A stretch of DNA of 64,000 nt from Burkholderia sp. BCC0506 (GTDB taxonomy: Bacteria; Pseudomonadota; Gammaproteobacteria; Burkholderiales; Burkholderiaceae), in contig NZ_CADFEN010000004.1 of the NCBI RefSeq assembly GCF_902833145.1, positions 528,778 through 592,777 of the forward strand, given 5' to 3'. The translations under genes and the position numbers were made by a program. Below are positions 1 to 64,000 of the stretch, in pieces (the first letter of the stretch is position 1; each line of letters starts with the position of its first letter). The notes under the pieces are model-generated. The model had not been told where the DNA came from, did no database searches, and was given only the letters and a program-made list of their open reading frames with translations.

Positions 1-2
1 TC

Positions 3-131
3 TGGAACAGCGGGCATTGCGACCTGATCGTGGTGGCCGCCGCCTGGGGCGGCACGCTCTGGCTCGCGCAGTCGCTGTGGTCGCGTGCGCCGCTGATCGA
101 GCACTGGCTCGGCTGGCTGCATCGCGTCTAG
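3..131 (+). CDS. C-terminal end of an unidentified membrane protein (partial)
   Basis: An open frame enters from the left edge and stops at TAG 129-131. The visible 42 residues are rich in Trp, Leu and Ala, contain a hydrophobic stretch (VVAAAWGGTLWLAQSLW) and end in WLGWLHRV. This looks like the last transmembrane segment and short tail of an integral membrane protein. A DUF418-type protein is possible because such proteins end in a similar Trp/Leu-rich tail, but too little is present to assign a family. Confidence 0.5.
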   Translation, partial: WNSGHCDLIVVAAAWGGTLWLAQSLWSRAPLIEHWLGWLHRV

Positions 132-147
132 TTGCAATTCGGCACAA

Positions 148-172
148 TTCGGCATGCAATCGACATGCCGAA
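148..172. terminator. Hairpin after the first partial gene
   Basis: A perfect 9-bp inverted repeat (TTCGGCATG at 148-156, CATGCCGAA at 164-172) with a 7-nt loop lies 17 nt after the stop codon of the upstream gene. A tandem CAATTCGGCA repeat overlaps the left arm. No T tract follows, so it may be a weak terminator or a protein-binding site. Confidence 0.35.
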
Positions 173-332
173 ACGCACGCAACTTTCCGTCCATTGAAAG
201 CGCGGTGCGGGCCCCCATCTGAATCGGAATCGTCGGCACGCATGCCCGGCACGCACGCGCGACGTCTGGCACACTGACGATTCGATTCGCGTGCGATACA
301 TCCGCACGCTCGCACCCCATTTCAACGCTCCG

Positions 333-3300
333 ATGGACGTCACAGCTACCCGCCCTGCCGCCCGTGCGCTCGACGTGTTCCACCCGGCCGTCGCCGCGTG
401 GTTCACGCGCACGTTCGCCGCGCCGACCGGCGCGCAGGCGCTCGCGTGGCCGCACATCAAGGCCGGCCGCTCGACGCTCGTCGCCGCGCCGACCGGCTCC
501 GGCAAGACGCTCACCGCATTCCTGTGCGCGCTCGACGATCTGGTGCGCGATGCGCTCGCGCACGACGGCACGTTGCCCGACGCGACGCTGGTCGTCTACG
601 TGTCGCCGCTGAAAGCGCTGTCGAACGACATCCACGTGAACCTCGACGCGCCGCTCGCCGGCATCGCCGAATCGCTCGCGCAACTCGGCCTGCCGGTGCC
701 GGCAATCCGCACCGCGGTGCGCACCGGCGACACGACGCAGGCCGAGCGCGCCGCGCTGCGCAAGCGCGCGCCGCACATCCTCGTCACGACACCCGAATCG
801 CTGTACGTGCTGCTGTCGTCCACGTCGGGGCGTCAGATGCTGTCGAACGTGCGCTCGGTCATCGTCGACGAAATCCACGCGCTTGCGTCGTCCAAACGCG
901 GCAGCCATCTCGCGCTGTCGCTCGAACGCCTCGACGCGCTGGTCGGGCGCGCGCTGCCGCGCATCGGTCTGTCGGCCACGCAAAAGCCGATCGATGCGGT
1001 CGCGCGCTTCCTCGTCGGCGGGCCGGCCGACGCGCCGCGCGACTGCGCGATCGTCGATACCGGCCACACGCGCGAGCGGGATCTCGCGCTCGAACTGCCG
1101 AACGTGCCGCTCGAACCGGTGATGGCGACCGACGTGTGGGAACAGGTGTACGACCGCATCGCGGGGCTCGCCACCGCGCATCGCACGACGCTCGTGTTCG
1201 TCAACACGCGCCGCACCGCCGAGCGCATGGCGCGCCATCTCGCCGACCGGCTCGGCAAGGACGCGATCGCCGCGCATCACGGCAGTCTGGCGAAGGAGCA
1301 CCGCTTCGACGCCGAGCAGCGCCTGAAGCGCGGCGAACTGAAGCTGCTCGTCGCAACCGCATCGCTCGAACTCGGCATCGACATCGGCGACGTCGATCTC
1401 GTGTGCCAGGTCGGTTCGCCGCGCGGTATCGCGCCGTTCCTGCAGCGTGTCGGCCGCTCGGGGCACCATGTCGGCGGCGTGCCGAAGGGGCGGCTCTTTC
1501 CGCTGTCGCGCGACGAGCTGGTCGAATGCGCGGCGCTGCTCGACTGCGTGCGGCGCGGCGAACTCGATGCGCTGCGGATTCCCGAAGCGCCGCTCGACGT
1601 GCTCGCGCAGCAGATCGTCGCCGAAGTCGCGTGCACGGAATGGCACGAAGACGCGCTGTATGCGAGCTTCACGCGTGCCGCGCCGTACGCGCGACTGACG
1701 CGCGAGCGCTTCGACGAAGTAATGAAGATGCTCGCCGAAGGGTTCACGAGCCGACGCGGCGTGCGCGGTGCGTACCTGCATCGCGACGTGGTCGGCGGCA
1801 CCGTGCGCGGGCGCCGCAACGCGATGATGACCGCGACCACCTCCGGCGGCACGATCCCCGACATGGCCGACTACGCGGTGCTGCTCGAACCGCAGGGCAT
1901 CCAGGTCGGCACCGTCAACGAGGATTTCGCGATCGAGAGCCTGGCCGGCGACGTGTTCCAGCTCGGCAACCAGTCGTACCGGATCATTCGCGTGGAAACG
2001 GGCCGCGTGCGCGTCGAGGATGCGCACGGTCAGTCGCCCGGTATCCCGTTCTGGCTCGGTGAAGGGCTCGGGCGCAGCGACGAATTGTCGGCAGCGGTCG
2101 GCCGGCTGCGCGCGCGGCTCGACGCGCTGTTCGCGGACGGCGACCGGCATCCGCGAGCCGACGCGACGAAGCACGCGAACGTCACCGAGCCCGGCAAGAC
2201 GGCCACCCGCGGCAAACCCCGAACAGCAGCCGCCGAAACTGACGCGCTACCCGCCTCGCCCGACAACGCGCCCGGCGGCACCGCGCTCGCCCCGACCGAC
2301 AGCCGCCTCGCGCCCGCCTTGCGCTGGCTCGTCGACGATCTCCGCCTGTCGCCCGACGCCGCGCGCCAGATCGCCGACTACCTCGCCCGCACCCGTGCGG
2401 CGCTCGGTGCATTGCCGACGCAGGACACGCTCGTGATGGAGCGTTTCTTCGACGAATCCGGCGGCACGCAGCTCGTGATCCATTCGCCGTTCGGCAGCCG
2501 GATCAACCGCGCATGGGGGCTCGCGCTGCGCAAGCGCTTCTGTCGCACGTTCAACTTCGAACTGCAGGCCGCCGCGACCGACGACGCGATCATCCTGTCG
2601 CTGTCGCTCGCGCACAGCTTCGCGCTCGACGAAGTGTGGCGCTACCTGCGTTCGGCCAGCGCCGAGCACGTGCTGATCCAGGCGCTGCTCGACGCGCCGA
2701 TGTTCGGCGTGCGCTGGCGCTGGAACGCGACCACCGCGCTCGCGCTGCCGCGCTTCACCGGCGGCCGGCGCACCGCGCCGCAACTGCAGCGGATGAAGAG
2801 CGACGATCTGCTCGCGACGGTGTTCCCCGATCAGGTCGCGTGCCTCGAGAACATCGTCGGCGAACGCGAGATTCCACACCACCCGCTCGTCGACCAGACG
2901 CTCGACGATTGCCTGCACGACGCGATGGACACCGACGGCTGGCTCACGCTGCTGCGCCGAATCGAAAGCGGCGCGATCGAGCTCGTCGCGCGCGACTTGC
3001 CCGCGCCATCGCCGCTCGCGGCCGAGATCCTGAACGCAAAGCCTTACGCATTCCTCGACGATGCGCCGCTCGAGGAGCGTCGCACGCAGGCCGTGCAGTC
3101 GCGCCGCTGGAGCGATCCCGAATCGGCCGACGATCTCGGCGCGCTCGACGCCGACGCGATCGACGCGGTACGCGACGAAGCGTGGCCGCTCGTGCGCGAC
3201 GCCGACGAGATGCACGATGCGCTACTGACGCTCGCATGCGTGGCCGACAGCGAGGCGCAGGCCCACGCGGGCTGGCCCGAACGACTCGCGGAACTCGCGG

Positions 3301-4841
3301 AACGCCGGCGCGCGACAAAACTCGCGACGCCGGGCGGTGCCGCGCTGTGGGTGCCGGTCGAGCGGCTCGTCTGCCTGCGGGCGCTGCATCCGGACGCCCG
3401 CGCGACACCGGCGCTGAAGGTGCCGGCCGCATGCGCACAGCCGTGGGAAGCCGATGCGGCGCTCGTCGACGTGATCCGCGCGCGGCTCACCGGCTTCGGG
3501 CCGCTCACGCTCGATGCGATCGCCGCGCCGCTCGGCCTGCCGCCCGCGTCGATCGCGACGGCGCTCGCGGCGCTGGAGCGCGAAGGCTACGTGATGCGCG
3601 GCCGCTTCACGCCGGGCACAACGACCGACGAATGGTGCGAACGCCACCTGCTCGCACGCATTCATCGCTACACGGTGAAGCGGCTGCGCCGCGAGATCGA
3701 GCCGGTCGAACGCGCCGATTTCATGCGCTTCCTGTTCCACTGGCAGCACCTGACACCCGACACGCGCGGCACCGGCCGCGACGCGCTTGCAGCCGTGGTC
3801 GAACAGCTCGAAGGCTACGAAGCCGCGGCCAGCGCGTGGGAAGACGCGCTGCTACCCGCGCGGCTCACCGACTACACGGCGGGCGGCCTTGACGACCTGT
3901 GCCGCTCGGGCAAGCTGGTGTGGACCCGCATCGGCGCGCCGGCGCGCGCGGCCGGCACGCCCGTGAAGACCACGCCGATCGTGCTGCTGCCGCGTCGCCA
4001 TCTTTCCGCCTGGCAGGCGCTGCGCGATCCCGACGCGCAACCGGCGCTGTCCGCACGCGCCACACAAGTGCGCGACGCACTCGCCGCGCACGGCGCGATG
4101 TTCTTCGACGCACTGCTCGACGAACTGCACATGCTGCCCGTCGAACTCGAACAGGCACTCGGCGAGCTCGTGTCGGCCGGCCTCGTGAATGCGGACAGCT
4201 ACGCGGGCCTGCGCGCGCTGCTGAAGCCTGCCGTCAAGCGCAGCGCGACCTATGCGCCACGCACGCGACGCGGCGGCGCGCTGATCGGCGGGATGGACGA
4301 CGCCGGCCGCTGGGCGCTCGTGCTGCGTCAGGCACCTTCTCACGACGACGCGCCCGCAGCAAAACGCGGCCCCGCCACGATCGATCCCGACGCGCTCGAA
4401 CACATCGTATGGACGCTGCTGCGCCGCTACGGCGTCGTGTTCTGGCGGCTGCTCGAACGCGAAGCCGACTGGCTGCCGAGCTGGCGCGAACTCGTGCGCG
4501 TGCTGCAGCGCCTCGAAGCACGCGGCGAGATCCGCGGCGGACGCTTCGTCGCCGGGCTCGCCGGCGAGCAGTTCGCGCTGCCCGAGGCCATCCCGATCCT
4601 GCGCGAACTGCGACGGCAACCGGGTGAAGGACAGTACATATGCGTGACGGGCGCCGACCCGCTGAATCTCGCCGGCACGCTGCTGCCCGGCGACAAGGTG
4701 CCGGCGCTGGCCGGCAATCGCGTGCTGTTCCGCGACGGCGTGCCCGTCGCCTCGCTGGTATCGGGTACGTTCCGCTATGCGCCCGACCTGGCACCCGCCG
4801 CGCGCGAGGACGCGCGCCTGCGGCTCGCGCGTTACTGCTGA
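333..4841 (+). CDS. lhr: Large ATP-dependent helicase Lhr
   Basis: This is a 1502-residue superfamily 2 helicase of the full-length Lhr type, close to the roughly 1540 residues of E. coli Lhr. It is implicated in DNA or RNA remodelling and repair. The helicase core is N-terminal: Walker A APTGSGKT, a DEIH Walker B, SATQKP (motif III), and LQRVGRSGHH (motif VI, arginine finger region). The long C-terminal part (about residues 860-1500) corresponds to the winged-helix and C-terminal domains absent from short Lhr-core proteins; in E. coli Lhr this part is reported to carry uracil-DNA glycosylase activity. A GTG at 291 would add 14 residues. I prefer ATG 333 because family similarity begins at FHPAVAAWF shortly after it, although neither start has a good Shine-Dalgarno sequence. 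It appears monocistronic. Confidence 0.93.
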   Translation: MDVTATRPAARALDVFHPAVAAWFTRTFAAPTGAQALAWPHIKAGRSTLVAAPTGSGKTLTAFLCALDDLVRDALAHDGTLPDATLVVYVSPLKALSNDIHVNLDAPLAGIAESLAQLGLPVPAIRTAVRTGDTTQAERAALRKRAPHILVTTPESLYVLLSSTSGRQMLSNVRSVIVDEIHALASSKRGSHLALSLERLDALVGRALPRIGLSATQKPIDAVARFLVGGPADAPRDCAIVDTGHTRERDLALELPNVPLEPVMATDVWEQVYDRIAGLATAHRTTLVFVNTRRTAERMARHLADRLGKDAIAAHHGSLAKEHRFDAEQRLKRGELKLLVATASLELGIDIGDVDLVCQVGSPRGIAPFLQRVGRSGHHVGGVPKGRLFPLSRDELVECAALLDCVRRGELDALRIPEAPLDVLAQQIVAEVACTEWHEDALYASFTRAAPYARLTRERFDEVMKMLAEGFTSRRGVRGAYLHRDVVGGTVRGRRNAMMTATTSGGTIPDMADYAVLLEPQGIQVGTVNEDFAIESLAGDVFQLGNQSYRIIRVETGRVRVEDAHGQSPGIPFWLGEGLGRSDELSAAVGRLRARLDALFADGDRHPRADATKHANVTEPGKTATRGKPRTAAAETDALPASPDNAPGGTALAPTDSRLAPALRWLVDDLRLSPDAARQIADYLARTRAALGALPTQDTLVMERFFDESGGTQLVIHSPFGSRINRAWGLALRKRFCRTFNFELQAAATDDAIILSLSLAHSFALDEVWRYLRSASAEHVLIQALLDAPMFGVRWRWNATTALALPRFTGGRRTAPQLQRMKSDDLLATVFPDQVACLENIVGEREIPHHPLVDQTLDDCLHDAMDTDGWLTLLRRIESGAIELVARDLPAPSPLAAEILNAKPYAFLDDAPLEERRTQAVQSRRWSDPESADDLGALDADAIDAVRDEAWPLVRDADEMHDALLTLACVADSEAQAHAGWPERLAELAERRRATKLATPGGAALWVPVERLVCLRALHPDARATPALKVPAACAQPWEADAALVDVIRARLTGFGPLTLDAIAAPLGLPPASIATALAALEREGYVMRGRFTPGTTTDEWCERHLLARIHRYTVKRLRREIEPVERADFMRFLFHWQHLTPDTRGTGRDALAAVVEQLEGYEAAASAWEDALLPARLTDYTAGGLDDLCRSGKLVWTRIGAPARAAGTPVKTTPIVLLPRRHLSAWQALRDPDAQPALSARATQVRDALAAHGAMFFDALLDELHMLPVELEQALGELVSAGLVNADSYAGLRALLKPAVKRSATYAPRTRRGGALIGGMDDAGRWALVLRQAPSHDDAPAAKRGPATIDPDALEHIVWTLLRRYGVVFWRLLEREADWLPSWRELVRVLQRLEARGEIRGGRFVAGLAGEQFALPEAIPILRELRRQPGEGQYICVTGADPLNLAGTLLPGDKVPALAGNRVLFRDGVPVASLVSGTFRYAPDLAPAAREDARLRLARYC

Positions 4842-4897
4842 CATCGGCTGACACGCACGCGGCACGAGACTACTGATCGCCGGGCCGCGCGGATGCC

Positions 4898-4921
4898 ATC
4901 GTTCGGGTAGCATCGAACGAT
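4898..4921. terminator. Inverted repeat downstream of lhr
   Basis: ATCGTTCG (4898-4905) and CGAACGAT (4914-4921) form a perfect 8-bp inverted repeat with an 8-nt loop in the lhr-permease gap. There is no T run, so it could be a Rho-assisted terminator hairpin or an operator for the next gene. Confidence 0.3.
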
Positions 4922-4982
4922 CGACCGCGCGGGCTTCCGCGTGTCGCCCCCCCTAAAACAAGACTTCCGGAGACTGCCGTTC

Positions 4983-6257
4983 ATGCCTTCGCATGCCGAT
5001 TCGCCCGCTGTTCATCACGCGGGTTCGCTGACCATTTTCCAGGGCGCCGCGCTCTATATCGGCGCGGTGCTCGGCACCGGCGTGATCGCGCTGCCCGCGC
5101 TCGCCGCCGAAGTCGCGGGGCCGGCCTCGCTGCTCGCGTGGGCGGCGCTCGTCGTGCTGTCCGGGCCGCTCGCGGCCACCTTCGCCGCGCTCGGCGCCCG
5201 CTATCCCGATGCGGGCGGCGTATCGACCTACGCACGGCGCGCATTCGGCCCGAAGGCCGCGGCCGTCGTCGGCTGGTGCTTCTATTTCGCGGTGCCGGCC
5301 GGCGCGCCGGCCGCCGCGATGTTCGGCGGCGCATACGTCGCGGCCGTCACCGGTGGCGGACACACGACGGTCATCGTCACGGCCGCCGCGCTGATCGCGA
5401 CCGTGTCGGCCGCGAACGCATTCGGCGTCACCGTATCGGGCCGCATGCAGCTCGTGTTGTCGGCGCTGCTCGTCGCGCTGCTGCTGGCTGCGGTGCTCGC
5501 CTCCGCGCCGCATGCGCGCACCGCGAACCTGCATCCGTTCGCCCCGCACGGCTGGCTCGCGGTCGGCCAGGCCGCCGCGCTGCTCGTGTGGAGCTTCGCC
5601 GGCTGGGAAGCGATCACCCATCTCGCCGCCGAATTCCGCCGGCCCGCGCACGACATGCCGCGCTCGGCCGGCATCGCGGTCGTGGTCGTCGGGTTTCTGT
5701 ATCTGTCGGTTGCCGCCGCGAGCGTGACGGTGCTCGGGCCTTCCGCGGGCGCTTTGGGCGCGCCGCTCGCCGAACTGATCGCGGGCGGCATCGGCGGCCA
5801 TGCGCAGGTGCTGGCCGCCGCAGCAGCGCTGCTGCTCACGCTCGGCACGATGAACGCATATTTCGCGGGCGCGGCCAAGCTCGGCGCGGCGCTCGGACGC
5901 GACGGCGCGTTGCCCGCCTGGCTCGCGCAAGGCAGCCAGGTCGGCGGCGTGCCGCGCCGCAGCCTCGGCGTGATCGCTGTGCTCGCGGCCGTCGCGCTGG
6001 CCGCCACGACGCTGTCGGACGTCGGGCCGAAGCCGCTCGTGCTCGTGACGTCCGGATGTTTCGTGATGGTGTACGGGCTCGGCGCGGCGGCTGCGCTGAA
6101 GCTGCTGCCGCGTGGCGGCATCGCGTATCGCTGCGCGTGGATTTCGCTGATTGCGGTGGCCGGGTTGTTCGTGACGACCGGCTGGTATTTCCTGTGCCCG
6201 CTGCTGCTGGCGGGCGGTGCGTTGCTTTATCTGCAGGTCGCCGGCGCGCGTCAATGA
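4983..6257 (+). CDS. APC-superfamily amino-acid transporter, YjeH-like
   Basis: This 424-residue inner-membrane protein has about 12 hydrophobic segments. The N-terminal GAVLGTGVIALPALAAEVAG and the following ARYPDAGGVSTYARRAFG closely resemble E. coli YjeH, an exporter of methionine and branched-chain amino acids in the APC superfamily. ATG 4983 is chosen over an in-frame GTG at 4941 because GGAG lies 10 nt upstream and the extra 14 residues look non-coding. The exported or imported substrate is inferred only from family resemblance. It stands alone between lhr and the toxin-antitoxin pair. Confidence 0.82.
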   Translation: MPSHADSPAVHHAGSLTIFQGAALYIGAVLGTGVIALPALAAEVAGPASLLAWAALVVLSGPLAATFAALGARYPDAGGVSTYARRAFGPKAAAVVGWCFYFAVPAGAPAAAMFGGAYVAAVTGGGHTTVIVTAAALIATVSAANAFGVTVSGRMQLVLSALLVALLLAAVLASAPHARTANLHPFAPHGWLAVGQAAALLVWSFAGWEAITHLAAEFRRPAHDMPRSAGIAVVVVGFLYLSVAAASVTVLGPSAGALGAPLAELIAGGIGGHAQVLAAAAALLLTLGTMNAYFAGAAKLGAALGRDGALPAWLAQGSQVGGVPRRSLGVIAVLAAVALAATTLSDVGPKPLVLVTSGCFVMVYGLGAAAALKLLPRGGIAYRCAWISLIAVAGLFVTTGWYFLCPLLLAGGALLYLQVAGARQ

Positions 6258-6353
6258 CCCGGCATGCGCACGCGGGCCGGCAACCGCATGCTCGCCGCGC
6301 GCATCGCATGAACGATCACGTCGATCCGGCCGCGCGCCATTGGCTCGCGCCGC

Positions 6354-6650
6354 TCAAGCCGGCACCAGCTCGAAGCTGAGCCGCTTGCCGAGCGCGGCGG
6401 CCGCGCTCGCGAGCGTCGCCAGCGTGAGGCTCGTATCGGTTTCGTCGAGCAGACGGTTGAGTGCGGCGCGGCTGGTTTTCATCCGCGCGGCCATCGCCGT
6501 TTTCGTGATGTGCTGCGCCTTCATTTCCTGCCCGATCTGCCACGCGATCACGCGCTTGATCGCGGTGGCGGTGGCCGCTTCGAGATTGCCGTCAGCTTCG
6601 AGGAAGGCGTCGAAATCGCTGCCGATATGCGGATTGTTCGTGGTCGTCAT
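6354..6650 (-). CDS. XRE-type antitoxin, HigA-like
   Basis: This 98-residue protein carries a Cro/C1 helix-turn-helix in its C-terminal half (ITKTAMAARMKTSRAALNRLL). It is downstream of a Gp49/HigB-type toxin gene on the same strand, the toxin-first order typical of HigBA systems. The antitoxin should bind and neutralise the toxin and repress the operon. ATG 6650 is preceded by GGAG at 6-nt spacing, which excludes an in-frame ATG six codons upstream. The 73-bp gap to the toxin stop is larger than usual for toxin-antitoxin pairs and leaves room for an internal promoter. Confidence 0.85.
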   Translation of the reverse strand: MTTTNNPHIGSDFDAFLEADGNLEAATATAIKRVIAWQIGQEMKAQHITKTAMAARMKTSRAALNRLLDETDTSLTLATLASAAAALGKRLSFELVPA

Positions 6651-6723
6651 GTCGTACTCCAGATGCATGGCGTTGCCGGCTGCCCGCCCGTCGGAGACGG
6701 TGCGTTCCGGCGCAACCGGGAAT

Positions 6724-7083
6724 TCAGATGGCGTGCGTCAGCGCTTTCAGGCGCGCGACGGTGACGTCGAGATCGTTCGACGGCGTGGCGCGCGACTGCT
6801 TGAAGAAGCCATGCAGCAGCACCATCGTGTCGCCGACGACCGTGAACAGCACGCGCGCGCTTCGCCCCGGCACCGTCACACGGATCTCCCACAGATCCTT
6901 CGCCATCTTCCGGACCAGCGGCATGCCGAGCGGCCAGCCGAGTTGAACGGTCTTGATCTCTTCGCCGATCGCCCTTCGCTCCGCTTGCCCGAGCGCATTG
7001 AGCCAGTCGCGCACCGGCTCGTGGCCGCGGGCCGTCCGGAAGAACCGCACGCCGAGCGTGACCTGAATCTGCTGTCTCGCCAT
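6724..7083 (-). CDS. RelE/HigB-type toxin, phage Gp49-like
   Basis: This 119-residue protein matches the Gp49/HigB-like branch of the RelE superfamily. It contains DWLNALGQAERRAIGEEI, the LWEIRV strand and a VLLHGFFKQSRATP tail with the family's GFxKK-like motif. Such toxins are ribosome-dependent mRNA nucleases. ATG 7083 gives the canonical N-terminus; a start 14 codons earlier would run into the inverted repeat that is probably the operator. It is the first gene of the pair with the XRE antitoxin. Confidence 0.85.
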   Translation of the reverse strand: MARQQIQVTLGVRFFRTARGHEPVRDWLNALGQAERRAIGEEIKTVQLGWPLGMPLVRKMAKDLWEIRVTVPGRSARVLFTVVGDTMVLLHGFFKQSRATPSNDLDVTVARLKALTHAI

Positions 7084-7096
7084 CGTCTTGCCGCCA

Positions 7097-7118
7097 ATCG
7101 TATCAAAAATGGTACGAT
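7097..7118 (-). promoter_or_regulatory. Operator/promoter of the toxin-antitoxin pair
   Basis: A perfect inverted repeat ATCGTA (7097-7102) / TACGAT (7113-7118) with a 10-bp AT-rich centre lies 14 bp before the toxin ATG. Its position and symmetry fit autoregulation by the XRE antitoxin or the complex. On the minus strand TACGAT could serve as a -10 hexamer. Confidence 0.55.
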
Positions 7119-7211
7119 ATGCCAAGCACCCGGATGAGCGCTACTGACCGGATGGCCAATCCTGCGGCACGAAAGGGAGATCGGGCCCGGCATATCGCCG
7201 GGCCTGGTCGA

Positions 7212-8198
7212 TCAACGCTTGCCGCGACCGGGCTTGCGCGCCGCGCGTGGCGCCCGGTGCGCGCGCGCATCGCCGAACCGCGATCGCGCGATGTCGCGCA
7301 CCGCATCGATCAGCGTGCGCGCGATCGGCGACGGCTGCGCATCGGTACGCAGCACGAGCCCGACCGGCTCGTCGGTGCCCGCCGACGGCAGCGGCAGGCG
7401 CGCGAGCGCGCCGGCCGACAAGTCGTATTCGGCTGCGTAGAGCGGCACGAACCAGACCGCGTCGTTCTCGAGCGCGAGCGCACGCGCGACCGACACCGAC
7501 AGCACCTCGATGAACGAATCCAGCGGCGGCGCGCCGCATGCGCCGAGCAGTTGCTCGGCCGACTGGCGGATCAACGTGCCGAACGGCGGCAGCACGACCG
7601 GAAAGTGTGCGAGCTCGGCGGCCGGCGCCGCGCTCGCGAGGAGCGGATGCCCGGCGCGCACGACCGCGACGAGCGGCTCGTTGTACAACTGCTCGAACGC
7701 GAGCCCGATCATCCGTTCCGGCTCCGACAGCCGGCCGATCGCGCATTCGATCGCCCCGGCCTTCAGACGCTCGAGCAGCTCGGCGTTCGCGGCCGTCGCG
7801 ATCCGCACGACGATGCGCGGCCAGCGCGCGGTCAGCGCCTTCATCAAGGCCGGCGCGAGCGAGGCCGCGACGGTCGGCAGCATGCCGATTTCCAGTGTCG
7901 CGGCCGCCGCGCCGCCCTCGCGCGCCAGCAGCCCGACGCCCTGCCGCAACGCCAGCACGCACGCATTCGCGTGCGGCATGAACAGTTGCGCTTCGCGGGT
8001 AGGCTGTGCGCCGTGGCGGCCGCGCTCGAACAGCTTCACGCCGAGGATCGCCTCCAGCTCGGCGATCGTCTTCGACACGGCCGGTTGCGTGATCGACAGG
8101 CTTTCGGCCGCCTTCTGCACGCCGCCCAACTGCGCGACCGCGAGAAAACACTGCAGATGCCGGAATTTGACGCGGCCGTCGGCGATACGGTTATTCAT
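7212..8198 (-). CDS. pcaQ: LysR-type regulator PcaQ
   Basis: This 328-residue LysR-family protein has an N-terminal winged helix (about residues 12-70, FLAVAQLGGVQKAAESLSI then TQPAVSKTIAELE) and a C-terminal effector domain. It matches PcaQ, the activator of protocatechuate degradation genes, which responds to beta-carboxymuconate in rhizobia. pcaHG lie about 1.8 kb away on the other strand. In many genomes pcaQ is directly divergent from its target; here two genes intervene. A 56-bp element at its start codon is repeated upstream of pcaH, supporting the assignment and suggesting autoregulation. Confidence 0.88.
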   Translation of the reverse strand: MNNRIADGRVKFRHLQCFLAVAQLGGVQKAAESLSITQPAVSKTIAELEAILGVKLFERGRHGAQPTREAQLFMPHANACVLALRQGVGLLAREGGAAAATLEIGMLPTVAASLAPALMKALTARWPRIVVRIATAANAELLERLKAGAIECAIGRLSEPERMIGLAFEQLYNEPLVAVVRAGHPLLASAAPAAELAHFPVVLPPFGTLIRQSAEQLLGACGAPPLDSFIEVLSVSVARALALENDAVWFVPLYAAEYDLSAGALARLPLPSAGTDEPVGLVLRTDAQPSPIARTLIDAVRDIARSRFGDARAHRAPRAARKPGRGKR

Positions 8199-8251
8199 AA
8201 CGGGCGGTTATGCGAATGGCGATGAATCGCCATTTTGCATAACTTTCCGGA
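8196..8251 (+). promoter_or_regulatory. Putative PcaQ operator, copy 1 (overlaps the pcaQ start)
   Basis: The element reads CATAAC-N5-GTTATGC-N23-GCATAAC followed by TTTCCGGA. The ATAAC-N5-GTTAT dyad (8197-8211) has LysR T-N11-A geometry and resembles the rhizobial PcaQ site ATAACC-N4-GGTTAA. It overlaps the pcaQ initiation codon (8196-8198), so binding there could repress pcaQ. A near-identical copy lies before pcaH at 9876-9931, in the same plus-strand orientation. Confidence 0.6.
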
Positions 8252-8279
8252 AAGACCCAAGCGTTCGACGGGCGTGGTG

Positions 8280-9017
8280 TCATGCATGACGCCGCAGCGC
8301 GTGGAATCCGGTCGGCTCCCAGATCCGTTTCGCGATCAGCAGGGCCGTGCCGTGCTTCTGCCCGAGCGGCGCGGACGACGACTCCGCGTGCAGCGCCGCC
8401 GCCTTGCTGGCGAGCCGCCGCAGCTCCTGTTCGAGCTCCGCGGCGGCCGCGTCCGTCAGCATCCCTTGCAGGAACGTCATCGTTTCGCCCGGACCGTCGA
8501 AGCGGCTGCCGAGAAAGTCGTCGAGCACGTGCGCATGGAAGTAGCGGCGGATCGGCCCGCCCGGCAGCCAGTCGAAATCGCGCGCGACGCGCACGCGAAT
8601 CCGGTCGCCGGGCAGCAGCGCGATCACGTTCATCCGGTCGAGCATCAGCAGGTATTTCACGCACTCGGCCTGCGTGAGGCGATAGGCCGACACGATGTCC
8701 TGCACGGTCCAGTAGTTGATCGCGCAGACGGCGACCAGCAGCAGCTTCTCGTCCGACACGAGCAACGCTTCCTGCTGCTCGGTCAGCACGCGCAGGCGCG
8801 GCGCGGACGCCGACGCTTCCTGCACGAGTTCGGCGAGCGTATAGCCGAGCAGCTGCGCGATCTCCGCGACGCGTTCCAGCGTGAAGCGGCCGCTCGCGAA
8901 CAGCCGCTTCACACTCGTTTCGGAGACGTCGAGCGCACGCGCGACGTCGCGGTAAGTCATGCCCTGCGCCTTCAACTGGCGCTTCAGCGTTTCGATGAGT
9001 TGGCCTGTCTCGGTCAT
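8280..9017 (-). CDS. XRE-family transcriptional regulator
   Basis: This 245-residue protein has an N-terminal Cro/C1-type helix-turn-helix (TYRDVARALDVSETSVKRLF, about residues 21-40). A roughly 170-residue C-terminal region of unknown fold follows, with LTEQQEALLVSDEKLLLVAV and a DRIRVRVARDFDWLPGGPI segment. No enzyme motif is evident. It lies between pcaQ and pcaHG, divergent from the YebB-like gene 121 bp away, whose expression it may control. The two genes are bracketed by copies of the putative PcaQ operator, so they look like an insert into an ancestral pcaQ-pcaHG intergenic region. Confidence 0.75.
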   Translation of the reverse strand: MTETGQLIETLKRQLKAQGMTYRDVARALDVSETSVKRLFASGRFTLERVAEIAQLLGYTLAELVQEASASAPRLRVLTEQQEALLVSDEKLLLVAVCAINYWTVQDIVSAYRLTQAECVKYLLMLDRMNVIALLPGDRIRVRVARDFDWLPGGPIRRYFHAHVLDDFLGSRFDGPGETMTFLQGMLTDAAAAELEQELRRLASKAAALHAESSSAPLGQKHGTALLIAKRIWEPTGFHALRRHA

Positions 9018-9137
9018 GTCGGTATCGAAAAATGATGCTCGAGGTTGGATATTAGGCTACCCACGCATCCACATCAGCACTTTTGGATACTTGTCTGCAT
9101 AATCCGCTCCGTCCTGTCACGTAACGACGGAGCCGAA

Positions 9138-9707
9138 ATGACCGCCCGAATCGACACAGCGAACCGCGAATCGCATCACCTCGCCGCCCCGCGCGATGCT
9201 CGCGACACGGATCGCACGATGCCGCTCGCCACAGTGCGCACGCTGGCCGCGGGCGCCCATGTCGGCGATCTCGTGTTCATCCGCGAGCCGGCCGGCGCAC
9301 CGGATGCCGCGGCTGGCGCGACCGGCACGTGGGCCAACCGCTTCGGCATCGTCGTCGATACGTCGGGCGACGAACCGGTGATCGCCGCGCCCGCGGCGTT
9401 CGCGTGGACGAAGCTCACCCCGCTGTCGCGCTTCGTCGCCCGTACCGACGGCGGACGCATCGCGCTGGCGCGCCGCGTCGCGGCCGCGTCGGCCGACGCG
9501 CAACGGCAGGTTCATGCGCTAGCCGAACGGCGAATCGATGCACTGCTCGGTAGCCGCTTCAACCTGCGGGCGCGGCGCGACTTCTGCGCGCGGTACGTGG
9601 CCGAGGTGCTCGGCGCCGGCCACGCGCCGCCCCCGTCGGCCCTGCTGCGCAGCGGCATGCTGACGCTCGAATTCGACGGGATCGTGTTCGATCCTCGCCA
9701 TCCATGA
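9138..9707 (+). CDS. YebB/YiiX-like permuted papain-fold protein, probable catalytic His lost
   Basis: This 189-residue protein has the layout of permuted NlpC/P60-type proteins of the YebB/YiiX group: HVGDLVFIRE near the start, a WANRFGIVVD strand (65-74), TPLSRFVART in the middle and RRDFCARYVAEVL with a candidate nucleophile Cys150. Active members carry a His in the (S/N)H-x-G-(I/L)-V motif; here the position is Arg68, so the protein may be inactive or use another residue. ATG 9138 has GGAG five nt upstream. Starting at ATG 9045 would add an unconserved tail. A strong terminator follows at 9826. Function is unknown. Confidence 0.65.
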   Translation: MTARIDTANRESHHLAAPRDARDTDRTMPLATVRTLAAGAHVGDLVFIREPAGAPDAAAGATGTWANRFGIVVDTSGDEPVIAAPAAFAWTKLTPLSRFVARTDGGRIALARRVAAASADAQRQVHALAERRIDALLGSRFNLRARRDFCARYVAEVLGAGHAPPPSALLRSGMLTLEFDGIVFDPRHP

Positions 9708-9825
9708 CGACGGGCACGCTCGGGGAGACCGGATAACAACGAGAACAAACGACAAAAAACGGCGACGGGCCGGCTGGAGGGCCGTGCACGGGGTCGTCAC
9801 CGACGACGCGAGGCCCGATCGCTTT

Positions 9826-9860
9826 TTCCGCCGGACAGGCTGCCTGTCCGGCGGAATTTT
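9826..9860 (+). terminator. Rho-independent terminator
   Basis: A 14-bp stem (9826-9839 with 9843-9856, core CCGCCGGACAGG/CCTGTCCGGCGG) with a 3-nt loop is followed by TTTT on the plus strand. It ends the YebB-like transcript and insulates the pcaH promoter. Confidence 0.85.
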
Positions 9861-9875
9861 CATTGTCGCGACGGG

Positions 9876-9931
9876 CATAACGATCGGTTATGCGATTCGC
9901 GAAAAAAGGTCATTTTGCATAACTTTCCGGA
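9876..9931 (+). promoter_or_regulatory. Putative PcaQ operator, copy 2 (upstream of pcaH)
   Basis: It has the same architecture as copy 1: GCATAAC-N5-GTTATGC, then 23 bp, then GCATAAC-TTTCCGGA. By eye 47 of 56 positions agree between the copies, the differences falling mostly in the two spacers. It ends 52 bp before the pcaH ATG, a normal place for LysR-dependent activation of pcaHG. Confidence 0.65.
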
Positions 9932-9983
9932 TTGGCTAAAGTCGTGCCATCCACTTCGCGAAATACCTATCAGGAGACGCCCG

Positions 9984-10691
9984 ATGGATTCCCCCACGAT
10001 CCTCACGCCGCGCGACTGGCCGTCGCATCCGGCCTACATCCACCCCGAGTACCGTTCGTCCGTGAAGCGTGGCCCGACCCGCCCGCTGATCCCGCTGAAG
10101 GAGAAGCTGCGCGACCAGTACGCGCCCGTCTATGGCGCGGAAGATCTCGGCGCGCTCGACCACGACCTGACGAAGAACGCCGTGAAGAACGGCGAGCCGC
10201 TCGGCGAGCGCATCGTCGTCACCGGCCGCGTGCTCGACGAAGGCGGCAAGCCCGTGCGCAACACGCTCGTCGAGGTGTGGCAGGCCAACGCGGCCGGCCG
10301 CTACGTGCACAAGGTCGACCAGCACGATGCACCGCTCGACCCGAACTTCCTCGGCGCGGGCCGCTGCCTGACCGACGACGAAGGCCGCTATCGCTTCCTG
10401 ACGATCAAGCCCGGCGCGTATCCGTGGGGCAACCATCCGAACGCGTGGCGCCCGAATCACATCCACTTCTCGCTGTTCGGCGATTACTTCGGCTCGCGCC
10501 TCGTCACGCAGATGTACTTCCCCGGCGATCCGCTGCTCGCGTACGACCCGATCTTCCAGGGCACGCCGGAAGAAGCGCGCGACCGGCTGATCTCGCGCTT
10601 CTCGATGGACATCACCGAAGAAGGCTATGCGCTCGGCTACGAATTCGACATCGTGCTGCGCGGCCGCGACGCCACCCCGATGGAGCGCTGA
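9984..10691 (+). CDS. pcaH: Protocatechuate 3,4-dioxygenase beta subunit
   Basis: This is the 235-residue catalytic subunit of the Fe(III) intradiol dioxygenase that opens protocatechuate to 3-carboxy-cis,cis-muconate. The iron ligands expected in PcaH are visible: Tyr107 (AAGRY), Tyr146 (GAYPWG), His159 and His161 (NHIHF), in register with the well-studied Pseudomonas enzyme. ATG 9984 is preceded by AGGAGA. pcaG follows after 3 bp, so the pair is co-transcribed and forms the alpha-beta complex. Expression is probably driven by PcaQ at 9876-9931. Confidence 0.97.
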   Translation: MDSPTILTPRDWPSHPAYIHPEYRSSVKRGPTRPLIPLKEKLRDQYAPVYGAEDLGALDHDLTKNAVKNGEPLGERIVVTGRVLDEGGKPVRNTLVEVWQANAAGRYVHKVDQHDAPLDPNFLGAGRCLTDDEGRYRFLTIKPGAYPWGNHPNAWRPNHIHFSLFGDYFGSRLVTQMYFPGDPLLAYDPIFQGTPEEARDRLISRFSMDITEEGYALGYEFDIVLRGRDATPMER

Positions 10692-10694
10692 ACC

Positions 10695-11288
10695 ATGACG
10701 ACGCTGAAGCAAACCCCTTCGCAGACGGTCGGCCCGTACTTCGCGTACGGCCTGTGCCCGCAGCAATACGACTACGACCTGAAGAGCCTGTTCACGCCGA
10801 CGATCGCCGCCGCGCACGCCGACGGCGAGCACGTGCTGCTGGTCGGGCAGGTGTTCGACGGCGACGGCAACGTGGTCGGCGACGCAGTGCTCGAATTCAC
10901 GCAGGTGGATGCCGCGGGCCGCTATCCCGCGTCGCGCGACGATATCGCGAAATCCGGCTTCACGGGCTTCGCGCGGGTCGGCACGGGCACCGACCCGCAG
11001 CAGCGCTTCGTCGTCGAGACGGTGAAGCCGGGCCGCCTCGCCGCCGACGAGGCGCCGCACATCAACGTGACCGTGATGATGCGCGGCATCCTCACCCATG
11101 CGTTCACGCGCGTGTACTTCGACGACGAAGCCGCCGCGAACGCGGTCGACCCCGTGCTGAACGCGGTGCCCGCCGAGCGCCGCGCGACACTCGTCGCAAA
11201 ACGCGACGCGCAGCCGGGCCGCCCGGTCGTCTACCGCTTCGACATCCGCATGCAGGGCCCGGAAGAAACCGTGTTCTTCGACGTTTGA
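10695..11288 (+). CDS. pcaG: Protocatechuate 3,4-dioxygenase alpha subunit
   Basis: This 197-residue protein is homologous to PcaH but lacks the full set of iron ligands, as expected for the structural alpha subunit. Family segments include SQTVGPYFAYGL at the N-terminus, the GQVFDGDGNVVGDAVLE strand region, and DIRMQGPEETVFFDV at the C-terminus. It begins 3 bp after pcaH and is followed by a strong terminator, so pcaHG is a two-gene transcript. The later ring-cleavage pathway genes are not in this window. Confidence 0.96.
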   Translation: MTTLKQTPSQTVGPYFAYGLCPQQYDYDLKSLFTPTIAAAHADGEHVLLVGQVFDGDGNVVGDAVLEFTQVDAAGRYPASRDDIAKSGFTGFARVGTGTDPQQRFVVETVKPGRLAADEAPHINVTVMMRGILTHAFTRVYFDDEAAANAVDPVLNAVPAERRATLVAKRDAQPGRPVVYRFDIRMQGPEETVFFDV

Positions 11289-11335
11289 CGCACGCGCCGG
11301 CGCTTGCCGGCTCCGTGCGCCGTGTGCAACCGCAT

Positions 11336-11381
11336 CGCCGTGTGGCGCGATACCGACAGGCATCGCGCCACACGGCGTTTT
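11336..11381 (+). terminator. Rho-independent terminator of pcaHG
   Basis: A perfect 16-bp stem (11336-11351 / 11362-11377, starting CGCCGTGTGG) with a 10-nt loop is followed by TTTT. Confidence 0.9.
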
Positions 11382-11754
11382 GGGCGTTCCGTCACGATCA
11401 ATCGATGGTGCGCCGCATCGCGACGCGCGGTGGTTGCGGACGCCCGTCGTCATCGGCTTCCCGCCCCGATATCGAACACGCCGGCGACACGCATGCTGCG
11501 GCAGCACATCAATCGTCGGGCCGACACGATATCGTTTGCGCGTTATGCGGCGTATGCTTGGCTATCTGCGACGAATCGGCAGAATTGAATCGAATGAAGA
11601 AATAATGACATCCGCCATGCGCGACGCTGCCCGACAGGCCGGCCCGTGCATTTTTTCCGACAGAGTGCCTTTGAACGCGTCTGGCCGAAGTTGGCGGACG
11701 CGTATTTTTTGACGCCCCGGTCCAGCGGGCGGAGCCTGCGCCGGATCCCGGCGT
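11382..11754. other. Gene-free interval between pcaHG and the AraC gene
   Basis: I see no convincing protein gene here; short open frames lack recognisable sequence and compete on both strands. The part from about 11520 to 11710 is noticeably richer in A/T than its surroundings. It ends in a second terminator-like structure (11675-11710), preceded by a T6 run at 11651. An untranslated small RNA on the plus strand is possible but unsupported beyond that terminator. Confidence 0.4.
11675..11710 (+). terminator. Terminator-like hairpin with no obvious gene
   Basis: ACGCGTC (11675-11681) pairs with GACGCGT (11697-11703) and a T6 run follows at 11705-11710. The pcaHG terminator is already 300 bp upstream, so this hairpin may end a separate short plus-strand transcript. 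Confidence 0.5.
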
Positions 11755-12534
11755 CTAGCGACGAATCTCCAGATAGCGGCTCGGCGTGTCGCCCAGAATG
11801 CGGCGAAACGCCGACGTGAACGCACTCGCGCTCGCGTAGCCGAGATCGAGCGCCACGCGCGTCACCGGCTGCCCGTCGGTCAGGCGGGCAATCGCCGCGA
11901 GCATGCACACCTGCTGGCGCCACGCGGCAAAACTCACGCCGGTCTGTGCGCGGAACTGCCGCGTGAACGTGCGGCGGCTCACGCCTGCGTCGGCCGCGAC
12001 CCGGTCGAGATCGGCGTCGATCGACGGCGCCGCGAACAGGTGCCGGCACACCTTCGCCAGCCGTGCATCGACCGGCAGCGGCGCATGCAGCGACAGACGC
12101 GGCATCGTCGCGATTTCCGCGACCAGCAGATCCATCAGCTTGCCCGCGCGGCCGTCGACGTCGTACATCGCCGGCAGGTCGACCGCATCGTCGAGCAGTT
12201 GCCGCAGCAACGGCGACACGCCATACACGCCGCACTGGGCGGGCAGCCCGGCCGCCTGCGCGGCGTCGCCGGACACGAACACGTTGAGCATCGTGACCGG
12301 CCCGGTCATCGTCATCTCGTGCCGCACGCCGGCCGGCACCCAGCACGCGCGCTGCGGCGGCACCAGCCAGCGTCCGTACGGCGTCGACACGCTGATCGTG
12401 CCGCGCGACGCGAACGCAAACTGCCCGCGCACGTGCGCGTGATCCGGAAACGTCGTGCCCGCCGCAAAGTCGTTGGCGAGCACGACCACGCTCCGGGGAA
12501 TGTGTTCGTAGGGATCTAGCAGCGTATTTCTCAC
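11755..12534 (-). CDS. AraC-family regulator with N-terminal cupin
   Basis: This 259-residue regulator has an N-terminal cupin sensor (DHAHVRGQFAFASRG, VPPQRACWVPAGVRHEM). The C-terminal pair of AraC helix-turn-helices includes VAADAGVSRRTFTRQFRAQ and ALDLGYASASAFTSAFRRIL, ending in the family-typical GDTPSRYLEIRR. GTG 12534 gives the usual N-terminus (RNTLLDPYEHIPRSVVVLAN). The frame is open to an ATG at 12696, but the extra 54 residues look like translated intergenic DNA and would overlap the divergent pseudogene start. The target is unknown; the divergent neighbour is a dead hydrolase gene, so this may be an orphan regulator. Confidence 0.82.
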   Translation of the reverse strand: MRNTLLDPYEHIPRSVVVLANDFAAGTTFPDHAHVRGQFAFASRGTISVSTPYGRWLVPPQRACWVPAGVRHEMTMTGPVTMLNVFVSGDAAQAAGLPAQCGVYGVSPLLRQLLDDAVDLPAMYDVDGRAGKLMDLLVAEIATMPRLSLHAPLPVDARLAKVCRHLFAAPSIDADLDRVAADAGVSRRTFTRQFRAQTGVSFAAWRQQVCMLAAIARLTDGQPVTRVALDLGYASASAFTSAFRRILGDTPSRYLEIRR

Positions 12535-12693
12535 GGCCCGAATTCCATCATCAATGACCCGATATCGAAGGCGGGTCGCCTTCGAACGATCCACGATCCG
12601 CCCCACCGTTTGCGCGACCTCGCGGCCGCCACACCCGCCGGCCAGATCGGCCGATTGGCCAGATTGCCCGATCGGCAACCTCGTCGGAGCGGA

Positions 12694-12915
12694 CATGCCG
12701 AATATGTTTCATCGCGTGGGGAACGCCCCACCCCCGTTCTGGTGTCGCACGGCCGGTTCGGCGACGCCCGCACGTTCGAACCGCTCGAAGCGTGGCCGTC
12801 GCGCGAGCACGTCAGCGATGTATTCATGGACTGCCGACGTTACGGCCGTATGCGCGTCGCACGCGGCCCCTACACGATCGACGAGGCCGCCGCCATCGCG
12901 CCCGACCGTATGCGC
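12694..12915 (+). pseudogene. Alpha/beta hydrolase remnant
   Basis: From ATG 12694 the translation begins MPNMFHRVGN. After a frame change near 12722 it continues TPVLVSHGRFGDARTFEPLE, then VFMDCRRYGR and GPYTIDEAAA. These are the oxyanion-region strand, the strand before the RGYGRS-like loop and the following helix of an alpha/beta hydrolase. The open frame degenerates after about 12915, where the peptidase gene on the other strand ends. Only the first quarter to third of the gene survives, with at least one frameshift and no catalytic Ser-Asp-His triad, so it is a decayed gene. Confidence 0.7.
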
Positions 12916-12942
12916 GCGCCGGCGGTATCGTCGCGGCACGCA

Positions 12943-13770
12943 TCACCGCAGCATGAACGCCATCGCCGACAGGCTGTTCAGCGTGCGCACCACGTGCTCG
13001 ACCGACGGCCCGTCGAAACGCAGCGTCACCGCATCGACGCGCTCGAGCGACGGCAGCACGCAGAACAGGTCGGCGAGCGCGGCGGTCTGCACACGCAGCG
13101 TGCAAGCGGCCGGCGCGGGCCGATGGGCGAGCGCGCGCCGGCCGGACGACAGCGCCCGTGCAACCGTTTCGCGCGCCGCGGTCGCGATCCGCGCGCACGA
13201 CGCGGACGGCGTGAGCGTGTCGCCGCTCGATGCTCCGCCGGCCGTCTTGACCGTCTCGAAACGCGCGTCCGGAAACAGCGGCTGCGTTTCCTCGGCGAAT
13301 ACGTCGTCGCCGGTCGCGAGCGCGACATGCGCGCCGTATTCGCGCGCCAGCGCACCGTACAGCCCGGCTTCGCCGAGCTCGACGCCGTTCAGCCAGACCT
13401 GCGTGAACGCAAAGCTGTTGATCGTGTGCGCGAGCACGCCGCGCGTCTGCGATTTCGCGTGATAGCCGATCATGAACACGAGATCGGGCCGCTGTTCGAG
13501 GCCCGCCATCATCCCGAGCGTGCGCGGCTTGCCGAGCACGACGCGCGTCCGCGCATCGAGCCCGTCGGGCAGCAGGTTGCGATAGCCGCCATGCGAATCG
13601 TTGACCCAGACGGCCTGCGCACCGCCCGCGAACGCGCCTTCGATCGCCGCGTTCGCCTCGGCGGTCATCCAGCGGCGCGCGCGTTCGTATTCCGGATTGC
13701 CGGCGCGCGTCTGCTCGGTCGCGAATACGCCGGCGACACCCTCGATGTCGGTCGAGATCAGGATCTTCAT
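12943..13770 (-). CDS. M55-family D-aminopeptidase (DppA-like)
   Basis: This 275-residue zinc peptidase of the DppA family begins MKILISTDIEGVAGVFA, whose DxEG motif supplies metal ligands. Further motifs are NDSHGGYRNLLPDG and FMIGYHAKS, with His residues typical of M55. Bacillus DppA releases N-terminal D-amino acids. It is the last gene of the Gsi operon and overlaps the DmpA-type gene by 4 bp (ATGA), so they are translationally coupled. With DmpA and IaaA alongside, a role in trimming imported peptides with unusual linkages or D-residues is likely. Confidence 0.88.
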   Translation of the reverse strand: MKILISTDIEGVAGVFATEQTRAGNPEYERARRWMTAEANAAIEGAFAGGAQAVWVNDSHGGYRNLLPDGLDARTRVVLGKPRTLGMMAGLEQRPDLVFMIGYHAKSQTRGVLAHTINSFAFTQVWLNGVELGEAGLYGALAREYGAHVALATGDDVFAEETQPLFPDARFETVKTAGGASSGDTLTPSASCARIATAARETVARALSSGRRALAHRPAPAACTLRVQTAALADLFCVLPSLERVDAVTLRFDGPSVEHVVRTLNSLSAMAFMLR

Positions 13771-14849
13771 GACTGGGTCGAACGTCCTTCGTTGTTTTCG
13801 TGGAACAGCCGGTCGAGATCGGGCACCGCGTCGCGCAGCGATTGCCGCACGTGTCCGTCGCGGCCGGCCACCGTCACCGCCTGCAGCAATGCATCGGCGA
13901 TCGCGTGCTCGACGCTTTCGGCCGCGGCCATGAACAGCGGATCGAGCGCCGCATCGGCCACGAGGGCCGGCAGCGCGATCGTCGATGCATCGTGCGCGAT
14001 CGTATAGGCGGTCGAAAAAGCGAGCGCGATGTCGCCGCTGCCGTGCCCGTAGACGGAACCCGTGCGGGCGAGCCCCGCCCCCGCGCGGCGCGCGAGCCGC
14101 GACAACTGCCGTGCGTCGAGCGGCGCATCGGTGGCCAGCAGCAGGATGATCGAACCCTGCTCGGGCGGCGCCGCGTGGGCCGCTTCGGCCGCGCGCCGTT
14201 GCGCGACGATGCGCCCGAGCGGCACGCCGCCGAGCGTGAGCATCGGCAGCCGGCCGAAATTCGCGAGCACGAGCGCGCCGACCGTATAGGGCCGGCCGGC
14301 CGCGACGGCCACGCGCGACGCGGAACCGATCCCGCCCTTCAGGTCGAAGCACGACATCCCGCGCCCGGCGCCCACCGCGCCGCGCACGACGTCGCGCGAC
14401 GCCGTCCGGCACGCGTCTTCATAGTGCGCGGCGGTGACCGCGAACGCCTGGATATCGTTCAGGTAACCGTCGTTGCACTCGAACACGAGTGGATTGACGG
14501 TCGACCAGTCGCGGCCGATCCGCGGATTCGCCGCGATCGCCGCGCGGATCTGCGCCTGTGCGACCGCGCCGACGCCGAACGTATTGGTCAGCGCGATCGG
14601 CGTATCGAGCGTGCCGAGTTCGTCGACCTGCACGAGCCCGACGCTCTTGCCGAAACCGTTGATCACGGCCGCGCCCGCCGGCACCTTGCTGCGGTACACG
14701 TCGCCCGGATGCGGCTTCACGACGGTCACGCCCGTCTGCACCCCGCCGGCATCGAGCGTGCAATGGCCGACCGTCACGCCCGGCACGTCGGCGATCGTGC
14801 CGCGCGGCCCGGCCGGCAGCGTCGCCGTCCACATCGGTGCAGCCCGCAT
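13767..14849 (-). CDS. DmpA-type L-aminopeptidase/D-esterase (P1 family)
   Basis: This 360-residue Ntn-type hydrolase of the DmpA/P1 family begins GTIADVPGVTVGHCTL and contains PAGAAVINGFGKSVGL and ECNDGYLND. These enzymes self-cleave before a Ser that becomes the new N-terminal nucleophile. The matching site here is Gly232-Ser233 in EQGSIILLLATDAPL. Relatives cleave N-terminal L-residues, D-amino-acid esters or beta-amino-acid peptides. The start ATG 14849 overlaps the gsiD stop (TGATG) and the gene overlaps the M55 peptidase by 4 bp, so it belongs to the transporter operon. Confidence 0.9.
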   Translation of the reverse strand: MRAAPMWTATLPAGPRGTIADVPGVTVGHCTLDAGGVQTGVTVVKPHPGDVYRSKVPAGAAVINGFGKSVGLVQVDELGTLDTPIALTNTFGVGAVAQAQIRAAIAANPRIGRDWSTVNPLVFECNDGYLNDIQAFAVTAAHYEDACRTASRDVVRGAVGAGRGMSCFDLKGGIGSASRVAVAAGRPYTVGALVLANFGRLPMLTLGGVPLGRIVAQRRAAEAAHAAPPEQGSIILLLATDAPLDARQLSRLARRAGAGLARTGSVYGHGSGDIALAFSTAYTIAHDASTIALPALVADAALDPLFMAAAESVEHAIADALLQAVTVAGRDGHVRQSLRDAVPDLDRLFHENNEGRSTQS

Positions 14850-15742
14850 CAACGACGCTCCAGTTTCGGGTCGAGCGCGTCGCGCAGCCCGTCGCCGAGC
14901 AGATTGAACGCGAGCACGGTCAGGAAGATCGCGAGACTCGGGAACACCGCGATGTGCGGCGCCGTCACCATGTCCGCACGCGCCTCGTTGAGCATCGCGC
15001 CCCACTCCGGCGTCGGCGGCTGCGCGCCGAGCCCGAGGAACGACAGGCTCGCGGCGGTGATGATCGACGTGCCGATGCGCATCGTGAAGTAGACGACGAC
15101 CGACGACACGGTGCCCGGCAGGATGTGCCGCATGATGATCGTCCAGTCGGACGCGCCGATGCTGCGCGCGGCCTCGACGTAGGTCATGTGCTTGAGCATC
15201 AATGTGTTACCGCGCACGAGCCGCGCGAAAGCCGGGATGCTGAAGATCGCGACCGCGCAGATCACGTTCACCATCCCGTTGCCGAGGATCGCGACCACGC
15301 CGATCGCGAGCAGGATGCCGGGGAACGCGAACAGCACGTCGGCGATGCGCATCGTGATGCGGTCCCACCAGCCTTCGTAATAGCCGGCGAGCAGCCCGAA
15401 GAAGGTGCCGACCACCGCGCCGAGCGCCACCGAGAAGAAGCCGGCCGCGAGCGAGATGCGCGTGCCCGCGACGATCCGGCTGAAGATGTCGCGGCCGAGC
15501 GAATCGACGCCGAACCAGTGCACGGCCGACGGCCCCGCGTTCAGCGCGTCGTAGTCGAAATAGTTCTCCGGATCGAACGGCACGACGTGCGGGCCGACGA
15601 ACGCCAGCACGACGAGCGCGAGCACGAAGCCGCCCGCGACGAGCGCGACGGTCTGCTTGCGGAACTTGCGCCAGAATTCGCGCCACGGCGTGCGGATCGC
15701 GGTCGGTGCGGCCGGCGCCGCGGGCTGGACAGTCGCGTTCAT
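14849..15742 (-). CDS. gsiD: Peptide/glutathione ABC transporter permease GsiD
   Basis: This 297-residue inner-membrane permease of the DppC/OppC/GsiD type carries an N-terminal TM segment and the extracytoplasmic [19 protein letters not shown] motif. It also has the EAA coupling loop ([22 protein letters not shown]) that contacts the ATPase. It pairs with GsiC encoded 7 bp upstream in the same operon. Subfamily assignment to glutathione or dipeptides rests on operon similarity to E. coli iaaA-gsiABCD. Confidence 0.93.
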
Positions 15743-15749
15743 GCGCGCC

Positions 15750-16670
15750 TCACTTGAACCGGATGGTCGGGTTGATGACCGCGTACAGCACGTCGACGGT
15801 CAGGTTGATCAGGATGAATTCCAGCGAGAACAGCAGCACGATCGCCTGGATCACCGGGTAGTCGCGCATCGTCACCGCATCGACGAGCAGGCGCCCGAGC
15901 CCCGGCCAGTTGAACACGACCTCGACGACGATCGAGCCGCCGAGCAGGAAGCCGAACTGCAGCCCCATCATCGTGACGACCGGGATCATCGCGTTGCGCA
16001 GGCAGTGCTTGAGCACGACCATCGGCTCGTGCACGCCCTTCGCGCGCGCGGTGCGCACGAAGTCCTCGTTCAGCACCTCGACGAACGACGCACGCGTGAA
16101 GCGCGCCATCACGGCCGCGACCGCGGCGCCGAGCGTCAGCGACGGCAGCACGTAGCTCTTCCACGAGCCGTCCGGGACGACCGGCAGCCAGCCGAGCTTC
16201 ACCGAGAAGACTTCCATCAGCAGCATGCCGAGCGCGAACGCGGGAAACGAGATGCCCGATACCGCGAGCGTCATCCCGAGACGGTCGGGCCAGCGATTGC
16301 GCCAGACCGCCGACGCGATCCCGATCGCCATGCCGAACAGCGTCGACCACACCATGCTGACGAGCGTGAGCAGCAGCGTCGGCATGAAGCGTTCGCCGAT
16401 CTCGGTCGACACCGGCCGCTTGCTGCGCGTCGAGATGCCGAAATCGCCGTGCGCGATCTTCGCGAAGAAGTTCGCGAACTGCGCGGGCAGCGGCCGGTCG
16501 AGCCCGAGATCGGCGCGCACGAGCGCGACCGTCGCGTCGTCGGCTTCGGGGCCGGCCGCGAGCCGCGCCGGGTCGCCCGGCAGCAGGTGCACGAACAGGA
16601 ACACCAGCACCGCGACGATCGCGAGCGTGGGCAGCAGGCCGAACAGGCGTTTGACGAGGAAATTCAGCAT
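15750..16670 (-). CDS. gsiC: Peptide/glutathione ABC transporter permease GsiC
   Basis: This 306-residue permease of the DppB/GsiC type begins with [20 protein letters not shown], the usual first TM. It contains the [15 protein letters not shown] periplasmic region and the EAA loop ([20 protein letters not shown]). It forms the membrane heterodimer with GsiD and lies in order gsiB-gsiC-gsiD. Glutathione or short peptides are the expected substrates. Confidence 0.93.
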
Positions 16671-16737
16671 GGGACACCGATCGAATCAGCGCACCGGCAG
16701 CTCGCGCCGCCGGCGCCGCATGGCGGGCGAACCGCCG

Positions 16738-18300
16738 TCATTTCAGCGAGATCTCGTCGAAGTTGAACGAGCCGTCCGGCATCACGTACGCGCCCTGCAG
16801 CCGCTTGCTGCGCGCATACACGATCTTCTCCTGCACGAGGAAGATCCACGGCGCGTCGGCCCAGATCTGCTTCTGCGCATCGGCGTACAGCTCGGCCTTC
16901 TGCGTGCGGTCGACCGTCTCGAGCGCCTTCGTCAGGTCGCCGTCCACCGTGTCGTTCTTGTAGTACGCGGTGTTGACGAGCTTCGGCGGCGCCGACGCGC
17001 CGGCCAGCAGCGGCGTGATCGCCCAGTTCGCCTCGCCCGTCGACGACGACCAGCCGATGTAGTACATCCGCACCGGCGCCTTCGCCGGATCCGGCGCGCT
17101 CTCGACCTTCGCGACGCGCTCGCCGGCTTCCAGCGCCTGCACCTGCACCTTCACGCCGACCTGCGCGAGCTGCTGCTGCACGAACTGGATCGCCTTCTGC
17201 GACGTCGAGTTGTTATAGGCGGACCACAGCGTCGTCTCGAAGCCGTTCGGATAGCCGGCTTCCTTCAGCAGCGCCCGCGCCTTCGCCGGGTCGTACGGCC
17301 AGGGCCCGAGCTTCGTCGCGTAGTCGACGCCCTGCGGCACCACGCCGGTCGACGGCGTCGCAAAGCCGGAGAACGCGACCTTCGCGAGCGCTTCCTTGTT
17401 CACCGCGTAGTTCAGCGCCTGGCGCACCTTCGGGTTGTCGAACGGTTTCTGCAGCATGTTCAGCGACACGTAGCGCTGCACGATCGACGGGCGCTCGACG
17501 ACGTCGACCTTAGGATTGCTCTTCAGGTCGGCCGCCTGCTCGAACGGAATGCGGAACGCGAAATCGGCCTCGCCCGTCTTCATCAGCGCCGCGCGCGTGT
17601 TGTTGTCGACCACCGGCTTCCAGTCGATCGCGTCGATCTTCGGGTAGCCCTTCTTCCAGTAGCCGGCGAACTTCTTCACCTTCAGGTCGTCGGTCTGCTT
17701 CCACTCGACGAACTCGAACGGCCCGGTGCCGACCGGATGCAGCGCGATGTCGCGGCCCCACTTCTTCAGCGCGGCCGGCGAGATCATCACGGCCGACGGG
17801 TGCGCGAGCGTGTTGATGAACGCCGAGAACGGCTCGCGCAGCGTGACCTTCACCGTGGTCGGATCGACGGCCTCGGTCTTCTCGATCACGCGGAACATGT
17901 TGTAGCGCTTCAGGTGGTTCGCGGGATCGGTCACGCGGTCGAAGTTCGCCTTCACGGCCGCCGCGTTGAAATCGGTGCCGTCGTGGAACTTCACGCCCGA
18001 GCGCAGCTTGATCGTGTACGTCTTCGCGTCGGGGCTGGCTTCATAGCCGGTCGCGAGCACGTTGACGAGCTTCATGTCCTTGTCGAAGCCGAACAGCCCC
18101 TGGTAGAACGACTTGACGACGGCCTGCGACACCGTGTCGTTCGCGTCGTACGGGTCCATCGTCGTGAAGGTCGAATCCACCGCCATCACCGCGGTCTGCT
18201 GCGCGTACGCGGGCAGCGCGGCCGACAGCGCGAACGCGCCGGCGAGCGCGACGAGGCATGCGCGCGGACGAAACATCGGAAACGGATGCTGCTGGATCAT
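16738..18300 (-). CDS. gsiB: Periplasmic peptide/glutathione-binding protein GsiB
   Basis: This 520-residue SBP_bac_5 solute-binding protein has a Sec signal peptide ending ALPAYA-QQ. Mature-protein hallmarks include [20 protein letters not shown], the [16 protein letters not shown] motif and [19 protein letters not shown] is placed 9 nt before ATG 18300. It delivers substrate to GsiCD and sits between the ATPase and permease genes. The 103-bp gap from gsiA may carry processing or stability signals that raise binding-protein levels. Confidence 0.94.
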
Positions 18301-18403
18301 TTTGCTGGGCTCCTATCGGTGAATCGGTGACGCCTCACGGGCGTTTCGGTTTCGACTGCCTGCTGGTTCGCATGCCGTCATCACGGCGCGCGACTCCCAC
18401 TAC

Positions 18404-20305
18404 TCAATACGCGCCGCCGACGCGATGCGTCGCGACGTAATGATCAGGGCCGACCGCGACGAGCGGCGCGACGACCGGCTCGTCGCCGACCGCGCGGATC
18501 GGGCTCGGAATCTCGTCCGCCGCGAGTTGACGCGGCGCGTGCCGGCGCGCCGGGTCGGCCACCGGCACCGCGCTCATCAGCTTCTTCGTGTACGGATGCT
18601 GCGGCGCCTCGAACACCGCGCGGCGCGGGCCGATCTCGACGATCTGGCCGAGATACATCACCGCGACGCGATGGCTCACGCGCTCGACCACCGCCATGTC
18701 GTGCGAGATGAACAGGTATGCGACGCCCAGCTCGCGCTGCAGGTCGAGCATCAGGTTGACGATCTGCGCCTGCACCGACACGTCGAGCGCCGACACCGAT
18801 TCGTCGGCGATCACGACCTTCGGGTTCAGCGCGAGCGCACGCGCGATCGCGATCCGCTGGCGCTGGCCGCCGGAGAACTCGTGCGGATAGCGGCGTGCGG
18901 CCTCCGGCGGCAGGCCAACCTTGTCGAGCAGCCAGTCGACGCGCGCCTGCGCGTCGCTGCCGCTCGCGACGCCGTGCACGAGCAGCGGCTCCATGATCGA
19001 GAAACCGACGGTCAGGCGCGGGTTCAGCGACGCGAACGGGTCCTGGAAGATGAACTGGATGTTGCGGCGCAGCGCCTGCAGGTCCGCGCCCTTCAGCGCG
19101 CTGATGTCGCGGCCGTCGAATTCGATCGAACCGCTTTGCGATTCGACGAGGCGCAACAGCGAGCGGCCGGTGGTCGACTTGCCGCAGCCCGATTCGCCGA
19201 CGAGCGCGAGCGTCTCGCCCGCGCGCAACTCGAAGCTCACGCGCTCCACCGCATGCACGTATTGCGACACGCGGCCGAACACGCCGGTCTTCACCGGAAA
19301 GCGCGTGACGAGATCGCGCACGCGCAGGATCGGCGGCGCGGCGTGATCGATGGCCGGCTGCGACGCGTCGTTCGCGACGGATGCCGTGGTCGGCGCCGCC
19401 GCGCTCGTGCCGTCCACCTTCAGCAGCGGGAATTTCTCGGGTACGTCGGTGCCCTGCATCGAGCCGAGCCGCGGCACGGCCGCGAGCAGCGCCCGCGTGT
19501 AGCGATGCGCGGGCGTCGCGAAGATGCGGTCCGATTCGCCCTCCTCGACCTTCTCGCCGCGATACATCACGAGCACGCGGTCGGCGACTTCGGCCACCAC
19601 GCCCATGTCGTGCGTGATGAAGATCACGCCCATGTTCATTTCGTCCTGCAGCCCGCGCACGAGTTGCAGGATCTGCGCCTGGATCGTCACGTCGAGCGCG
19701 GTCGTCGGCTCGTCGGCGATCAGCAGCGCGGGCCGGCACGACAGCGCCATCGCGATCATCACGCGCTGCCGCATCCCGCCCGACAGCTGGTGCGGATAGC
19801 GGGCGAACACGCGGCGCGCTTCCGGGATGCGCACGAGGTCGAGCAGCCGCAGCGCTTCCGCGCGCGCGTCGGCCGCACTCTTCGACTGGTGCAGCGCGAT
19901 CGCCTCGCTGATCTGGTCGCCGACGGTGAACACCGGGTTCAGCGACGTCATCGGCTCCTGGAAGATCATCGCGATGTCCGCGCCGCGGATGCCGCGCATC
20001 GTCGCGGCACTGGCCTGCGCGAGATCGACGAGCGCGCCGCCGCGGCGCCGGAACGCGATCCGGCCGCTCGTGATCTCGCCGCCGCCGTGCTCGACGAGCC
20101 GCATCAACGCAAGCGACGTGATCGATTTTCCGGAGCCCGATTCGCCGACGATCGCGAGCGTCTCGCCGCGATCGACGTGAAACGACACGTTGCGCACCGC
20201 GTCGAACGTCGCGTTTTCGCGGCGGAACGTGACCGACAGGTCGTCGACGGCGACCACGCGCTGCTCGGGCAGCACCAGGGTCGACGGGTTACGGCTCGAA
20301 GTCAT
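18404..20305 (-). CDS. gsiA: Dual-ATPase peptide/glutathione transporter subunit GsiA
   Basis: This 633-residue protein is a fusion of two ABC ATPase domains, as in E. coli GsiA. Domain 1 (about 20-275) has Walker A GESGSGKS, signature LSGGMRQR and Walker [14 protein letters not shown]. Domain 2 (about 330-590) has GESGCGKS, signature FSGGQRQR and [12 protein letters not shown]. Each ends with the peptide-transporter oligopeptide tail. GGAG precedes ATG 20305 by 7 nt. It energises GsiBCD and lies immediately downstream of iaaA. Confidence 0.95.
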
Positions 20306-20331
20306 GACGTATCTCCTCGTGCGATCCGGAA

Positions 20332-21330
20332 TCAGGCCGCGTCGTCGCGGTAGATGCCGACGACCGGCGCTTCACCGACGCGCGCGTAGCCGCGGTACAT
20401 CCCTTCGGTGTTGAACGGCATCGCGACGTTGCCCTGCGCGTCGACCGCGATGATCCCGCCGCGGCCCGCCAGGCGCGGCAGCTTGTTCATCACGACGTCG
20501 TGCGCGGCGTCGGCGAGCGACGCGCCGCGATACGCGATCTGCGCGGCGACGTCGTAGGCCGTCGCGAGCCGGATGAACATCTCGCCGGTGCCCGTCGACG
20601 AGACCGCGCAGGTCGCGTCGTCCGCATAGCAGCCGGCGCCGATGATCGGCGAATCGCCGACGCGCCCCGGCTGCTTGTTCGTGATGCCGCCCGTCGACGT
20701 CGCCGCCGCGATGTGGCCGTTCAGGTCGCACGCGACCGCGCCCACCGTGCCGTGCTTGCGGTCCGGATCGAGCGGCTCTGCCGGCTGCGGCTGCGGCTGC
20801 GACTGGCCGAACACGAACGTCGCCGCATCGTGATCGAGCATCGCGCCGGCCGCCGCGCGCGCCTTCAGCCACTGCGCATGCCGCGATTCGGTGTCGAAGT
20901 AGCCGGGCTCCGCGAGCTCGAGCCCCTGCGCGGCCGCGAACGCATCGGCGCCCGCGCCGGCGAACAGCACGTGCTCGCTCGCCTCCATCACGCGTCGCGC
21001 GGCGAGCACCGGATTGCGCACGCGGGTCGCGCAGCAGATCGCGCCGGCGCCGAGCGTCGCGCCGTCCATGACCGCCGCGTCGAGTTCGTGCGTGCCTTCG
21101 GCCGTATAGACGGCGCCGCGCCCGGCGTTGAACAGCGGGCAATCCTCGAGCATCCGCACCGCGACGGTGACGGCGTCGAGCGCGCTGCCGCCATCGGTCA
21201 GCACCTGTTGCGCGGCCTGCAGGATCGCGGTGAGTTCGGCGCGGTACCGGCGTTCGGTGTCGGTATCCATCGCTTCGCGCAGGATCGTGCCTGCGCCGCC
21301 GTGAATCGCGACGATCGCGGGTGAGGTCAT
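20332..21330 (-). CDS. iaaA: Isoaspartyl peptidase/L-asparaginase
   Basis: This 332-residue Ntn hydrolase of the plant-type asparaginase family cleaves beta-aspartyl dipeptides and asparagine. It begins with the conserved [12 protein letters not shown]. The autocleavage site is Gly194-Thr195 in [11 protein letters not shown], Thr195 becoming the nucleophile. The substrate-binding segments [12 protein letters not shown] and [10 protein letters not shown] follow. [10 protein letters not shown] repeat just before the cleavage site is in the variable linker. iaaA followed by gsiABCD is the gene order of E. coli, where both act on small peptides. It overlaps the RpiR regulator gene by 4 bp. Confidence 0.95.
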
Positions 21331-22271
21331 GATTTTTTCGGACGAGGGGAAGAAGGGTTGGCGGCCGGCAAAGCCGCTTGCGGCTGCACGAGCCACGGCA
21401 GCAGGAATTCGGTCATCTCGGCGGCGGATTTCGCGGACCGGTGCGTGCGCAGCGCGACCGCATCGATCAGCGCCTCGATCATCGTGAGCACGGCGGCTTC
21501 CGAGGTGGCCGCGAAACGCCGCTCGGCCTTCACGTACAGGTTCATCCACGCGATCGGCGCGAGCGGCGATTGCGGGCCGTCGGTGATGCCGAGCACGCGC
21601 GCGCCGCGCGCCGCCGCGCGACGGGCCAGTTCGATCGTGTCCTTCACGTAGCGCGGACACGCGAGCGCGATCACGAGATCGCGCGCGTCGGCCGTGTACA
21701 GGCGCCGTGCCGCATGCGACGGGCCGCCCAGCAGCGCGAGCGATTGCACGTTGTCGTGGCACACCGACAGCCCGTGCTCCATCAGCCCGGCGAGGAACGC
21801 GCTCGACCCGGCGCCGAGAATCAGCACGCGCCGCGCGCCGACGATCGCCTCGACCGCCGCCTCGACGTCGGCCGCATCCAGTTGCGCACGCGTGTTCTCG
21901 ATGTTGGCGGCAGCCTGGTCGAACACCGCGTCGATCCAGGCCGCGCCGCGTACGCCGGACTCGTGCTCCTGCGCGGAACGCAGCCGTTCGACCGGCCCAA
22001 GCGTGGCCTCGAAGCCGCGCACGAGCGCCGCGCGCATCGCCGGATAGCCGTCGAAACCGAGCGCCTTCGCGAAGCGGTTCGCGGTCGCGATCGACGCATT
22101 CACGGCCTGCGCGAGCTCGTCGATCCGCATCGTCGCCGCGCGAAACGGGTTCGCCAGCACGAATTCGCCCATGCGCCGGTGAATCGGCGTCAGCAACGGC
22201 ATTGCCGACGCGATCCGCTCGGCGATCGCGGGTTCGTCGTGGCTGGCATCGTGCGGAACGAGAGGCGTCAT
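21327..22271 (-). CDS. MurR/RpiR-family regulator of the peptide operon
   Basis: This 314-residue regulator has an N-terminal RpiR helix-turn-helix (TMRIDELAQAVNASIATANR) and a C-terminal SIS sugar-isomerase domain (VLILGAGSSAFLAGLMEHGL), a fold that senses phosphosugars or related ligands. It is the first gene of the eight-gene leftward operon, overlapping iaaA at ATGA. It probably autoregulates through the inverted repeat at 22294-22345. RpiR control of a Gsi-type operon points to amino-sugar-linked peptides such as muropeptides as a possible signal, which is inference. Confidence 0.9.
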   Translation of the reverse strand: MTPLVPHDASHDEPAIAERIASAMPLLTPIHRRMGEFVLANPFRAATMRIDELAQAVNASIATANRFAKALGFDGYPAMRAALVRGFEATLGPVERLRSAQEHESGVRGAAWIDAVFDQAAANIENTRAQLDAADVEAAVEAIVGARRVLILGAGSSAFLAGLMEHGLSVCHDNVQSLALLGGPSHAARRLYTADARDLVIALACPRYVKDTIELARRAAARGARVLGITDGPQSPLAPIAWMNLYVKAERRFAATSEAAVLTMIEALIDAVALRTHRSAKSAAEMTEFLLPWLVQPQAALPAANPSSPRPKKS

Positions 22272-22293
22272 GCGAAGGGTCGTTGCAAGGTTC

Positions 22294-22345
22294 GATGAAA
22301 ATGAATTTACACAATCCGCTTTCCGAAAAGAAATAAATTTTCATC
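22294..22345 (-). promoter_or_regulatory. Long inverted repeat upstream of the RpiR regulator
   Basis: GATGAAAATGAATTT (22294-22308) and AAATAAATTTTCATC (22331-22345) are inverted repeats agreeing at 13 of 15 positions, in an AT-rich patch 23 bp before the regulator start. RpiR proteins typically bind AT-rich dyads of the form GAAA-N-TTTC, so this is the probable operator of the eight-gene operon. Confidence 0.6.
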
Positions 22346-22485
22346 AGGGTTGTCACGCCCGATCCGGCGTCCGCCGACCGCCCGGACGAGCACCCGGCCC
22401 TTCCCGCGGGCCTTTGCCGGGCGACCGCCCTGCGCGACCGCTCGCGCGCCGGCACCCGTTCACCGGGAAAACCCCGAGTACGTTC

Positions 22486-22605
22486 GTTCGAATGCAGATT
22501 CCCGTTGACCGGATTCGCATTCGAACATAGGATGTTCGAAAATGATCAGTCGTCAGATAACATTGCAGCTCGATGACGACGAAATGTTCGCTCGAACACC
22601 GTCAT
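22486..22605. promoter_or_regulatory. Cluster of TTCGAA inverted repeats before the glycoside locus
   Basis: GTTCGAATGC (22486-22495) and GCATTCGAAC (22517-22526) form a perfect 10-bp inverted repeat. A further TGTTCGAA lies at 22533-22540, and the dyad GTTCG-CTCGAAC lies just downstream (within 22580-22605). Such repeated operator half-sites suggest a multi-site repressor or activator of the MFS-glycosidase-porin genes. No dedicated regulator gene for this locus is present in the window. Confidence 0.5.
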
Positions 22606-22742
22606 TTCGATATCGCGTGGCCAAACCGGCGCATATCAAGATCGGACATCGTACGAATAAAACGAAACGAGCCATCCCGGACGGATGGCCTTCACGGACC
22701 GGGCAGGCGCCGTGCGCCCGCCCTCCCTGACAGGAGACAGCA

Positions 22743-24014
22743 GTGAAGACAGTCAAGGCGTTGCGCTGGTGGATCATCGTGCTCGTGTGTCTCGGCACGA
22801 TCCTCAACTACCTCGCACGGAATTCCCTCGCGGTGCTCGCGCCCGAGCTCAAGCAGGTATTCGCGATCTCGACGCAGCAATACTCGTACATCGTCGGCGC
22901 GTTCCAGATCGGCTACACGATCATGCAGCCGGTATGCGGGTTCATCGTCGACCTGATCGGGCTGCGGCTCGGGTTCGCGCTGTTCGCGATGCTGTGGTCG
23001 GTGGTCGGCGTCGCGCACGGCTTCGCGTCGGGCTGGCTGTCGCTCGGCATCCTGCGCGGCTTGCTCGGCCTGTTCGAGGCGGCCGCGATTCCGTCGGGGA
23101 TGAAGGCCGTCGCCGAATGGTTTCCCGATCGCGAGAAATCCGTCGCGGTCGGCTACTTCAACGCGGGCACGTCGCTCGGCGCCGCGATCGCGCCGCCGCT
23201 CGTCGTGTTCATCTCGATGCGATTCGGCTGGCAGGCCGCGTTCATGGTCACCGGCGCGCTCGGCTTCGTCTGGGCCGCGCTCTGGTACACGCAGTACCGC
23301 TCGCCGGCCGACCATCCGCGCATCACGCCGCGGGAGCGCACGCTGATCCGCGAAGGCCAGGCCACGATGCCGCCCGTGTCGAAGCGCCGCATTCGCGACG
23401 TCGTCACCGCGCGGCGCTTCTGGGCGATCGCGCTGCCGCGCTTTTTCGCGGAACCCGCATGGCAGACCTTCAGCTTCTGGATTCCGCTGTACCTCGCGAC
23501 GGAGCGCCACATGCCGCTCACGCAGATCGCGGTATTCGCGTGGATGCCGTTTCTCGCGGCCGACCTCGGCGGCATCGCGGGCGGCTACCTGTCGCCGTAT
23601 CTCGCGAATCGTTTCAAACTGCCGCTCGTGTGGTCGCGCGTCGCCGGCGTCGCGCTCGGCGCGGTGCTGATGCTCGGCCCCGCGATGATCGGGCTCGTGT
23701 CGTCGCCGTACGCCGCGATCGCACTGTTCTGCGTCGGCGGCTTCGCGCACCAGATGATCTCCGCGCTCGTCAACACGCTGTCGGCCGACGTGTTCGATCC
23801 CGAGGAAGTCGGCACCGCCAGCGGCTTCGCCGGGATGGCCGCGTGGATCGGCGGCCTCGGCTTCTCGCTGCTGGTCGGCGCGCTTGCCGACAAGATCGGC
23901 TATGCGCCGCTGTTCGCGTGCCTCGGCCTGTTCGACATCGTCGGCGTCACGCTGCTCGCGGTGCTGATCCGCGGCCAGTCGAAGCAGGAACGCCTGCTCG
24001 CGCAGCACGCCTGA
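22743..24014 (+). CDS. MFS transporter, anion:cation symporter type
   Basis: This 423-residue, roughly 12-TM major facilitator protein belongs to the ACS-like branch that includes hexuronate and glucarate permeases. Its features are LGTILNYLARNSLAVLAPEL in TM1, the GFIVDLIGLRLGF cytoplasmic loop and FPDREKSVAVGYFNAGTSLG. GTG 22743 follows AGGAG by 6 nt. It is 27 bp upstream of the GH31 gene, so it probably imports the substrate that the glycosidase hydrolyses. That substrate is unknown; the subfamily suggests an acidic sugar or glycoside. Confidence 0.87.
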   Translation: MKTVKALRWWIIVLVCLGTILNYLARNSLAVLAPELKQVFAISTQQYSYIVGAFQIGYTIMQPVCGFIVDLIGLRLGFALFAMLWSVVGVAHGFASGWLSLGILRGLLGLFEAAAIPSGMKAVAEWFPDREKSVAVGYFNAGTSLGAAIAPPLVVFISMRFGWQAAFMVTGALGFVWAALWYTQYRSPADHPRITPRERTLIREGQATMPPVSKRRIRDVVTARRFWAIALPRFFAEPAWQTFSFWIPLYLATERHMPLTQIAVFAWMPFLAADLGGIAGGYLSPYLANRFKLPLVWSRVAGVALGAVLMLGPAMIGLVSSPYAAIALFCVGGFAHQMISALVNTLSADVFDPEEVGTASGFAGMAAWIGGLGFSLLVGALADKIGYAPLFACLGLFDIVGVTLLAVLIRGQSKQERLLAQHA

Positions 24015-24041
24015 CATCCGTTTTCACCAGGAATCGCATTC

Positions 24042-26462
24042 ATGACTTCGCTCCTTCATCCGCCCGTGTTCCGCGTCGCCAGCCACCACGCGAACCGCGT
24101 GCTGCTCGCGTCCGATACGGGCGCCACTCTGGAAATCTTCGTGCTCGAGGACGACATCGTGCGGGTGCGCGTGCTGCCCGACGCGACGGCGCGCAACCCG
24201 CGCACGTGGACGATCGCGCCCGGTCTCGACGACGTGCCGCTCGACGGGCGCGACCGCCTCGACCTGAGCGGCTTCGCGCTCCCCCACTACGCATTCGCCG
24301 AGGACGACGGCGGCGTGCGCATCGAAACCGCGCGGATCCGGCTCACGGTGCGCCGGCAAGGCGGCCATTGCACGTGGTCGATGCGCGGCGCGGACGGCAC
24401 ATGGCGCGTCGCGCTCGCCGACCGCGCGACGCAGGCGTACAACTTCGGCTGGTGGGACGATCGCGCGTATCACTACGTCGCCCGCGAGCGCGGCGACAAG
24501 GTGTTCGGCCTCGGCGAACGCGCAGGCGAACTCGACCGCACGGGCGCGCGCTTCGAGATGCGCAACATCGACGCGATGGGCTACAGCGCGAAGCACACCG
24601 ACCCGCTGTACAAGCACATCCCGTTCTACATCACGTGGTCGCCCGATGCGTGCCAGGGGTTCGGGCTGTTCTACGACACGCTGTCGGACTGCTCATTCGA
24701 CATGGGCCGCGAGCTCGACAACTACCACGGGCTCTATCGCTATTTCGTCGCCGAGCACGGCGATCTCGACTACTACTTCATCGCGTCGCCCGATACGCCG
24801 CTCGCGGCCGCACGGCGCTTCACGTGGCTGACCGGGCGCCCCGCGCGCACGCCGAAATGGGGGCTCGGCTATTCGGGCTCGACGATGAGCTACACCGATG
24901 CGCCGGACGCGCAGCGGCAGATGAACCGGTTCGTCGAGCAGTGCGACGCGCACGACATCCTGTGCGATTCGTTCCATCTGTCGTCGGGCTATACGTCGAT
25001 CGGCGCGAAGCGCTACGTGTTCAACTGGAACCGCGACAAGTTTCCCGATGCGAAGGGCTTCGTGCGGCACTACCGCGCCCACGGCATCCGCCTGTGCGCG
25101 AACATCAAGCCGTGCCTGCTGCGCGACCATCCGGCCTTCGACGAGGCCGCGCGGCGCGGGCTGCTGATCCGTGCCGCGTCGGGCGAGCCCGCATGGGTGC
25201 AGTTCTGGGACGAAGTCGGCGCGTACATCGACTTCACGCAGCCGGACGCGTACCGCTGGTGGCGCGAGCAGGTCACGTCGGCGCTGCTGGAATACGGGAT
25301 CGAGTCGACCTGGAACGACAACAACGAATACGAGATCTGGTCGCCCGACGCGATCGCGCACGGCTTCGGCCAGCCGTTCCCGGCGCGCGAGGCGAAGGTG
25401 CTGCAGACGATGCTGATGATGCGCGCGTCGCGCGACGCGCAGCGCGCGCATGCGCCGGCTCGGCGGCCGTTTCTCGTGTCGCGCTCCGGCGGCGCGGGCA
25501 TGCAGCGCTACGTGCAGACGTGGTCGGGCGACAACACCACGTCGTGGGAAACGCTGCGCTACAACCTGAAGATGGGCCTCGGGCTCGCGCTGTCGGGCGT
25601 GTCGAACATCGGCCACGACATCGGCGGCTTCTCCGGCCCCGCGCCGTCGCCCGAATTGCTGCTGCGCTGGGTGCAGTTCGGCATCTTCATGCCGCGCTTC
25701 AGCATCCATTCGTGGAACGACGACGGCACCGTCAACGAGCCGTGGATGTACCCGGAGATCACCGCGCAGATCGCGTCGCTGATCAAGCAGCGCTATCGGC
25801 TGCTGCCGTACCTCTATCACCTGCTGTGGCTGTCGACGACGCGCTACGAGCCCGTGCTGCGACCGACCCTGGCCGATTTCCCCGGCGATGCGCGCTGCTA
25901 CGACGCATGCGACGACATGATGCTCGGCGACGCGCTGCTGGTCGCGCCGGTCGTCGAGCCCGGCCAGACGGCGCGCACGGTGTACCTGCCGTCGGGCGCG
26001 CGCTGGACGTGCTGCGCGAGCGCGCAATCGTTCGACGGCAGCGCGAGCGTGACGCTGCCCGCGCCGCTCGACACGCCGGTGATGCTGCTGCGCGAAGGCC
26101 GCGTGCTGCCGCTGAACGTCGCCGAACAGCATTTCGGTGCGCGCGCCGATACCCGCGGCTTCCTGGTCGCACCGCGCCTCGAGGATGGCGTCGCGTACGG
26201 CGAATGCATCGAGGACGACGGCGAGACGGAAGCATGGCGCGACGGCGAATACGGACTCTGGCGCATCGAGACCGGCCGCGAGGCGTCGGGCGTGCTCGGC
26301 GTGTCGATCCGCTGGGACGGCCGCCCGGCACGCCCGGCCGAGCGCGTCGAGATCCTGCTGCCCGCGTCGCTGCAAGGCGCGATTGCCGTGCGCGGCGCGC
26401 GTGTCGAGCAGGACGCGCAGGACGGCGCATGGCGCCGCCTCGTCGTCGCGTTCGACCGCTGA
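24042..26462 (+). CDS. Glycoside hydrolase family 31
   Basis: This 806-residue GH31 enzyme acts on alpha-glucosides or alpha-xylosides. The nucleophile is Asp426 in STWNDNNEYEIW and the acid/base is Asp497 in WSGDNTTSWETLR. Other family features are KVFGLGERAG in the N-terminal beta domain, KWGLGYSGSTMSYTD at the barrel start and GHDIGGFSG. There is no signal peptide, so it works in the cytoplasm after uptake by the adjacent MFS transporter. It is followed by a hairpin and a porin gene. Exact sugar specificity cannot be read from sequence. Confidence 0.93.
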   Translation: MTSLLHPPVFRVASHHANRVLLASDTGATLEIFVLEDDIVRVRVLPDATARNPRTWTIAPGLDDVPLDGRDRLDLSGFALPHYAFAEDDGGVRIETARIRLTVRRQGGHCTWSMRGADGTWRVALADRATQAYNFGWWDDRAYHYVARERGDKVFGLGERAGELDRTGARFEMRNIDAMGYSAKHTDPLYKHIPFYITWSPDACQGFGLFYDTLSDCSFDMGRELDNYHGLYRYFVAEHGDLDYYFIASPDTPLAAARRFTWLTGRPARTPKWGLGYSGSTMSYTDAPDAQRQMNRFVEQCDAHDILCDSFHLSSGYTSIGAKRYVFNWNRDKFPDAKGFVRHYRAHGIRLCANIKPCLLRDHPAFDEAARRGLLIRAASGEPAWVQFWDEVGAYIDFTQPDAYRWWREQVTSALLEYGIESTWNDNNEYEIWSPDAIAHGFGQPFPAREAKVLQTMLMMRASRDAQRAHAPARRPFLVSRSGGAGMQRYVQTWSGDNTTSWETLRYNLKMGLGLALSGVSNIGHDIGGFSGPAPSPELLLRWVQFGIFMPRFSIHSWNDDGTVNEPWMYPEITAQIASLIKQRYRLLPYLYHLLWLSTTRYEPVLRPTLADFPGDARCYDACDDMMLGDALLVAPVVEPGQTARTVYLPSGARWTCCASAQSFDGSASVTLPAPLDTPVMLLREGRVLPLNVAEQHFGARADTRGFLVAPRLEDGVAYGECIEDDGETEAWRDGEYGLWRIETGREASGVLGVSIRWDGRPARPAERVEILLPASLQGAIAVRGARVEQDAQDGAWRRLVVAFDR

Positions 26463-26489
26463 ACCGCTGCGACTGAAGCAGACCGATCA

Positions 26490-26513
26490 GGCGGGCCGTT
26501 CGCGCGGCCCGCC
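26490..26513 (+). terminator. Intercistronic hairpin between GH31 and porin genes
   Basis: A 9-bp GC-rich stem (GGCGGGCCG 26490-26498 / CGGCCCGCC 26505-26513) with a 6-nt loop and no T tract. It may act as an mRNA-stability or partial termination element. Confidence 0.4.
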
Positions 26514-26580
26514 GCCTGCCACAGAGGAGGCAGCCCACCTCCCGCCCCCTTGAAAAGATGAAGAGACCCGGAGATCGACA

Positions 26581-27768
26581 ATGAAAGCACCCGTCAACCG
26601 CTATGCAATCCTGATTTTATCGGCCGCGTCGTTCGGCACGACCGCAGCGCACGCGCAGAGCAGCGTCACGCTGTACGGCGTCGTCGACGATTCGCTCGCG
26701 TACGTGAACAACCAGCAGGGCCACTCGAACGTCTACATGCGCGACGGCAACCTGTACGCGTCGAAGTTCGGGTTGCGCGGCGACGAGGATCTCGGCGGCG
26801 GCACGCACGCGATCTTCGACCTGCAGGCCGGCTTCAACCTGAATACGGGCGCGCAGGCCGCCGCCGGCACGCTGTTCAATCGCCAGGCTTTCGTCGGCCT
26901 GCGCAACGCCGGCTACGGCACGGTGACAGCCGGCCGCCAGTACACGCCCTACTTCCTGTTCGTCGGCCCGTACGCGTCGAGCAGCTGGCTGACCGGCGCC
27001 ACCGGCGCGCATCCGGGCGACATCGACGGCCTCGACACGACGATCCGCGTGAACAACTCGGTCACCTACACGTCGCCGACCTACGCGGGGCTGACCGCGA
27101 GCGCGATGTACGCATTCGGCGGCATTGCCGGCGCGACCGGCAAGGGCAACACGTTCAGCGCCGCGCTGCGCTACGCGAACGGGCCGATCGGGATCGCGGC
27201 CGGCTACCTGCGGATCAACAGCTCGGGCTCGTCCGCGGGCTTCCAGAACCCGGCCATCGCGTCGTCGGGCAGCTTCGCCGTGTCCGTGCTGAACCAGGGC
27301 TACCTGAGCGCGAAGGCCGTCGAGCAGGTCGCGGCGGCCGGCAACTACACGCTCGGCGACCTGACGATGGGGCTCAACTATTCGAACGTGAAGTACCTGC
27401 CCGGCAACGGCTCGGCCTTCACCGACACGGCCGTGTTCAACACCTACGGCGCGCTGGCCGCGTATCGCTTCACGCCGACGTTCTCGGTGGCCGGCGCGTT
27501 CGCGTACACGCTTGCGTCGAAGGCGAACGGCGTCGCGAGCGCGGCCCGCTATCAGCAGTACTCGCTGAAGGAGTCGTACAGCCTGTCGAAGCGCACGACG
27601 CTCTACGCGCTGCAGGCGTACACGCATTCGAGCGGGCAGACGCTCGGCGCGCAAGGCGCCGGACACATCGTCGACGCGGCGCCGATCGTCGGCGATTCGC
27701 AGCAGCTCACGCCGTCGACGACGCACGGCCAGTTCGTCGGCATGGCCGGGATCGCCGTCACGTTCTGA
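26581..27768 (+). CDS. Outer-membrane porin (Gram-negative trimeric type)
   Basis: This 395-residue beta-barrel porin has a Sec signal peptide ending AAHA-QSS, then SSVTLYGVVDDSLAYVNN, the typical first strand of Burkholderia OmpC-like porins. KFGLRGDEDLGGGTHAIFDL, NRQAFVGLR and GTVTAGRQYTPYF follow. The C-terminus ends in aromatic Phe (GMAGIAVTF), the recognition signal for outer-membrane insertion. It lies 118 bp after the glycosidase gene and may provide outer-membrane entry for the same substrate. Confidence 0.95.
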   Translation: MKAPVNRYAILILSAASFGTTAAHAQSSVTLYGVVDDSLAYVNNQQGHSNVYMRDGNLYASKFGLRGDEDLGGGTHAIFDLQAGFNLNTGAQAAAGTLFNRQAFVGLRNAGYGTVTAGRQYTPYFLFVGPYASSSWLTGATGAHPGDIDGLDTTIRVNNSVTYTSPTYAGLTASAMYAFGGIAGATGKGNTFSAALRYANGPIGIAAGYLRINSSGSSAGFQNPAIASSGSFAVSVLNQGYLSAKAVEQVAAAGNYTLGDLTMGLNYSNVKYLPGNGSAFTDTAVFNTYGALAAYRFTPTFSVAGAFAYTLASKANGVASAARYQQYSLKESYSLSKRTTLYALQAYTHSSGQTLGAQGAGHIVDAAPIVGDSQQLTPSTTHGQFVGMAGIAVTF

Positions 27769-28078
27769 ACCCGCCCGACGGCGCTTTCCGCGCGCCATCT
27801 CCGGCCCCGGACGATGCGCAGGCCGTGCGCGCCGTCCGGGTACCCGATCCGCGTTCGTCGCTGCGTTTTCCCCGCCTTGCCGGCCCGCCGCGTGCACCGC
27901 GCGGGTTTTCCCGATCGCCCCGATACCTTACAATCCGTCAGGTTCATTCCTGCTGCATGCCCCCTTCTTGCAGTCCTGACACCGCGGTACACTCGACGCA
28001 CGCCGTATCAGGGTCCGACGCGCGACACGCGTGCCGGGCGGCGTCGCGCCTCGTTGCGCCCACAACTGGATGCCCGCC
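27769..28078. other. Interval between porin and BCCT genes
   Basis: No protein gene is evident. A TACAAT hexamer at 27929-27934 could be a -10 element for the BCCT transporter but has no good -35 at the right distance. No T-tract terminator for the porin gene was found. Confidence 0.3.
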
Positions 28079-30100
28079 ATGCCGGATTCCCGTCCCTCGC
28101 CCCGCACGACATTCAAGCCTCAGGTCGTCCTGCCCGCGCTCGCCGTGATCGGTGCGCTACTCGTCGTGTGCGCGCTGCACCCGAGCGAAGCCGGCGCGCT
28201 GTTCTCCGCCGGCCAGCAATGGGTCGTCGCACGGTTCGACTGGTTCTACGTGCTCGCCGTCACCGGCTTCCTCGTGTTTCTCGTGCTGATTGCCGCGAGC
28301 GATTTCGGCAATATCCGGCTCGGCCCCGACGATGCCGAACCCGAATTCAGCTTCGTGTCGTGGACGGCCATGCTGTTCGCGGCCGGCATGGGCATCGGCC
28401 TGATGTACTTCGGCGTCGGCGAGCCGATGCAGCACTTCCTGAAGCCGCCGACCGTCGCGCCCGGCACGCCCGCCGCCGCACGCGAGGCGATGCTGATGAC
28501 CTTCTTCCACTGGGGCTTCCACGCGTGGGCGATCTACGGGTTGATGGGGCTCGTGCTCGCGTACTTCGGCTTTCGCTACAACCTGCCGCTGACGCTGCGC
28601 TCGGGGCTGTATCCGGTGCTGCGCGAGCGCATCAACGGCTGGATCGGCCACGCGGTCGATGCGTTCGCGCTGGTCGGCACGGTCGCGGGCATCGCGACGA
28701 CGCTCGGCTACGGCGTGATGCAACTGAGCGCGGGCCTGCATACGGTCGCCGGGTGGGACACGGGCAGCAACCTGTTCCGCATCGGGCTCGTCGCGCTGGT
28801 CGTGCTCCTCGCGGGCGTGTCGGCCGCCACCGGCCTCGACAAGGGCGTGCGCCGGCTGTCCGAGCTGAACCTGCTGCTCGCGTTCCTGCTGCTCGCCTTC
28901 GTGGTCGTCGCGGGGCCGACGGCTTTCCTGCTGCGCGCGCTGGGCGACAACATCGGCCAGTACCTGTCGAGCCTCGTCGACCTGTCGTTCCGCACCTATG
29001 CGTATGCGCCGCCGCGCGAGGAAGGCTGGTTCGGCGGCTGGACGATCCTCTACTGGGCGTGGTGGGTGTCGTGGTCGCCGTTCGTCGGCATGTTCATCGC
29101 GCGCATTTCGCGCGGCCGCACGATCCGCCAGTTCGTGATCGGCGTGCTGCTCGTGCCGACCGCGTTCAACCTCGTCTGGATGACCGTGTTCGGCAACAGC
29201 GCGATCTGGCTCGATACGCACGGCGCGGCCGGCGCGCTCGCGCAGACGGCGACCAACGTCGATGCGCTGCTGTTCCGCTTCTTCGATTTCCTGCCGTTGC
29301 CGCAACTGCTGTCGATCGCCGCGATCGTGCTGATCGCGGTGTTCTTCGTCACGTCCGCCGATTCGGGCGCGTTCGTGATCGACCAGATCGCGACGCGCGG
29401 CAACGCGCATTCGCCGGTCTGGCAGCGGCTGTTCTGGGCCGCGCTGCTCGGCGTGACGGCCGCGGTGCTGCTCGTCGCGGGCGGGCTCGGCGCGCTGCAG
29501 GCGATGACGCTGATCGCCGCGCTGCCGGTCGCCGTCATCATGCTCGCGCTCTGCTACGGGCTGTGGCGCGGGCTCGCCGCCGACCGTGCGCACTATTCGC
29601 AGGACGTTGCGCCCGCAACGAGCTTCTGGACCGGCCAGCACTGGCGCCATCGCCTGACGCACATCCTGCGGCAGACGACCGAGGCCGAGGCGCGCCAGTT
29701 CGTCGCGGAAACGGTCGAACCGGCGCTGCGCAAGGTCGCCGACGAGCTGCGCGCGAGCGGCGTCGATGCGCACGTGCAGCGCGACAGCGACGATGCGGTG
29801 CGGCTCACCGTGCCGACCGCCGAACACCGCGATTTCGTGTACGGCGTGCGCGTCACCGCGAAATCCGCGGCCGCGTTCCTCGTGCGCGAGGCGGCCGGGC
29901 CGGACGAGGCGCGTGCGCACGTCCATGGCGTCGTCACGTTCTTCGAGGACGGCCGGCTCGGCTACGACATCGAATACCTGCGCGGCGACGAAGTGATCGC
30001 CGACGTGCTGCGCCAGTACGAGCGCTACGTGTCGCTCGCGGCAGACACCCGCACGCACCTGCTGAGCCGGGCGCCGGGGCATGCGACGGAGGCCGAATGA
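28079..30100 (+). CDS. BCCT-family betaine/choline/carnitine transporter
   Basis: This 673-residue secondary transporter has 12 predicted TM segments. Hallmarks include AGMGIGLMYFGVGEPMQHF and the TM8 motif WWVSWSPFVGMFIARISRG, whose Trp residues form the substrate site in BetP/BetT. A C-terminal cytoplasmic domain of about 170 residues resembles the osmosensing tail of BetT. Start is ATG 28079; ATG 28070 is equally possible, three codons upstream. The stop overlaps the start of a small membrane-protein gene. Uptake of glycine betaine or choline under osmotic stress is the expected role. Confidence 0.92.
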   Translation: MPDSRPSPRTTFKPQVVLPALAVIGALLVVCALHPSEAGALFSAGQQWVVARFDWFYVLAVTGFLVFLVLIAASDFGNIRLGPDDAEPEFSFVSWTAMLFAAGMGIGLMYFGVGEPMQHFLKPPTVAPGTPAAAREAMLMTFFHWGFHAWAIYGLMGLVLAYFGFRYNLPLTLRSGLYPVLRERINGWIGHAVDAFALVGTVAGIATTLGYGVMQLSAGLHTVAGWDTGSNLFRIGLVALVVLLAGVSAATGLDKGVRRLSELNLLLAFLLLAFVVVAGPTAFLLRALGDNIGQYLSSLVDLSFRTYAYAPPREEGWFGGWTILYWAWWVSWSPFVGMFIARISRGRTIRQFVIGVLLVPTAFNLVWMTVFGNSAIWLDTHGAAGALAQTATNVDALLFRFFDFLPLPQLLSIAAIVLIAVFFVTSADSGAFVIDQIATRGNAHSPVWQRLFWAALLGVTAAVLLVAGGLGALQAMTLIAALPVAVIMLALCYGLWRGLAADRAHYSQDVAPATSFWTGQHWRHRLTHILRQTTEAEARQFVAETVEPALRKVADELRASGVDAHVQRDSDDAVRLTVPTAEHRDFVYGVRVTAKSAAAFLVREAAGPDEARAHVHGVVTFFEDGRLGYDIEYLRGDEVIADVLRQYERYVSLAADTRTHLLSRAPGHATEAE

Positions 30101-30408
30101 GCGGGCTGCTGCAAAGCCGCGCCGCCGACGTCATCGCGCTCGGTACGCTCGCCGTGCTGTACCTCGGCGGCGCCGCCATCGCGCTGTGGCGGATCCGCGC
30201 CGCGGCACCGCGCGGCAAGGCCTACTGGATCGTCTGCGCGGCGCTGCTTGCCGGCGGCGCCGTCGCGATGGGCGGCAACCTGACGCCGGTGCCGAACAGC
30301 GGCGAAATGCCGCCCGGTTTCGCGCTCGGCGCCGAGGCCGTCCTGCTCGGCCTTGCACTGGCGGCCGGTGGCTGCGCGTGGCTGATGCTGCGCGCGCGCA
30401 AACGCTGA
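30097..30408 (+). CDS. Small membrane protein coupled to the BCCT transporter
   Basis: This 103-residue protein has three hydrophobic segments (VIALGTLAVLYLGGAAIALW, WIVCAALLAGGAVAMGG, LGLALAAGGCAWLMLR) and a basic C-terminal tail. Its ATG overlaps the transporter stop (ATGA), implying coupled translation. It has no recognised domain. It could be an accessory or stabilising subunit of the BCCT transporter, based only on the coupling. Confidence 0.7.
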   Translation: MSGLLQSRAADVIALGTLAVLYLGGAAIALWRIRAAAPRGKAYWIVCAALLAGGAVAMGGNLTPVPNSGEMPPGFALGAEAVLLGLALAAGGCAWLMLRARKR

Positions 30409-30414
30409 CGCACG

Positions 30415-30431
30415 CGGGGCGCGCGGCCCCG
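30415..30431 (+). terminator. Weak GC hairpin after the BCCT pair
   Basis: CGGGGC (30415-30420) pairs with GCCCCG (30426-30431) and is followed by TTTCGT. It is a short stem with an imperfect T run just after the small membrane-protein gene. Confidence 0.35.
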
Positions 30432-30525
30432 TTTCGTCACGCGGGCACGATGACGTGCATGGCCAACGAGCGGCCACGACTTCGCAGATCCGCTTCCGCG
30501 GCTTTCGCGGCTTTCACCCCCTCCG

Positions 30526-31374
30526 TCATATGGACGGCGCGCGCGCCGTCACGAGCCAGCACGCCGCATCGAAACGCACCTCGGCACCGTGCACGTAGCG
30601 CTCGAACGCCGCGCGCATCGTGTCGATCACGCGCCGCCGCGTCGCTTCGTCCGTCTCCGGCAACGCCAGACCGACCGGGCCCAGCCGGGCAAGGTAGTCG
30701 TCCAGCGCGGACGCCGGCAGCACGCACGCCCGGTCGACCGGCTCGATCGCAACGTCGGCCCAGCCGCTGTCCGACAGCACCGACGCGACCCGCTGCCGGT
30801 CGCCGAACGCGAACTGCCCGGGGGCGCCGGGCTTCCGCACGGGCAGGTTCGGCAGCAGCGGCGCGGCCGCCCGCTCGGCCGTCGTCATGAACGGGTTGTC
30901 GGCTGCGCCGCGCCACGCGACGAACCGCATCTGCGCGCCCGGCTCCGCCGCCTGCCGCAGGTTCGCGAACGCCCGCACCGGATCGTCGAAGAACATCACG
31001 CCGAGACGCGACACGATCAGGTCGACGCTCGCCGGCTCGAACGCATGCGTCTGCCCGTCCGCGCAGACGAACCGGGCGTGCAGCCCGCTGCGTTCGACAC
31101 GCGCCCGGGCGGCGTCGATCATCCGCGCCGAAATGTCGATACCCGTGCATTGCGCGTTCGCGCCGAGCCGCCGCGCGATCGCGAGCGTGACCGCGCCCGT
31201 GCCGCAGCCGACATCGAGCACGCGCGTGGCGGACGACGCTGCCGCCGCATCCGCCAGCAGCGTTTCGAACGGCTCGAACATCCGGTCCAGCAGCGCCTGC
31301 GCATCGACCCACGCGCGCCCCGACGGACCGTTCCATAGCGCCGATTGCACTTCGTTGGGCCGGTTGGCTTCCAT
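30526..31374 (-). CDS. Class I SAM-dependent methyltransferase
   Basis: This 282-residue methyltransferase has the Rossmann motif I VLDVGCGTGAVTLAIARRLG, motif II GIDISARMIDAAR and a motif IV-like SRLGVMFFDDPVRAF. The methyl acceptor cannot be deduced. ATG 31374 follows GGGGA by 6 nt; 17 more codons upstream are open but unconserved. It is divergent from the phosphoesterase gene and appears to be a single-gene unit. Confidence 0.85.
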   Translation of the reverse strand: MEANRPNEVQSALWNGPSGRAWVDAQALLDRMFEPFETLLADAAAASSATRVLDVGCGTGAVTLAIARRLGANAQCTGIDISARMIDAARARVERSGLHARFVCADGQTHAFEPASVDLIVSRLGVMFFDDPVRAFANLRQAAEPGAQMRFVAWRGAADNPFMTTAERAAAPLLPNLPVRKPGAPGQFAFGDRQRVASVLSDSGWADVAIEPVDRACVLPASALDDYLARLGPVGLALPETDEATRRRVIDTMRAAFERYVHGAEVRFDAACWLVTARAPSI

Positions 31375-31536
31375 CGTCGATCCCCTTCCGATTCGTTGAT
31401 GACGAACCGGACTGTGCCGCTTCAAGCCGGCTTGAAGTCAAGGCCGGCCACTGCGCGCCCGTGCCGCGCCCGTTTTCACATTTCTTACATTCGTGCTGCG
31501 TATCGTTGACGACTTTCCTACGGTGCCGCCCCTCCC

Positions 31537-33000
31537 ATGCGACGATTCCTCTCGCGCGCGCTGCTCGTGCGCTGCGTTCCCCTGGTTGCCCTCGCCGCGC
31601 TGTCCGCGTGCTCGAATCACATCGATTCGCCGGACGATCCGGCCAGCGCGTCGGCCAACGTCCAGGCCGCATGGGTCGAGATCGGCGATGCGAACCAGGC
31701 GATCGCGCGCGTCGTCACGAACTACACGCCCGCGTCGGCCGGCGATCCGACGTGCCCGCAACTGGCCGTCGACGGCAAGCTGTCGCGCATGGCGTTGCGC
31801 GCCGGCGCCGCGACCGTCGCGCAGCGGCCGACCGCCAGCGACCCGGCCGATTCGAAACCGTCGAGCTTCCCGGTGTCCGTCTGCGAAACCACGCTGCCGG
31901 CCGGCGCACAGGCGGCGAGCGTCGCGGGCCGCACGCTGCCGCTGCCGAAAGCGCAGCCGCAGCGCATCGCGATCATCGCCGACACGGGCTGCCGGATGAA
32001 GAAGGCCGACAACGCGTGGCAGGCGTGCAACGATGCCACGGTCTGGCCGTTCGACACGATCGCGGCCAGCGTCGCGAAGCTGTCGCCCGATCTCGTGCTG
32101 CACGTCGGCGACTACCACTATCGCGAGAACGCATGCCCGCCGGACATCGCCGGCTGCAAGGACAGCCCGTGGGGCTACGGCTGGGATACGTGGCAAGCCG
32201 ACCTGTTCCGCCCGGCCGCGCCGTTGCTCGCGAAGGCGCCGTGGGTCGTCGTGCGCGGCAACCACGAGGAATGCGCGCGTGCGGGCCAGGGCTGGTTCCG
32301 CTTCCTCGACCCGCGCCCGTATTCGGCCGCACGCTCGTGCGACGATCCGGCCAACGACAACAACGCGAACTACTCGGAACCCTATGCGGTGTCGCTCGGC
32401 GGCGGCTCGCAGGTGATCGTGTTCGACACCGCGAAAGTCGGCCGCACGCCGCTCAAGACGACCGACGTGCAATTCGGCATCTACCAGAAGCAGTTCCAGA
32501 CGGTCGCATCGCTCGCGTCGAAGGCCGGCATGACGACGACGATCTTCACGAACCATCATCCGATCCTTGCATTCGCGCCGATCGCCGGCAGCACGCCGGC
32601 GCCGGGCAACCTCGCGTTGCAGTCGGTGATGTCGAGCCTCAACGCGCAGGCGTACTACCCGCCGGGCGTGCATGTCGCGCTGCACGGCCACGTGCACGAT
32701 TTCCAGGCGATCAACTTCTCGTCCGGACACCCGGCGACGATCGTGTCCGGCAACGGCGGCGACAACCTCGACGTCGCGCTGCCCGACCCGTTCCCGGCCG
32801 GCCTGACGCCCGCTCCCGGCGCCGTGATCGATCGTCTGTCGCACAACAACAGCTTCGGTTTCCTGATCATGGAGCGCAATGCCGCGCCGGCGACGGGCTG
32901 GGTGTTCCGCGCGTATTCGGCGGCCGGCAAGCTGCTGGCGTCGTGCAATCAGTCCGGCAGGACGCTCGCCTGCGACAAGACGGGGTTCATCGCGCCGTGA
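31537..33000 (+). CDS. Metallophosphoesterase lipoprotein
   Basis: This 487-residue calcineurin-like phosphoesterase has a lipoprotein signal (ALAALSAC, lipobox Cys followed by SNH), so it is anchored in the cell envelope. Metal-binding motifs are GDYHYRE (Gly191-Asp192), GNHE (241-244), NHHP and GHVH (384-387). The first motif reads ADTGC rather than the usual D-x-H, so one metal ligand is changed. It overlaps the di-heme peroxidase gene at GTGA. The physiological phosphoester is unknown. Confidence 0.85.
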   Translation: MRRFLSRALLVRCVPLVALAALSACSNHIDSPDDPASASANVQAAWVEIGDANQAIARVVTNYTPASAGDPTCPQLAVDGKLSRMALRAGAATVAQRPTASDPADSKPSSFPVSVCETTLPAGAQAASVAGRTLPLPKAQPQRIAIIADTGCRMKKADNAWQACNDATVWPFDTIAASVAKLSPDLVLHVGDYHYRENACPPDIAGCKDSPWGYGWDTWQADLFRPAAPLLAKAPWVVVRGNHEECARAGQGWFRFLDPRPYSAARSCDDPANDNNANYSEPYAVSLGGGSQVIVFDTAKVGRTPLKTTDVQFGIYQKQFQTVASLASKAGMTTTIFTNHHPILAFAPIAGSTPAPGNLALQSVMSSLNAQAYYPPGVHVALHGHVHDFQAINFSSGHPATIVSGNGGDNLDVALPDPFPAGLTPAPGAVIDRLSHNNSFGFLIMERNAAPATGWVFRAYSAAGKLLASCNQSGRTLACDKTGFIAP

Positions 33001-34382
33001 GTGACGCAGTCCGATGTGACGGCCACGGCGTGCACGGCCGGCAGACGCTGCAGCGTGTAATCCCGGTCGCCCTCGCCGCGCTGACCCTCGCGGCCCATGC
33101 CGCGCCGACCGAAACGGTCCTGCTTCCCGGCGCGCCGCCGTCGCGCGTCGTCGACACGATCGGCAACGGCACACCGCAGGTGACGAGCAAGATCGACGCG
33201 GCCGCCGCGCGCTTCGCGCCCGACCCGACGCTCGTCGCGCTCGGCCGCCGGATCTTCTTCGACGCGCGGCTGTCCGAGCCGCGCGGCATGTCGTGCGCCG
33301 GCTGCCACGATCCGGGCCGCGCGTTCGCGCCGACGCTGTCGGCCGCGTCGCTCGCGGGGCCCGGCGTGCCGGAAGGTAGCCGCCCCGGGCGCTTCAGCCA
33401 GCGCAATGCGCCGTCGCTGCTGTATGTACGCTACGTGCCGCGCCGCCACTTCTATCAGGATGACGATGCGCCCGCGCCGTCGCCGTTCGGCGGACTCTTC
33501 AGCGACGGCCGCGCGGATACGCTCGCCGAGCAGATTCGCGGGCCGCTGTTCGATCCGAACGAGATGAACAACCGGTCGCTGGCCGCGCTGCTGCGCAAGG
33601 TCGACGCGACCGAGCTCGCCACCGACCTCGCCGCGCGCTTCGGCGCGCCGGTGCGGCGCGACCCCGAGCAACTGGTGCGCGCGCTGGGCTCGGCCGTCGA
33701 AGCCTATCTACAGAGCGACGAGATGGCACCGTTCACGTCGCGCTTCGACGCGTTCCTGCGCACGCGCAAGCCGCTCGCGCCGGCCGAGATGCGCGGCCTC
33801 GCGCTGTTCCGGAATCCGGACAAGGGCAATTGCATGACCTGCCATACGCTGTCGGACACGTCGAGCCGCCCGGAGCGCTCGCTGTTCACCGATTTCGGCT
33901 ACGACGCGATCGCGGTGCCGCGCAACCGTGCATTGCCGGCGAACCGCGATCCGCGCCATTTCGACAACGGGCTGTGCGACACCGCACGGCGGCTGCGCTG
34001 GCCCGAACCGACGCAATGGTGCGGCTACCTGCGCACGCCGGGGCTGCGCAACGTCGCGGTCAAGCAGACGTTCATGCACAACGGCGTGTTCACGACGCTG
34101 CGCGACGCGGTCGCGTTCTACAACACGCGCTCGACCGATCCCGGCTTCTGGTATCACGGCGCCCAGACGTTCGACGACGTGCCGGCCGCCTATCGCGGCA
34201 ACATCAACGTCAACTCGACGCCGATGAACCGCCGGCCCGGGACGCCGCCCGCGCTGACGGACGCGGAAATCGACGACATCGTCGCGTTCCTCGGCACGCT
34301 GACCGACGCGCGCTACACGGGCAGCGCCGCCCCGGCCGTCCCCGCGGCCCGGGTCACGCGCGCCGCCGCGCCGGTGCGCTGA
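32997..34382 (+). CDS. Di-heme cytochrome c peroxidase-family protein
   Basis: This 461-residue periplasmic protein has an N-terminal signal (VALAALTLAAHAAPTE) and two heme-c sites, CAGCH at 100-104 and CMTCH at 279-283. Family segments LGRRIFFDARLSEPRGMSC and FMHNGVFTTLRDAVAFYN are clear. It belongs to the CcpA/MauG-like superfamily, which reduces peroxide or oxidises a partner protein. GTG 32997 overlaps the phosphoesterase stop, so translation is coupled. Pairing of a phosphoesterase with a di-heme enzyme suggests they act together in the envelope, but no known pathway was recognised. Confidence 0.88.
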   Translation: MSDAVRCDGHGVHGRQTLQRVIPVALAALTLAAHAAPTETVLLPGAPPSRVVDTIGNGTPQVTSKIDAAAARFAPDPTLVALGRRIFFDARLSEPRGMSCAGCHDPGRAFAPTLSAASLAGPGVPEGSRPGRFSQRNAPSLLYVRYVPRRHFYQDDDAPAPSPFGGLFSDGRADTLAEQIRGPLFDPNEMNNRSLAALLRKVDATELATDLAARFGAPVRRDPEQLVRALGSAVEAYLQSDEMAPFTSRFDAFLRTRKPLAPAEMRGLALFRNPDKGNCMTCHTLSDTSSRPERSLFTDFGYDAIAVPRNRALPANRDPRHFDNGLCDTARRLRWPEPTQWCGYLRTPGLRNVAVKQTFMHNGVFTTLRDAVAFYNTRSTDPGFWYHGAQTFDDVPAAYRGNINVNSTPMNRRPGTPPALTDAEIDDIVAFLGTLTDARYTGSAAPAVPAARVTRAAAPVR

Positions 34383-34433
34383 CCCTGGCCGAACGGCCAG
34401 CCGACGCGCGCCCGCTTGCGGTTACCGCAAACA

Positions 34434-34467
34434 CTGGTTATATTTACAGTACTGTATTTATGAACAG
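34434..34467 (+). promoter_or_regulatory. Two adjacent LexA (SOS) boxes
   Basis: CTGTATTTATGAACAG (34452-34467) is a perfect CTGT-N8-ACAG LexA box, the consensus of gamma- and betaproteobacteria. CTGGTTATATTTACAG (34434-34449) is a second copy with one mismatch, centred 18 bp upstream. They lie 11 bp before the ATG of the 92-residue gene and in an AT-rich patch, so LexA should repress this gene until DNA damage. Confidence 0.8.
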
Positions 34468-34478
34468 TGAGGTGCGCG

Positions 34479-34757
34479 ATGGAACATCTGGTCCGGATCG
34501 TCAACGACACCGATCGCCAAGTGCTGGCGTGGCTTCGTGCCCAGGTCGGCGATGCCCGCGTCGAGCGCGCGGCGCGTCAGCTCGGGCATACGCGCAAGCC
34601 CTTTCCGTCGGCCGTGTGCCGGTATCTGGGCATGAGCGCGCCGGCCACGCTGCGCCCGGCTGCCGTCCGGCCGCGCGTGGCACGCGATTTCTCGGTCGGC
34701 GATCGCTATCTGTCGCTGATTCGCCAGCACCTCGCCACGCACGCGGTCGGCCGATGA
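34479..34757 (+). CDS. Unknown 92-residue protein, probable SOS-induced gene
   Basis: I do not recognise a family. The protein is basic (many Arg), has a helical N-terminus (MEHLVRIVNDTDRQVLAWLR), then VERAARQLGHTRKPFPSAVC and a C-terminal DRYLSLIRQHL helix, and has no TM segment or signal. GAGG is placed 6 nt before ATG 34479. It follows two LexA boxes directly, so it is likely DNA-damage inducible. A small DNA-binding or cell-cycle regulator is possible, but nothing in the sequence fixes a function. It is not in an operon: the next gene on this strand is 4.3 kb away. Confidence 0.75.
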   Translation: MEHLVRIVNDTDRQVLAWLRAQVGDARVERAARQLGHTRKPFPSAVCRYLGMSAPATLRPAAVRPRVARDFSVGDRYLSLIRQHLATHAVGR

Positions 34758-34853
34758 AATGGCGGCGGCTTGCCGCTTCGGTACCGCGTCCGGCCGGCGC
34801 ACTCGCGTATTCGGAAATCCGGCCCGCTGCCGCCGTCGCGCTTGCGCGGCCGC

Positions 34854-35030
34854 CATGGCTTCCCGTACGAGGCGGCCGAATGTGCCGAACGCTGCCTCGT
34901 GCGCCGCATCGAATACCCGCGTGCAGGCGAGCCGGATATAGCCGTCGAGGCGGTCCGAATTCGAGAAGATCGAACCGGGCGCGATCTTGACGCCATGCGT
35001 CAGCGCGCCCGTGCAGCGCCACAGGTCGGG
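34854..35030 (-). pseudogene. C-terminal remnant of a MocR/GntR-type regulator
   Basis: Minus-strand translation from about 35027 reads DLWRCTGALTHGVKIAPGSI, then FSNSDRLDGYIRLACTRVFD and FGTFGRLVREAM. This is the last 60 residues of the aminotransferase-like domain of a MocR-family (GntR HTH plus PLP fold) regulator; IAPGSIFS is its conserved end motif. No helix-turn-helix or PLP lysine region is present and the original stop is lost, so this is a truncated relic. It fills part of the 348-bp gap between the SOS gene and the hydroxyproline cluster. Confidence 0.7.
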
Positions 35031-35105
35031 GGGCGAAAGTGAAGATGGAATGACAGGTGTGCGGCCCGGCGCGAACCGGGCCGCTTCACCGCGACGCTGG
35101 ACGCA

Positions 35106-36374
35106 TCACGCGCCGTCGCAGGATTGCGTACCGTCGAGCATCAGCGTACCGACCCGCGCGGGCACGAGCGGCGTGCGCGGCGCCGGCGGCGCCCAGCCGA
35201 ACAGCGTCTGCGCGGCCGCGCCGCACACGCGGCCCTGGCACGCGCCCATCCCGCAACGCGACTGCAGTTTGGCGGCCGTCCAGCCCGGTTCGCGTGCGAC
35301 CGCATCGAACCGCACGTCTTCGCAACGACACAGCAGCGTGTCGGGCCGCGCGAGCCGGCGGATCGGCTCCCGGATCTCGAAGCGCTCGCGTACGGCATCC
35401 GCGAAAGCCTGCCAGTGCGCGCGCCGGGCAACGAGCGCAGCCAACGGCGCCGTCTGCCCGGTCGCCGCATAACCGGCGATCTCGCCTTCGATCATCGCCA
35501 GCTCGCTGCCGCCGACACCCGTGCACTCGCCCGCCGCGAAGCATCCGTCGCGGCTCGTGCGCTGGTGCGCGTCGACCGCCACCGCGCCGTGCTCCATCCG
35601 GCAGCCGAGATGGCGCGGCAACACGGTATTCGGCACGAGGCCGAAGCCGCACGCGAGCCGGTCGCAATCGACATCGAATTCACGATCGCCCTGGCGAATC
35701 CGCACACGTTCGAGCCGCTGGTCGCCGAATGCCTCGACGACGTGCGCATCGGGCCGGTAAGCGGCCGTGACGAGCTTCGCGGCCTGCGCAAGCTTCGACG
35801 GCCAGCGCCACAACCCCGCGCCGAAGCCGGCCACGTCGCCCCATGCAGCCTGTTCGAGCACGTGCGACACGCGCGCGCCGGCCTGCCGGGCCGTCGCCGC
35901 GCTCGCCAGCAGCAGCGGCCCGCTGCCCGCGATCACCGTGCGCTGCCCGCGCACATCGAGGCCGTACTTGATCAGTGCCTGCAAGCCGCCCGCGCCGGTC
36001 ACGCCCGGCAGGGTCCAGCCCGGAAACGGCAGCAGCAGCTCGCGAGCCCCGCAGCAGAGAATCAGCGTCCGGAAATCGAGCAGCCGCCCGCGTTCGTCGT
36101 CTTCGAGCAGCAGCGTGCCCGGCTGCGTTTCGGCGACGATGCGCGTTGCCGCGAGATGCGTGACGCTCGGCTGCCGCAGCACGGCGAGGCGTTCGGCGGC
36201 GGCCGGCGTCGGTGCAGCCGCTGCCGGCTGCCGCCAGATCTGCCCGCCCGCGCGCGGGTTGTCGTCGACGATCGCAACCGTCGCGCCGCTTCGCGCGGCG
36301 GCCCGTGCGGCCGACAGCCCGGCCGGGCCCGCGCCGACGATCGCGATATCGACGCTCAGTCGTTCCTGTGTCAT
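35106..36374 (-). CDS. D-hydroxyproline dehydrogenase, FAD/BFD subunit (HcnB/OoxA-like)
   Basis: This 422-residue flavoprotein has a Rossmann FAD motif (DIAIVGAGPAGLSAARAAA) and a second nucleotide site (TVIAGSGPLLLASAATA). A C-terminal BFD-like [2Fe-2S] region has Cys in LLCRCEDV and CGMGACQGRVC. It resembles HcnB and opine-oxidase subunits, which act in heteromeric amino-acid dehydrogenases. ATG 36374 overlaps the stop of the [2Fe-2S] gene by 4 bp. With the neighbouring DAAO-like and ferredoxin-like subunits it should oxidise cis-4-hydroxy-D-proline and pass electrons to the respiratory chain. Confidence 0.87.
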   Translation of the reverse strand: MTQERLSVDIAIVGAGPAGLSAARAAARSGATVAIVDDNPRAGGQIWRQPAAAAPTPAAAERLAVLRQPSVTHLAATRIVAETQPGTLLLEDDERGRLLDFRTLILCCGARELLLPFPGWTLPGVTGAGGLQALIKYGLDVRGQRTVIAGSGPLLLASAATARQAGARVSHVLEQAAWGDVAGFGAGLWRWPSKLAQAAKLVTAAYRPDAHVVEAFGDQRLERVRIRQGDREFDVDCDRLACGFGLVPNTVLPRHLGCRMEHGAVAVDAHQRTSRDGCFAAGECTGVGGSELAMIEGEIAGYAATGQTAPLAALVARRAHWQAFADAVRERFEIREPIRRLARPDTLLCRCEDVRFDAVAREPGWTAAKLQSRCGMGACQGRVCGAAAQTLFGWAPPAPRTPLVPARVGTLMLDGTQSCDGA

Positions 36375-36604
36375 CGCGTGCGCTCCACCTGCATGCCGTC
36401 GCGGCACAGCGTCTGGCACGCCAGACGGCGCCGGCCGTCGATCGTCATCCGGCATTCCTGGCAGATGCCCATCCCGCAAAACGGCGCACGCGCCGCGCCC
36501 GTGCACGACACGCGCGTCGTGTCGTCGCCGCTCGCCGCGACGGCGGCCGCGACGGTCGCGCCGTCGGCCACCGTCAGCGCGCGGCCGTCCAGATGGATGA
36601 TCAT
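36371..36604 (-). CDS. D-hydroxyproline dehydrogenase, [2Fe-2S] subunit (HcnA-like)
   Basis: This 77-residue ferredoxin-like protein of the HcnA/SoxA type begins MIIHLDGRALTVADGATVAA. It carries the cluster pattern C-x8-C-G-x-G-x-C-x2-C in CTGAARAPFCGMGICQEC, with the fourth cysteine in LACQT. Starts and stops interlock with the FAD subunit (ATGA), so the two are made together. It is the electron-transfer gamma-type subunit of the heteromeric dehydrogenase. Confidence 0.88.
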   Translation of the reverse strand: MIIHLDGRALTVADGATVAAAVAASGDDTTRVSCTGAARAPFCGMGICQECRMTIDGRRRLACQTLCRDGMQVERTR

Positions 36605-36731
36605 GTCAGCCTCCGCCGGGCCGCCCCAAGGAGGCTGACCGCCCCCGCGGGGGGCGCGTTGCACGGGACCGGCGCAAGCGCTGAAGCGCCAATGCCGGTC
36701 GACAGCGAATGAAGTGAGCGTGGGGGTCGTT
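36605..36731. repeat. REP-like intercistronic element
   Basis: Within the leftward operon a 127-bp insert separates the [2Fe-2S] and DAAO-like genes, whereas the other junctions overlap. It holds a perfect 10-bp inverted repeat (GTCAGCCTCC 36605-36614 / GGAGGCTGAC 36630-36639), a GCCCCC/GGGGGC stem (36641-36655) and GCGCAAGCGCTGAAGCGC. The shape is that of a Burkholderia REP/GC-rich intergenic repeat; copy number elsewhere could not be checked. Confidence 0.5.
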
Positions 36732-37859
36732 TCATGTCAGCGCTCCGGCTACGGGGGACGCGGTCAAGAAGCGTCCCGGCAAATACGGTTCGATATCGAT
36801 GGGCGGCTCCTCGCCGGCCATCAGCGCGGCAAGGAGCCGTGCACTGCCCGGCGCGGTCGTCACGCCGAGCCCTTCGTGCCCGACCGCGAGCCACACACCC
36901 GGCCGCGCCGGATGCTCGCCGAGCAGCGGCAGGCCGTCGGGGCTCGCGGAGCGGAAGCCCGTCCATGCGCGGATGCCGTTGAGGTCGGCCAGATCCGGCA
37001 GGTAGCCGACCGCGCGGCGCAGCATGCGCGCGAGCACGGGCGGCTCGACCTGAGCATCCTCGGTGTCGAACTGGCGCGACGACCCGATCAGCAACTGGCC
37101 CGTCGGCCGCGGCTGCACGTTGAACGCGACCGACGTGCCGTCGCTCGCGTGCGCGCTCGCCGCATAGCCGAGCTCGACGAGCTGGTGCGACACGTGGCCC
37201 GGATAGCGATCGGTAATCAGCAGATGGCCCTTTTTCGGGCGCAGCGGCAGTTCGGGCAACAGCGTGCGCGCCGCCACGCCGTTCGCGACGACCACACGCG
37301 CCGCGCGCAGCACGTCGCCGCCCGCGAGCGTCACGCTCGGGCCGTCGATCGCGACCGCCCGCTCGCGGCGCAACGTGACGCGCGGCGCGCGCTGCAGCAG
37401 CCAGTTCGCGGCGACGGGCGCGTAGAGGATCGCGTCGCCGGGAATCTTCAGCGCGCCGCCAAGACCCGCGCGCAACATCGGCTCCAGTTGCGCGAGCGCC
37501 GCGGCGTCGATCAACTCGCCGGCCACGCCGTACGCGGCGAGCGTCGCCTGCTTCGCGCGTGCGAGATCCATCTCGTGCGCATCGGCCGCGAGCCACAGCG
37601 TGCCGCAGTTGCGGTAAGCGCAGCCGTCGGGCATCTCGCCGCTCAACGCGCGCCACAGTTCGATCGAGTAATGACTCAGCGCGAGCTCGGCCGCGTTGTC
37701 GTCCATCGCGACGAGGTGCCCCATGCCCGCGCCGGTCGCGCCGCCGCTCGCATCGTCGACGACGAGCACGCGCAGCCCGCGCTGCGCGAGTTCGTGCGCG
37801 CACGCCGCGCCGACGATGCCGGCGCCGATCACGACGACGTCGGTCTTCGTTTCGCTCAC
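36732..37859 (-). CDS. D-hydroxyproline dehydrogenase, DAAO-like flavoprotein subunit
   Basis: This 375-residue D-amino-acid-oxidase-type flavoenzyme begins with [20 protein letters not shown] (FAD site) and contains [20 protein letters not shown] and [21 protein letters not shown] 37859 overlaps the epimerase stop codon (GTGA). It is the catalytic flavin subunit expected to convert cis-4-hydroxy-D-proline to pyrroline-4-hydroxy-2-carboxylate. Single-subunit versions exist in other bacteria; the adjacent ferredoxin-like and HcnB-like genes argue for the heteromeric form here. Confidence 0.87.
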
Positions 37860-38788
37860 GACCCGATGCCCCAGCCGAACGGATCGTCTTCCTCGATCAG
37901 CAGCGTCGCTTCCGCGCTGAGATGCGCGCTGCCGCGGATCGTCGGCACGATGCCGCCGTCGGCCAGCTCGTAGCTCGCGTGAAACACGCTGCCGATCACG
38001 CTCGCCTGCCGCCACACGGCGCCCGGCGCGAGCTTGCCGTCGGCCGCGAGGCACGCGAGCTTCGCGCTCGTGCCGGTGCCGCACGGCGAACGGTCGTAGG
38101 CGAGGCCCGGGCACAGCACGAAGCTGCGGCTGTCGTGCGCGGGATCGTCGGCGAACAGCTCGACGTGATCGATCTCGCCGCCGTTCGCGCCGGTAAGGCC
38201 CGCGCGTTCGAGCCCTTCGCGCACGGCCGACGCATAGGCGGTGAGCGCCGCGACGTTGTCGCCGGCCACGCGCTGCCCGTGGTCGCTGATCAGGAAGAAC
38301 CAGTTGCCGCCCCACGCGATGTCGCCCTTCACGGGGCCGTATCCCGGCACGTCGAGCGCGACGTCCTTCGCATGGCGATATGCGGGCACGTTGCGCACGC
38401 TGACCGACAGGTCGTCGTGCAGCGTCGCCTCGACGGTGCCGACCGGCGTCTCGATCCGGTGCACGCCGGGCGCGATGCGTCCCATGTGATGCAGCGTGCG
38501 CACGACGCCGATCGTGCCGTGCCCGCACATCCCGAGATAGCCGCTATTGTTGAAGAAGATCACGCCGGCCGCCGCGTCGGCGGACACCGGGTCGCACAGC
38601 AGCGCGCCGACCAGCACGTCGCTGCCGCGCGGCTCGAGGATGCACGCGGTGCGGTAACGGTCGTGCTCGCGCGCGAGCACGTCGCGTCGCTCGGCCATCG
38701 TGCCGTTGCCGAGCGACGGAAAGCCGGACACGACGAGCCGAGTGGGTTCGCCGCCCGTGTGCGAATCGATGATCTGGATGCGCTTCAT
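37856..38788 (-). CDS. 4-hydroxyproline 2-epimerase
   Basis: This 310-residue proline-racemase-family enzyme interconverts trans-4-hydroxy-L-proline and cis-4-hydroxy-D-proline, the first catabolic step. The two catalytic cysteines are Cys88 (GMCGHGT) and Cys236 (SPCGTGTS), matching the numbering in the characterised Pseudomonas enzyme and distinguishing it from 3-hydroxyproline dehydratases, which carry Thr at the second position. ATG 38788 gives the canonical [22 protein letters not shown] 38791 is one codon earlier. It leads the leftward operon. Confidence 0.95.
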
Positions 38789-38870
38789 CATGAGCCGTCC
38801 GAAGTGGGGAAAGGAGCATAGCTTCCTCCGTCGCGCGTCCATCCGCTTGTGGCTTTTCGATGAGGACGGC

Positions 38871-38933
38871 GACGAAATCGGCATAGTGCGACGCACCCGT
38901 CGCGCCCCCGCCGGTCGCTGTGCCGATTTCGTC
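38871..38933. promoter_or_regulatory. Long inverted repeat between the divergent hydroxyproline operons
   Basis: GACGAAATCGGCATAG (38871-38886) and CTGTGCCGATTTCGTC (38918-38933) are inverted copies with one mismatch in 16. Their centres are 47 bp apart, in the middle of the 251-bp divergent intergenic region. Two oppositely oriented 16-bp sites fit a regulator that controls both arms, for example an AraC-type LhpR or GntR regulator. No such gene is adjacent. Confidence 0.65.
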
Positions 38934-39039
38934 ATTTTGCTCCGCGATACGACTCAAGCGTGATGGGCGTTTGCGCGGCGATACTGGTTGCCACACCGAC
39001 ACCCCCGTCGGCCGACCGATACGAACGTAGGAGATTTCA

Positions 39040-39960
39040 GTGAGCCGCAAAGCCATTCAGTGGACCGGGGTTTTCCCGGCCGTCAGCACCCAGTTCAAGC
39101 CGGACTTTTCCCTCGACATCGACGCCACGCACCGCGTGGTCAAGAACCTGGTGAACGACGGCGTGTCGGGCCTCGTGGTCTGCGGCACGGTCGGCGAAAA
39201 CACGTCGCTGTCGACGAACGAGAAGCTCCAGGTGATCGAAGCCGCGCGCGACGCGGCCGGCGGCAAGATTCCGGTGATCGCCGGCATCGCCGAATTCACG
39301 ACCGAATTCGCACGCAACACGGTGCGCGAAGCGCAGCGCGTCGGCGTCGACGGCGTGATGGTGATGCCCGCGCTCGTCTACTCGGCGAAGCCGCACGAAA
39401 CCGCCGCGCACTTCCGTGCGGTCGCGACGAGCACCGACCTGCCGGTGATGGTCTACAACAACCCGCCGATCTACAAGAACGACGTGACGCCCGACGTGCT
39501 GATCGCGCTGCAGGATTGCGAGAACATCGTCTGCTTCAAGGATTCGTCGGGCGATACGCGCCGCTTCATCGACCTGCGCAACGCGGTCGGCGACCGCTTC
39601 GTGCTGTTCGCGGGCCTCGACGACGTCGTGGTCGAGAGCATCGCGGTCGGCGCCGAAGGCTGGGTGTCGGGCATGTCGAACGCGTTCCCGAAGGAAGGCG
39701 AGACGCTGTTCCGCCTCGCGAAGCAAAAGCGCTTCGACGAAGCGCTCGCACTGTATCGCTGGTTCATGCCGCTGCTGCACCTCGACGCGCGCCCCGACCT
39801 CGTGCAGTGCATCAAGCTGTGCGAAGAGCTGGTCGGCCGCGGCAGCGCGGTCACGCGTCCGCCGCGCCTCGCGCTGCAAGGCGACACGCTCGCGGAAGTG
39901 AAGGCCATCGTCGCGAAGGCGCTCGAAACGCGCCCGGCGCTGCCCGACGTCGGTCTCTGA
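39040..39960 (+). CDS. Pyrroline-4-hydroxy-2-carboxylate deaminase (DHDPS family)
   Basis: This 306-residue class I aldolase-fold enzyme has the Schiff-base Lys167 in VCFKDSSGDT and Tyr139 in VYNNPP; GTVGENTSLS is the conserved substrate loop. In this context it should convert pyrroline-4-hydroxy-2-carboxylate to alpha-ketoglutarate semialdehyde and ammonia. GTG 39040 follows AGGAG by 8 nt. It opens the rightward operon, divergent from the epimerase. Confidence 0.92.
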   Translation: MSRKAIQWTGVFPAVSTQFKPDFSLDIDATHRVVKNLVNDGVSGLVVCGTVGENTSLSTNEKLQVIEAARDAAGGKIPVIAGIAEFTTEFARNTVREAQRVGVDGVMVMPALVYSAKPHETAAHFRAVATSTDLPVMVYNNPPIYKNDVTPDVLIALQDCENIVCFKDSSGDTRRFIDLRNAVGDRFVLFAGLDDVVVESIAVGAEGWVSGMSNAFPKEGETLFRLAKQKRFDEALALYRWFMPLLHLDARPDLVQCIKLCEELVGRGSAVTRPPRLALQGDTLAEVKAIVAKALETRPALPDVGL

Positions 39961-40186
39961 TCGACGCCCCTGCGGCGGCGCGCGGGCTTGCCCTGTTCGC
40001 CGCCGTCCGCGGTCCGGCATGGCCCGCGGGCCCGCCCGCCCCGGCGCCAGCGCGCGCCGCGCGCGAACGGGCCGCGGCCCGCCCCGGTCGTTCGAACCGG
40101 GCGACGCCGGCCGGCACGCGTGCGCGCTGCTCCGTCGGAGCGCGCGCCACGCGCGCCCGCACCGATATTTCCCAGGAGACACGCCC

Positions 40187-41812
40187 ATGCCAGGCCAAGG
40201 CAACGCACACCCGTCTGTCCCGCTTTCCCGTTCCGCGCACCCCGGCGCGGGTCACGGCAAGTTCAAGAAACAGCTGTCGCTGACCGATCTCACGTTCATC
40301 GGTCTCGGCGCCATTTTCGGTTCGGGGTGGCTGTTCGCCGCGAGTCATGTCTCGACGATCGCGGGCCCGGCCGGCATCTTCTCGTGGCTGCTTGGCGGCT
40401 TCGCGGTGCTGCTGCTCGGCATCGTCTACTGCGAGCTCGGCGCCGCGCTGCCGCGCGCGGGCGGCGTGGTGCGCTACCCGGTGTTCTCGCACGGCCCGCT
40501 GCTCGGCTATCTGATGGGATTCATCACGCTGATCGCCTTCTCGAGCCTGATCGCGATCGAGGTCGTCGCCGCGCGCCAGTACGCGGCCGCGTGGTTCCCC
40601 GGCCTGACGATCGAAGGATCGAGCGACCCGACCACCCTGGGCTGGCTCGTGCAGGCCGCGCTGCTCTGCTTCTTCTTTTACCTGAACTATTCGAGCGTGA
40701 AGACGTTCGCGAAGGCGAACAACATCATCAGCCTCTTCAAGTTCATCGTGCCGCTGTCGGTGATCGCGGTGCTCTTCATGTTCTTCAAGCCCGCGAACCT
40801 GACCGTGCACGGCTTCGCGCCGTTCGGCATGCCGGGCATCGAAATGGCCGTGTCCGCGGGCGGCATCATCTTCGCGTATCTCGGACTCACGCCGATCGTG
40901 TCGGTCGCGAGCGAGGTGCGCAATCCGCAACGCACGATCCCGATCGCGCTGATCCTGTCGATCCTGCTGTCGACGCTGATCTACGTGCTGCTGCAGCTCG
41001 CGTTCATCGGCAGCATCCCGACGGCCATGCTCGCCGCCGGGTGGCACGACGTGAGCAAGGCGTTCTCGCTGCCGTACCGCGACATCGCGCTCGCGCTCGG
41101 CGTCGGCTGGCTCGCGGTGATGGTGGTCGCCGACGCGATGATCTCGCCGAGCGGCTGCGGCAACATCTACATGAACGCGACGCCGCGCGTCGTCTACGGC
41201 TGGGCGAAGACGGGCACGTTCTTCAAGGTGTTCACGCGCGTCGACGAAGCGTCGGGCATCCCGCGCGCGGGCCTGTGGCTCACGTTCGGCCTCGCGATCT
41301 TCTGGACGCTGCCGTTCCCGTCGTGGGAAGCACTGATCAACATCGTGTCGGCCGCGCTGGTGCTCAGCTATGCGGTCGCGCCCGTGTCGGTCGCCGCGCT
41401 GCGCCGCACCGCGCCCGATCTGCCGCGGCCGTTTCGCGCCAGCGCATTCGGCCTCACCGGCCCCGCGTCGTTCGTGATCGCCGCGCTGATCGTCTACTGG
41501 TCGGGCTGGAGCACGGTGTCCTGGCTGCTCGGCCTGCAGATCGCGATGTTCGCGATCTATCTCGCGTGCCGCCGCTGGGTGCCGACCGCGCATCTGAGCC
41601 TCGCCGAGCAGGTGCGTTCGTCCGCATGGCTGATCGCGTTCTATGCGGCGATGATCGTGCTGTCGTATTTCGGCGGCTTCGGCGGCACCGGCCAGCTCGC
41701 GCATCCGTACGACACGGTCGTCGTCGCGGCCGTCGCGCTCGTCATCTACTACTGGGGCGCGAACACCGGCGTGCGCGCCGACAAACTGCAACTCGACGAC
41801 GACGAGGACTGA
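40187..41812 (+). CDS. APC-family amino-acid permease (probable hydroxyproline transporter)
   Basis: This 541-residue permease has about 12 TM segments and begins its core with [20 protein letters not shown], the APC consensus TM1. [20 protein letters not shown] is the TM6-loop motif. A hydrophilic N-terminus of about 30 residues and an acidic tail (LDDDED) flank the core. AGGAGA precedes ATG 40187. Its place between the deaminase and the dehydrogenase makes hydroxyproline or proline the likely substrate, which is inference from context. Confidence 0.88.
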
Positions 41813-41850
41813 CGCGCCCGCGCCCTTTTCCTGCTCTTTTCCCTTCCATC

Positions 41851-41882
41851 GGCCGGGCGCAGCACGCCCGGCCCGGCTTTTT
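41851..41882 (+). terminator. Terminator-like hairpin inside the hydroxyproline operon
   Basis: GGCCGGGCG (41851-41859) pairs with CGCCCGGCC (41865-41873). After four bases comes TTTTT (41878-41882), just before the aldehyde dehydrogenase ribosome site. It probably causes partial termination and lowers expression of the last two genes. Confidence 0.6.
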
Positions 41883-41894
41883 CCGAGGAAAACC

Positions 41895-43487
41895 ATGCCA
41901 CTCACAGGTCAGCTCCTGATCGGCCGGTCGGCCGTCGCCGGACAGAACGGCACTCTCCACGCGCTCGCCGCCGCCACCGGCGAACCGCTCGAACCGGCGT
42001 TCGGCGGCGCGAGCCTGCACGACCTGCACACCGCGTGCGCGCTCGCCGACGACGCGTTCGACGCCTATCGCGAAACGTCGCTCGACGCGCGCGCCGCATT
42101 CCTCGACGCGATCGGCCGCCACATCATGGCGCTCGGCGACGACCTGATCGAGCGCTGCGTCGTCGAAACGGGGCTGCCGCGTGCGCGCATCGAAGGCGAA
42201 CGCGGCCGCACCGTCGGCCAGCTCGCGCTGTTCGCGTCGCTCGTGCGGGACGGCGGTTTTCTCGACGCGCGGATCGATCCGGCACGCCCCGAGCGCAAGC
42301 CGCTGCCGCGCGTCGACCTGCGCCTGCGCAACGTCGCGCTCGGGCCGGTGGCCGTGTTCGGCGCGTCGAACTTCCCGCTCGCGTTCTCGGTGGCCGGCGG
42401 CGACACGGCATCGGCGCTGGCGGCCGGCTGCCCGGTGATCGTCAAGGCGCATTCCGCGCATCCGGGCACGTCGGAACTCGTCGGCCGCGCGATCCAGCAG
42501 GCCGCGCGCGAATGCGGGATGCCGGCCGGCGTGTTCTCGCTGCTGTTCGACGCGTCGCGCGAGATCGGCCAGGCGCTCGTCGCCGATCCGCGCATCAAGG
42601 CTGTCGGTTTCACCGGCTCGCGCCGCGGCGGCGTCGCGCTCATGCATATCGCGGCCGCACGCGCCGAGCCGATTCCCGTCTATGCGGAAATGAGTTCGAT
42701 CAATCCCGTGCTGCTGTGCCCCGCCGCGCTCGAGGCCCGTCACGGCACCATCGCACCGCAGTTCGTCGCGTCGCTCGCGCTCGGCGCCGGCCAGTTCTGC
42801 ACGAACCCGGGCCTCGTGCTCGCGGTCGACGGCCCCGCACTGCGCGCGTTCGAAGCCGCGGCGGCCGAGGCCGTGCGCGCCGTCGCGGCGCAGACGATGC
42901 TGACGCCGTCCATCCACGCGAGCTATGCGCAAGGCGTCGCGGCGCTGCGCAATCACGAGGCGGTCGAGCTGCTGGCCGATGGTGCGGAAGGCGGCCGTCA
43001 CCAGGCCCGCGCGGCACTGTTCGCGACGTCCGCCGACGCGTTCGTCGCGCGCCCCGAGCTGCGCGACGAAGTATTCGGCCCCGCGTCGCTGATCGTGCGC
43101 TGCCCGGACGCCGACACGCTGCATCGCGTGCTGAAATCGCTCGAAGGCCAGTTGACGATCGCCGCGCACCTCGCCGACGGCGACGCGGCGCTGTTCGCCG
43201 CGCTGCGCCCGACGCTCGAACGCAAGGCCGGCCGCATTCTCGTCAACGGTTTCGGCACCGGCGTCGAGGTCGGCCACGCGATGGTGCATGGCGGCCCGTT
43301 CCCGGCGACGTCCGACACGCGCACGACATCGGTCGGTGCGCGCGCGATCGAGCGCTTCCTGCGCCCCGTGTCGTACCAGGACGTGCCGGACGCGCTGCTG
43401 CCGGACGCGATCCGCGACAGCAATCCGCTGCACGTGCCGCAACGCATCGACGGCGTGCCCGCCCCGCGCGAGGTAAACCATGGCTGA
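41895..43487 (+). CDS. Alpha-ketoglutarate semialdehyde (2,5-dioxovalerate) dehydrogenase
   Basis: This 530-residue aldehyde dehydrogenase has catalytic Cys302 ([10 protein letters not shown]) and Glu265 ([11 protein letters not shown]). It shows the nucleotide-binding region [16 protein letters not shown] and the [18 protein letters not shown] strand typical of the KGSADH/2,5-dioxovalerate group. It oxidises the semialdehyde from the upstream deaminase to 2-oxoglutarate, feeding the TCA cycle. GAGG precedes ATG 41895. It overlaps the next gene by 8 bp. Confidence 0.92.
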
Positions 43488-44502
43488 GCGCACCGCCGAC
43501 GTCGTCCTGTCGCTCGACGAAGTCCACGCGCTCGCGCTGCGCGTGCTGACGCACCACGGAATGTCCGACGCGCATGCGCGCGCCATCGCGAACGTGATCG
43601 CGCAGGGCCAGCGCGACGAATGCCATTCGCACGGCGTGTACCGGCTGCTCGTCTGCGTGCGGTCGCTGAAGAAAGGCAAGGTCGATCCGCAAGCCGTACC
43701 GACGCTGCGCCGGCTGTCGTCGTCGATCGTCGCGGTCGACGCGCATCGCGGCTTCTCGCTGCTGAGCTTCGAAACCGGCCTGCCCGTGCTGGTCGAGATG
43801 GCGAAGCAGCACGGCATCGCCGCGATGGCGATCAACCACTGCTATCACTTCTCCGCGCTGTGGCCCGAGGTCGAGGCGATCGCCGCCGAAGGGCTGGTCG
43901 GCATCGCGATGAACCCGAGCCATAGCTGGGTCGCACCGGAAGGCGGCCGCGAACCGGTGTTCGGCACGAACCCGATCGCGTTCGCGTGGCCGCGCCCGGG
44001 CGGCGAGCCGTTCGTGTTCGATTTCGCGACGAGCGCGATCGCGCGCGGCGACATCGAGCTGCACGCGAAACAGGGCAAGGCGATTCCGCCGCACTGGGCG
44101 ATCGACGCCGACGGCCAGCCGACCACCGACCCGAAGGCCGCGCTGCAAGGCGCGATGCGCACGTTCGGCGGCCACAAGGGCTCGGCGCTCGCGGCGATGG
44201 TCGAACTGCTCGGCGGCGCGCTGATCGGCGACATGACGAGCCGGGAATCGATGGACTTCGACGAAGGCGTCGGCGCGACGCCGTGCCACGGCGAGCTCGT
44301 GATCGCATTCGACCCGAAGGTGTTTCTCGGCGACGATCTCGACGCGGGGCTCGCGCGCGGCGAGCGGCTGTTCGAATCGATCGTCGCGCAGGGCGCGCGG
44401 CTGCCATCGCAACGGCGCTTCGACGCCCGCGCGCGCAGCATCGCGAACGGCGTGCGGATTCCGAAGCCGCTGTACGACGAAATCCTGACGCTGCTCGACT
44501 GA
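43480..44502 (+). CDS. Ldh-family imino-acid reductase (pyrroline/piperideine-2-carboxylate reductase-like)
   Basis: This 340-residue protein of the malate/L-lactate dehydrogenase (DpkA/YlbC) family has [15 protein letters not shown] near the N-terminus. It also has [37 protein letters not shown] and [15 protein letters not shown]. Members in hydroxyproline clusters reduce delta1-pyrroline-2-carboxylate to L-proline with NAD(P)H, an arm usually needed for 3-hydroxyproline or D-proline use. It overlaps KGSADH by 8 bp, so it is in the same operon. Confidence 0.87.
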
Positions 44503-44786
44503 CGCCGGAGTACGGCGGTCGGCACGCCTTCGTCATGGGCCGGGAGGCGATTCCGTCGCCCCCCGGCCCGTCCGGACAAACGTGCCGCGACTGCCCTGAC
44601 TGCCCCGCGTTGCGCGCCGGGCCCGCCGCCCGTGTCCGGCGCCGCGGGCGCCACACCCACGGCGGCTGTGGGATAATCGCGAAGTTTGCCCAGGGCGCAG
44701 CTCAAGAGGTTGTTCGCACGGGCGCGAGAGAGGCCTTTATTCCCGTGCCTCCACCCTTTTCCCGCGATATTTCTTCAGCCTTCACC
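44503..44786 (+). promoter_or_regulatory. ilvD upstream region
   Basis: This 284-bp interval has no protein gene. A GATAAT hexamer at 44672-44677 (extended context GTGGGATAAT) is the best -10 candidate and would give a leader of about 100 nt. I found no convincing terminator for the hydroxyproline operon and no recognisable attenuator peptide. Confidence 0.35.
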
Positions 44787-46646
44787 ATGCCCACTTACCG
44801 TTCCAAAACCTCTACCGCCGGCCGCAACATGGCAGGTGCGCGCTCGCTGTGGCGCGCCACCGGCATGAAAGACGACGATTTCTCGAAACCGATCATCGCG
44901 GTCGTCAACTCGTTCACCCAGTTCGTGCCCGGGCACGTGCACCTGAAGGATCTCGGCCAGCTCGTCGCGCGCGAGATCGAAGCCGCCGGCGGCGTCGCGA
45001 AGGAATTCAACACGATCGCGGTCGACGACGGCATCGCGATGGGCCACGACGGCATGCTGTACTCGCTGCCGAGCCGCGACATCATCGCCGACTCGGTCGA
45101 ATACATGGTGAACGCGCACTGCGCGGACGCGATGGTGTGCATCTCGAACTGCGACAAGATCACGCCGGGGATGCTGATGGCCGCGATGCGCCTGAACATC
45201 CCGGTGATCTTCGTGTCGGGCGGCCCGATGGAAGCCGGCAAGACACGCCTCGCGAACCCGGTCACCAAGACCGTCGAACTGAAGAAGCTCGACCTCGTCG
45301 ACGCGATGGTGATCGCGGCCGACCAGTCGTATTCGGATGCGGACGTCGCCGAAGTCGAACGCTCGGCCTGCCCGACCTGCGGCTCGTGCTCGGGCATGTT
45401 CACCGCGAACTCGATGAACTGCCTGACCGAAGCGCTCGGCCTGTCGCTGCCCGGCAACGGCACGGTGGTCGCGACGCACGCCGATCGCGAGCAGCTGTTC
45501 AAGCGCGCCGGCCGCCGCATCGTCGAACTCACGCGCCAGTACTACGAGCAGGACGACGCGCGCGTGCTGCCGCGCTCGGTCGGCTTCAAGGCGTTCGAGA
45601 ATGCAATGACGCTCGACATCGCGATGGGCGGCTCGACCAACACGATCCTGCACCTGCTGGCGATCGCGCAGGAAGCCGGCATCGACTTCACGATGAAGGA
45701 CATCGACCGCCTGTCGCGCAGCGTGCCGCAGCTGTGCAAGGTTGCGCCGAACACGAACAAGTACCACATCGAGGACGTGCACCGCGCAGGCGGCATCATG
45801 GCGATCCTCGGCGAGCTCGAGCGCGCCGGCAAGCTGCACACCGACGTGCCGACCGTGCACGCGCCGACGCTGAAGGACGCGCTCGAGCAGTGGGACATCG
45901 TGCGCACGCAGGACGAAGCGGTCCGCACGTTCTATCTGGCCGGCCCGGCCGGGATCCCGACGCAGGTCGCGTTCAGCCAGGACACGCGCTGGCCGAGCCT
46001 CGACCTCGACCGCGCCGAAGGCTGCATCCGCTCGTACGAGCATGCGTTCTCGAAGGAAGGCGGGCTCGCGGTGCTGACGGGCAACATCGCGCTCGACGGC
46101 TGCGTGGTGAAGACGGCCGGCGTCGACGAGAGCATCCTCGTGTTCGAAGGCTCGGCGCACGTGACCGAATCGCAGGACGAAGCGGTCGAGAACATCCTGA
46201 ACGACAAGGTCAAGGCCGGCGACGTGGTGATCGTGCGCTACGAAGGCCCGAAGGGCGGCCCGGGCATGCAGGAAATGCTGTACCCGACGAGCTACATCAA
46301 GTCGAAGGGCCTCGGCAAGGCATGCGCGCTGCTGACGGACGGCCGCTTCTCGGGCGGCACGTCGGGCCTGTCGATCGGTCACTGCTCGCCGGAAGCGGCA
46401 GCGGGCGGCGCGATCGGCCTCGTGCGCGACGGCGACAAGATCCGCATCGACATTCCGAACCGCACGATTAACGTGCTGGTGTCGGACGAGGAACTCGCGC
46501 GCCGCCGCGAGGAGCAGAACGCGAAGGGGTGGAAGCCCGCGCAGCCGCGTCCGCGCAAGGTGTCCGCGGCGCTGAAGGCGTACGCGAAGCTGGTGATGTC
46601 GGCCGACAAGGGCGCGGTGCGCGACCTGTCGCTGCTCGACGACTGA
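44787..46646 (+). CDS. ilvD: Dihydroxy-acid dehydratase
   Basis: This 619-residue enzyme converts 2,3-dihydroxy-isovalerate and -methylvalerate to the 2-oxo acids in branched-chain amino-acid synthesis. Fe-S cysteines lie in [13 protein letters not shown] and [20 protein letters not shown], and the C-terminal [17 protein letters not shown] motif is intact. Length and sequence match the 610-620-residue enterobacterial-type IlvD. It is monocistronic, ending at a strong terminator. Confidence 0.97.
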
Positions 46647-46691
46647 CGCGAGACGGCGGGCCGTGCGAACGGCCTGCCCGCCCGATCGGAT

Positions 46692-46718
46692 AGCCGCTCT
46701 CCGGAGCGGCTTTTTTTT
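46692..46718 (+). terminator. Rho-independent terminator of ilvD
   Basis: AGCCGCTC (46692-46699) / GAGCGGCT (46704-46711) with a 4-nt loop, followed by eight Ts. Confidence 0.93.
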
Positions 46719-46754
46719 CGTCCGATACCCGGAGCCCCGACCGCACTGGCGCTA

Positions 46755-47630
46755 TCAGTGACGGCGGTCGTCGGGGCCGCCGCCCCCACCGCCGCCGTGA
46801 TTGCCGCCACCGTTTCCGCCGCCTTGTGGCCGTGCATAACCGCCACCGCCACCGCCCCCGCCCCCGCCGCCCTGGCGTACCGGCGGCGGCATCGTGTGGC
46901 CCTCTGCGCCCGGCGCGGGCGACGGGTGCAGCACGGCCGGCGGCGGGCTGGCCGGACGCGTATTGCCCGCCCCACCGGGCATCGGCGTCGGCGCCGGCGC
47001 AGCTGGGGGCGGGCTGGCCGGACGCGCATTGCCGGCGCCGCCCGGCATCGGCGTCGCGACAGCCGGCGGCGGCATGCGGTTCGCGCCATTCCAGCCGCCA
47101 CGCGTCGCCGACGGTCGCGTGTCGTGCACGGGCGGCGGGCCGCCCGGCGCAACCTGCATCGGCGCGCCCGGTTGCGGACGCCCTTGCCCCGGCGGCATGC
47201 CGCCGGGGCCGAGCCGCGGCTCCGCACGGTGCGCCCAGCGGTCGCGATCGGGATACCACGGGCGGTGCCGGTAATAGCGATCCCAGTACGCGCCGATCGC
47301 GAAGCCGGTCACCGGCACACCGATGATCGCGCCGTATTCGAGCAGCGGCACGTAGCTGCCCTGGTACGGATAGTCGAGCAACTGCGCATCGATCCAGCCG
47401 CGCACGCCGGGCAGCGCGACGTCGCACCACGTGTAGTCGCTCAGGCAGCCGAATACGTCCAGCGCGGTGCCGGGCGGAATCTGCGCGACCACCGGATAAT
47501 CGGGCGCGGGCCCGGCATACAGCTCGGCCGGCGAGTTCGTGTACGCGCTGCTCTGCGCATCGGCGACGCCCGGGGCGGCCGCCAGGCCGGCCAGGACGAC
47601 GCACAGACTTCGGACAATCGTGTTCCTCAT
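46755..47630 (-). CDS. Secreted SH3-domain protein with Pro/Gly-rich tail
   Basis: This 291-residue protein has a signal peptide (LAAAPGVADA-QSS) and a bacterial SH3 domain (about 30-90: AELYAGPAPDYPVVAQIPPG through WCDVALPGVRGWIDAQLL). The C-terminal half is low-complexity, with two near-identical TPMPGGAGN-RPASPPPA repeats and poly-Gly tracts (one of about 11 Gly). SH3 domains of this type often bind peptidoglycan. Start ATG 47630 is chosen over ATG 47645 because the signal peptide then has a standard n-region and GGGAG is upstream. Confidence 0.75.
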   Translation of the reverse strand: MRNTIVRSLCVVLAGLAAAPGVADAQSSAYTNSPAELYAGPAPDYPVVAQIPPGTALDVFGCLSDYTWCDVALPGVRGWIDAQLLDYPYQGSYVPLLEYGAIIGVPVTGFAIGAYWDRYYRHRPWYPDRDRWAHRAEPRLGPGGMPPGQGRPQPGAPMQVAPGGPPPVHDTRPSATRGGWNGANRMPPPAVATPMPGGAGNARPASPPPAAPAPTPMPGGAGNTRPASPPPAVLHPSPAPGAEGHTMPPPVRQGGGGGGGGGGGYARPQGGGNGGGNHGGGGGGGPDDRRH

Positions 47631-47663
47631 GATGCTCTCCCGCACCGTGCCGCCGCGCGCCGG

Positions 47664-48086
47664 TCAGTGTCGATGGCCGCCGCCCCAGTGGCCGCCACCC
47701 CAATGCCCGCCGCCCCACGGACGATGCCAGTACCCGCCGCGCCCGCCCCAATATCCGCCGCCCCAGCGGCCCCAGAAGCCGATCGTCACGGGCGGCGCGT
47801 ACCAGCCGGAGTAGTACGCGGGGTAGTAATACGGATACGGCGCCGGCACGTAGGCCGGCGCGACGTACACCGGCACCGCCGTGCCGGCGTCCACCTGCGC
47901 CTGGGGCACGGTCGCCGGGGCCGGGTCGGGCGTGACCGGTGCAGTCGAAAATTCGCGCTGCGTCACCGTGGCGGGCACCGGCGCGTAATAAGGTGCATAA
48001 CCGTACGGGCTCGTGTAGTAGCAGCCGCCAAGCATCAGTGCGGCCAGCGCGACGACGGCGGGCCTCGCGGCGGAAATCGGGTTCAT
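47664..48086 (-). CDS. Small Tyr/Gly/His-rich lipoprotein
   Basis: This 140-residue predicted lipoprotein has the lipobox LMLGGC-YYTS. The middle is rich in Tyr and Pro (VAPAYVPAPYPYYYPAYYSG) and the tail consists of GGHWG repeats ending GGGHRH, a pattern that could bind metal ions. It is co-oriented with and 33 bp upstream of the SH3-domain gene, so the two probably form an envelope-protein operon. Function unknown. Confidence 0.72.
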   Translation of the reverse strand: MNPISAARPAVVALAALMLGGCYYTSPYGYAPYYAPVPATVTQREFSTAPVTPDPAPATVPQAQVDAGTAVPVYVAPAYVPAPYPYYYPAYYSGWYAPPVTIGFWGRWGGGYWGGRGGYWHRPWGGGHWGGGHWGGGHRH

Positions 48087-48383
48087 CTCTTGCTCCGGCA
48101 GAATCCGCGCGCCGCCGCCGGGCGCGCGCCTGACTGTAGCTTACGTCCCCTGCAGATTTCCGCGCGTATGATCGGTTACTTTTTGTTTCCTGCCCCGCAC
48201 GGCCGGGCGGGCACGCCGCGTGCTGGCCCGTGCGCGGCGCCGGCGTTGAAGTTGGCGCAACTGCCCTCAACTTGAACGATGTCGGACTGACCGGCGCGGA
48301 CGGGTGTCCGCGAGCCACCGGCAACCGCAAACCGGCGAGCTTCGGCCCGCCCAGACAGGAACGCGGCTCGCGCCGCCCTCGAC

Positions 48384-49916
48384 ATGACTACGCCACGCCC
48401 CACTCCCCGGGCGGACACCCCGCTCGATCCGATCATCCAGCTGCTGGCGCGCGCCAGCGAGCAGGGTTATCTGACGCACGCCGACCTCGTCGACGCGCTG
48501 CCGCCCGAAAGCGACGGCCCCGACGCGCTCGACGTCGTGCGTGCCGCGCTCGCCGACATCGGCATCGCGGTACTCGACGAGCCGGCCGTGCCTGCTCCGT
48601 TCCCCGGCGCGGCGCCGGCCGAGGTCGATCGCGACGCGCTCGACGAAGGCCGGGCCATGCTCGGCGACCTCGCGCACGGCACGAGCGCGTCGACCGATCC
48701 GCTCGCGCTCTACATGCGGCGCATGCACGCGGTACCGCTGCTCACGCGCGAAGGCGAAATCGTGCTCGCCCGCGAGATCGAGACGGGCCGCCATCAGGTA
48801 CTGCACGCGATTGCCGGCTACCCGCCCGCGGTCGGCGCGCTGCTCGAGCGTCATCGCGCAACGGGTACGACCGGATCGCCCGATGACGATGACGACGCCA
48901 CCGGCGCACCCGCGCCTGCCCGCTACGATGCGCTGGACGCAGCGGTGTCGGCGCTGCGCGCGGCGTTGCATGCGCACGGCAGCCGTTCGGCCGACTACCG
49001 CGACGCGCGCAACCATGTGGCCGCACTGCTCGGTTCGCTCGCCTGGGTGCCACCGGCCGTCGACGATGCCAGCCGTGTCGTGCGCGCACTCGCGGCTGCC
49101 CGCGACGACTCGTCGGCGGGCGACGCCGCGCGCTTCGACGCAGTCGCGCGGCGCGCGCTCGCCGCCGCGCTGAGCGACGGCCAGCAGAAGGTGCGCGACG
49201 CGACGCAGGCGATGCTCGAGGCGAACCTGCGGCTCGTGCTGTCGATCGCGCGCAAGTACCTGAATCGCGGCGTCGACCTGTCCGACCTCGTGCAGGACGG
49301 TTGCCTCGGCCTGATGCGCGCGATCGAGAAATTCGAATACCGGCGCGGGTTCAAGTTCTCGACCTATGCGACCTGGTGGATCCGCCAGGCGATCGCACGC
49401 GCGGTCGCGGATCGCTCGCGTACGATCCGCGTACCGGTGCACGTCGGCGACCAGTACCAGCGCGTGCAGCGGCATGCGGCGCGCTTTCGGCAGCGCACGG
49501 GCCGTCGGGCCACGCCGGCCGAGCTCGCGGCCGAAACCGGGCTCGACGAAGGCAAGCTGCGCGCGGTGCTCGCGCTGCCCGCCGAACCGGTCTCGCTCGA
49601 CACGCCGCTGCCCGACGCGGATACCGGCCTCGTGGAACTGATCGAGGATCAGGCATCGGCCAGCCCGTTCGAGCAACTGGCCGACACGCGCATGCGCGAA
49701 TGCGTACGGTCATTGCTGCGCTCGGTCACGCCGGCCGAAGCCGACGTGCTGCGCCGGCGGTTCGGCCTCGGCGGCGCCGAGCCCGACACCTACGACGCGA
49801 TCGCGCAGGATGCGGGGATGTCGCGCGAGCGCGTGCGGCAGATCGAGAAACGGGCGCTCGCCGCGCTGCGCACGGCCGCCGAAGCCGAGAACGCGCAGTC
49901 GTTCCTCGACGCGTAA
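48384..49916 (+). CDS. RpoD-like sigma factor (paralogue)
   Basis: This 510-residue sigma-70 protein retains a region 1.1-like N-terminus (QGYLTHADLVDALP), region 1.2 (DPLALYMRRM), a shortened non-conserved insert, and region 2 (about 280-345, including SDLVQDGCLGLMRAIEKFEY and FSTYATWWIRQAIARA). Regions 3 and 4 are also present (SRERVRQIEKRALAAL). It is much shorter than primary RpoD of betaproteobacteria and diverges in the insert, so it looks like an alternative housekeeping-type sigma factor with promoter preferences near RpoD. A long hairpin follows the gene. Confidence 0.85.
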   Translation: MTTPRPTPRADTPLDPIIQLLARASEQGYLTHADLVDALPPESDGPDALDVVRAALADIGIAVLDEPAVPAPFPGAAPAEVDRDALDEGRAMLGDLAHGTSASTDPLALYMRRMHAVPLLTREGEIVLAREIETGRHQVLHAIAGYPPAVGALLERHRATGTTGSPDDDDDATGAPAPARYDALDAAVSALRAALHAHGSRSADYRDARNHVAALLGSLAWVPPAVDDASRVVRALAAARDDSSAGDAARFDAVARRALAAALSDGQQKVRDATQAMLEANLRLVLSIARKYLNRGVDLSDLVQDGCLGLMRAIEKFEYRRGFKFSTYATWWIRQAIARAVADRSRTIRVPVHVGDQYQRVQRHAARFRQRTGRRATPAELAAETGLDEGKLRAVLALPAEPVSLDTPLPDADTGLVELIEDQASASPFEQLADTRMRECVRSLLRSVTPAEADVLRRRFGLGGAEPDTYDAIAQDAGMSRERVRQIEKRALAALRTAAEAENAQSFLDA

Positions 49917-49929
49917 CCGGATCGCGTGC

Positions 49930-49968
49930 AGCGCACGGTCATGCCCTGTTGCGGCACGACCGTGCGCT
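49930..49968 (+). terminator. Long hairpin after the sigma-factor gene
   Basis: AGCGCACGGTC (49930-49940) and GACCGTGCGCT (49958-49968) pair perfectly and the stem extends by TGCC/GGCA past one mismatch. There is no T tract. It is probably a terminator or 3'-end stabiliser for the sigma-factor transcript. Confidence 0.5.
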
Positions 49969-49991
49969 ACGCGCCTGTGTTACGTTTGCCA

Positions 49992-50005
49992 TTGACGCGC
50001 ATCAA
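49992..50005 (+). promoter_or_regulatory. FNR/Anr-like box upstream of the HHH gene
   Basis: TTGACGCGCATCAA matches the FNR/Anr consensus TTGAT-N4-ATCAA at 9 of 10 defined positions. It lies 92 bp before the start of the helix-hairpin-helix gene. A single site could arise by chance. Confidence 0.4.
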
Positions 50006-50097
50006 GTTTTCTTCATCGCGCGTCGCGACAATGGTTGACAGCCGACCGGCGCATCGCTCGCCGCGTCCATTCCGTTTGTGCTTTCCGGGTCCTTGCC

Positions 50098-50979
50098 ATG
50101 CAGTCGACCGTCAGCCAGACGTACGAGGAAAACCGATCGATCGCGGCTAGCCTGCGTGAAGCCGCGCAGTGGCTCGTCGACCAGGGCGCGAACCCGTACC
50201 GGGTCGCCGCGTACCGCGCGGCGGCCGATACGGTCGACGCGCTCGACCGCGACATCCGCAACGTGTTCGAAACCGGCGGCGTCGAGGCGCTCGGCGCGCT
50301 GCCCGACATCGGCGCGGGCGTCGCGCAGGCGATCGCCGAGCTGCTGGTGACCGGGCGCTGGCGCCAGCTCGACCGCCTGCGCGGCGACGCGGAGCGCGTT
50401 TCCGCCTTCGAAGCGGTGCCGGGCATCGGCCACGCGCTCGCGCTACGGATTCATGATGCGCTGCACATCGACACGCTGGAGGAGCTCGAACGCGCGGCCC
50501 GCAACGGCCAGCTCGAAACGATCGCGGGCGTCGGCCCGCGGCGCGCGGTCGGCATCCGCGCCGCGCTCGACGACGTGCTGAGCCGCCGCCGGCGCTGGCA
50601 GGGCCACATGCAGCACGCCGGCCCCGGCACGGAACCGCCCGTCGAACTGCTGCTCTACATCGATCGCCAGTACCGCAACAAGGCCGCCGCCGGCGTGCTG
50701 CCGACGCTCGCGCCCCGGCGCCTGAACGCGGACGGTTACGTGCCGCCGCCCGTGATGCACATGACCAAGGGCGGCTGGCATTTCACGGTGCTGAGCCAGC
50801 ACGCCGCCATGCGCACGCCGGAAGCCGGACGTCCGACCGACTGGGTCTCGCTCTATTTCTACGACGCCGCGCAGCGCGAGCACCAGCGCACCGTGTTCAC
50901 CGAAACGTACGGCGCGCTCGTCGGCAAGCGGATCGTGCGCGGCCGCGAGATGGAATGCCGCGTGTATTACGCGGGGTGA
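50098..50979 (+). CDS. Helix-hairpin-helix protein, N-terminal PolX-like
   Basis: This 293-residue protein begins with a domain like the 8-kDa lyase domain of family X polymerases (ENRSIAASLREAAQWLVDQG, NPYRVAAYRAAADTVDAL). HhH motifs LPDIGAGVAQAIAELL, VPGIGHALALRIHD and IAGVGPRRAVGIRAAL follow, which bind DNA backbone. The polymerase palm and PHP domains are absent. The last 110 residues (YIDRQYRNKAAAGVLPTLAP onward) are of unknown fold. A role in DNA repair or structure-specific DNA binding is inferred from HhH content. ATG 50098 is used because upstream codons are unconserved. Confidence 0.78.
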   Translation: MQSTVSQTYEENRSIAASLREAAQWLVDQGANPYRVAAYRAAADTVDALDRDIRNVFETGGVEALGALPDIGAGVAQAIAELLVTGRWRQLDRLRGDAERVSAFEAVPGIGHALALRIHDALHIDTLEELERAARNGQLETIAGVGPRRAVGIRAALDDVLSRRRRWQGHMQHAGPGTEPPVELLLYIDRQYRNKAAAGVLPTLAPRRLNADGYVPPPVMHMTKGGWHFTVLSQHAAMRTPEAGRPTDWVSLYFYDAAQREHQRTVFTETYGALVGKRIVRGREMECRVYYAG

Positions 50980-51126
50980 GTCCGGCGTCGGCGGTCTCGC
51001 TGCCGTCGAAGGCGGCATGCACCGCATCGCCTTTTCCCGATTCGGCACGTCGAGGCCGTGACGTCGCCACGTAGCCGCCCTCCTGCCGACCGCCACCGCA
51101 CCGCGTACCTCGTTCGGGTTCGCCGC

Positions 51127-51552
51127 CTACGCGCCTTCCGCCTTCGCACGGCGCGCCGGATGACGATGCGCGGCAATGCGCAGCAGCTTCTGGAACGACG
51201 GGCAGTCGAGATGGTTCGCCGCCGGGCACACCGCCGCATGCCGCAGCGCATCGCGTACCGCGCCGAGACGGCGAATCGTGCGGTCGAGCTCGTCGGCCTT
51301 GCCGTCGAGCTTCGCGCGATCGATCGCGGGCCGGCCCTCTGTGCCGACCATCGCGAGGATGTCGTCGAGCGAGAAACCGGCCTCGCGGCCGAGCGCGATC
51401 AACGCCAGGCGCTCCAGCACCGACGCGTCGTATTGCCGCCGCAGCCCGTGCCGGCCGATCGGAACGATCAACCCCTTTTCCTCGTAGTAGCGCAGCGTCG
51501 ATGCGGGCAGTCCCGTGCGCCGCGCAACGTCCGCAATGTCCAGTCGGTTCAT
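51127..51552 (-). CDS. MerR-family regulator
   Basis: This 141-residue regulator has the MerR winged helix at the N-terminus (DIADVARRTGLPASTLRYYE through RRQYDASVLERLALIALG) and a short dimerisation helix. A C-terminal Cys/His group (Cys109, His114, Cys117) could bind a metal or sense redox state. It lacks the four-cysteine [2Fe-2S] loop of SoxR although the dyad in its promoter is nearly a SoxR box. It is divergent from the DUF2938 gene and almost certainly controls it. Confidence 0.87.
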   Translation of the reverse strand: MNRLDIADVARRTGLPASTLRYYEEKGLIVPIGRHGLRRQYDASVLERLALIALGREAGFSLDDILAMVGTEGRPAIDRAKLDGKADELDRTIRRLGAVRDALRHAAVCPAANHLDCPSFQKLLRIAAHRHPARRAKAEGA

Positions 51553-51554
51553 GC

Positions 51555-51586
51555 TTGACCTCAAGTTCGCTTGAGGTTGCAAGATA
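51555..51586 (+). promoter_or_regulatory. MerR-type promoter with SoxR-like dyad
   Basis: TTGACC (51555-51560) and a weak -10 (AAGATA, 51581-51586) are 20 bp apart, the long spacer that MerR proteins correct. The spacer dyad ACCTCAAG-TTCG-CTTGAGGT (51558-51577) differs from the SoxR box CCTCAAGTTAACTTGAGG only at the two central bases. It faces the DUF2938 gene. Confidence 0.75.
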
Positions 51587-51691
51587 GTCGTTCGACTCCA
51601 TCGAGACAAGCCACACCGCCATGAAACCATCGAACCCGCATCGTATTTCGCCGTGCCGCGTCGCGAAGGCCGTCCGCAGCGGAGGTGCGCG

Positions 51692-52189
51692 ATGAGCACG
51701 CCCGAGATCCTGCTCAGACTCCTGTTGATCGGCGCGGGCGCCACGGTCGTGATGGATCTGTGGACGCTGTGGCGGCGGCGTGCGTTCGGCATTCCGTCGC
51801 TCGACTACGCGCTGGTCGGCCGCTGGCTCGGCCACATGACGCACGGCCGGTTCCGGCATGCGTCGATCGTCGCCGCCGCACCCGTGGCCGGCGAACGCGC
51901 GCTCGGCTGGGTCGCGCATTACGCGATCGGCATCGCGTTCGCGGCGCTGCCCGTGCTGATCGCCGGCCCGGCGTGGATCGGCGCGCCGACGCCGCTTCCT
52001 GCACTCGTCGCCGGGCTCGCGAGCGTCGTTGCCCCGTTCTTCGTGATGCAGCCTGCGTTCGGCTTCGGCATCGCGGCGTCGCGCACGCCGCAGCCGGGCG
52101 TCGCGCGCCGACGCAGCCTCGTCACGCATCTGTCGTACGGGGTGGGCCTCTATCTTGCGGCGTGCGTGCTCGCGGCGCTGGCCGGTTGA
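51692..52189 (+). CDS. DUF2938 membrane protein
   Basis: This 165-residue integral membrane protein has four to five hydrophobic segments. Features characteristic of DUF2938 include IGAGATVVMDLWTLWRRRAF, the RWLGHMTHGRFRHASI loop and GWVAHYAIGIAFAALPVLIA. GGAGG lies 6 nt before ATG 51692. It is the probable sole target of the divergent MerR regulator. Function is not established; its MerR control suggests induction by a small molecule, metal or oxidant. Confidence 0.82.
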   Translation: MSTPEILLRLLLIGAGATVVMDLWTLWRRRAFGIPSLDYALVGRWLGHMTHGRFRHASIVAAAPVAGERALGWVAHYAIGIAFAALPVLIAGPAWIGAPTPLPALVAGLASVVAPFFVMQPAFGFGIAASRTPQPGVARRRSLVTHLSYGVGLYLAACVLAALAG

Positions 52190-52309
52190 CCCGCGCACCG
52201 GCATCCCGTCAGCCGCGCCCCGCGGCGCGCCTTCGCCCGCCTCGAACACACGCGGCCGAGCGTGCGCAGCGCACTCCCATTGCCCGGCACGCCCGTCCGG
52301 GCACCCCCG

Positions 52310-52750
52310 TCACTCGCCGCCGCAGTCGATCAGGTTGCGGCGCACGCGCCCGAGCAGCCGCACCAGCGTATCGCGCTCGTCGGGCGTGAAGCCGCGCAGC
52401 CCGTCGTCGGCGACGGTATCGCCCACCTCCAGCATCTGCGGAAAGATCTCGCGCGACTTGTCGGTCAGCCGGATCACGAACGCACGGCGGTCGTCGTCGT
52501 TCGCGACGCGTTCGATCCAGCCATAGCTTTCCATCCGGTCCAGCAGCCGCGTGAGCGAGATCGGCGTGATTTCGAGCCATTCCGCGAGCCGCGCCTGGTT
52601 CATCTCGCCCTTCCACGTCAGGTACGCGAGCACGCGGCTTTGCGCCCGCGTCAGCCCGATGCGCTTCGCGCGCCGGTCGAACAGGCGTCCGTTCAGGCGC
52701 GCCACGTCGGCGATCAGGTAACCGATCCGGTTCTCGTAGGTCTTGTCCAT
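52310..52750 (-). CDS. MarR-family regulator
   Basis: This 146-residue winged-helix repressor shows the MarR pattern: RLFDRRAKRIGLTRAQSRVL, then LAEWLEITPISLTRLLDRME and the wing VANDDDRRAFVIRLTDKSR. It is divergent from a DHA2-type MFS drug exporter 135 bp away and should repress it, and probably itself, through the dyad at 52817-52830. Aromatic or phenolic ligands usually relieve such repression. Confidence 0.9.
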   Translation of the reverse strand: MDKTYENRIGYLIADVARLNGRLFDRRAKRIGLTRAQSRVLAYLTWKGEMNQARLAEWLEITPISLTRLLDRMESYGWIERVANDDDRRAFVIRLTDKSREIFPQMLEVGDTVADDGLRGFTPDERDTLVRLLGRVRRNLIDCGGE

Positions 52751-52816
52751 GCGGCGATTATAGGGTCAAGCCGGAACCCGCCCGCGGCTCGCGACCCCGC
52801 GATAAGCAGATATATA

Positions 52817-52833
52817 ATAAGCGTGCTTATAAT
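52817..52833 (+). promoter_or_regulatory. MarR operator overlapping the exporter promoter
   Basis: ATAAGC-GT-GCTTAT (52817-52830) is a perfect dyad in an AT-rich segment and overlaps a consensus -10 hexamer TATAAT (52828-52833) pointing at the exporter gene. Binding of MarR here would block RNA polymerase. Confidence 0.75.
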
Positions 52834-52885
52834 TTACGCCATGCAGGATCGCCGCCCACGGCGACCGCCCCACGGAGACACTCGC

Positions 52886-54415
52886 TTGAACCCCGCCGCC
52901 GCCGTCCCCGCCTCGCCCGCCCTGAACCGGCCGATGCTGACGCTGTCGATCATGCTCGCCACGCTGATCCAGACCCTCGACAGCACGATCGCGAACGTCG
53001 CGCTGCCGCACATGCAGGGCACGCTGTCCGCGTCGCAGGACGAAATTACGTGGGTGCTGACGTCCTACATCGTCGCCGCGGCGATCGCGACGCCGCTCAC
53101 CGGCTGGCTGTCCGACCGATTGAGCGTGAAGCGGCTGCTGATCGTGTCGATCGCGGGCTTCACGGTGGCGTCGGCGCTGTGCGGGCTGTCGGAATCGCTC
53201 GTGCAGATCGTCGGCGCGCGGCTGCTGCAGGGCGTGTTCGGCGCCGCGCTGGTCCCGCTGTCGCAATCGATCCTGCTCGACATCAACCCGCGCGAGAAAC
53301 AGGGCCAGGCGATGGCGATCTGGGGGATGGGCGTGATGGTCGGCCCGATCCTCGGCCCGACGCTCGGCGGCTGGCTCACCGACAGCTACAACTGGCGCTG
53401 GGTATTCTTCATCAACGTGCCGATCGGCGCGTTCGCGCTCGCCGGCGTGATGACCTTCCTGCCGGCGCGCGCCGCTCGCCCGCACGTGAAATTCGACACG
53501 TTCGGCTTCGCGACGCTCGCGCTCGCGATCGGCGCGTTCCAGGCGATGCTCGACCGCGGCGAACAGCTCGACTGGTTCGGTTCTTACGAGATCCGCGTCG
53601 AGGCGCTCGTCGCGGCGCTCGCCTTCGCGTTCTTCCTCGCGCATACGGCGACCGTCGGCAAGGCGTCGTTCTTCAAGTCGGAACTGCTGCGCGACCCGAA
53701 TTTCGCGACGGGCACGCTGTTCATCTTCGTGGTCGGCGCGGTGCTGTACGCGACCCGCGCGCTATTGCCGCCGATGCTGCAGAACCTGATGGGCTACCCG
53801 GTCGCGACGACGGGCCTCGTCACCGCGCCGAGCGGCGCGGGCACGATGATCGCGATGTTGTTGGTCGGGAAGCTGCTGAAATACGTGGATGCGCGGGTGC
53901 TGCTGCTCGCCGGGCTGTCGATTTCCGCGCTCGCGCTGTGGCAGATGATGCAGTACACGATCGTGCTGTCCGAGGCGGACATCGTGTGGCCCGGCGTGAT
54001 CCAGGGCTTCGGCCTCGGGCTCGTGTTCGTGCCGCTGAGCGCGCTGTCGTTCTCGACGCTGGCGCCCGAGCTGCGCGCGGACGGCACGGCCACCTACAGC
54101 CTGATGCGCAACATCGGCAGCAGTATCGGCATCTCGATCGTGCAGACGCTGATGACGCGCAACACGCAGGTCGCGCATGCCGACCTCGCGACCCACATCA
54201 CGCCGTTCGCCCCGGCCGTGCAGGCGATGGCCGGCAGCCGCGTCGACATCGCGCTGCTCGACCGCACGATCAACCAGCAGGCCGCGATGATCGCGTACCT
54301 GAACGACTTCAAGCTGATGTTCGTCGCGACGCTGCTGATGATCCCGCTGTTGCTGCTGATCCGCCCGCCGCAGAAGGCGGCGAGCGTCGACGTCGCGCAT
54401 GCGGCGCTGGATTGA
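52886..54415 (+). CDS. DHA2-family MFS multidrug exporter (EmrB/QacA type)
   Basis: This 509-residue, 14-TM drug:H+ antiporter has hallmarks ATLIQTLDSTIANVALPHMQ (TM1, with the family's D-x-T-I-V-N-VALP motif), the GWLSDRLSVKRLL loop, and GPTLGGWLTDSYNWRWVFF. TTG 52886 is preferred because GGAG precedes it and the consensus -10 at 52828 places the transcript start near 52840. ATG 52841 would make the message leaderless and add 15 Arg/Pro-rich residues. It is controlled by the divergent MarR protein. No HlyD-type partner is adjacent. Confidence 0.88.
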   Translation: MNPAAAVPASPALNRPMLTLSIMLATLIQTLDSTIANVALPHMQGTLSASQDEITWVLTSYIVAAAIATPLTGWLSDRLSVKRLLIVSIAGFTVASALCGLSESLVQIVGARLLQGVFGAALVPLSQSILLDINPREKQGQAMAIWGMGVMVGPILGPTLGGWLTDSYNWRWVFFINVPIGAFALAGVMTFLPARAARPHVKFDTFGFATLALAIGAFQAMLDRGEQLDWFGSYEIRVEALVAALAFAFFLAHTATVGKASFFKSELLRDPNFATGTLFIFVVGAVLYATRALLPPMLQNLMGYPVATTGLVTAPSGAGTMIAMLLVGKLLKYVDARVLLLAGLSISALALWQMMQYTIVLSEADIVWPGVIQGFGLGLVFVPLSALSFSTLAPELRADGTATYSLMRNIGSSIGISIVQTLMTRNTQVAHADLATHITPFAPAVQAMAGSRVDIALLDRTINQQAAMIAYLNDFKLMFVATLLMIPLLLLIRPPQKAASVDVAHAALD

Positions 54416-54452
54416 CGGTGTGACGAGCGCGCGCCCGTCACAGGCCGCCATC

Positions 54453-55967
54453 TCAGGCCTTCATCGTCCCGGTCCGCACGTAGCGCTCGTGCCACGACAG
54501 CGCCTCGGCGAGCAGATGCGGGGTGTGCTTGCCGAAACTCTCGCGCGACGCGCGCTCGAAGTAGTCCTCGAGCATCGGGCGGTAGTCCGGGTGCGCGCAG
54601 GTCGCGATGATCTTGCGCGCGCGCTGCTTCGGCGACAGGCCGCGCAGGTCGGCCAGCCCCTGCTCGGTGACGACGACCGCGACGTCGTGCTCGGTATGGT
54701 CGACATGGCTCGCCATCGGCACGATCCGCGAGATCGCCCCGCCCTTCGCGGTACTCGCCGACATGAAGCACGACAGGTAGCCGTTGCGCGCGAAGTCGCC
54801 CGAGCCGCCGATGCCGTTCTGGATCTTCGTGCCCATCACGTGCGTCGAGTTCACGTTGCCGTAGATGTCGGCCTCGATCATCCCGTTCATCGCGATGCAG
54901 CCGAGGCGGCGCACGAGCTCCGGATGGTTGCTGATCTCCTGCGGGCGCAGCACGATCTTCTCGCGGAACGTCGCGATTTCGTCGGCGAAACGCTGCACGG
55001 CGGCCGGGCTCAGCGACAGCGCGGTGGCCGACGCGAAGCTCAGCGTGCCGTCGTCGAGCAGGTCGAGCATGCCGTCCTGGATCACCTCGGTGTAGGCCGT
55101 CAGGTTCGAGAAGCCGGCCGAGCTCAGCTCAGCCAGCACCGCGTTCGTGATGTTGCCCACGCCCGACTGCAGCGGCAGCAGGTTTTCCGGCAGGCGGCCG
55201 CGCTTCACTTCGTGGCGCAGGAAGTCGATCAGTTGCAGCGCGATCTGCTTGGAGGTCGCGTCCGGCGCGGTGAATGCGTTGCTGCGATCGGGCGCATCGG
55301 TCTCGACGATCGCGACGATCTTGTCGGCCGGGCAGCGCAGGTACGGCTCGCCGATCCGGTCGTCGCTCTTCGTCAGCGGAATCGGCTTGCGGTGCGGCGG
55401 CAGCGCGGTGCCGTAGTAGATGTCGTGCATCCCGTCGAGGCCGAGCGGCTGGCGCGCATTCACTTCGAGGATCACGTGCTTCGCGCGCTCGAGCCAGGTC
55501 TTGTTGTTGCCGATCGACGCGGACGGGATCAGCAGCCCGTCCTCGCGGATGCCCGCGACTTCGACGATCGCGACGTCGAGATCGCCGTACAGCCCGAACC
55601 ACGCGTATTGCGCGACGTGGCTCAGGTGGACGTCCTGGTAATCGACTTCGCCGCCGTTGATCTTGTCGCGCAACGTCGGGTCGGACTGGTACGGCAGCCG
55701 CATCGAGATGCCGTCGGTGCGGGCGAGCGCGCCGTCGAGTTCCGGCGCGGTCGACGCGCCCGTCAGCACGTTGATCCGGAAGTCCTCGCCGCGCGAATGG
55801 GCCGCGTCGATGTGGGCGGCAAGCGCGGCCGGCACGGCCTTCGGATAGCCCGACCCGGTGAAGCCGCTCATGGCGACGGTCATGCCGGGGCGGATCAGCG
55901 CGGCGGCTTCGTCGGCGGTGCGGACGAGCGAACGCAGGGCGGGAGCGAGGATGCGTGAAGAAGACAT
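54453..55967 (-). CDS. Acetyl-CoA hydrolase / succinyl-CoA:acetate CoA-transferase
   Basis: This 504-residue class I CoA-transferase-family enzyme has catalytic Glu294 in AYTEVIQDGMLDLLDDG, the same number as in Acetobacter AarC. The CoA-binding glycine-rich loops are in GFTGSGYPKAVP and NGIGGSGDFARNGYLS. It exchanges CoA between succinyl-CoA and acetate (or hydrolyses acetyl-CoA), acting in acetate or propionate metabolism. It stands alone, with long intergenic DNA upstream. Confidence 0.92.
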   Translation of the reverse strand: MSSSRILAPALRSLVRTADEAAALIRPGMTVAMSGFTGSGYPKAVPAALAAHIDAAHSRGEDFRINVLTGASTAPELDGALARTDGISMRLPYQSDPTLRDKINGGEVDYQDVHLSHVAQYAWFGLYGDLDVAIVEVAGIREDGLLIPSASIGNNKTWLERAKHVILEVNARQPLGLDGMHDIYYGTALPPHRKPIPLTKSDDRIGEPYLRCPADKIVAIVETDAPDRSNAFTAPDATSKQIALQLIDFLRHEVKRGRLPENLLPLQSGVGNITNAVLAELSSAGFSNLTAYTEVIQDGMLDLLDDGTLSFASATALSLSPAAVQRFADEIATFREKIVLRPQEISNHPELVRRLGCIAMNGMIEADIYGNVNSTHVMGTKIQNGIGGSGDFARNGYLSCFMSASTAKGGAISRIVPMASHVDHTEHDVAVVVTEQGLADLRGLSPKQRARKIIATCAHPDYRPMLEDYFERASRESFGKHTPHLLAEALSWHERYVRTGTMKA

Positions 55968-56620
55968 GGCTGGTTATCTGACGCTTTGGTCTGTCGTTGA
56001 CGTCGCGGGGGGTGTCTCCTGAGCGACGCGAAGCCCTTGGGGCCGCGAGGGGCGGCCCGGCACCACAGGCACGGTCGGAGTATCGCAGAGGCCATCGCCG
56101 CGAAATGTCCGCTGGATGCAAAAGATCCTTGCCGGATTTGCCGGGTATCGAACGACCGTTCTGTGACAGGCGATCCGCCCGCGCCGCCTCCATGCGAAAG
56201 GTATGCGAAAGCATCGGGCGACTCGCCGGTTCGCGTTCGCCGAGCGTCGCGCATCAATTGACCGATGTCCGTCGGCATTGACGACCCTGGTTCGGCAATC
56301 GCCGATACCCGTCCGGCGCGGCCGATTGTCACCCGATGCGGCTTTTTCACCCCTGACGGAGATCAAGGTCGCATGCGCTGCGCGACGCCGGCCGACCGGC
56401 GCGAAAAAACCTGCCGCACCGGCCGGCGAGGCCCGTCCGGCCTTGACAGCCGCGCGATGCGGACCACACTGGAAGACGGGTCCGCCGGCACGGTCGGCCG
56501 GCCCGTTCGCACGTGTGTTTTTGGACAGGCCAATGCCTGCAAGACGCCGTAACACTCCCGCATGTCAGGACATTGATCGAATAAAAAGCAACAAATTACA
56601 ATTCCGTATATATTTCGCCG
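55968..56620. other. Gene-free interval upstream of the phosphonate operon
   Basis: Of the 653 bp here, none shows a convincing protein gene; open frames on both strands have biased, unstructured translations. A TTGACA hexamer at 56443-56448 lacks a matching -10. The last 60 bp are strikingly AT-rich for this genome and hold the likely operon promoter. No tRNA, inverted repeat of an insertion sequence or known RNA fold was seen. Confidence 0.4.
56573..56602 (+). promoter_or_regulatory. Probable sigma-70 promoter of the phosphonate operon
   Basis: TTGATC (56573-56578) and TACAAT (56597-56602) are separated by 18 bp in an AT-rich patch. Transcription would start near 56609, only about 12 nt before the first ATG, leaving no room for a normal ribosome-binding site. 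Another promoter further upstream is also possible. Confidence 0.5.
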
Positions 56621-57316
56621 ATGGACCAAAGAAAAACCGCCACACGCCCTGAACCGCCCCTGCCACGCACCTGGGATGCGCGGCTCGCGCGCTCGCTTGT
56701 CCGACCGCTCGTCGATACGCCGGTCACCCCGAATCACCTCACCACCCTTCGTCTGCTGATCGGCCTCGCCGGCGCCTGGTGCCTCGCGCACGGCGGCTTC
56801 GGCTGGAGCAATGCAGGCGCGTTCCTGATCGTGCTGTCGAACTTCGTCGACCACACCGACGGCGAGCTCGCACGCATCAGCGGCAAGTCCAGCAAGATCG
56901 GTCATTTTTACGACCTGGCGGCCGATGCGCTGGTCACGGTCGCGCTGTTCGTCAGCATGGGCGTCGGCATCGTCGCGCAGGGCGGCCAGATGGCCGCGTC
57001 GCCGGTGCTGCTCGGCGCGGTGGCCGGCGCGGCCGTCGCACTGATTTTCTTCCTGCGCATGCGGATCGAATCGATCGCCGGCAAGGCCGGCACCAAGCAG
57101 GCGTTCGCCGGCGGCTTCGAGACGGAAGACGTGCTGTACCTGCTGCCGATCGTGACGCTCGTGGACGGCGTCGAGCCGTTCCTGCTCGCGGCGTCGATCG
57201 GCGCCCCGCTGTTCGCCGCCTGGGTCGTGATCGACTGGTGGCGCATCGTGCGGCGCGGCAACCTCCCGCAGACTCCGGCCGCGCAGAACCCAACCGAAAT
57301 CCAGGCTTCCAAATGA
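56621..57316 (+). CDS. CDP-alcohol phosphatidyltransferase
   Basis: This 231-residue membrane enzyme has the full CDP-alcohol motif, D-x2-DG-x2-AR-x8-G-x3-D-x3-D, with Asp77, Asp80, Gly81, Ala84, Arg85, Gly94, Asp98 and Asp102. About six TM segments flank it (LTTLRLLIGLAGAWCLAHGG, VLLGAVAGAAVALIFFL). Such enzymes move a phospho-alcohol from a CDP or CMP donor to an alcohol acceptor. In this operon the donor could be CMP-aminoethylphosphonate, giving a phosphonolipid. Its stop overlaps the next ATG. No clear Shine-Dalgarno precedes ATG 56621. Confidence 0.87.
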   Translation: MDQRKTATRPEPPLPRTWDARLARSLVRPLVDTPVTPNHLTTLRLLIGLAGAWCLAHGGFGWSNAGAFLIVLSNFVDHTDGELARISGKSSKIGHFYDLAADALVTVALFVSMGVGIVAQGGQMAASPVLLGAVAGAAVALIFFLRMRIESIAGKAGTKQAFAGGFETEDVLYLLPIVTLVDGVEPFLLAASIGAPLFAAWVVIDWWRIVRRGNLPQTPAAQNPTEIQASK

Positions 57317-58122
57317 CTCCTAGCACGCGCGACGATTCCGTGCTGAGCCCGGCACGCCCCGCGCCCGTGCGCGCGACGGCGGCCGATCCCGATCGCACCG
57401 TGGCCGACTGCGTCGGCCGGCTCGACCTCGACCGCCTGCGCGGCGACTACACGCGCCAGGGCTCGTTCCTCTACCTCGACGCCTTCCTGCCGCCCGACGC
57501 GCACGCGAAGCTGGCGGCCGCCGCCCGCGCGATGCAGGCCGGCCTGAACCGCAATTACCTGCCCGGCCACAAGCAGGGCGGCAGCGTGAGCCGCCATACG
57601 ATCGACGAGCAGGCGCCGTACATCGCCGAGCTGTACCGGTCGAAGGCGCTGATCGGTTTCCTCGAGAAAATCACCGGCGACAAGCTGATGCTGTCGCCGG
57701 ACGACGATCCGCACGCGTACGCGCTGTATTACTACACGAAGCCCGGCGACCACATCGGCTGGCACTACGACACGTCGTACTACGACGGCCGGCGCTACAC
57801 GCTGCTGATCGGCGTGATCGACGAATCGTCGTGCCGGCTCGACTACGAGCTGCATACGCGCAACCCGGACGTACCCGACGAACCGGGCTCCGTGCAGATC
57901 GCCGACGGCGGCATCGTGCTGTTCGACGGCGACAAGCTGCGCCATCGCATCACGCCGCTCGGCCAGAACGAGATGCGCGTGTCGCTCACGTTCGAATACG
58001 TGACGAACCCCGGCATGCGGCCGTGGAAGCGTTTCATCTCGAACATGAAGGATGCGATCGCGTATTTCGGTTTCCGCCAGGTGTTCAAGCAACTGGCCAC
58101 GCGGCGCACGACCGGGTCATGA
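57313..58122 (+). CDS. Fe(II)/2-oxoglutarate-dependent oxygenase
   Basis: This 269-residue double-stranded beta-helix oxygenase has the HxD...H metal triad His151-Asp153 (GWHYDTSYYDG) and His211 (LRHRITPLG), with Arg222 positioned to bind 2-oxoglutarate. It is of the prolyl-hydroxylase-like 2OG-FeII_Oxy group and is not closely similar to PhnY. It overlaps genes on both sides at ATGA, so it is an integral part of the operon. A likely job is hydroxylation of the phosphonate head group or of the lipid carrying it; this is inference from context. Confidence 0.82.
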   Translation: MTPSTRDDSVLSPARPAPVRATAADPDRTVADCVGRLDLDRLRGDYTRQGSFLYLDAFLPPDAHAKLAAAARAMQAGLNRNYLPGHKQGGSVSRHTIDEQAPYIAELYRSKALIGFLEKITGDKLMLSPDDDPHAYALYYYTKPGDHIGWHYDTSYYDGRRYTLLIGVIDESSCRLDYELHTRNPDVPDEPGSVQIADGGIVLFDGDKLRHRITPLGQNEMRVSLTFEYVTNPGMRPWKRFISNMKDAIAYFGFRQVFKQLATRRTTGS

Positions 58123-59120
58123 CACGCGCGGGCCTCATCCTGCTGTCCCTCGGGACCGCCCTCTTCATCGCCCTGCTGGCCTGGCAGGGCGTCGGCGCGG
58201 TCGCGTCCACATTCCTCGCGGCCGGCTGGGGACTCGCGCTCGTCGCGGCGTTCCACGTCGTACCGCTCGTGATCGACGCGGTCGCGATCTCCGTGATGTT
58301 CCGCCGCGGGCAGCCGGGCGCCGAACTCGGCAACGCGCTGCGCGCGCGCTGGGTCGGCGAATCGGTGAACAGCCTGCTGCCCGCCGGGCAGATCGGCGGC
58401 CCGGTGCTGATGGTGCGCCACCTCGCGCAGCGCGGCACGCGGATGGCCGACGCGGCCGCCGTCGTGACCGTCAGCACGACGATGCAGGCGCTCGCGCAGA
58501 TGGCCTTCGCGCTGATCGGCATCGCCGCGTTCAGCCTGTATGCCACGCACGAGTCGGTCGTGCACCTGCGTACGCCCGCGCTGATCGCCACCGGCGTGCT
58601 CGGCGCGCTCGCGGTGATGTTCTATCTGGCGCAGCGGCGCGGGCTGTTCGGCCGCGGGATGCGCCTCGCGTCGAAGCTGCTCGGCCCGCGCGACTGGTCG
58701 TCGCTGGCCACGCGCGCCGACGCGATCGACGACGCGGTCGGCGCGCTGTACCGCGATCGCGCGAAAGTCGCGAAGACCTTCGCATTGAGTCTCGCCGGCT
58801 GGATCGTCGGCACCGCGGAAGTGTGGCTCGCGCTGCACTTCCTCGGGCATCCGGTGAGCTGGGTCGACGCGCTGCTGCTGGAAAGCGTCGGCCAGGCGAT
58901 TCGCGGGGCGGCCTTCGCGATCCCGGGCTCGCTCGGTGCGCAGGAAGGCGGCTACCTGCTGCTCGCGCCGCTGGTCGGCTTGCCGCCCGACGCGGCGCTC
59001 GCGCTGTCGCTCGCGAAGCGCGCGCGCGAACTCGCGCTCGGCCTGCCCGGCCTGCTCTATCTGCATTTCAGTGAAAGAAACTGGCAGCGGCGCCGCGCGC
59101 CGCAGCCGCTCGCCGACTGA
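58119..59120 (+). CDS. HpnL/LPG-synthase-like membrane protein (flippase-type domain)
   Basis: This 333-residue polytopic protein has about eight TM segments. It carries the conserved WVGESVNSLLPAGQIGGPVL motif and the C-terminal FAIPGSLGAQEGGYLLLAPL, both typical of HpnL-type proteins and of the membrane (flippase) domain of lysyl-phosphatidylglycerol synthases. No catalytic aminoacyl-transferase domain is attached. It may translocate or bind the modified lipid. Start overlaps the oxygenase stop (ATGA); a 35-bp gap follows. Confidence 0.85.
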   Translation: MTRAGLILLSLGTALFIALLAWQGVGAVASTFLAAGWGLALVAAFHVVPLVIDAVAISVMFRRGQPGAELGNALRARWVGESVNSLLPAGQIGGPVLMVRHLAQRGTRMADAAAVVTVSTTMQALAQMAFALIGIAAFSLYATHESVVHLRTPALIATGVLGALAVMFYLAQRRGLFGRGMRLASKLLGPRDWSSLATRADAIDDAVGALYRDRAKVAKTFALSLAGWIVGTAEVWLALHFLGHPVSWVDALLLESVGQAIRGAAFAIPGSLGAQEGGYLLLAPLVGLPPDAALALSLAKRARELALGLPGLLYLHFSERNWQRRRAPQPLAD

Positions 59121-59155
59121 TCGTTCAGATCGCCGGCTTTTTGGTTGGAGAACCC

Positions 59156-59923
59156 ATGCGAGCCATCATTCTTGCGGCAGGCCTCGGCTTGCGCCTGCAA
59201 CAACCGCCCGAGGCGCAGTTCCCGAAGTGCCTGCTGCGCTTCGACGACGTGTCGCTGCTCGAGCGCCATCTGCGCGTGCTCGACGCCGCGGGCGTCGATG
59301 AAATCGTGCTCGGGCTCGGCTTCCAGCACGAGAAGGTCGAACAGGAACTGAAGCGCCTCGGCCGTACCGCCGAGATCGTGATCAACGACCGCTACGACCT
59401 CGGCAGCGTGCTGACCGTGCATACCGTCGCCGATGCGATGACGCGCGGCGGCGACGTGCTGCTGATGGACGCGGACGTGCTGTACGACGAGAACATCCTG
59501 CACGCGCTGGTCGCCGATGCCGACAAGGCCGTCGACCGCCTGCTGATCGACCGCGACTTCGAGGCGGGCGACGAGCCCGTCAAGCTGTGCCTGAAGAACG
59601 GCGTGCCGGTCGAGCTGCGCAAACAGCTCGCCGTCGACCTCGACTACGACACGATCGGCGAATCCGTCGGCTTCTTCCGCTTCACCGAAAGCACCGCGCG
59701 CCGCCTCGCGACGATCGTCGCGGGTTACGTCGACAGCGGCCGCGCGAACATGCCGCACGAGGAAGCCGTGCGCGACCTGCTGCTCGAAGGCGGCCATTCG
59801 TTCGACGTCGCCGACGTCACCGGCTCGCCGTGGATCGAGATCGACTTCCCGAACGACGTCGCCCGCGCGACGCAAGACATCCTTCCCCTGATTCAACGCA
59901 CCACCGCAGGAGCCGCACGATGA
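59156..59923 (+). CDS. Sugar-nucleotidyl/cytidylyltransferase-family protein
   Basis: This 255-residue nucleotidyltransferase has the intact signature [13 protein letters not shown] with Arg13 and FPKCLLRF with Lys24, then [10 protein letters not shown], where Asp binds metal. The C-terminal [16 protein letters not shown] resembles LicC and inositol-phosphate cytidylyltransferases. It is the best candidate in the operon for activating aminoethylphosphonate with CTP (a PntC-type step), supplying the CDP-alcohol transferase. GGAG precedes ATG 59156 and the stop overlaps the PEP mutase start. Confidence 0.85.
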
Positions 59924-61608
59924 ATGCACGCGAACCCAACTTCTCCGAATCGCGCAGCGCGCGCCTGCGCCGCATGCTCGTCAGCAGCGACCTCGAATTC
60001 CTGATGGAAGCGCACAACGGCCTGTCCGCACGGATCGTCCGCGAGGCCGGCTTCAAGGGGATCTGGGCGTCGGGCCTCGCGATCTCCGCGCAGTTCGGCG
60101 TGCGCGACAACAACGAAGCGAGCTGGACGCAGGTCGTCGACGTGCTCGAATTCATGGCCGACGCGAGCGACCTGCCGATCCTGCTCGACGGCGACACCGG
60201 CTACGGCAACTTCAACAACGTGCGCCGCCTCGTGAAGAAGCTCGAACAGCGCGGTATCGCGGGCGTGTGCATCGAGGACAAGCAGTTCCCGAAGACCAAC
60301 AGCTTCATCGACGGCGAACGCCAGCCGCTCGCCGAGATCGACGAGTTCTGCGGCAAGATCAAGGCCGGCAAGGATTCGCAGAGCGATCCCGACTTCTCGA
60401 TCGTCGCGCGCGTCGAGGCGCTGATCGCCGGCTGGGGGATGGACGAGGCGCTGCGCCGCGCGAACGCGTATGCGGAAGCCGGCGCCGATGCGATCCTGAT
60501 CCACAGCAAGCTGTCGCGCCCCGACGAAATCCTGCAGTTCGCGCGCGAATGGAGCGGCAAGGCGCCGCTCGTGATCGTGCCGACCAAGTACTACAGCACG
60601 CCGACCGACGTGTTCCGCCAGGCCGGCATCAGCACCGTGATCTGGGCGAACCATCTGATCCGCGCGTCCGCATCGGCGATGCAGGCCGTCGCACGCGAGA
60701 TCCACGAGAACGAAACGCTGATCAACGTCGAGGACCGCGTCGCGTCGGTCAACGAAATCTTCCGCCTGCAGGACGCCGACGAGTACTCGGCGGCCGAGCG
60801 CATCTACCTGTCGTCGTCGTCGCGCGCGTCGAACGCGGCGGTCGTGCTCGCCGCGAGCCGCGGCAAGGGCCTCGAAGCCGTCACCGAAGACAAACCCAAG
60901 GTCATGCTGCCGGTCGCCGGCAAGCCGCTCCTGCGCTGGCTCGTCGACGGCTTCAAGAAGCAGGGCGTGAACGACATCACCGTGGTCGGCGGCTACCGCG
61001 CCGATGCGATCGACACGTCGGGCATCAAGCTCGTCGTCAACGAACGCCATGCGCAGACGGGCGAGCTCGCGTCGCTCGCCTGCGCGGCCGACCGCCTGAC
61101 CGGCGACACCGTGATCTCGTACGGCGACCTGCTGTTCCGCAGCTACATCCTGCGCGACCTCGCGGAGAGCGAGGCCGAGTTCAGCGTGGTGGTCGATTCG
61201 TCGCTGACCGAGCCGTCGAACCAGAGCGTGCGCGACTTCGCGCTGTGCTCGGCGGCGGACGACCGTGGCCTGTTCGGTCAGAAGACGTACCTGCAACGCG
61301 TGTCGAGCGACGTCGCCGCGGGCACGCCGCACGGCCGCTGGATCGGCCTGCTGAACGTGCGCGGCGCCGGGGTCGACCGCCTGAAGGCGATGCTTGCAAC
61401 GCTGCAGGCGCGCCCCGATTTCGACACGCTCGACATTCCGTCGCTGCTCAACGAACTGATCGCCGCCGGCGAGAAGATCGAGGTGCAGTACGTGCACGGC
61501 CACTGGCGCGGCGTCAACGATCTCGAAGACTTCCGCCGCGCGGGCGACTTCGCGCACGGCCAGACGCCGCTGTCCGAACCGGGTGCCGGCAACGGGGGCG
61601 CACGATGA
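59920..61608 (+). CDS. aepX: Phosphoenolpyruvate mutase fused to a nucleotidyltransferase domain
   Basis: This 562-residue fusion has PEP mutase at about 15-290, with the diagnostic [10 protein letters not shown] (119-128) and [10 protein letters not shown], the residues that distinguish phosphonate-forming mutase from other isocitrate-lyase-fold enzymes. It makes phosphonopyruvate, the entry to C-P bond synthesis. From about 306 a nucleotidyltransferase domain follows, but its signature is altered: LAASRGKGL replaces LAAG-x-G-x-R, losing the usual Gly and Arg, while [13 protein letters not shown] is intact. That domain may have changed specificity or be structural. Both ends overlap neighbouring genes. 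Confidence 0.95.
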
Positions 61609-62786
61609 TCGAAGCGGCCCAGTTCGTCGAGGCCGCGCGCGAACGCGGCTTCGACTGGTACGCGGGCGTGCCCTGCTCGTACCTGACGCCGTTCATCAAT
61701 TACGTGCTGCAGGACCCGACGCTGCACTACGTGTCGGCCGCGAACGAAGGCGACGCGGTCGCGCTGATCGCAGGCGCGACGCTCGGCGGCAAGCGCGGGA
61801 TCGCGATGATGCAGAACTCGGGGCTCGGCAACGCGGTGAGCCCGCTCACGTCGCTCACCTGGACGTTCCGCCTGCCTCAACTGCTGATCGTCACGTGGCG
61901 CGGCCAGCCGGGCGTGCCCGACGAACCGCAGCATGCGTTGATGGGCCCGATCACGCCCGCGATGCTCGACACGATGGAGATCCCGTGGGAGACGTTCCCG
62001 ACCGACCCCGACGCGGTCGGCCCGGCACTCGACCGCGCGATCGCGCACATGGACGCGACGGGCCGCCCGTACGCGCTCGTGATGCAGAAAGGCAGCGTCG
62101 CGCCGTATGAACTGAAGGCGAACCCGGCCGCGAAGCCGCGTGCGCACGTCGCCGCGCAATCGTCGTCGCGCGCAGTGCCGGCCGATGCATGGCCGACCCG
62201 TCACGACGCGCTGCAGCGCGTGATCGCGCACACGCCGGTCGATTCGACCGTCGTGCTCGCGTCGACCGGTTTCTGCGGCCGCGAACTCTACGCGCTCGAC
62301 GATCGCCCGAACCAGCTGTACATGGTCGGCTCGATGGGCTGCGTGACGCCGCTCGCGCTCGGCCTCGCGCTCGCGCGCCCCGACCTGCGCGTGGTGGCCG
62401 TCGACGGCGACGGCGCCGCGCTGATGCGCATGGGCGTGTTCGCGACGCTCGGCACCTACGGCCCGGCCAACCTCACGCACGTGCTGCTCGACAACGGCGC
62501 GCACGAGTCGACGGGCGGCCAGGCGACGGTGTCGCAGCATGTGTCGTTTGCCGGTGTCGCGGCTGCGTGCGGCTACGCGTCGGCGGTCGAAGGCGATACG
62601 CTCGACGTGCTCGATGCGACGCTGGCGGCAACGGGCAACGGCGTGCAATTCGTTCGCGTGGCGATCCGCACGGGCGTGCCCGACGGCCTGCCCCGCCCGA
62701 CCGTCACGCCGGTCGAGGTCAAGACCCGTCTGATGCGGCACATCGGCGCCGCGCAGACCGAAGCCCACGTTGAAGGAGCCCATTGA
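61605..62786 (+). CDS. aepY: Phosphonopyruvate decarboxylase
   Basis: This 393-residue ThDP enzyme converts phosphonopyruvate to phosphonoacetaldehyde, the irreversible step that drives phosphonate formation. The catalytic Glu48 lies in [13 protein letters not shown] and the ThDP/Mg motif begins with GDG at 268-270. [14 protein letters not shown] and [16 protein letters not shown] are characteristic of the Ppd family rather than sulfopyruvate decarboxylase. The start overlaps the mutase stop (ATGA). Confidence 0.95.
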
Positions 62787-63850
62787 TGCTGCTGCTGAAC
62801 CCCGGCCCGGTCACGCTCTCCGAACGCGTGCGCCGCAGCCTGCTGCAACCCGATCTGTGCCATCGCGAAAGCGAATTCTTCGACTTGCAGGATGAAGCGC
62901 GTGCGCGCCTCGTCGCCGCGTACGAACTCGATCCGGCCGAATGGGCCGCCGTGCTGATGACGGGCTCGGGCACGGCCGCCGTCGAAAGCATGATCGCGGC
63001 GCTCGTGCCGCAGGACGGCAAGCTGCTCGTGATCGAAAACGGCGTGTACGGCGAGCGGATCACGCAGATCGCCACGCAGTACGGCATCGCGCACGACGTG
63101 TTGAAGCACGAGTGGATGCAGGCGCCCGATCTCGCGCAGATCGGTGCGCGTCTTGACGCGGGCGGCTATTCGCACGTCGCGGCGATTCATCATGAAACGA
63201 CGACGGGCCGGTTGAACGATCTCGATGCGATTGCCGACGTGTGCCGTGCGCGTGGTGTGAAGATGCTTGTCGATGGTGTCAGCAGCTTCGGTGCGGAAGC
63301 GATCGATTTTGCAGGCGGCGTGATCGACGCGGTTGCCGCGACCGCGAACAAGTGCCTGCACGGCGTGCCGGGCGCGGCGTTCGTGATCGTGCGCCGCAGC
63401 GCGCTCGCGAAGGCTGCGAGCCGCACGTATTATCTCGATCTCGGGCGGCTTGCGAAGCTGCAGGATCAGCGCAATACGCCGTTTACGCCTTCCGTGCATG
63501 CGTATTACGCGCTCGTCGAGGCGTTGCGGGAGTTCGATGAGGCTGGCGGCTGGCGGGCGCGGCATGCGCACTACAAGGCGCTTGCCGATCAGGTGCAGGC
63601 GGGGCTCGCGGCGCGCGGGATGTCGCTGGTGCTGCCGGAAGGTGCATCGTCGGTCGTGCTGCGTGCGTATCGGTTGCCGCAAGGTGTGACGTACGAGACG
63701 CTGCACGACGGGCTGAAGGCGCGTGGCTTCGTGATCTACGCGGGACAAGGCGGGCTGTCGAAGGAACTGTTCCGGATCTCGACGATGGGCGCGATTCAGG
63801 CGGCCGATGTCGAGCGGTTGCTGGAGGGGTTTACGGCGTTGACGCGGTAA
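62786..63850 (+). CDS. phnW: 2-aminoethylphosphonate--pyruvate transaminase
   Basis: This 354-residue fold-type I aminotransferase has the PLP lysine Lys189 (ANKCLHGVPGAAFV) and Asp163 (LVDGVSSFGAE). LLLNPGPVTLSERVR at the N-terminus is the family signature. In degradation clusters PhnW removes the amino group from AEP; here, next to the mutase and decarboxylase and without a phosphonatase, it should run in the synthetic direction to form AEP. ATG 62786 overlaps the previous stop (TGATG) with AAGGAG upstream. It is the last gene of the operon. Confidence 0.94.
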   Translation: MLLLNPGPVTLSERVRRSLLQPDLCHRESEFFDLQDEARARLVAAYELDPAEWAAVLMTGSGTAAVESMIAALVPQDGKLLVIENGVYGERITQIATQYGIAHDVLKHEWMQAPDLAQIGARLDAGGYSHVAAIHHETTTGRLNDLDAIADVCRARGVKMLVDGVSSFGAEAIDFAGGVIDAVAATANKCLHGVPGAAFVIVRRSALAKAASRTYYLDLGRLAKLQDQRNTPFTPSVHAYYALVEALREFDEAGGWRARHAHYKALADQVQAGLAARGMSLVLPEGASSVVLRAYRLPQGVTYETLHDGLKARGFVIYAGQGGLSKELFRISTMGAIQAADVERLLEGFTALTR

Positions 63851-63874
63851 GTGTCGTCCGTAACTTCGTCCACG

Positions 63875-63897
63875 AAAGGCCCGCAAGGGCCTTTTTT
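63875..63897 (+). terminator. Rho-independent terminator of the phosphonate operon
   Basis: AAGGCCC (63876-63882) / GGGCCTT (63887-63893) with a GCAA tetraloop is followed by TTTTTT, 25 bp after the transaminase stop. Confidence 0.92.
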
Positions 63898-63902
63898 ATG
63901 GT

Positions 63903-64000
63903 TCATCGAGGATTACCGGGGAACGCGGCGCGAATCTTGAGGAAGAAGTATTCGTCGTCGCGGTACCCGTAAGCTCGACGCTTGATGACCTTGATGGTGT
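63903..64000 (-). CDS. C-terminal end of an ISL3-like transposase (partial, off the right edge)
   Basis: The minus-strand frame reads TIKVIKRRAYGYRDDEYFFL then KIRAAFPGNPR and a stop at 63903-63905. This is the conserved C-terminus of ISL3-family (IS204/IS1001/IS1165-type) DDE transposases. Only 32 residues are inside the window and no terminal inverted repeat is visible before the phosphonate terminator, so whether a complete element lies to the right is unknown. Confidence 0.75.
   Translation of the reverse strand, partial: TIKVIKRRAYGYRDDEYFFLKIRAAFPGNPR

Follow-up and report, generated by a model that had tools for sequence, protein, structure and literature searches.

To which molecule would a predicted 2-aminoethylphosphonate (AEP) operon, conserved across Burkholderia, attach its product? 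The question is raised by seven genes, all on the plus strand (56621-63850), in a 64,000-nucleotide stretch of Burkholderia sp. BCC0506 (hereafter the window). The original prediction described a seven-gene operon with five of six junctions overlapping and a terminator at its end, and the coordinates agree: the overlaps measure 4, 4, 4, 4 and 1 bp, the single gap is 35 bp, and an intrinsic-terminator-like site (63874..63895, plus strand), a 9-pair stem followed by a T-run, closes the block. Terminator-like sites were barely more frequent in the region than in shuffled sequences (6 vs a mean of 4.6, s.d. 2.4). A weak sigma-70-like promoter match (9/12 consensus matches) lies 5' of the operon at 56573..56602 on the plus strand; the scanned region held two such sites vs 0.5 in shuffles. 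A Pho-box search of the window gave 3 matches with 3 mismatches vs 1.68 expected, none convincing, and Rfam returned nothing at gathering scores on 55900-64000. The prediction had also called for comparative genomics of the seven-gene order. This order was kept in 62 of 63 fetched Burkholderia loci (the window's own locus excluded), the one exception being a 3.4-kb contig with four of the seven genes, and the PEP mutase protein (P0005) was matched in 64/65 Burkholderia genomes, with the full-length fusion described below at 86-99% identity; together, these counts exclude a chance juxtaposition.

The same-strand block fits a route in which AEP is synthesized, activated with CMP and then transferred by a CDP-alcohol phosphotransferase. 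P0005 (59920..61608, plus strand, as are all genes below) scored 409.1 against TIGR02320 (cut-off 319.55) and carries the PEP mutase motif EDKxxxxxNS as a ten-residue stretch at residue 119 (reading frame translated from 59920). Its C-terminal part is a second MobA-like nucleotidyltransferase (PF12804, residues 308-424), a fusion overlooked before. Both the phosphonopyruvate decarboxylase (P0006, 61605..62786; TIGR03297, 480.6 vs 312.5) and the AEP aminotransferase (P0007, 62786..63850; TIGR03301, 399.1 vs 360.8) exceed their equivalog cut-offs. The three enzymes would produce AEP from phosphoenolpyruvate, and the absence of phosphonatase and C-P lyase genes, previously cited in favor of synthesis, holds for the seven operon genes, the scope of our check. 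The stand-alone nucleotidyltransferase (P0004, 59156..59923; PF12804) is, judging from its sequence, a candidate PntC-like CMP-AEP synthase that would convert AEP to CMP-AEP. Its nearest solved relatives are Treponema PntC-AEPT (PDB 6pd1, E 6.3e-12) and then LicC (1jyk). Compared with the PntC consensus GxG(T/S)Rx4-8PK (Rice et al.), a 17-residue stretch of P0004 keeps GxGxR...PK but has L at the T/S position and a nine-residue spacer, and the fused domain of P0005 is without the GxGxR part. The Tde-PntC pocket residue E104 aligns with D110 of P0004 (D105 in LicC), while the alignment of E196 is uncertain.

The remaining three genes begin the operon. P0001 (56621..57316; CDP-OH_P_transf, 54.9 bits vs a cut-off of 22) has the motif D-x2-DG-x2-AR-x8-G-x3-D-x3-D and the fold of the CDP-alcohol phosphotransferases (CDP-APT), and we propose it as a CMP-AEP:lipid-alcohol AEP transferase. 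None of the solved CDP-alcohol phosphotransferases among its structure matches is described with a hopanoid. One match, 4mnd, represents IPCT-DIPPS (inositol-1-phosphate cytidylyltransferase and CDP-inositol phosphotransferase), which likewise pairs an NTP transferase with a CDP-alcohol phosphotransferase but uses inositol substrates and is one fused protein; an IPCT-DIPPS-type family model matched P0004 and P0001 (63.3 and 31.7 bits) far below its cut-off of 580. P0002 (57313..58122), a 2OG-Fe(II) oxygenase proposed to hydroxylate either AEP or the lipid, exceeded the Pfam HalD cut-off (48.7 vs 26 bits) and was below that of 2OG-FeII_Oxy_3; its structure model, with a pLDDT of only 64, matches the HalD/BesD/lysine hydroxylase group. 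BesD and HalD halogenases have an iron facial triad without the carboxylate (HxG/A). A halogenase reading of P0002 was rejected, since HYD is kept in all 15 aligned sequences, arguing for a hydroxylase-type site; the whole HYD...H...R set is invariant among them.

P0003 (58119..59120), an HpnL-family membrane protein (TIGR03476, 372.8 vs 195.65 bits), is a putative lipid translocase. The genome encodes a second HpnL elsewhere, in an hpnI-hpnJ-hpnK-hpnL cluster of hopanoid side-chain genes; the two proteins share ~32% identity and fall in separate clades. The tree did not support a single AEP-specific HpnL clade, as the AEP label needs at least two changes on it (by a quick method, with long branches flagged). 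Squalene-hopene cyclase (SHC) accompanies HpnL in 94/94 Burkholderiaceae and in 30/31 Pseudomonadota genomes, and one genome (G541) has HpnL without SHC. Overall, family matches and motifs bear out the gene assignments first made for the operon: an AEP core, a cytidylyltransferase-type protein, a CDP-alcohol phosphotransferase motif, an HpnL-like protein and an Fe/2OG oxygenase. It is very probable that AEP is made and attached to some lipid alcohol.

The original interpretation, that AEP is synthesized, activated with CMP, transferred to a lipid alcohol and passed through an HpnL-like membrane step, likewise fits this evidence, and we infer the same steps. It named no described pathway with this exact combination, but the same genes are in print, in the legend of Fig. 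7 of PMC5987646, which places a lichen Nostoc cluster beside a homologous Burkholderia cluster and proposes a route to a phosphonolipid, modified from Yu et al. 2013. As in the window, the genes named there are CDP-APT, OG-Fe(II), NTPT, pepM, ppd, AEPT and hpnL, with hydroxy-AEP among the abbreviations; unlike in our reading, the text available there does not link the acceptor to hopanoids. In Roseomonas, the portrayal of a “terpene-phosphonate” cluster in PMC8776678 links PEP mutase to squalene-hopene cyclase and suggests an undiscovered terpene-phosphonate, but concerns Acetobacteraceae only and, in the text available, is without a mechanism, CDP-APT, HpnL or Burkholderia. The hopanoid as acceptor is what we did not find in the text available from these sources; the gene set itself was already published as a proposed phosphonolipid cluster.

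The original prediction left the acceptor open, and the gene context in relatives points to a hopanoid. In Roseomonas marmotae, an hpnA-GT-hpnC-hpnD-hpnE-shc-hpnG-hpnH-ispH ... MMPL-VacJ cluster encloses the AEP genes. In Mycetohabitans rhizoxinica, the window's seven genes are followed by dxs, two hypothetical genes, an MMPL transporter, a binding protein, ispH, hpnH, hpnA, GT, shc and hpnD. The same block was found in fetched genomes of two further Burkholderiaceae genera (g11 and g16), and hpnM- and hpnN-like genes adjoin the operon in g7 and g15. Of the 80 named loci with a PEP mutase, those with CDP-APT and HpnL relatives had a detected hpn gene in 9/26 cases vs 2/54 for those without both (Fisher p 4.5e-4), and the counts were 9/33 vs 2/47 when the criterion was loosened to CDP-APT or HpnL (p 0.006); these values are descriptive only, because the loci are related and contigs often end near the cluster. 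The nine hpn-positive loci include two with an hpnN match alone (L095 and L111) and one with an hpnA match at 38% identity (L163). Gene order was not alike between the alpha and beta clusters.

Within Burkholderia, a cyclase gene was found within 25 kb of the operon in 0/15 sampled genomes; in the nine genomes with operon and cyclase on one contig, 0.8-2.0 Mb lie between them. Across Burkholderiaceae, no cyclase was seen within 25 kb of the operon in 61 of 76 genomes. The distance in Burkholderia counts for the main rival reading, an ordinary phosphonolipid in which AEP would pass from CMP-AEP to diacylglycerol in the style of the Kennedy pathway, yielding a phosphonate analogue of phosphatidylethanolamine. 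Diacylglycerol should be at hand in Burkholderia cells, and the fold and motif of P0001 are those of CDP-alcohol phosphotransferases, including choline/ethanolamine phosphotransferases. The pathway in the Fig. 7 legend of PMC5987646, as we interpret it, is also of this kind. We regard diacylglycerol as a possible but rather unlikely acceptor.

The distribution of SHC bears on the hopanoid reading beyond the immediate neighborhood. Each of the 76 Burkholderiaceae genomes in the sample that carry the PEP mutase fusion gave an SHC match (75 over the cut-off, fragments only in G041), and the fusion was found in 0/52 SHC-negative Burkholderiaceae genomes, counts that are not independent because the species are related. 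The SHC-negative genomes are mostly small (of the 52, 20 were listed, and 18 of these are <3 Mb), and their size could account for the nesting of the fusion within SHC-positives. HpnH, the enzyme that initiates the C35 side chain, was over the cut-off in 13/13 checked fusion-bearing genomes from 11 genera. All eight Acetobacteraceae genomes in this comparison had an SHC match, seven of them over the cut-off, in a family where SHC is generally common (101/115). By cluster type, SHC was present in 17/19 genomes with the cluster vs 12/21 where the PEP mutase locus is of another type (Fisher p 0.034, descriptive only). Among distant relatives there were exceptions: Candidatus Udaeobacter (L163) has relatives of the cluster and no SHC match, and L094 has SHC fragments.

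These comparative data point to a hopanoid over a glycan as acceptor, and their support for a hopanoid is no weaker than that for diacylglycerol. Decoration of a glycan or LPS with AEP, or its passage via a polyprenyl carrier, is what has been proposed for Pnt pathways, and such a role here would agree with the statement in Rice et al. 2019 (PMC6697681) that cell-surface tailoring is the purpose of most bacterial phosphonate capacity. In the pathway outlined there, as proposed for the operon, AEP is activated as CMP-AEP; a MobA-like cytidylyltransferase does this, and it is in many cases joined to PEP mutase or encoded nearby. The oral-anaerobe clusters shown in that paper have fused and separate nucleotidyltransferases as well; neither “alcohol phosphatidyltransferase” nor “hopanoid” occurs in the paper's text. 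In the window, however, CMP-AEP would next be used by a membrane CDP-alcohol phosphotransferase that has HpnL as its partner, and neither a glycosyltransferase nor a LicD-like gene is found among the seven, making a glycan acceptor improbable. A free, secreted small phosphonate is more improbable still: Burkholderia does make the antibacterial phosphonate flavophos, from what PMC12871164 presents as a different PepM cluster, but P0005 is present and highly similar in nearly every genome of the genus, the phosphotransferase belongs to a lipid family, and the seven genes include no recognized efflux pump or resistance gene.

We thus lean towards a hopanoid as the acceptor of AEP. P0001 would transfer AEP from CMP-AEP to a hopanoid hydroxyl, most simply on the side chain of bacteriohopanetetrol (BHT); HpnL would help the resulting phosphonohopanoid across the inner membrane; and in Burkholderiaceae the oxygenase probably hydroxylates the head group. 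This would parallel hpnI-hpnJ-hpnK-hpnL, a gene set that likewise has to do with the polar head of BHT, HpnI taking its name from BHT glucosamine biosynthesis, and that includes an HpnL of its own; its chemistry is that of sugars, as opposed to the phosphonate chemistry predicted for the operon. The broader proposal is evenly poised: that phosphonohopanoids exist, headed by AEP (perhaps hydroxy-AEP in Burkholderiaceae) in nearly all Burkholderia and scattered Alphaproteobacteria, formed by a further head-group pathway that runs alongside hpnIJK, with HpnL as the shared translocase family. The calculated [M+H]+ is 654.486 for AEP-BHT and 670.481 for its hydroxy form. The hydroxylated form would be isomeric with a phosphoethanolamine hopanoid (same formula), so that its C-P bond would be invisible by mass alone.

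Hopanoids are the bacterial counterpart of cholesterol, and Burkholderia includes human and plant pathogens as well as soil species. If the proposal is true, a phosphonate-headed hopanoid is a lipid class that we did not find described, conserved across Burkholderia, and the AEP operon gains its missing acceptor. HpnL would gain a job; the text available of a 2025 hopanoid survey (PMC12583986) lists its function as not established, reports no obvious new candidates near hpn clusters and is without the string “phosphon”. Regular phospholipases cannot cleave phosphonolipids, according to PMC5987646, and lipids of this kind could therefore contribute to the stability of the envelope; phosphonate-headed hopanoids could also affect how hopanoids serve as biomarkers.

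Reduced and divided forms of the cluster were seen as well. Six named Paraburkholderia loci and genome G083 have PepM-PPD-AEPT alone. The notion that Paraburkholderia holds the AEP core only was weakened by G143, which shares the genus code of G083 (g20) and carries a split cluster, with CDP-APT, oxygenase, HpnL and nucleotidyltransferase, in this order, on a second contig away from PepM.

The seven plus-strand genes of the AEP operon span 56621-63850, close to the window's end, where contig C4 also ends (the genome measures 7.29 Mb in 45 contigs). As originally predicted, five of the six junctions overlap, by 1-4 bp each, the remaining one being a 35-bp gap, and a terminator-like site is present 3' of the last gene. 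Upstream, beyond about 650 bp without an assigned gene, lies an opposite-strand gene (54453-55967, minus strand), whose product looks by eye like an acetyl-CoA hydrolase or CoA transferase.

The operon is well conserved in Burkholderia. The nearest matches to the 7.3-kb block in the plasmid collection all came from this genus (one record each from B. cenocepacia, B. arboris, B. multivorans, and B. stagnalis), covering 99-100% of its length at 92-96% identity. The PEP mutase fusion (P0005) had a match in 64 of the 65 genus genomes (E <= 1e-40), and the full-length matches found outside the window were 86-99% identical; in the fragmented assembly G025 it is split into pieces. The comparative check suggested at the outset bore out the conserved seven-gene order: the window's order recurred in 62 of the 63 other fetched loci, with G025 broken and the remaining locus a 3.4-kb contig. 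At three of these 63 loci (L218, L226, and L232), an aligned gene contains an internal stop. Genome G016 (5.8 Mb, 99% complete), the only one of the 65 with no match to the fusion, is a possible natural knockout. Across Burkholderiaceae, the fusion was present in 76 of 150 sampled genomes and 11 of 25 genera (E <= 1e-200).

The original prediction knew of no described pathway with this gene combination. One is in print: in PMC5987646 (Fig. 7 legend), the same gene set is given for a lichen Nostoc, beside a homologous cluster from Burkholderia, and a phosphonolipid pathway is proposed for it, after Yu et al. 2013. The operon is real, conserved, and previously proposed as a phosphonolipid operon. 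The new part is the hopanoid acceptor, which is well supported as an association and putative in its chemistry. No description of an AEP-hopanoid was found in the part of the open-access literature that was covered.

This association came to light from the surroundings of the operon in annotated relatives. In Mycetohabitans rhizoxinica, the same seven genes are followed by dxs, two hypothetical genes, genes for an MMPL transporter and a binding protein (labeled HpnN-like and HpnM-like in our analysis), and ispH, past which lie hpnH, hpnA, a glycosyltransferase gene, one hypothetical gene, shc, and hpnD. The Roseomonas marmotae cluster lacks the oxygenase; its AEP genes are flanked on one side by hpnA-GT-hpnC-hpnD-hpnE-shc-hpnG-hpnH-ispH and on the other by a polyprenyl synthetase gene, a dxs match, and MMPL and VacJ genes. 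Using proteins of these two clusters as tblastn queries, we found the Mycetohabitans-type block in fetched genomes of genera g11 (G192, G165, and G158) and g16 (G099, G079, and G114), and hpnM- and hpnN-like genes adjoining the operon in g7 (G070) and g15 (G078 and G098). By coordinates, a squalene-hopene cyclase lay within 25 kb of the fusion in 15 of the 76 Burkholderiaceae genomes (g11, 10/11; g16, 3/3; g8, 2/4; Burkholderia, 0/15; the other seven genera, 0/43), pairs parted by a contig break being scored as not near. Eight of 115 sampled Acetobacteraceae carried the fusion, all with a cyclase match (in G721 a fragment below cut-off only), which in three of the eight was on the same contig, approximately 10-14 kb away. 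The available part of PMC8776678 likewise reports a PEP mutase next to the Roseomonas cyclase and suggests that a terpene-phosphonate awaits discovery.

A scan of genome contigs yielded at least 577 confirmed relatives, of which 80 PEP mutase loci were kept. By our thresholds, relatives of both the CDP-alcohol phosphotransferase (CDP-APT) and HpnL were present in 26 of these, and nine of the 26 had at least one hpn-specific gene, compared with two of the remaining 54. Eight of the nine fall among the 15 alphaproteobacterial loci of this type ('Mycobacterium sp. KBS0706' counted in), two of them (L095 and L111) by an hpnN match alone; the ninth, Udaeobacter L163, is based on one hpnA match at 38%. 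The cyclase was checked for 46 of the 80 loci, seven Burkholderia loci with both genes being left out, and was found in the genome for 17 of 19 loci with both, 4 of 6 with one, and 12 of 21 with neither; the L134 match was just over cut-off. The two exceptions with both genes were L163 and L094, a MAG with fragments only. Agrobacterium cavarae (L096) offers a single case in which the AEP core and nucleotidyltransferase occur with neither a CDP-APT nor an HpnL relative within 21.6 kb, and no cyclase was found in its genome.

In the KBS0706 locus (L090), hpn genes adjoin an AEP cluster resembling that of Roseomonas, whose PEP mutase fusion is 74% identical; the record looks misnamed, or its contig misassigned. 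In six other alphaproteobacterial loci (L097, L098, L100, L104, L108, and L111), a single PEP mutase fusion is accompanied by two or three CDP-alcohol phosphotransferase relatives. On a Rhizobium leguminosarum plasmid (L041), a PepM cluster combines aepX with genes for an aminotransferase, a cytidylyltransferase, and a CDP-alcohol phosphotransferase, plus two genes related to asparagine synthase, and apparently serves another phosphonate pathway.

Of 150 Burkholderiaceae genomes, 94 had an HpnL over cut-off, and every one of these also had a cyclase match. Among 398 Pseudomonadota, it was found in 31 (E <= 1e-20), 30 of which had a cyclase (the exception being G541), compared with 20 of the 367 without HpnL. 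This co-occurrence is partly built in, since the family takes its name from hopanoid loci. More telling is the second HpnL of the window's genome (C3:415926), which directly adjoins HpnK, HpnJ, and HpnI, all three scoring above their cut-offs; of 16 further Burkholderiaceae copies of HpnL chosen and fetched, 13 also have HpnK and HpnJ next to them. As NCBIfam describes HpnI as the bacteriohopanetetrol (BHT) glucosamine biosynthesis glycosyltransferase, this HpnL travels with BHT head-group enzymes. In a tree built by a quick method, with long branches flagged, the hpnK-linked copies grouped together (SH-aLRT 100), as did those of the Burkholderiaceae AEP operons in a clade of their own (SH-aLRT 99), with alphaproteobacterial AEP-linked copies scattered over several positions. 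AEP-linked HpnL may therefore have more than one origin; the scatter would fit repeated recruitment or poor tree resolution.

The strongest objection to a hopanoid acceptor is twofold: in Burkholderia the operon stands apart from cyclase genes, and for this transferase a diacylglycerol acceptor calls for no special explanation. None of the eight Burkholderia and Cupriavidus loci of the 80-locus set has hpn-specific genes. A 2025 alphaproteobacterial hopanoid survey (PMC12583986), in the text available, reports no obvious candidate genes near hpn clusters besides hpnA, B, L, and M, which speaks mildly against a hopanoid acceptor; it lists the function of hpnL as not established, and the string 'phosphon' is absent from it. 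The same string is absent from PMC8560942, whose accessible text reports that B. cenocepacia makes BHT cyclitol ethers.

The most economical reading is a second hopanoid head-group pathway. PEP would be converted through phosphonopyruvate and phosphonoacetaldehyde to AEP, which with CTP would give CMP-AEP; transfer to a C35 hopanoid hydroxyl would then release CMP and yield an AEP-hopanoid, to be moved by HpnL. The C35 side chain requires HpnH, which was over cut-off in all 13 checked genomes with the fusion (11 genera). A split operon in G143, with CDP-APT, oxygenase, HpnL, and nucleotidyltransferase at C1:1203500-1207500 (L249) and the fusion at C2:403780, supports two modules in the pathway. 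Among the loci scanned, Burkholderiaceae clusters had the oxygenase, and a Nitrococcus MAG gave a short match to it; since it was not found in Roseomonas-type clusters, hydroxylation looks optional. As to the cyclase in the window's own genome, no internal stop was seen in the copy at C8:30891, and a second copy, at C1:170491-172422 (L248), contains one internal TAG.
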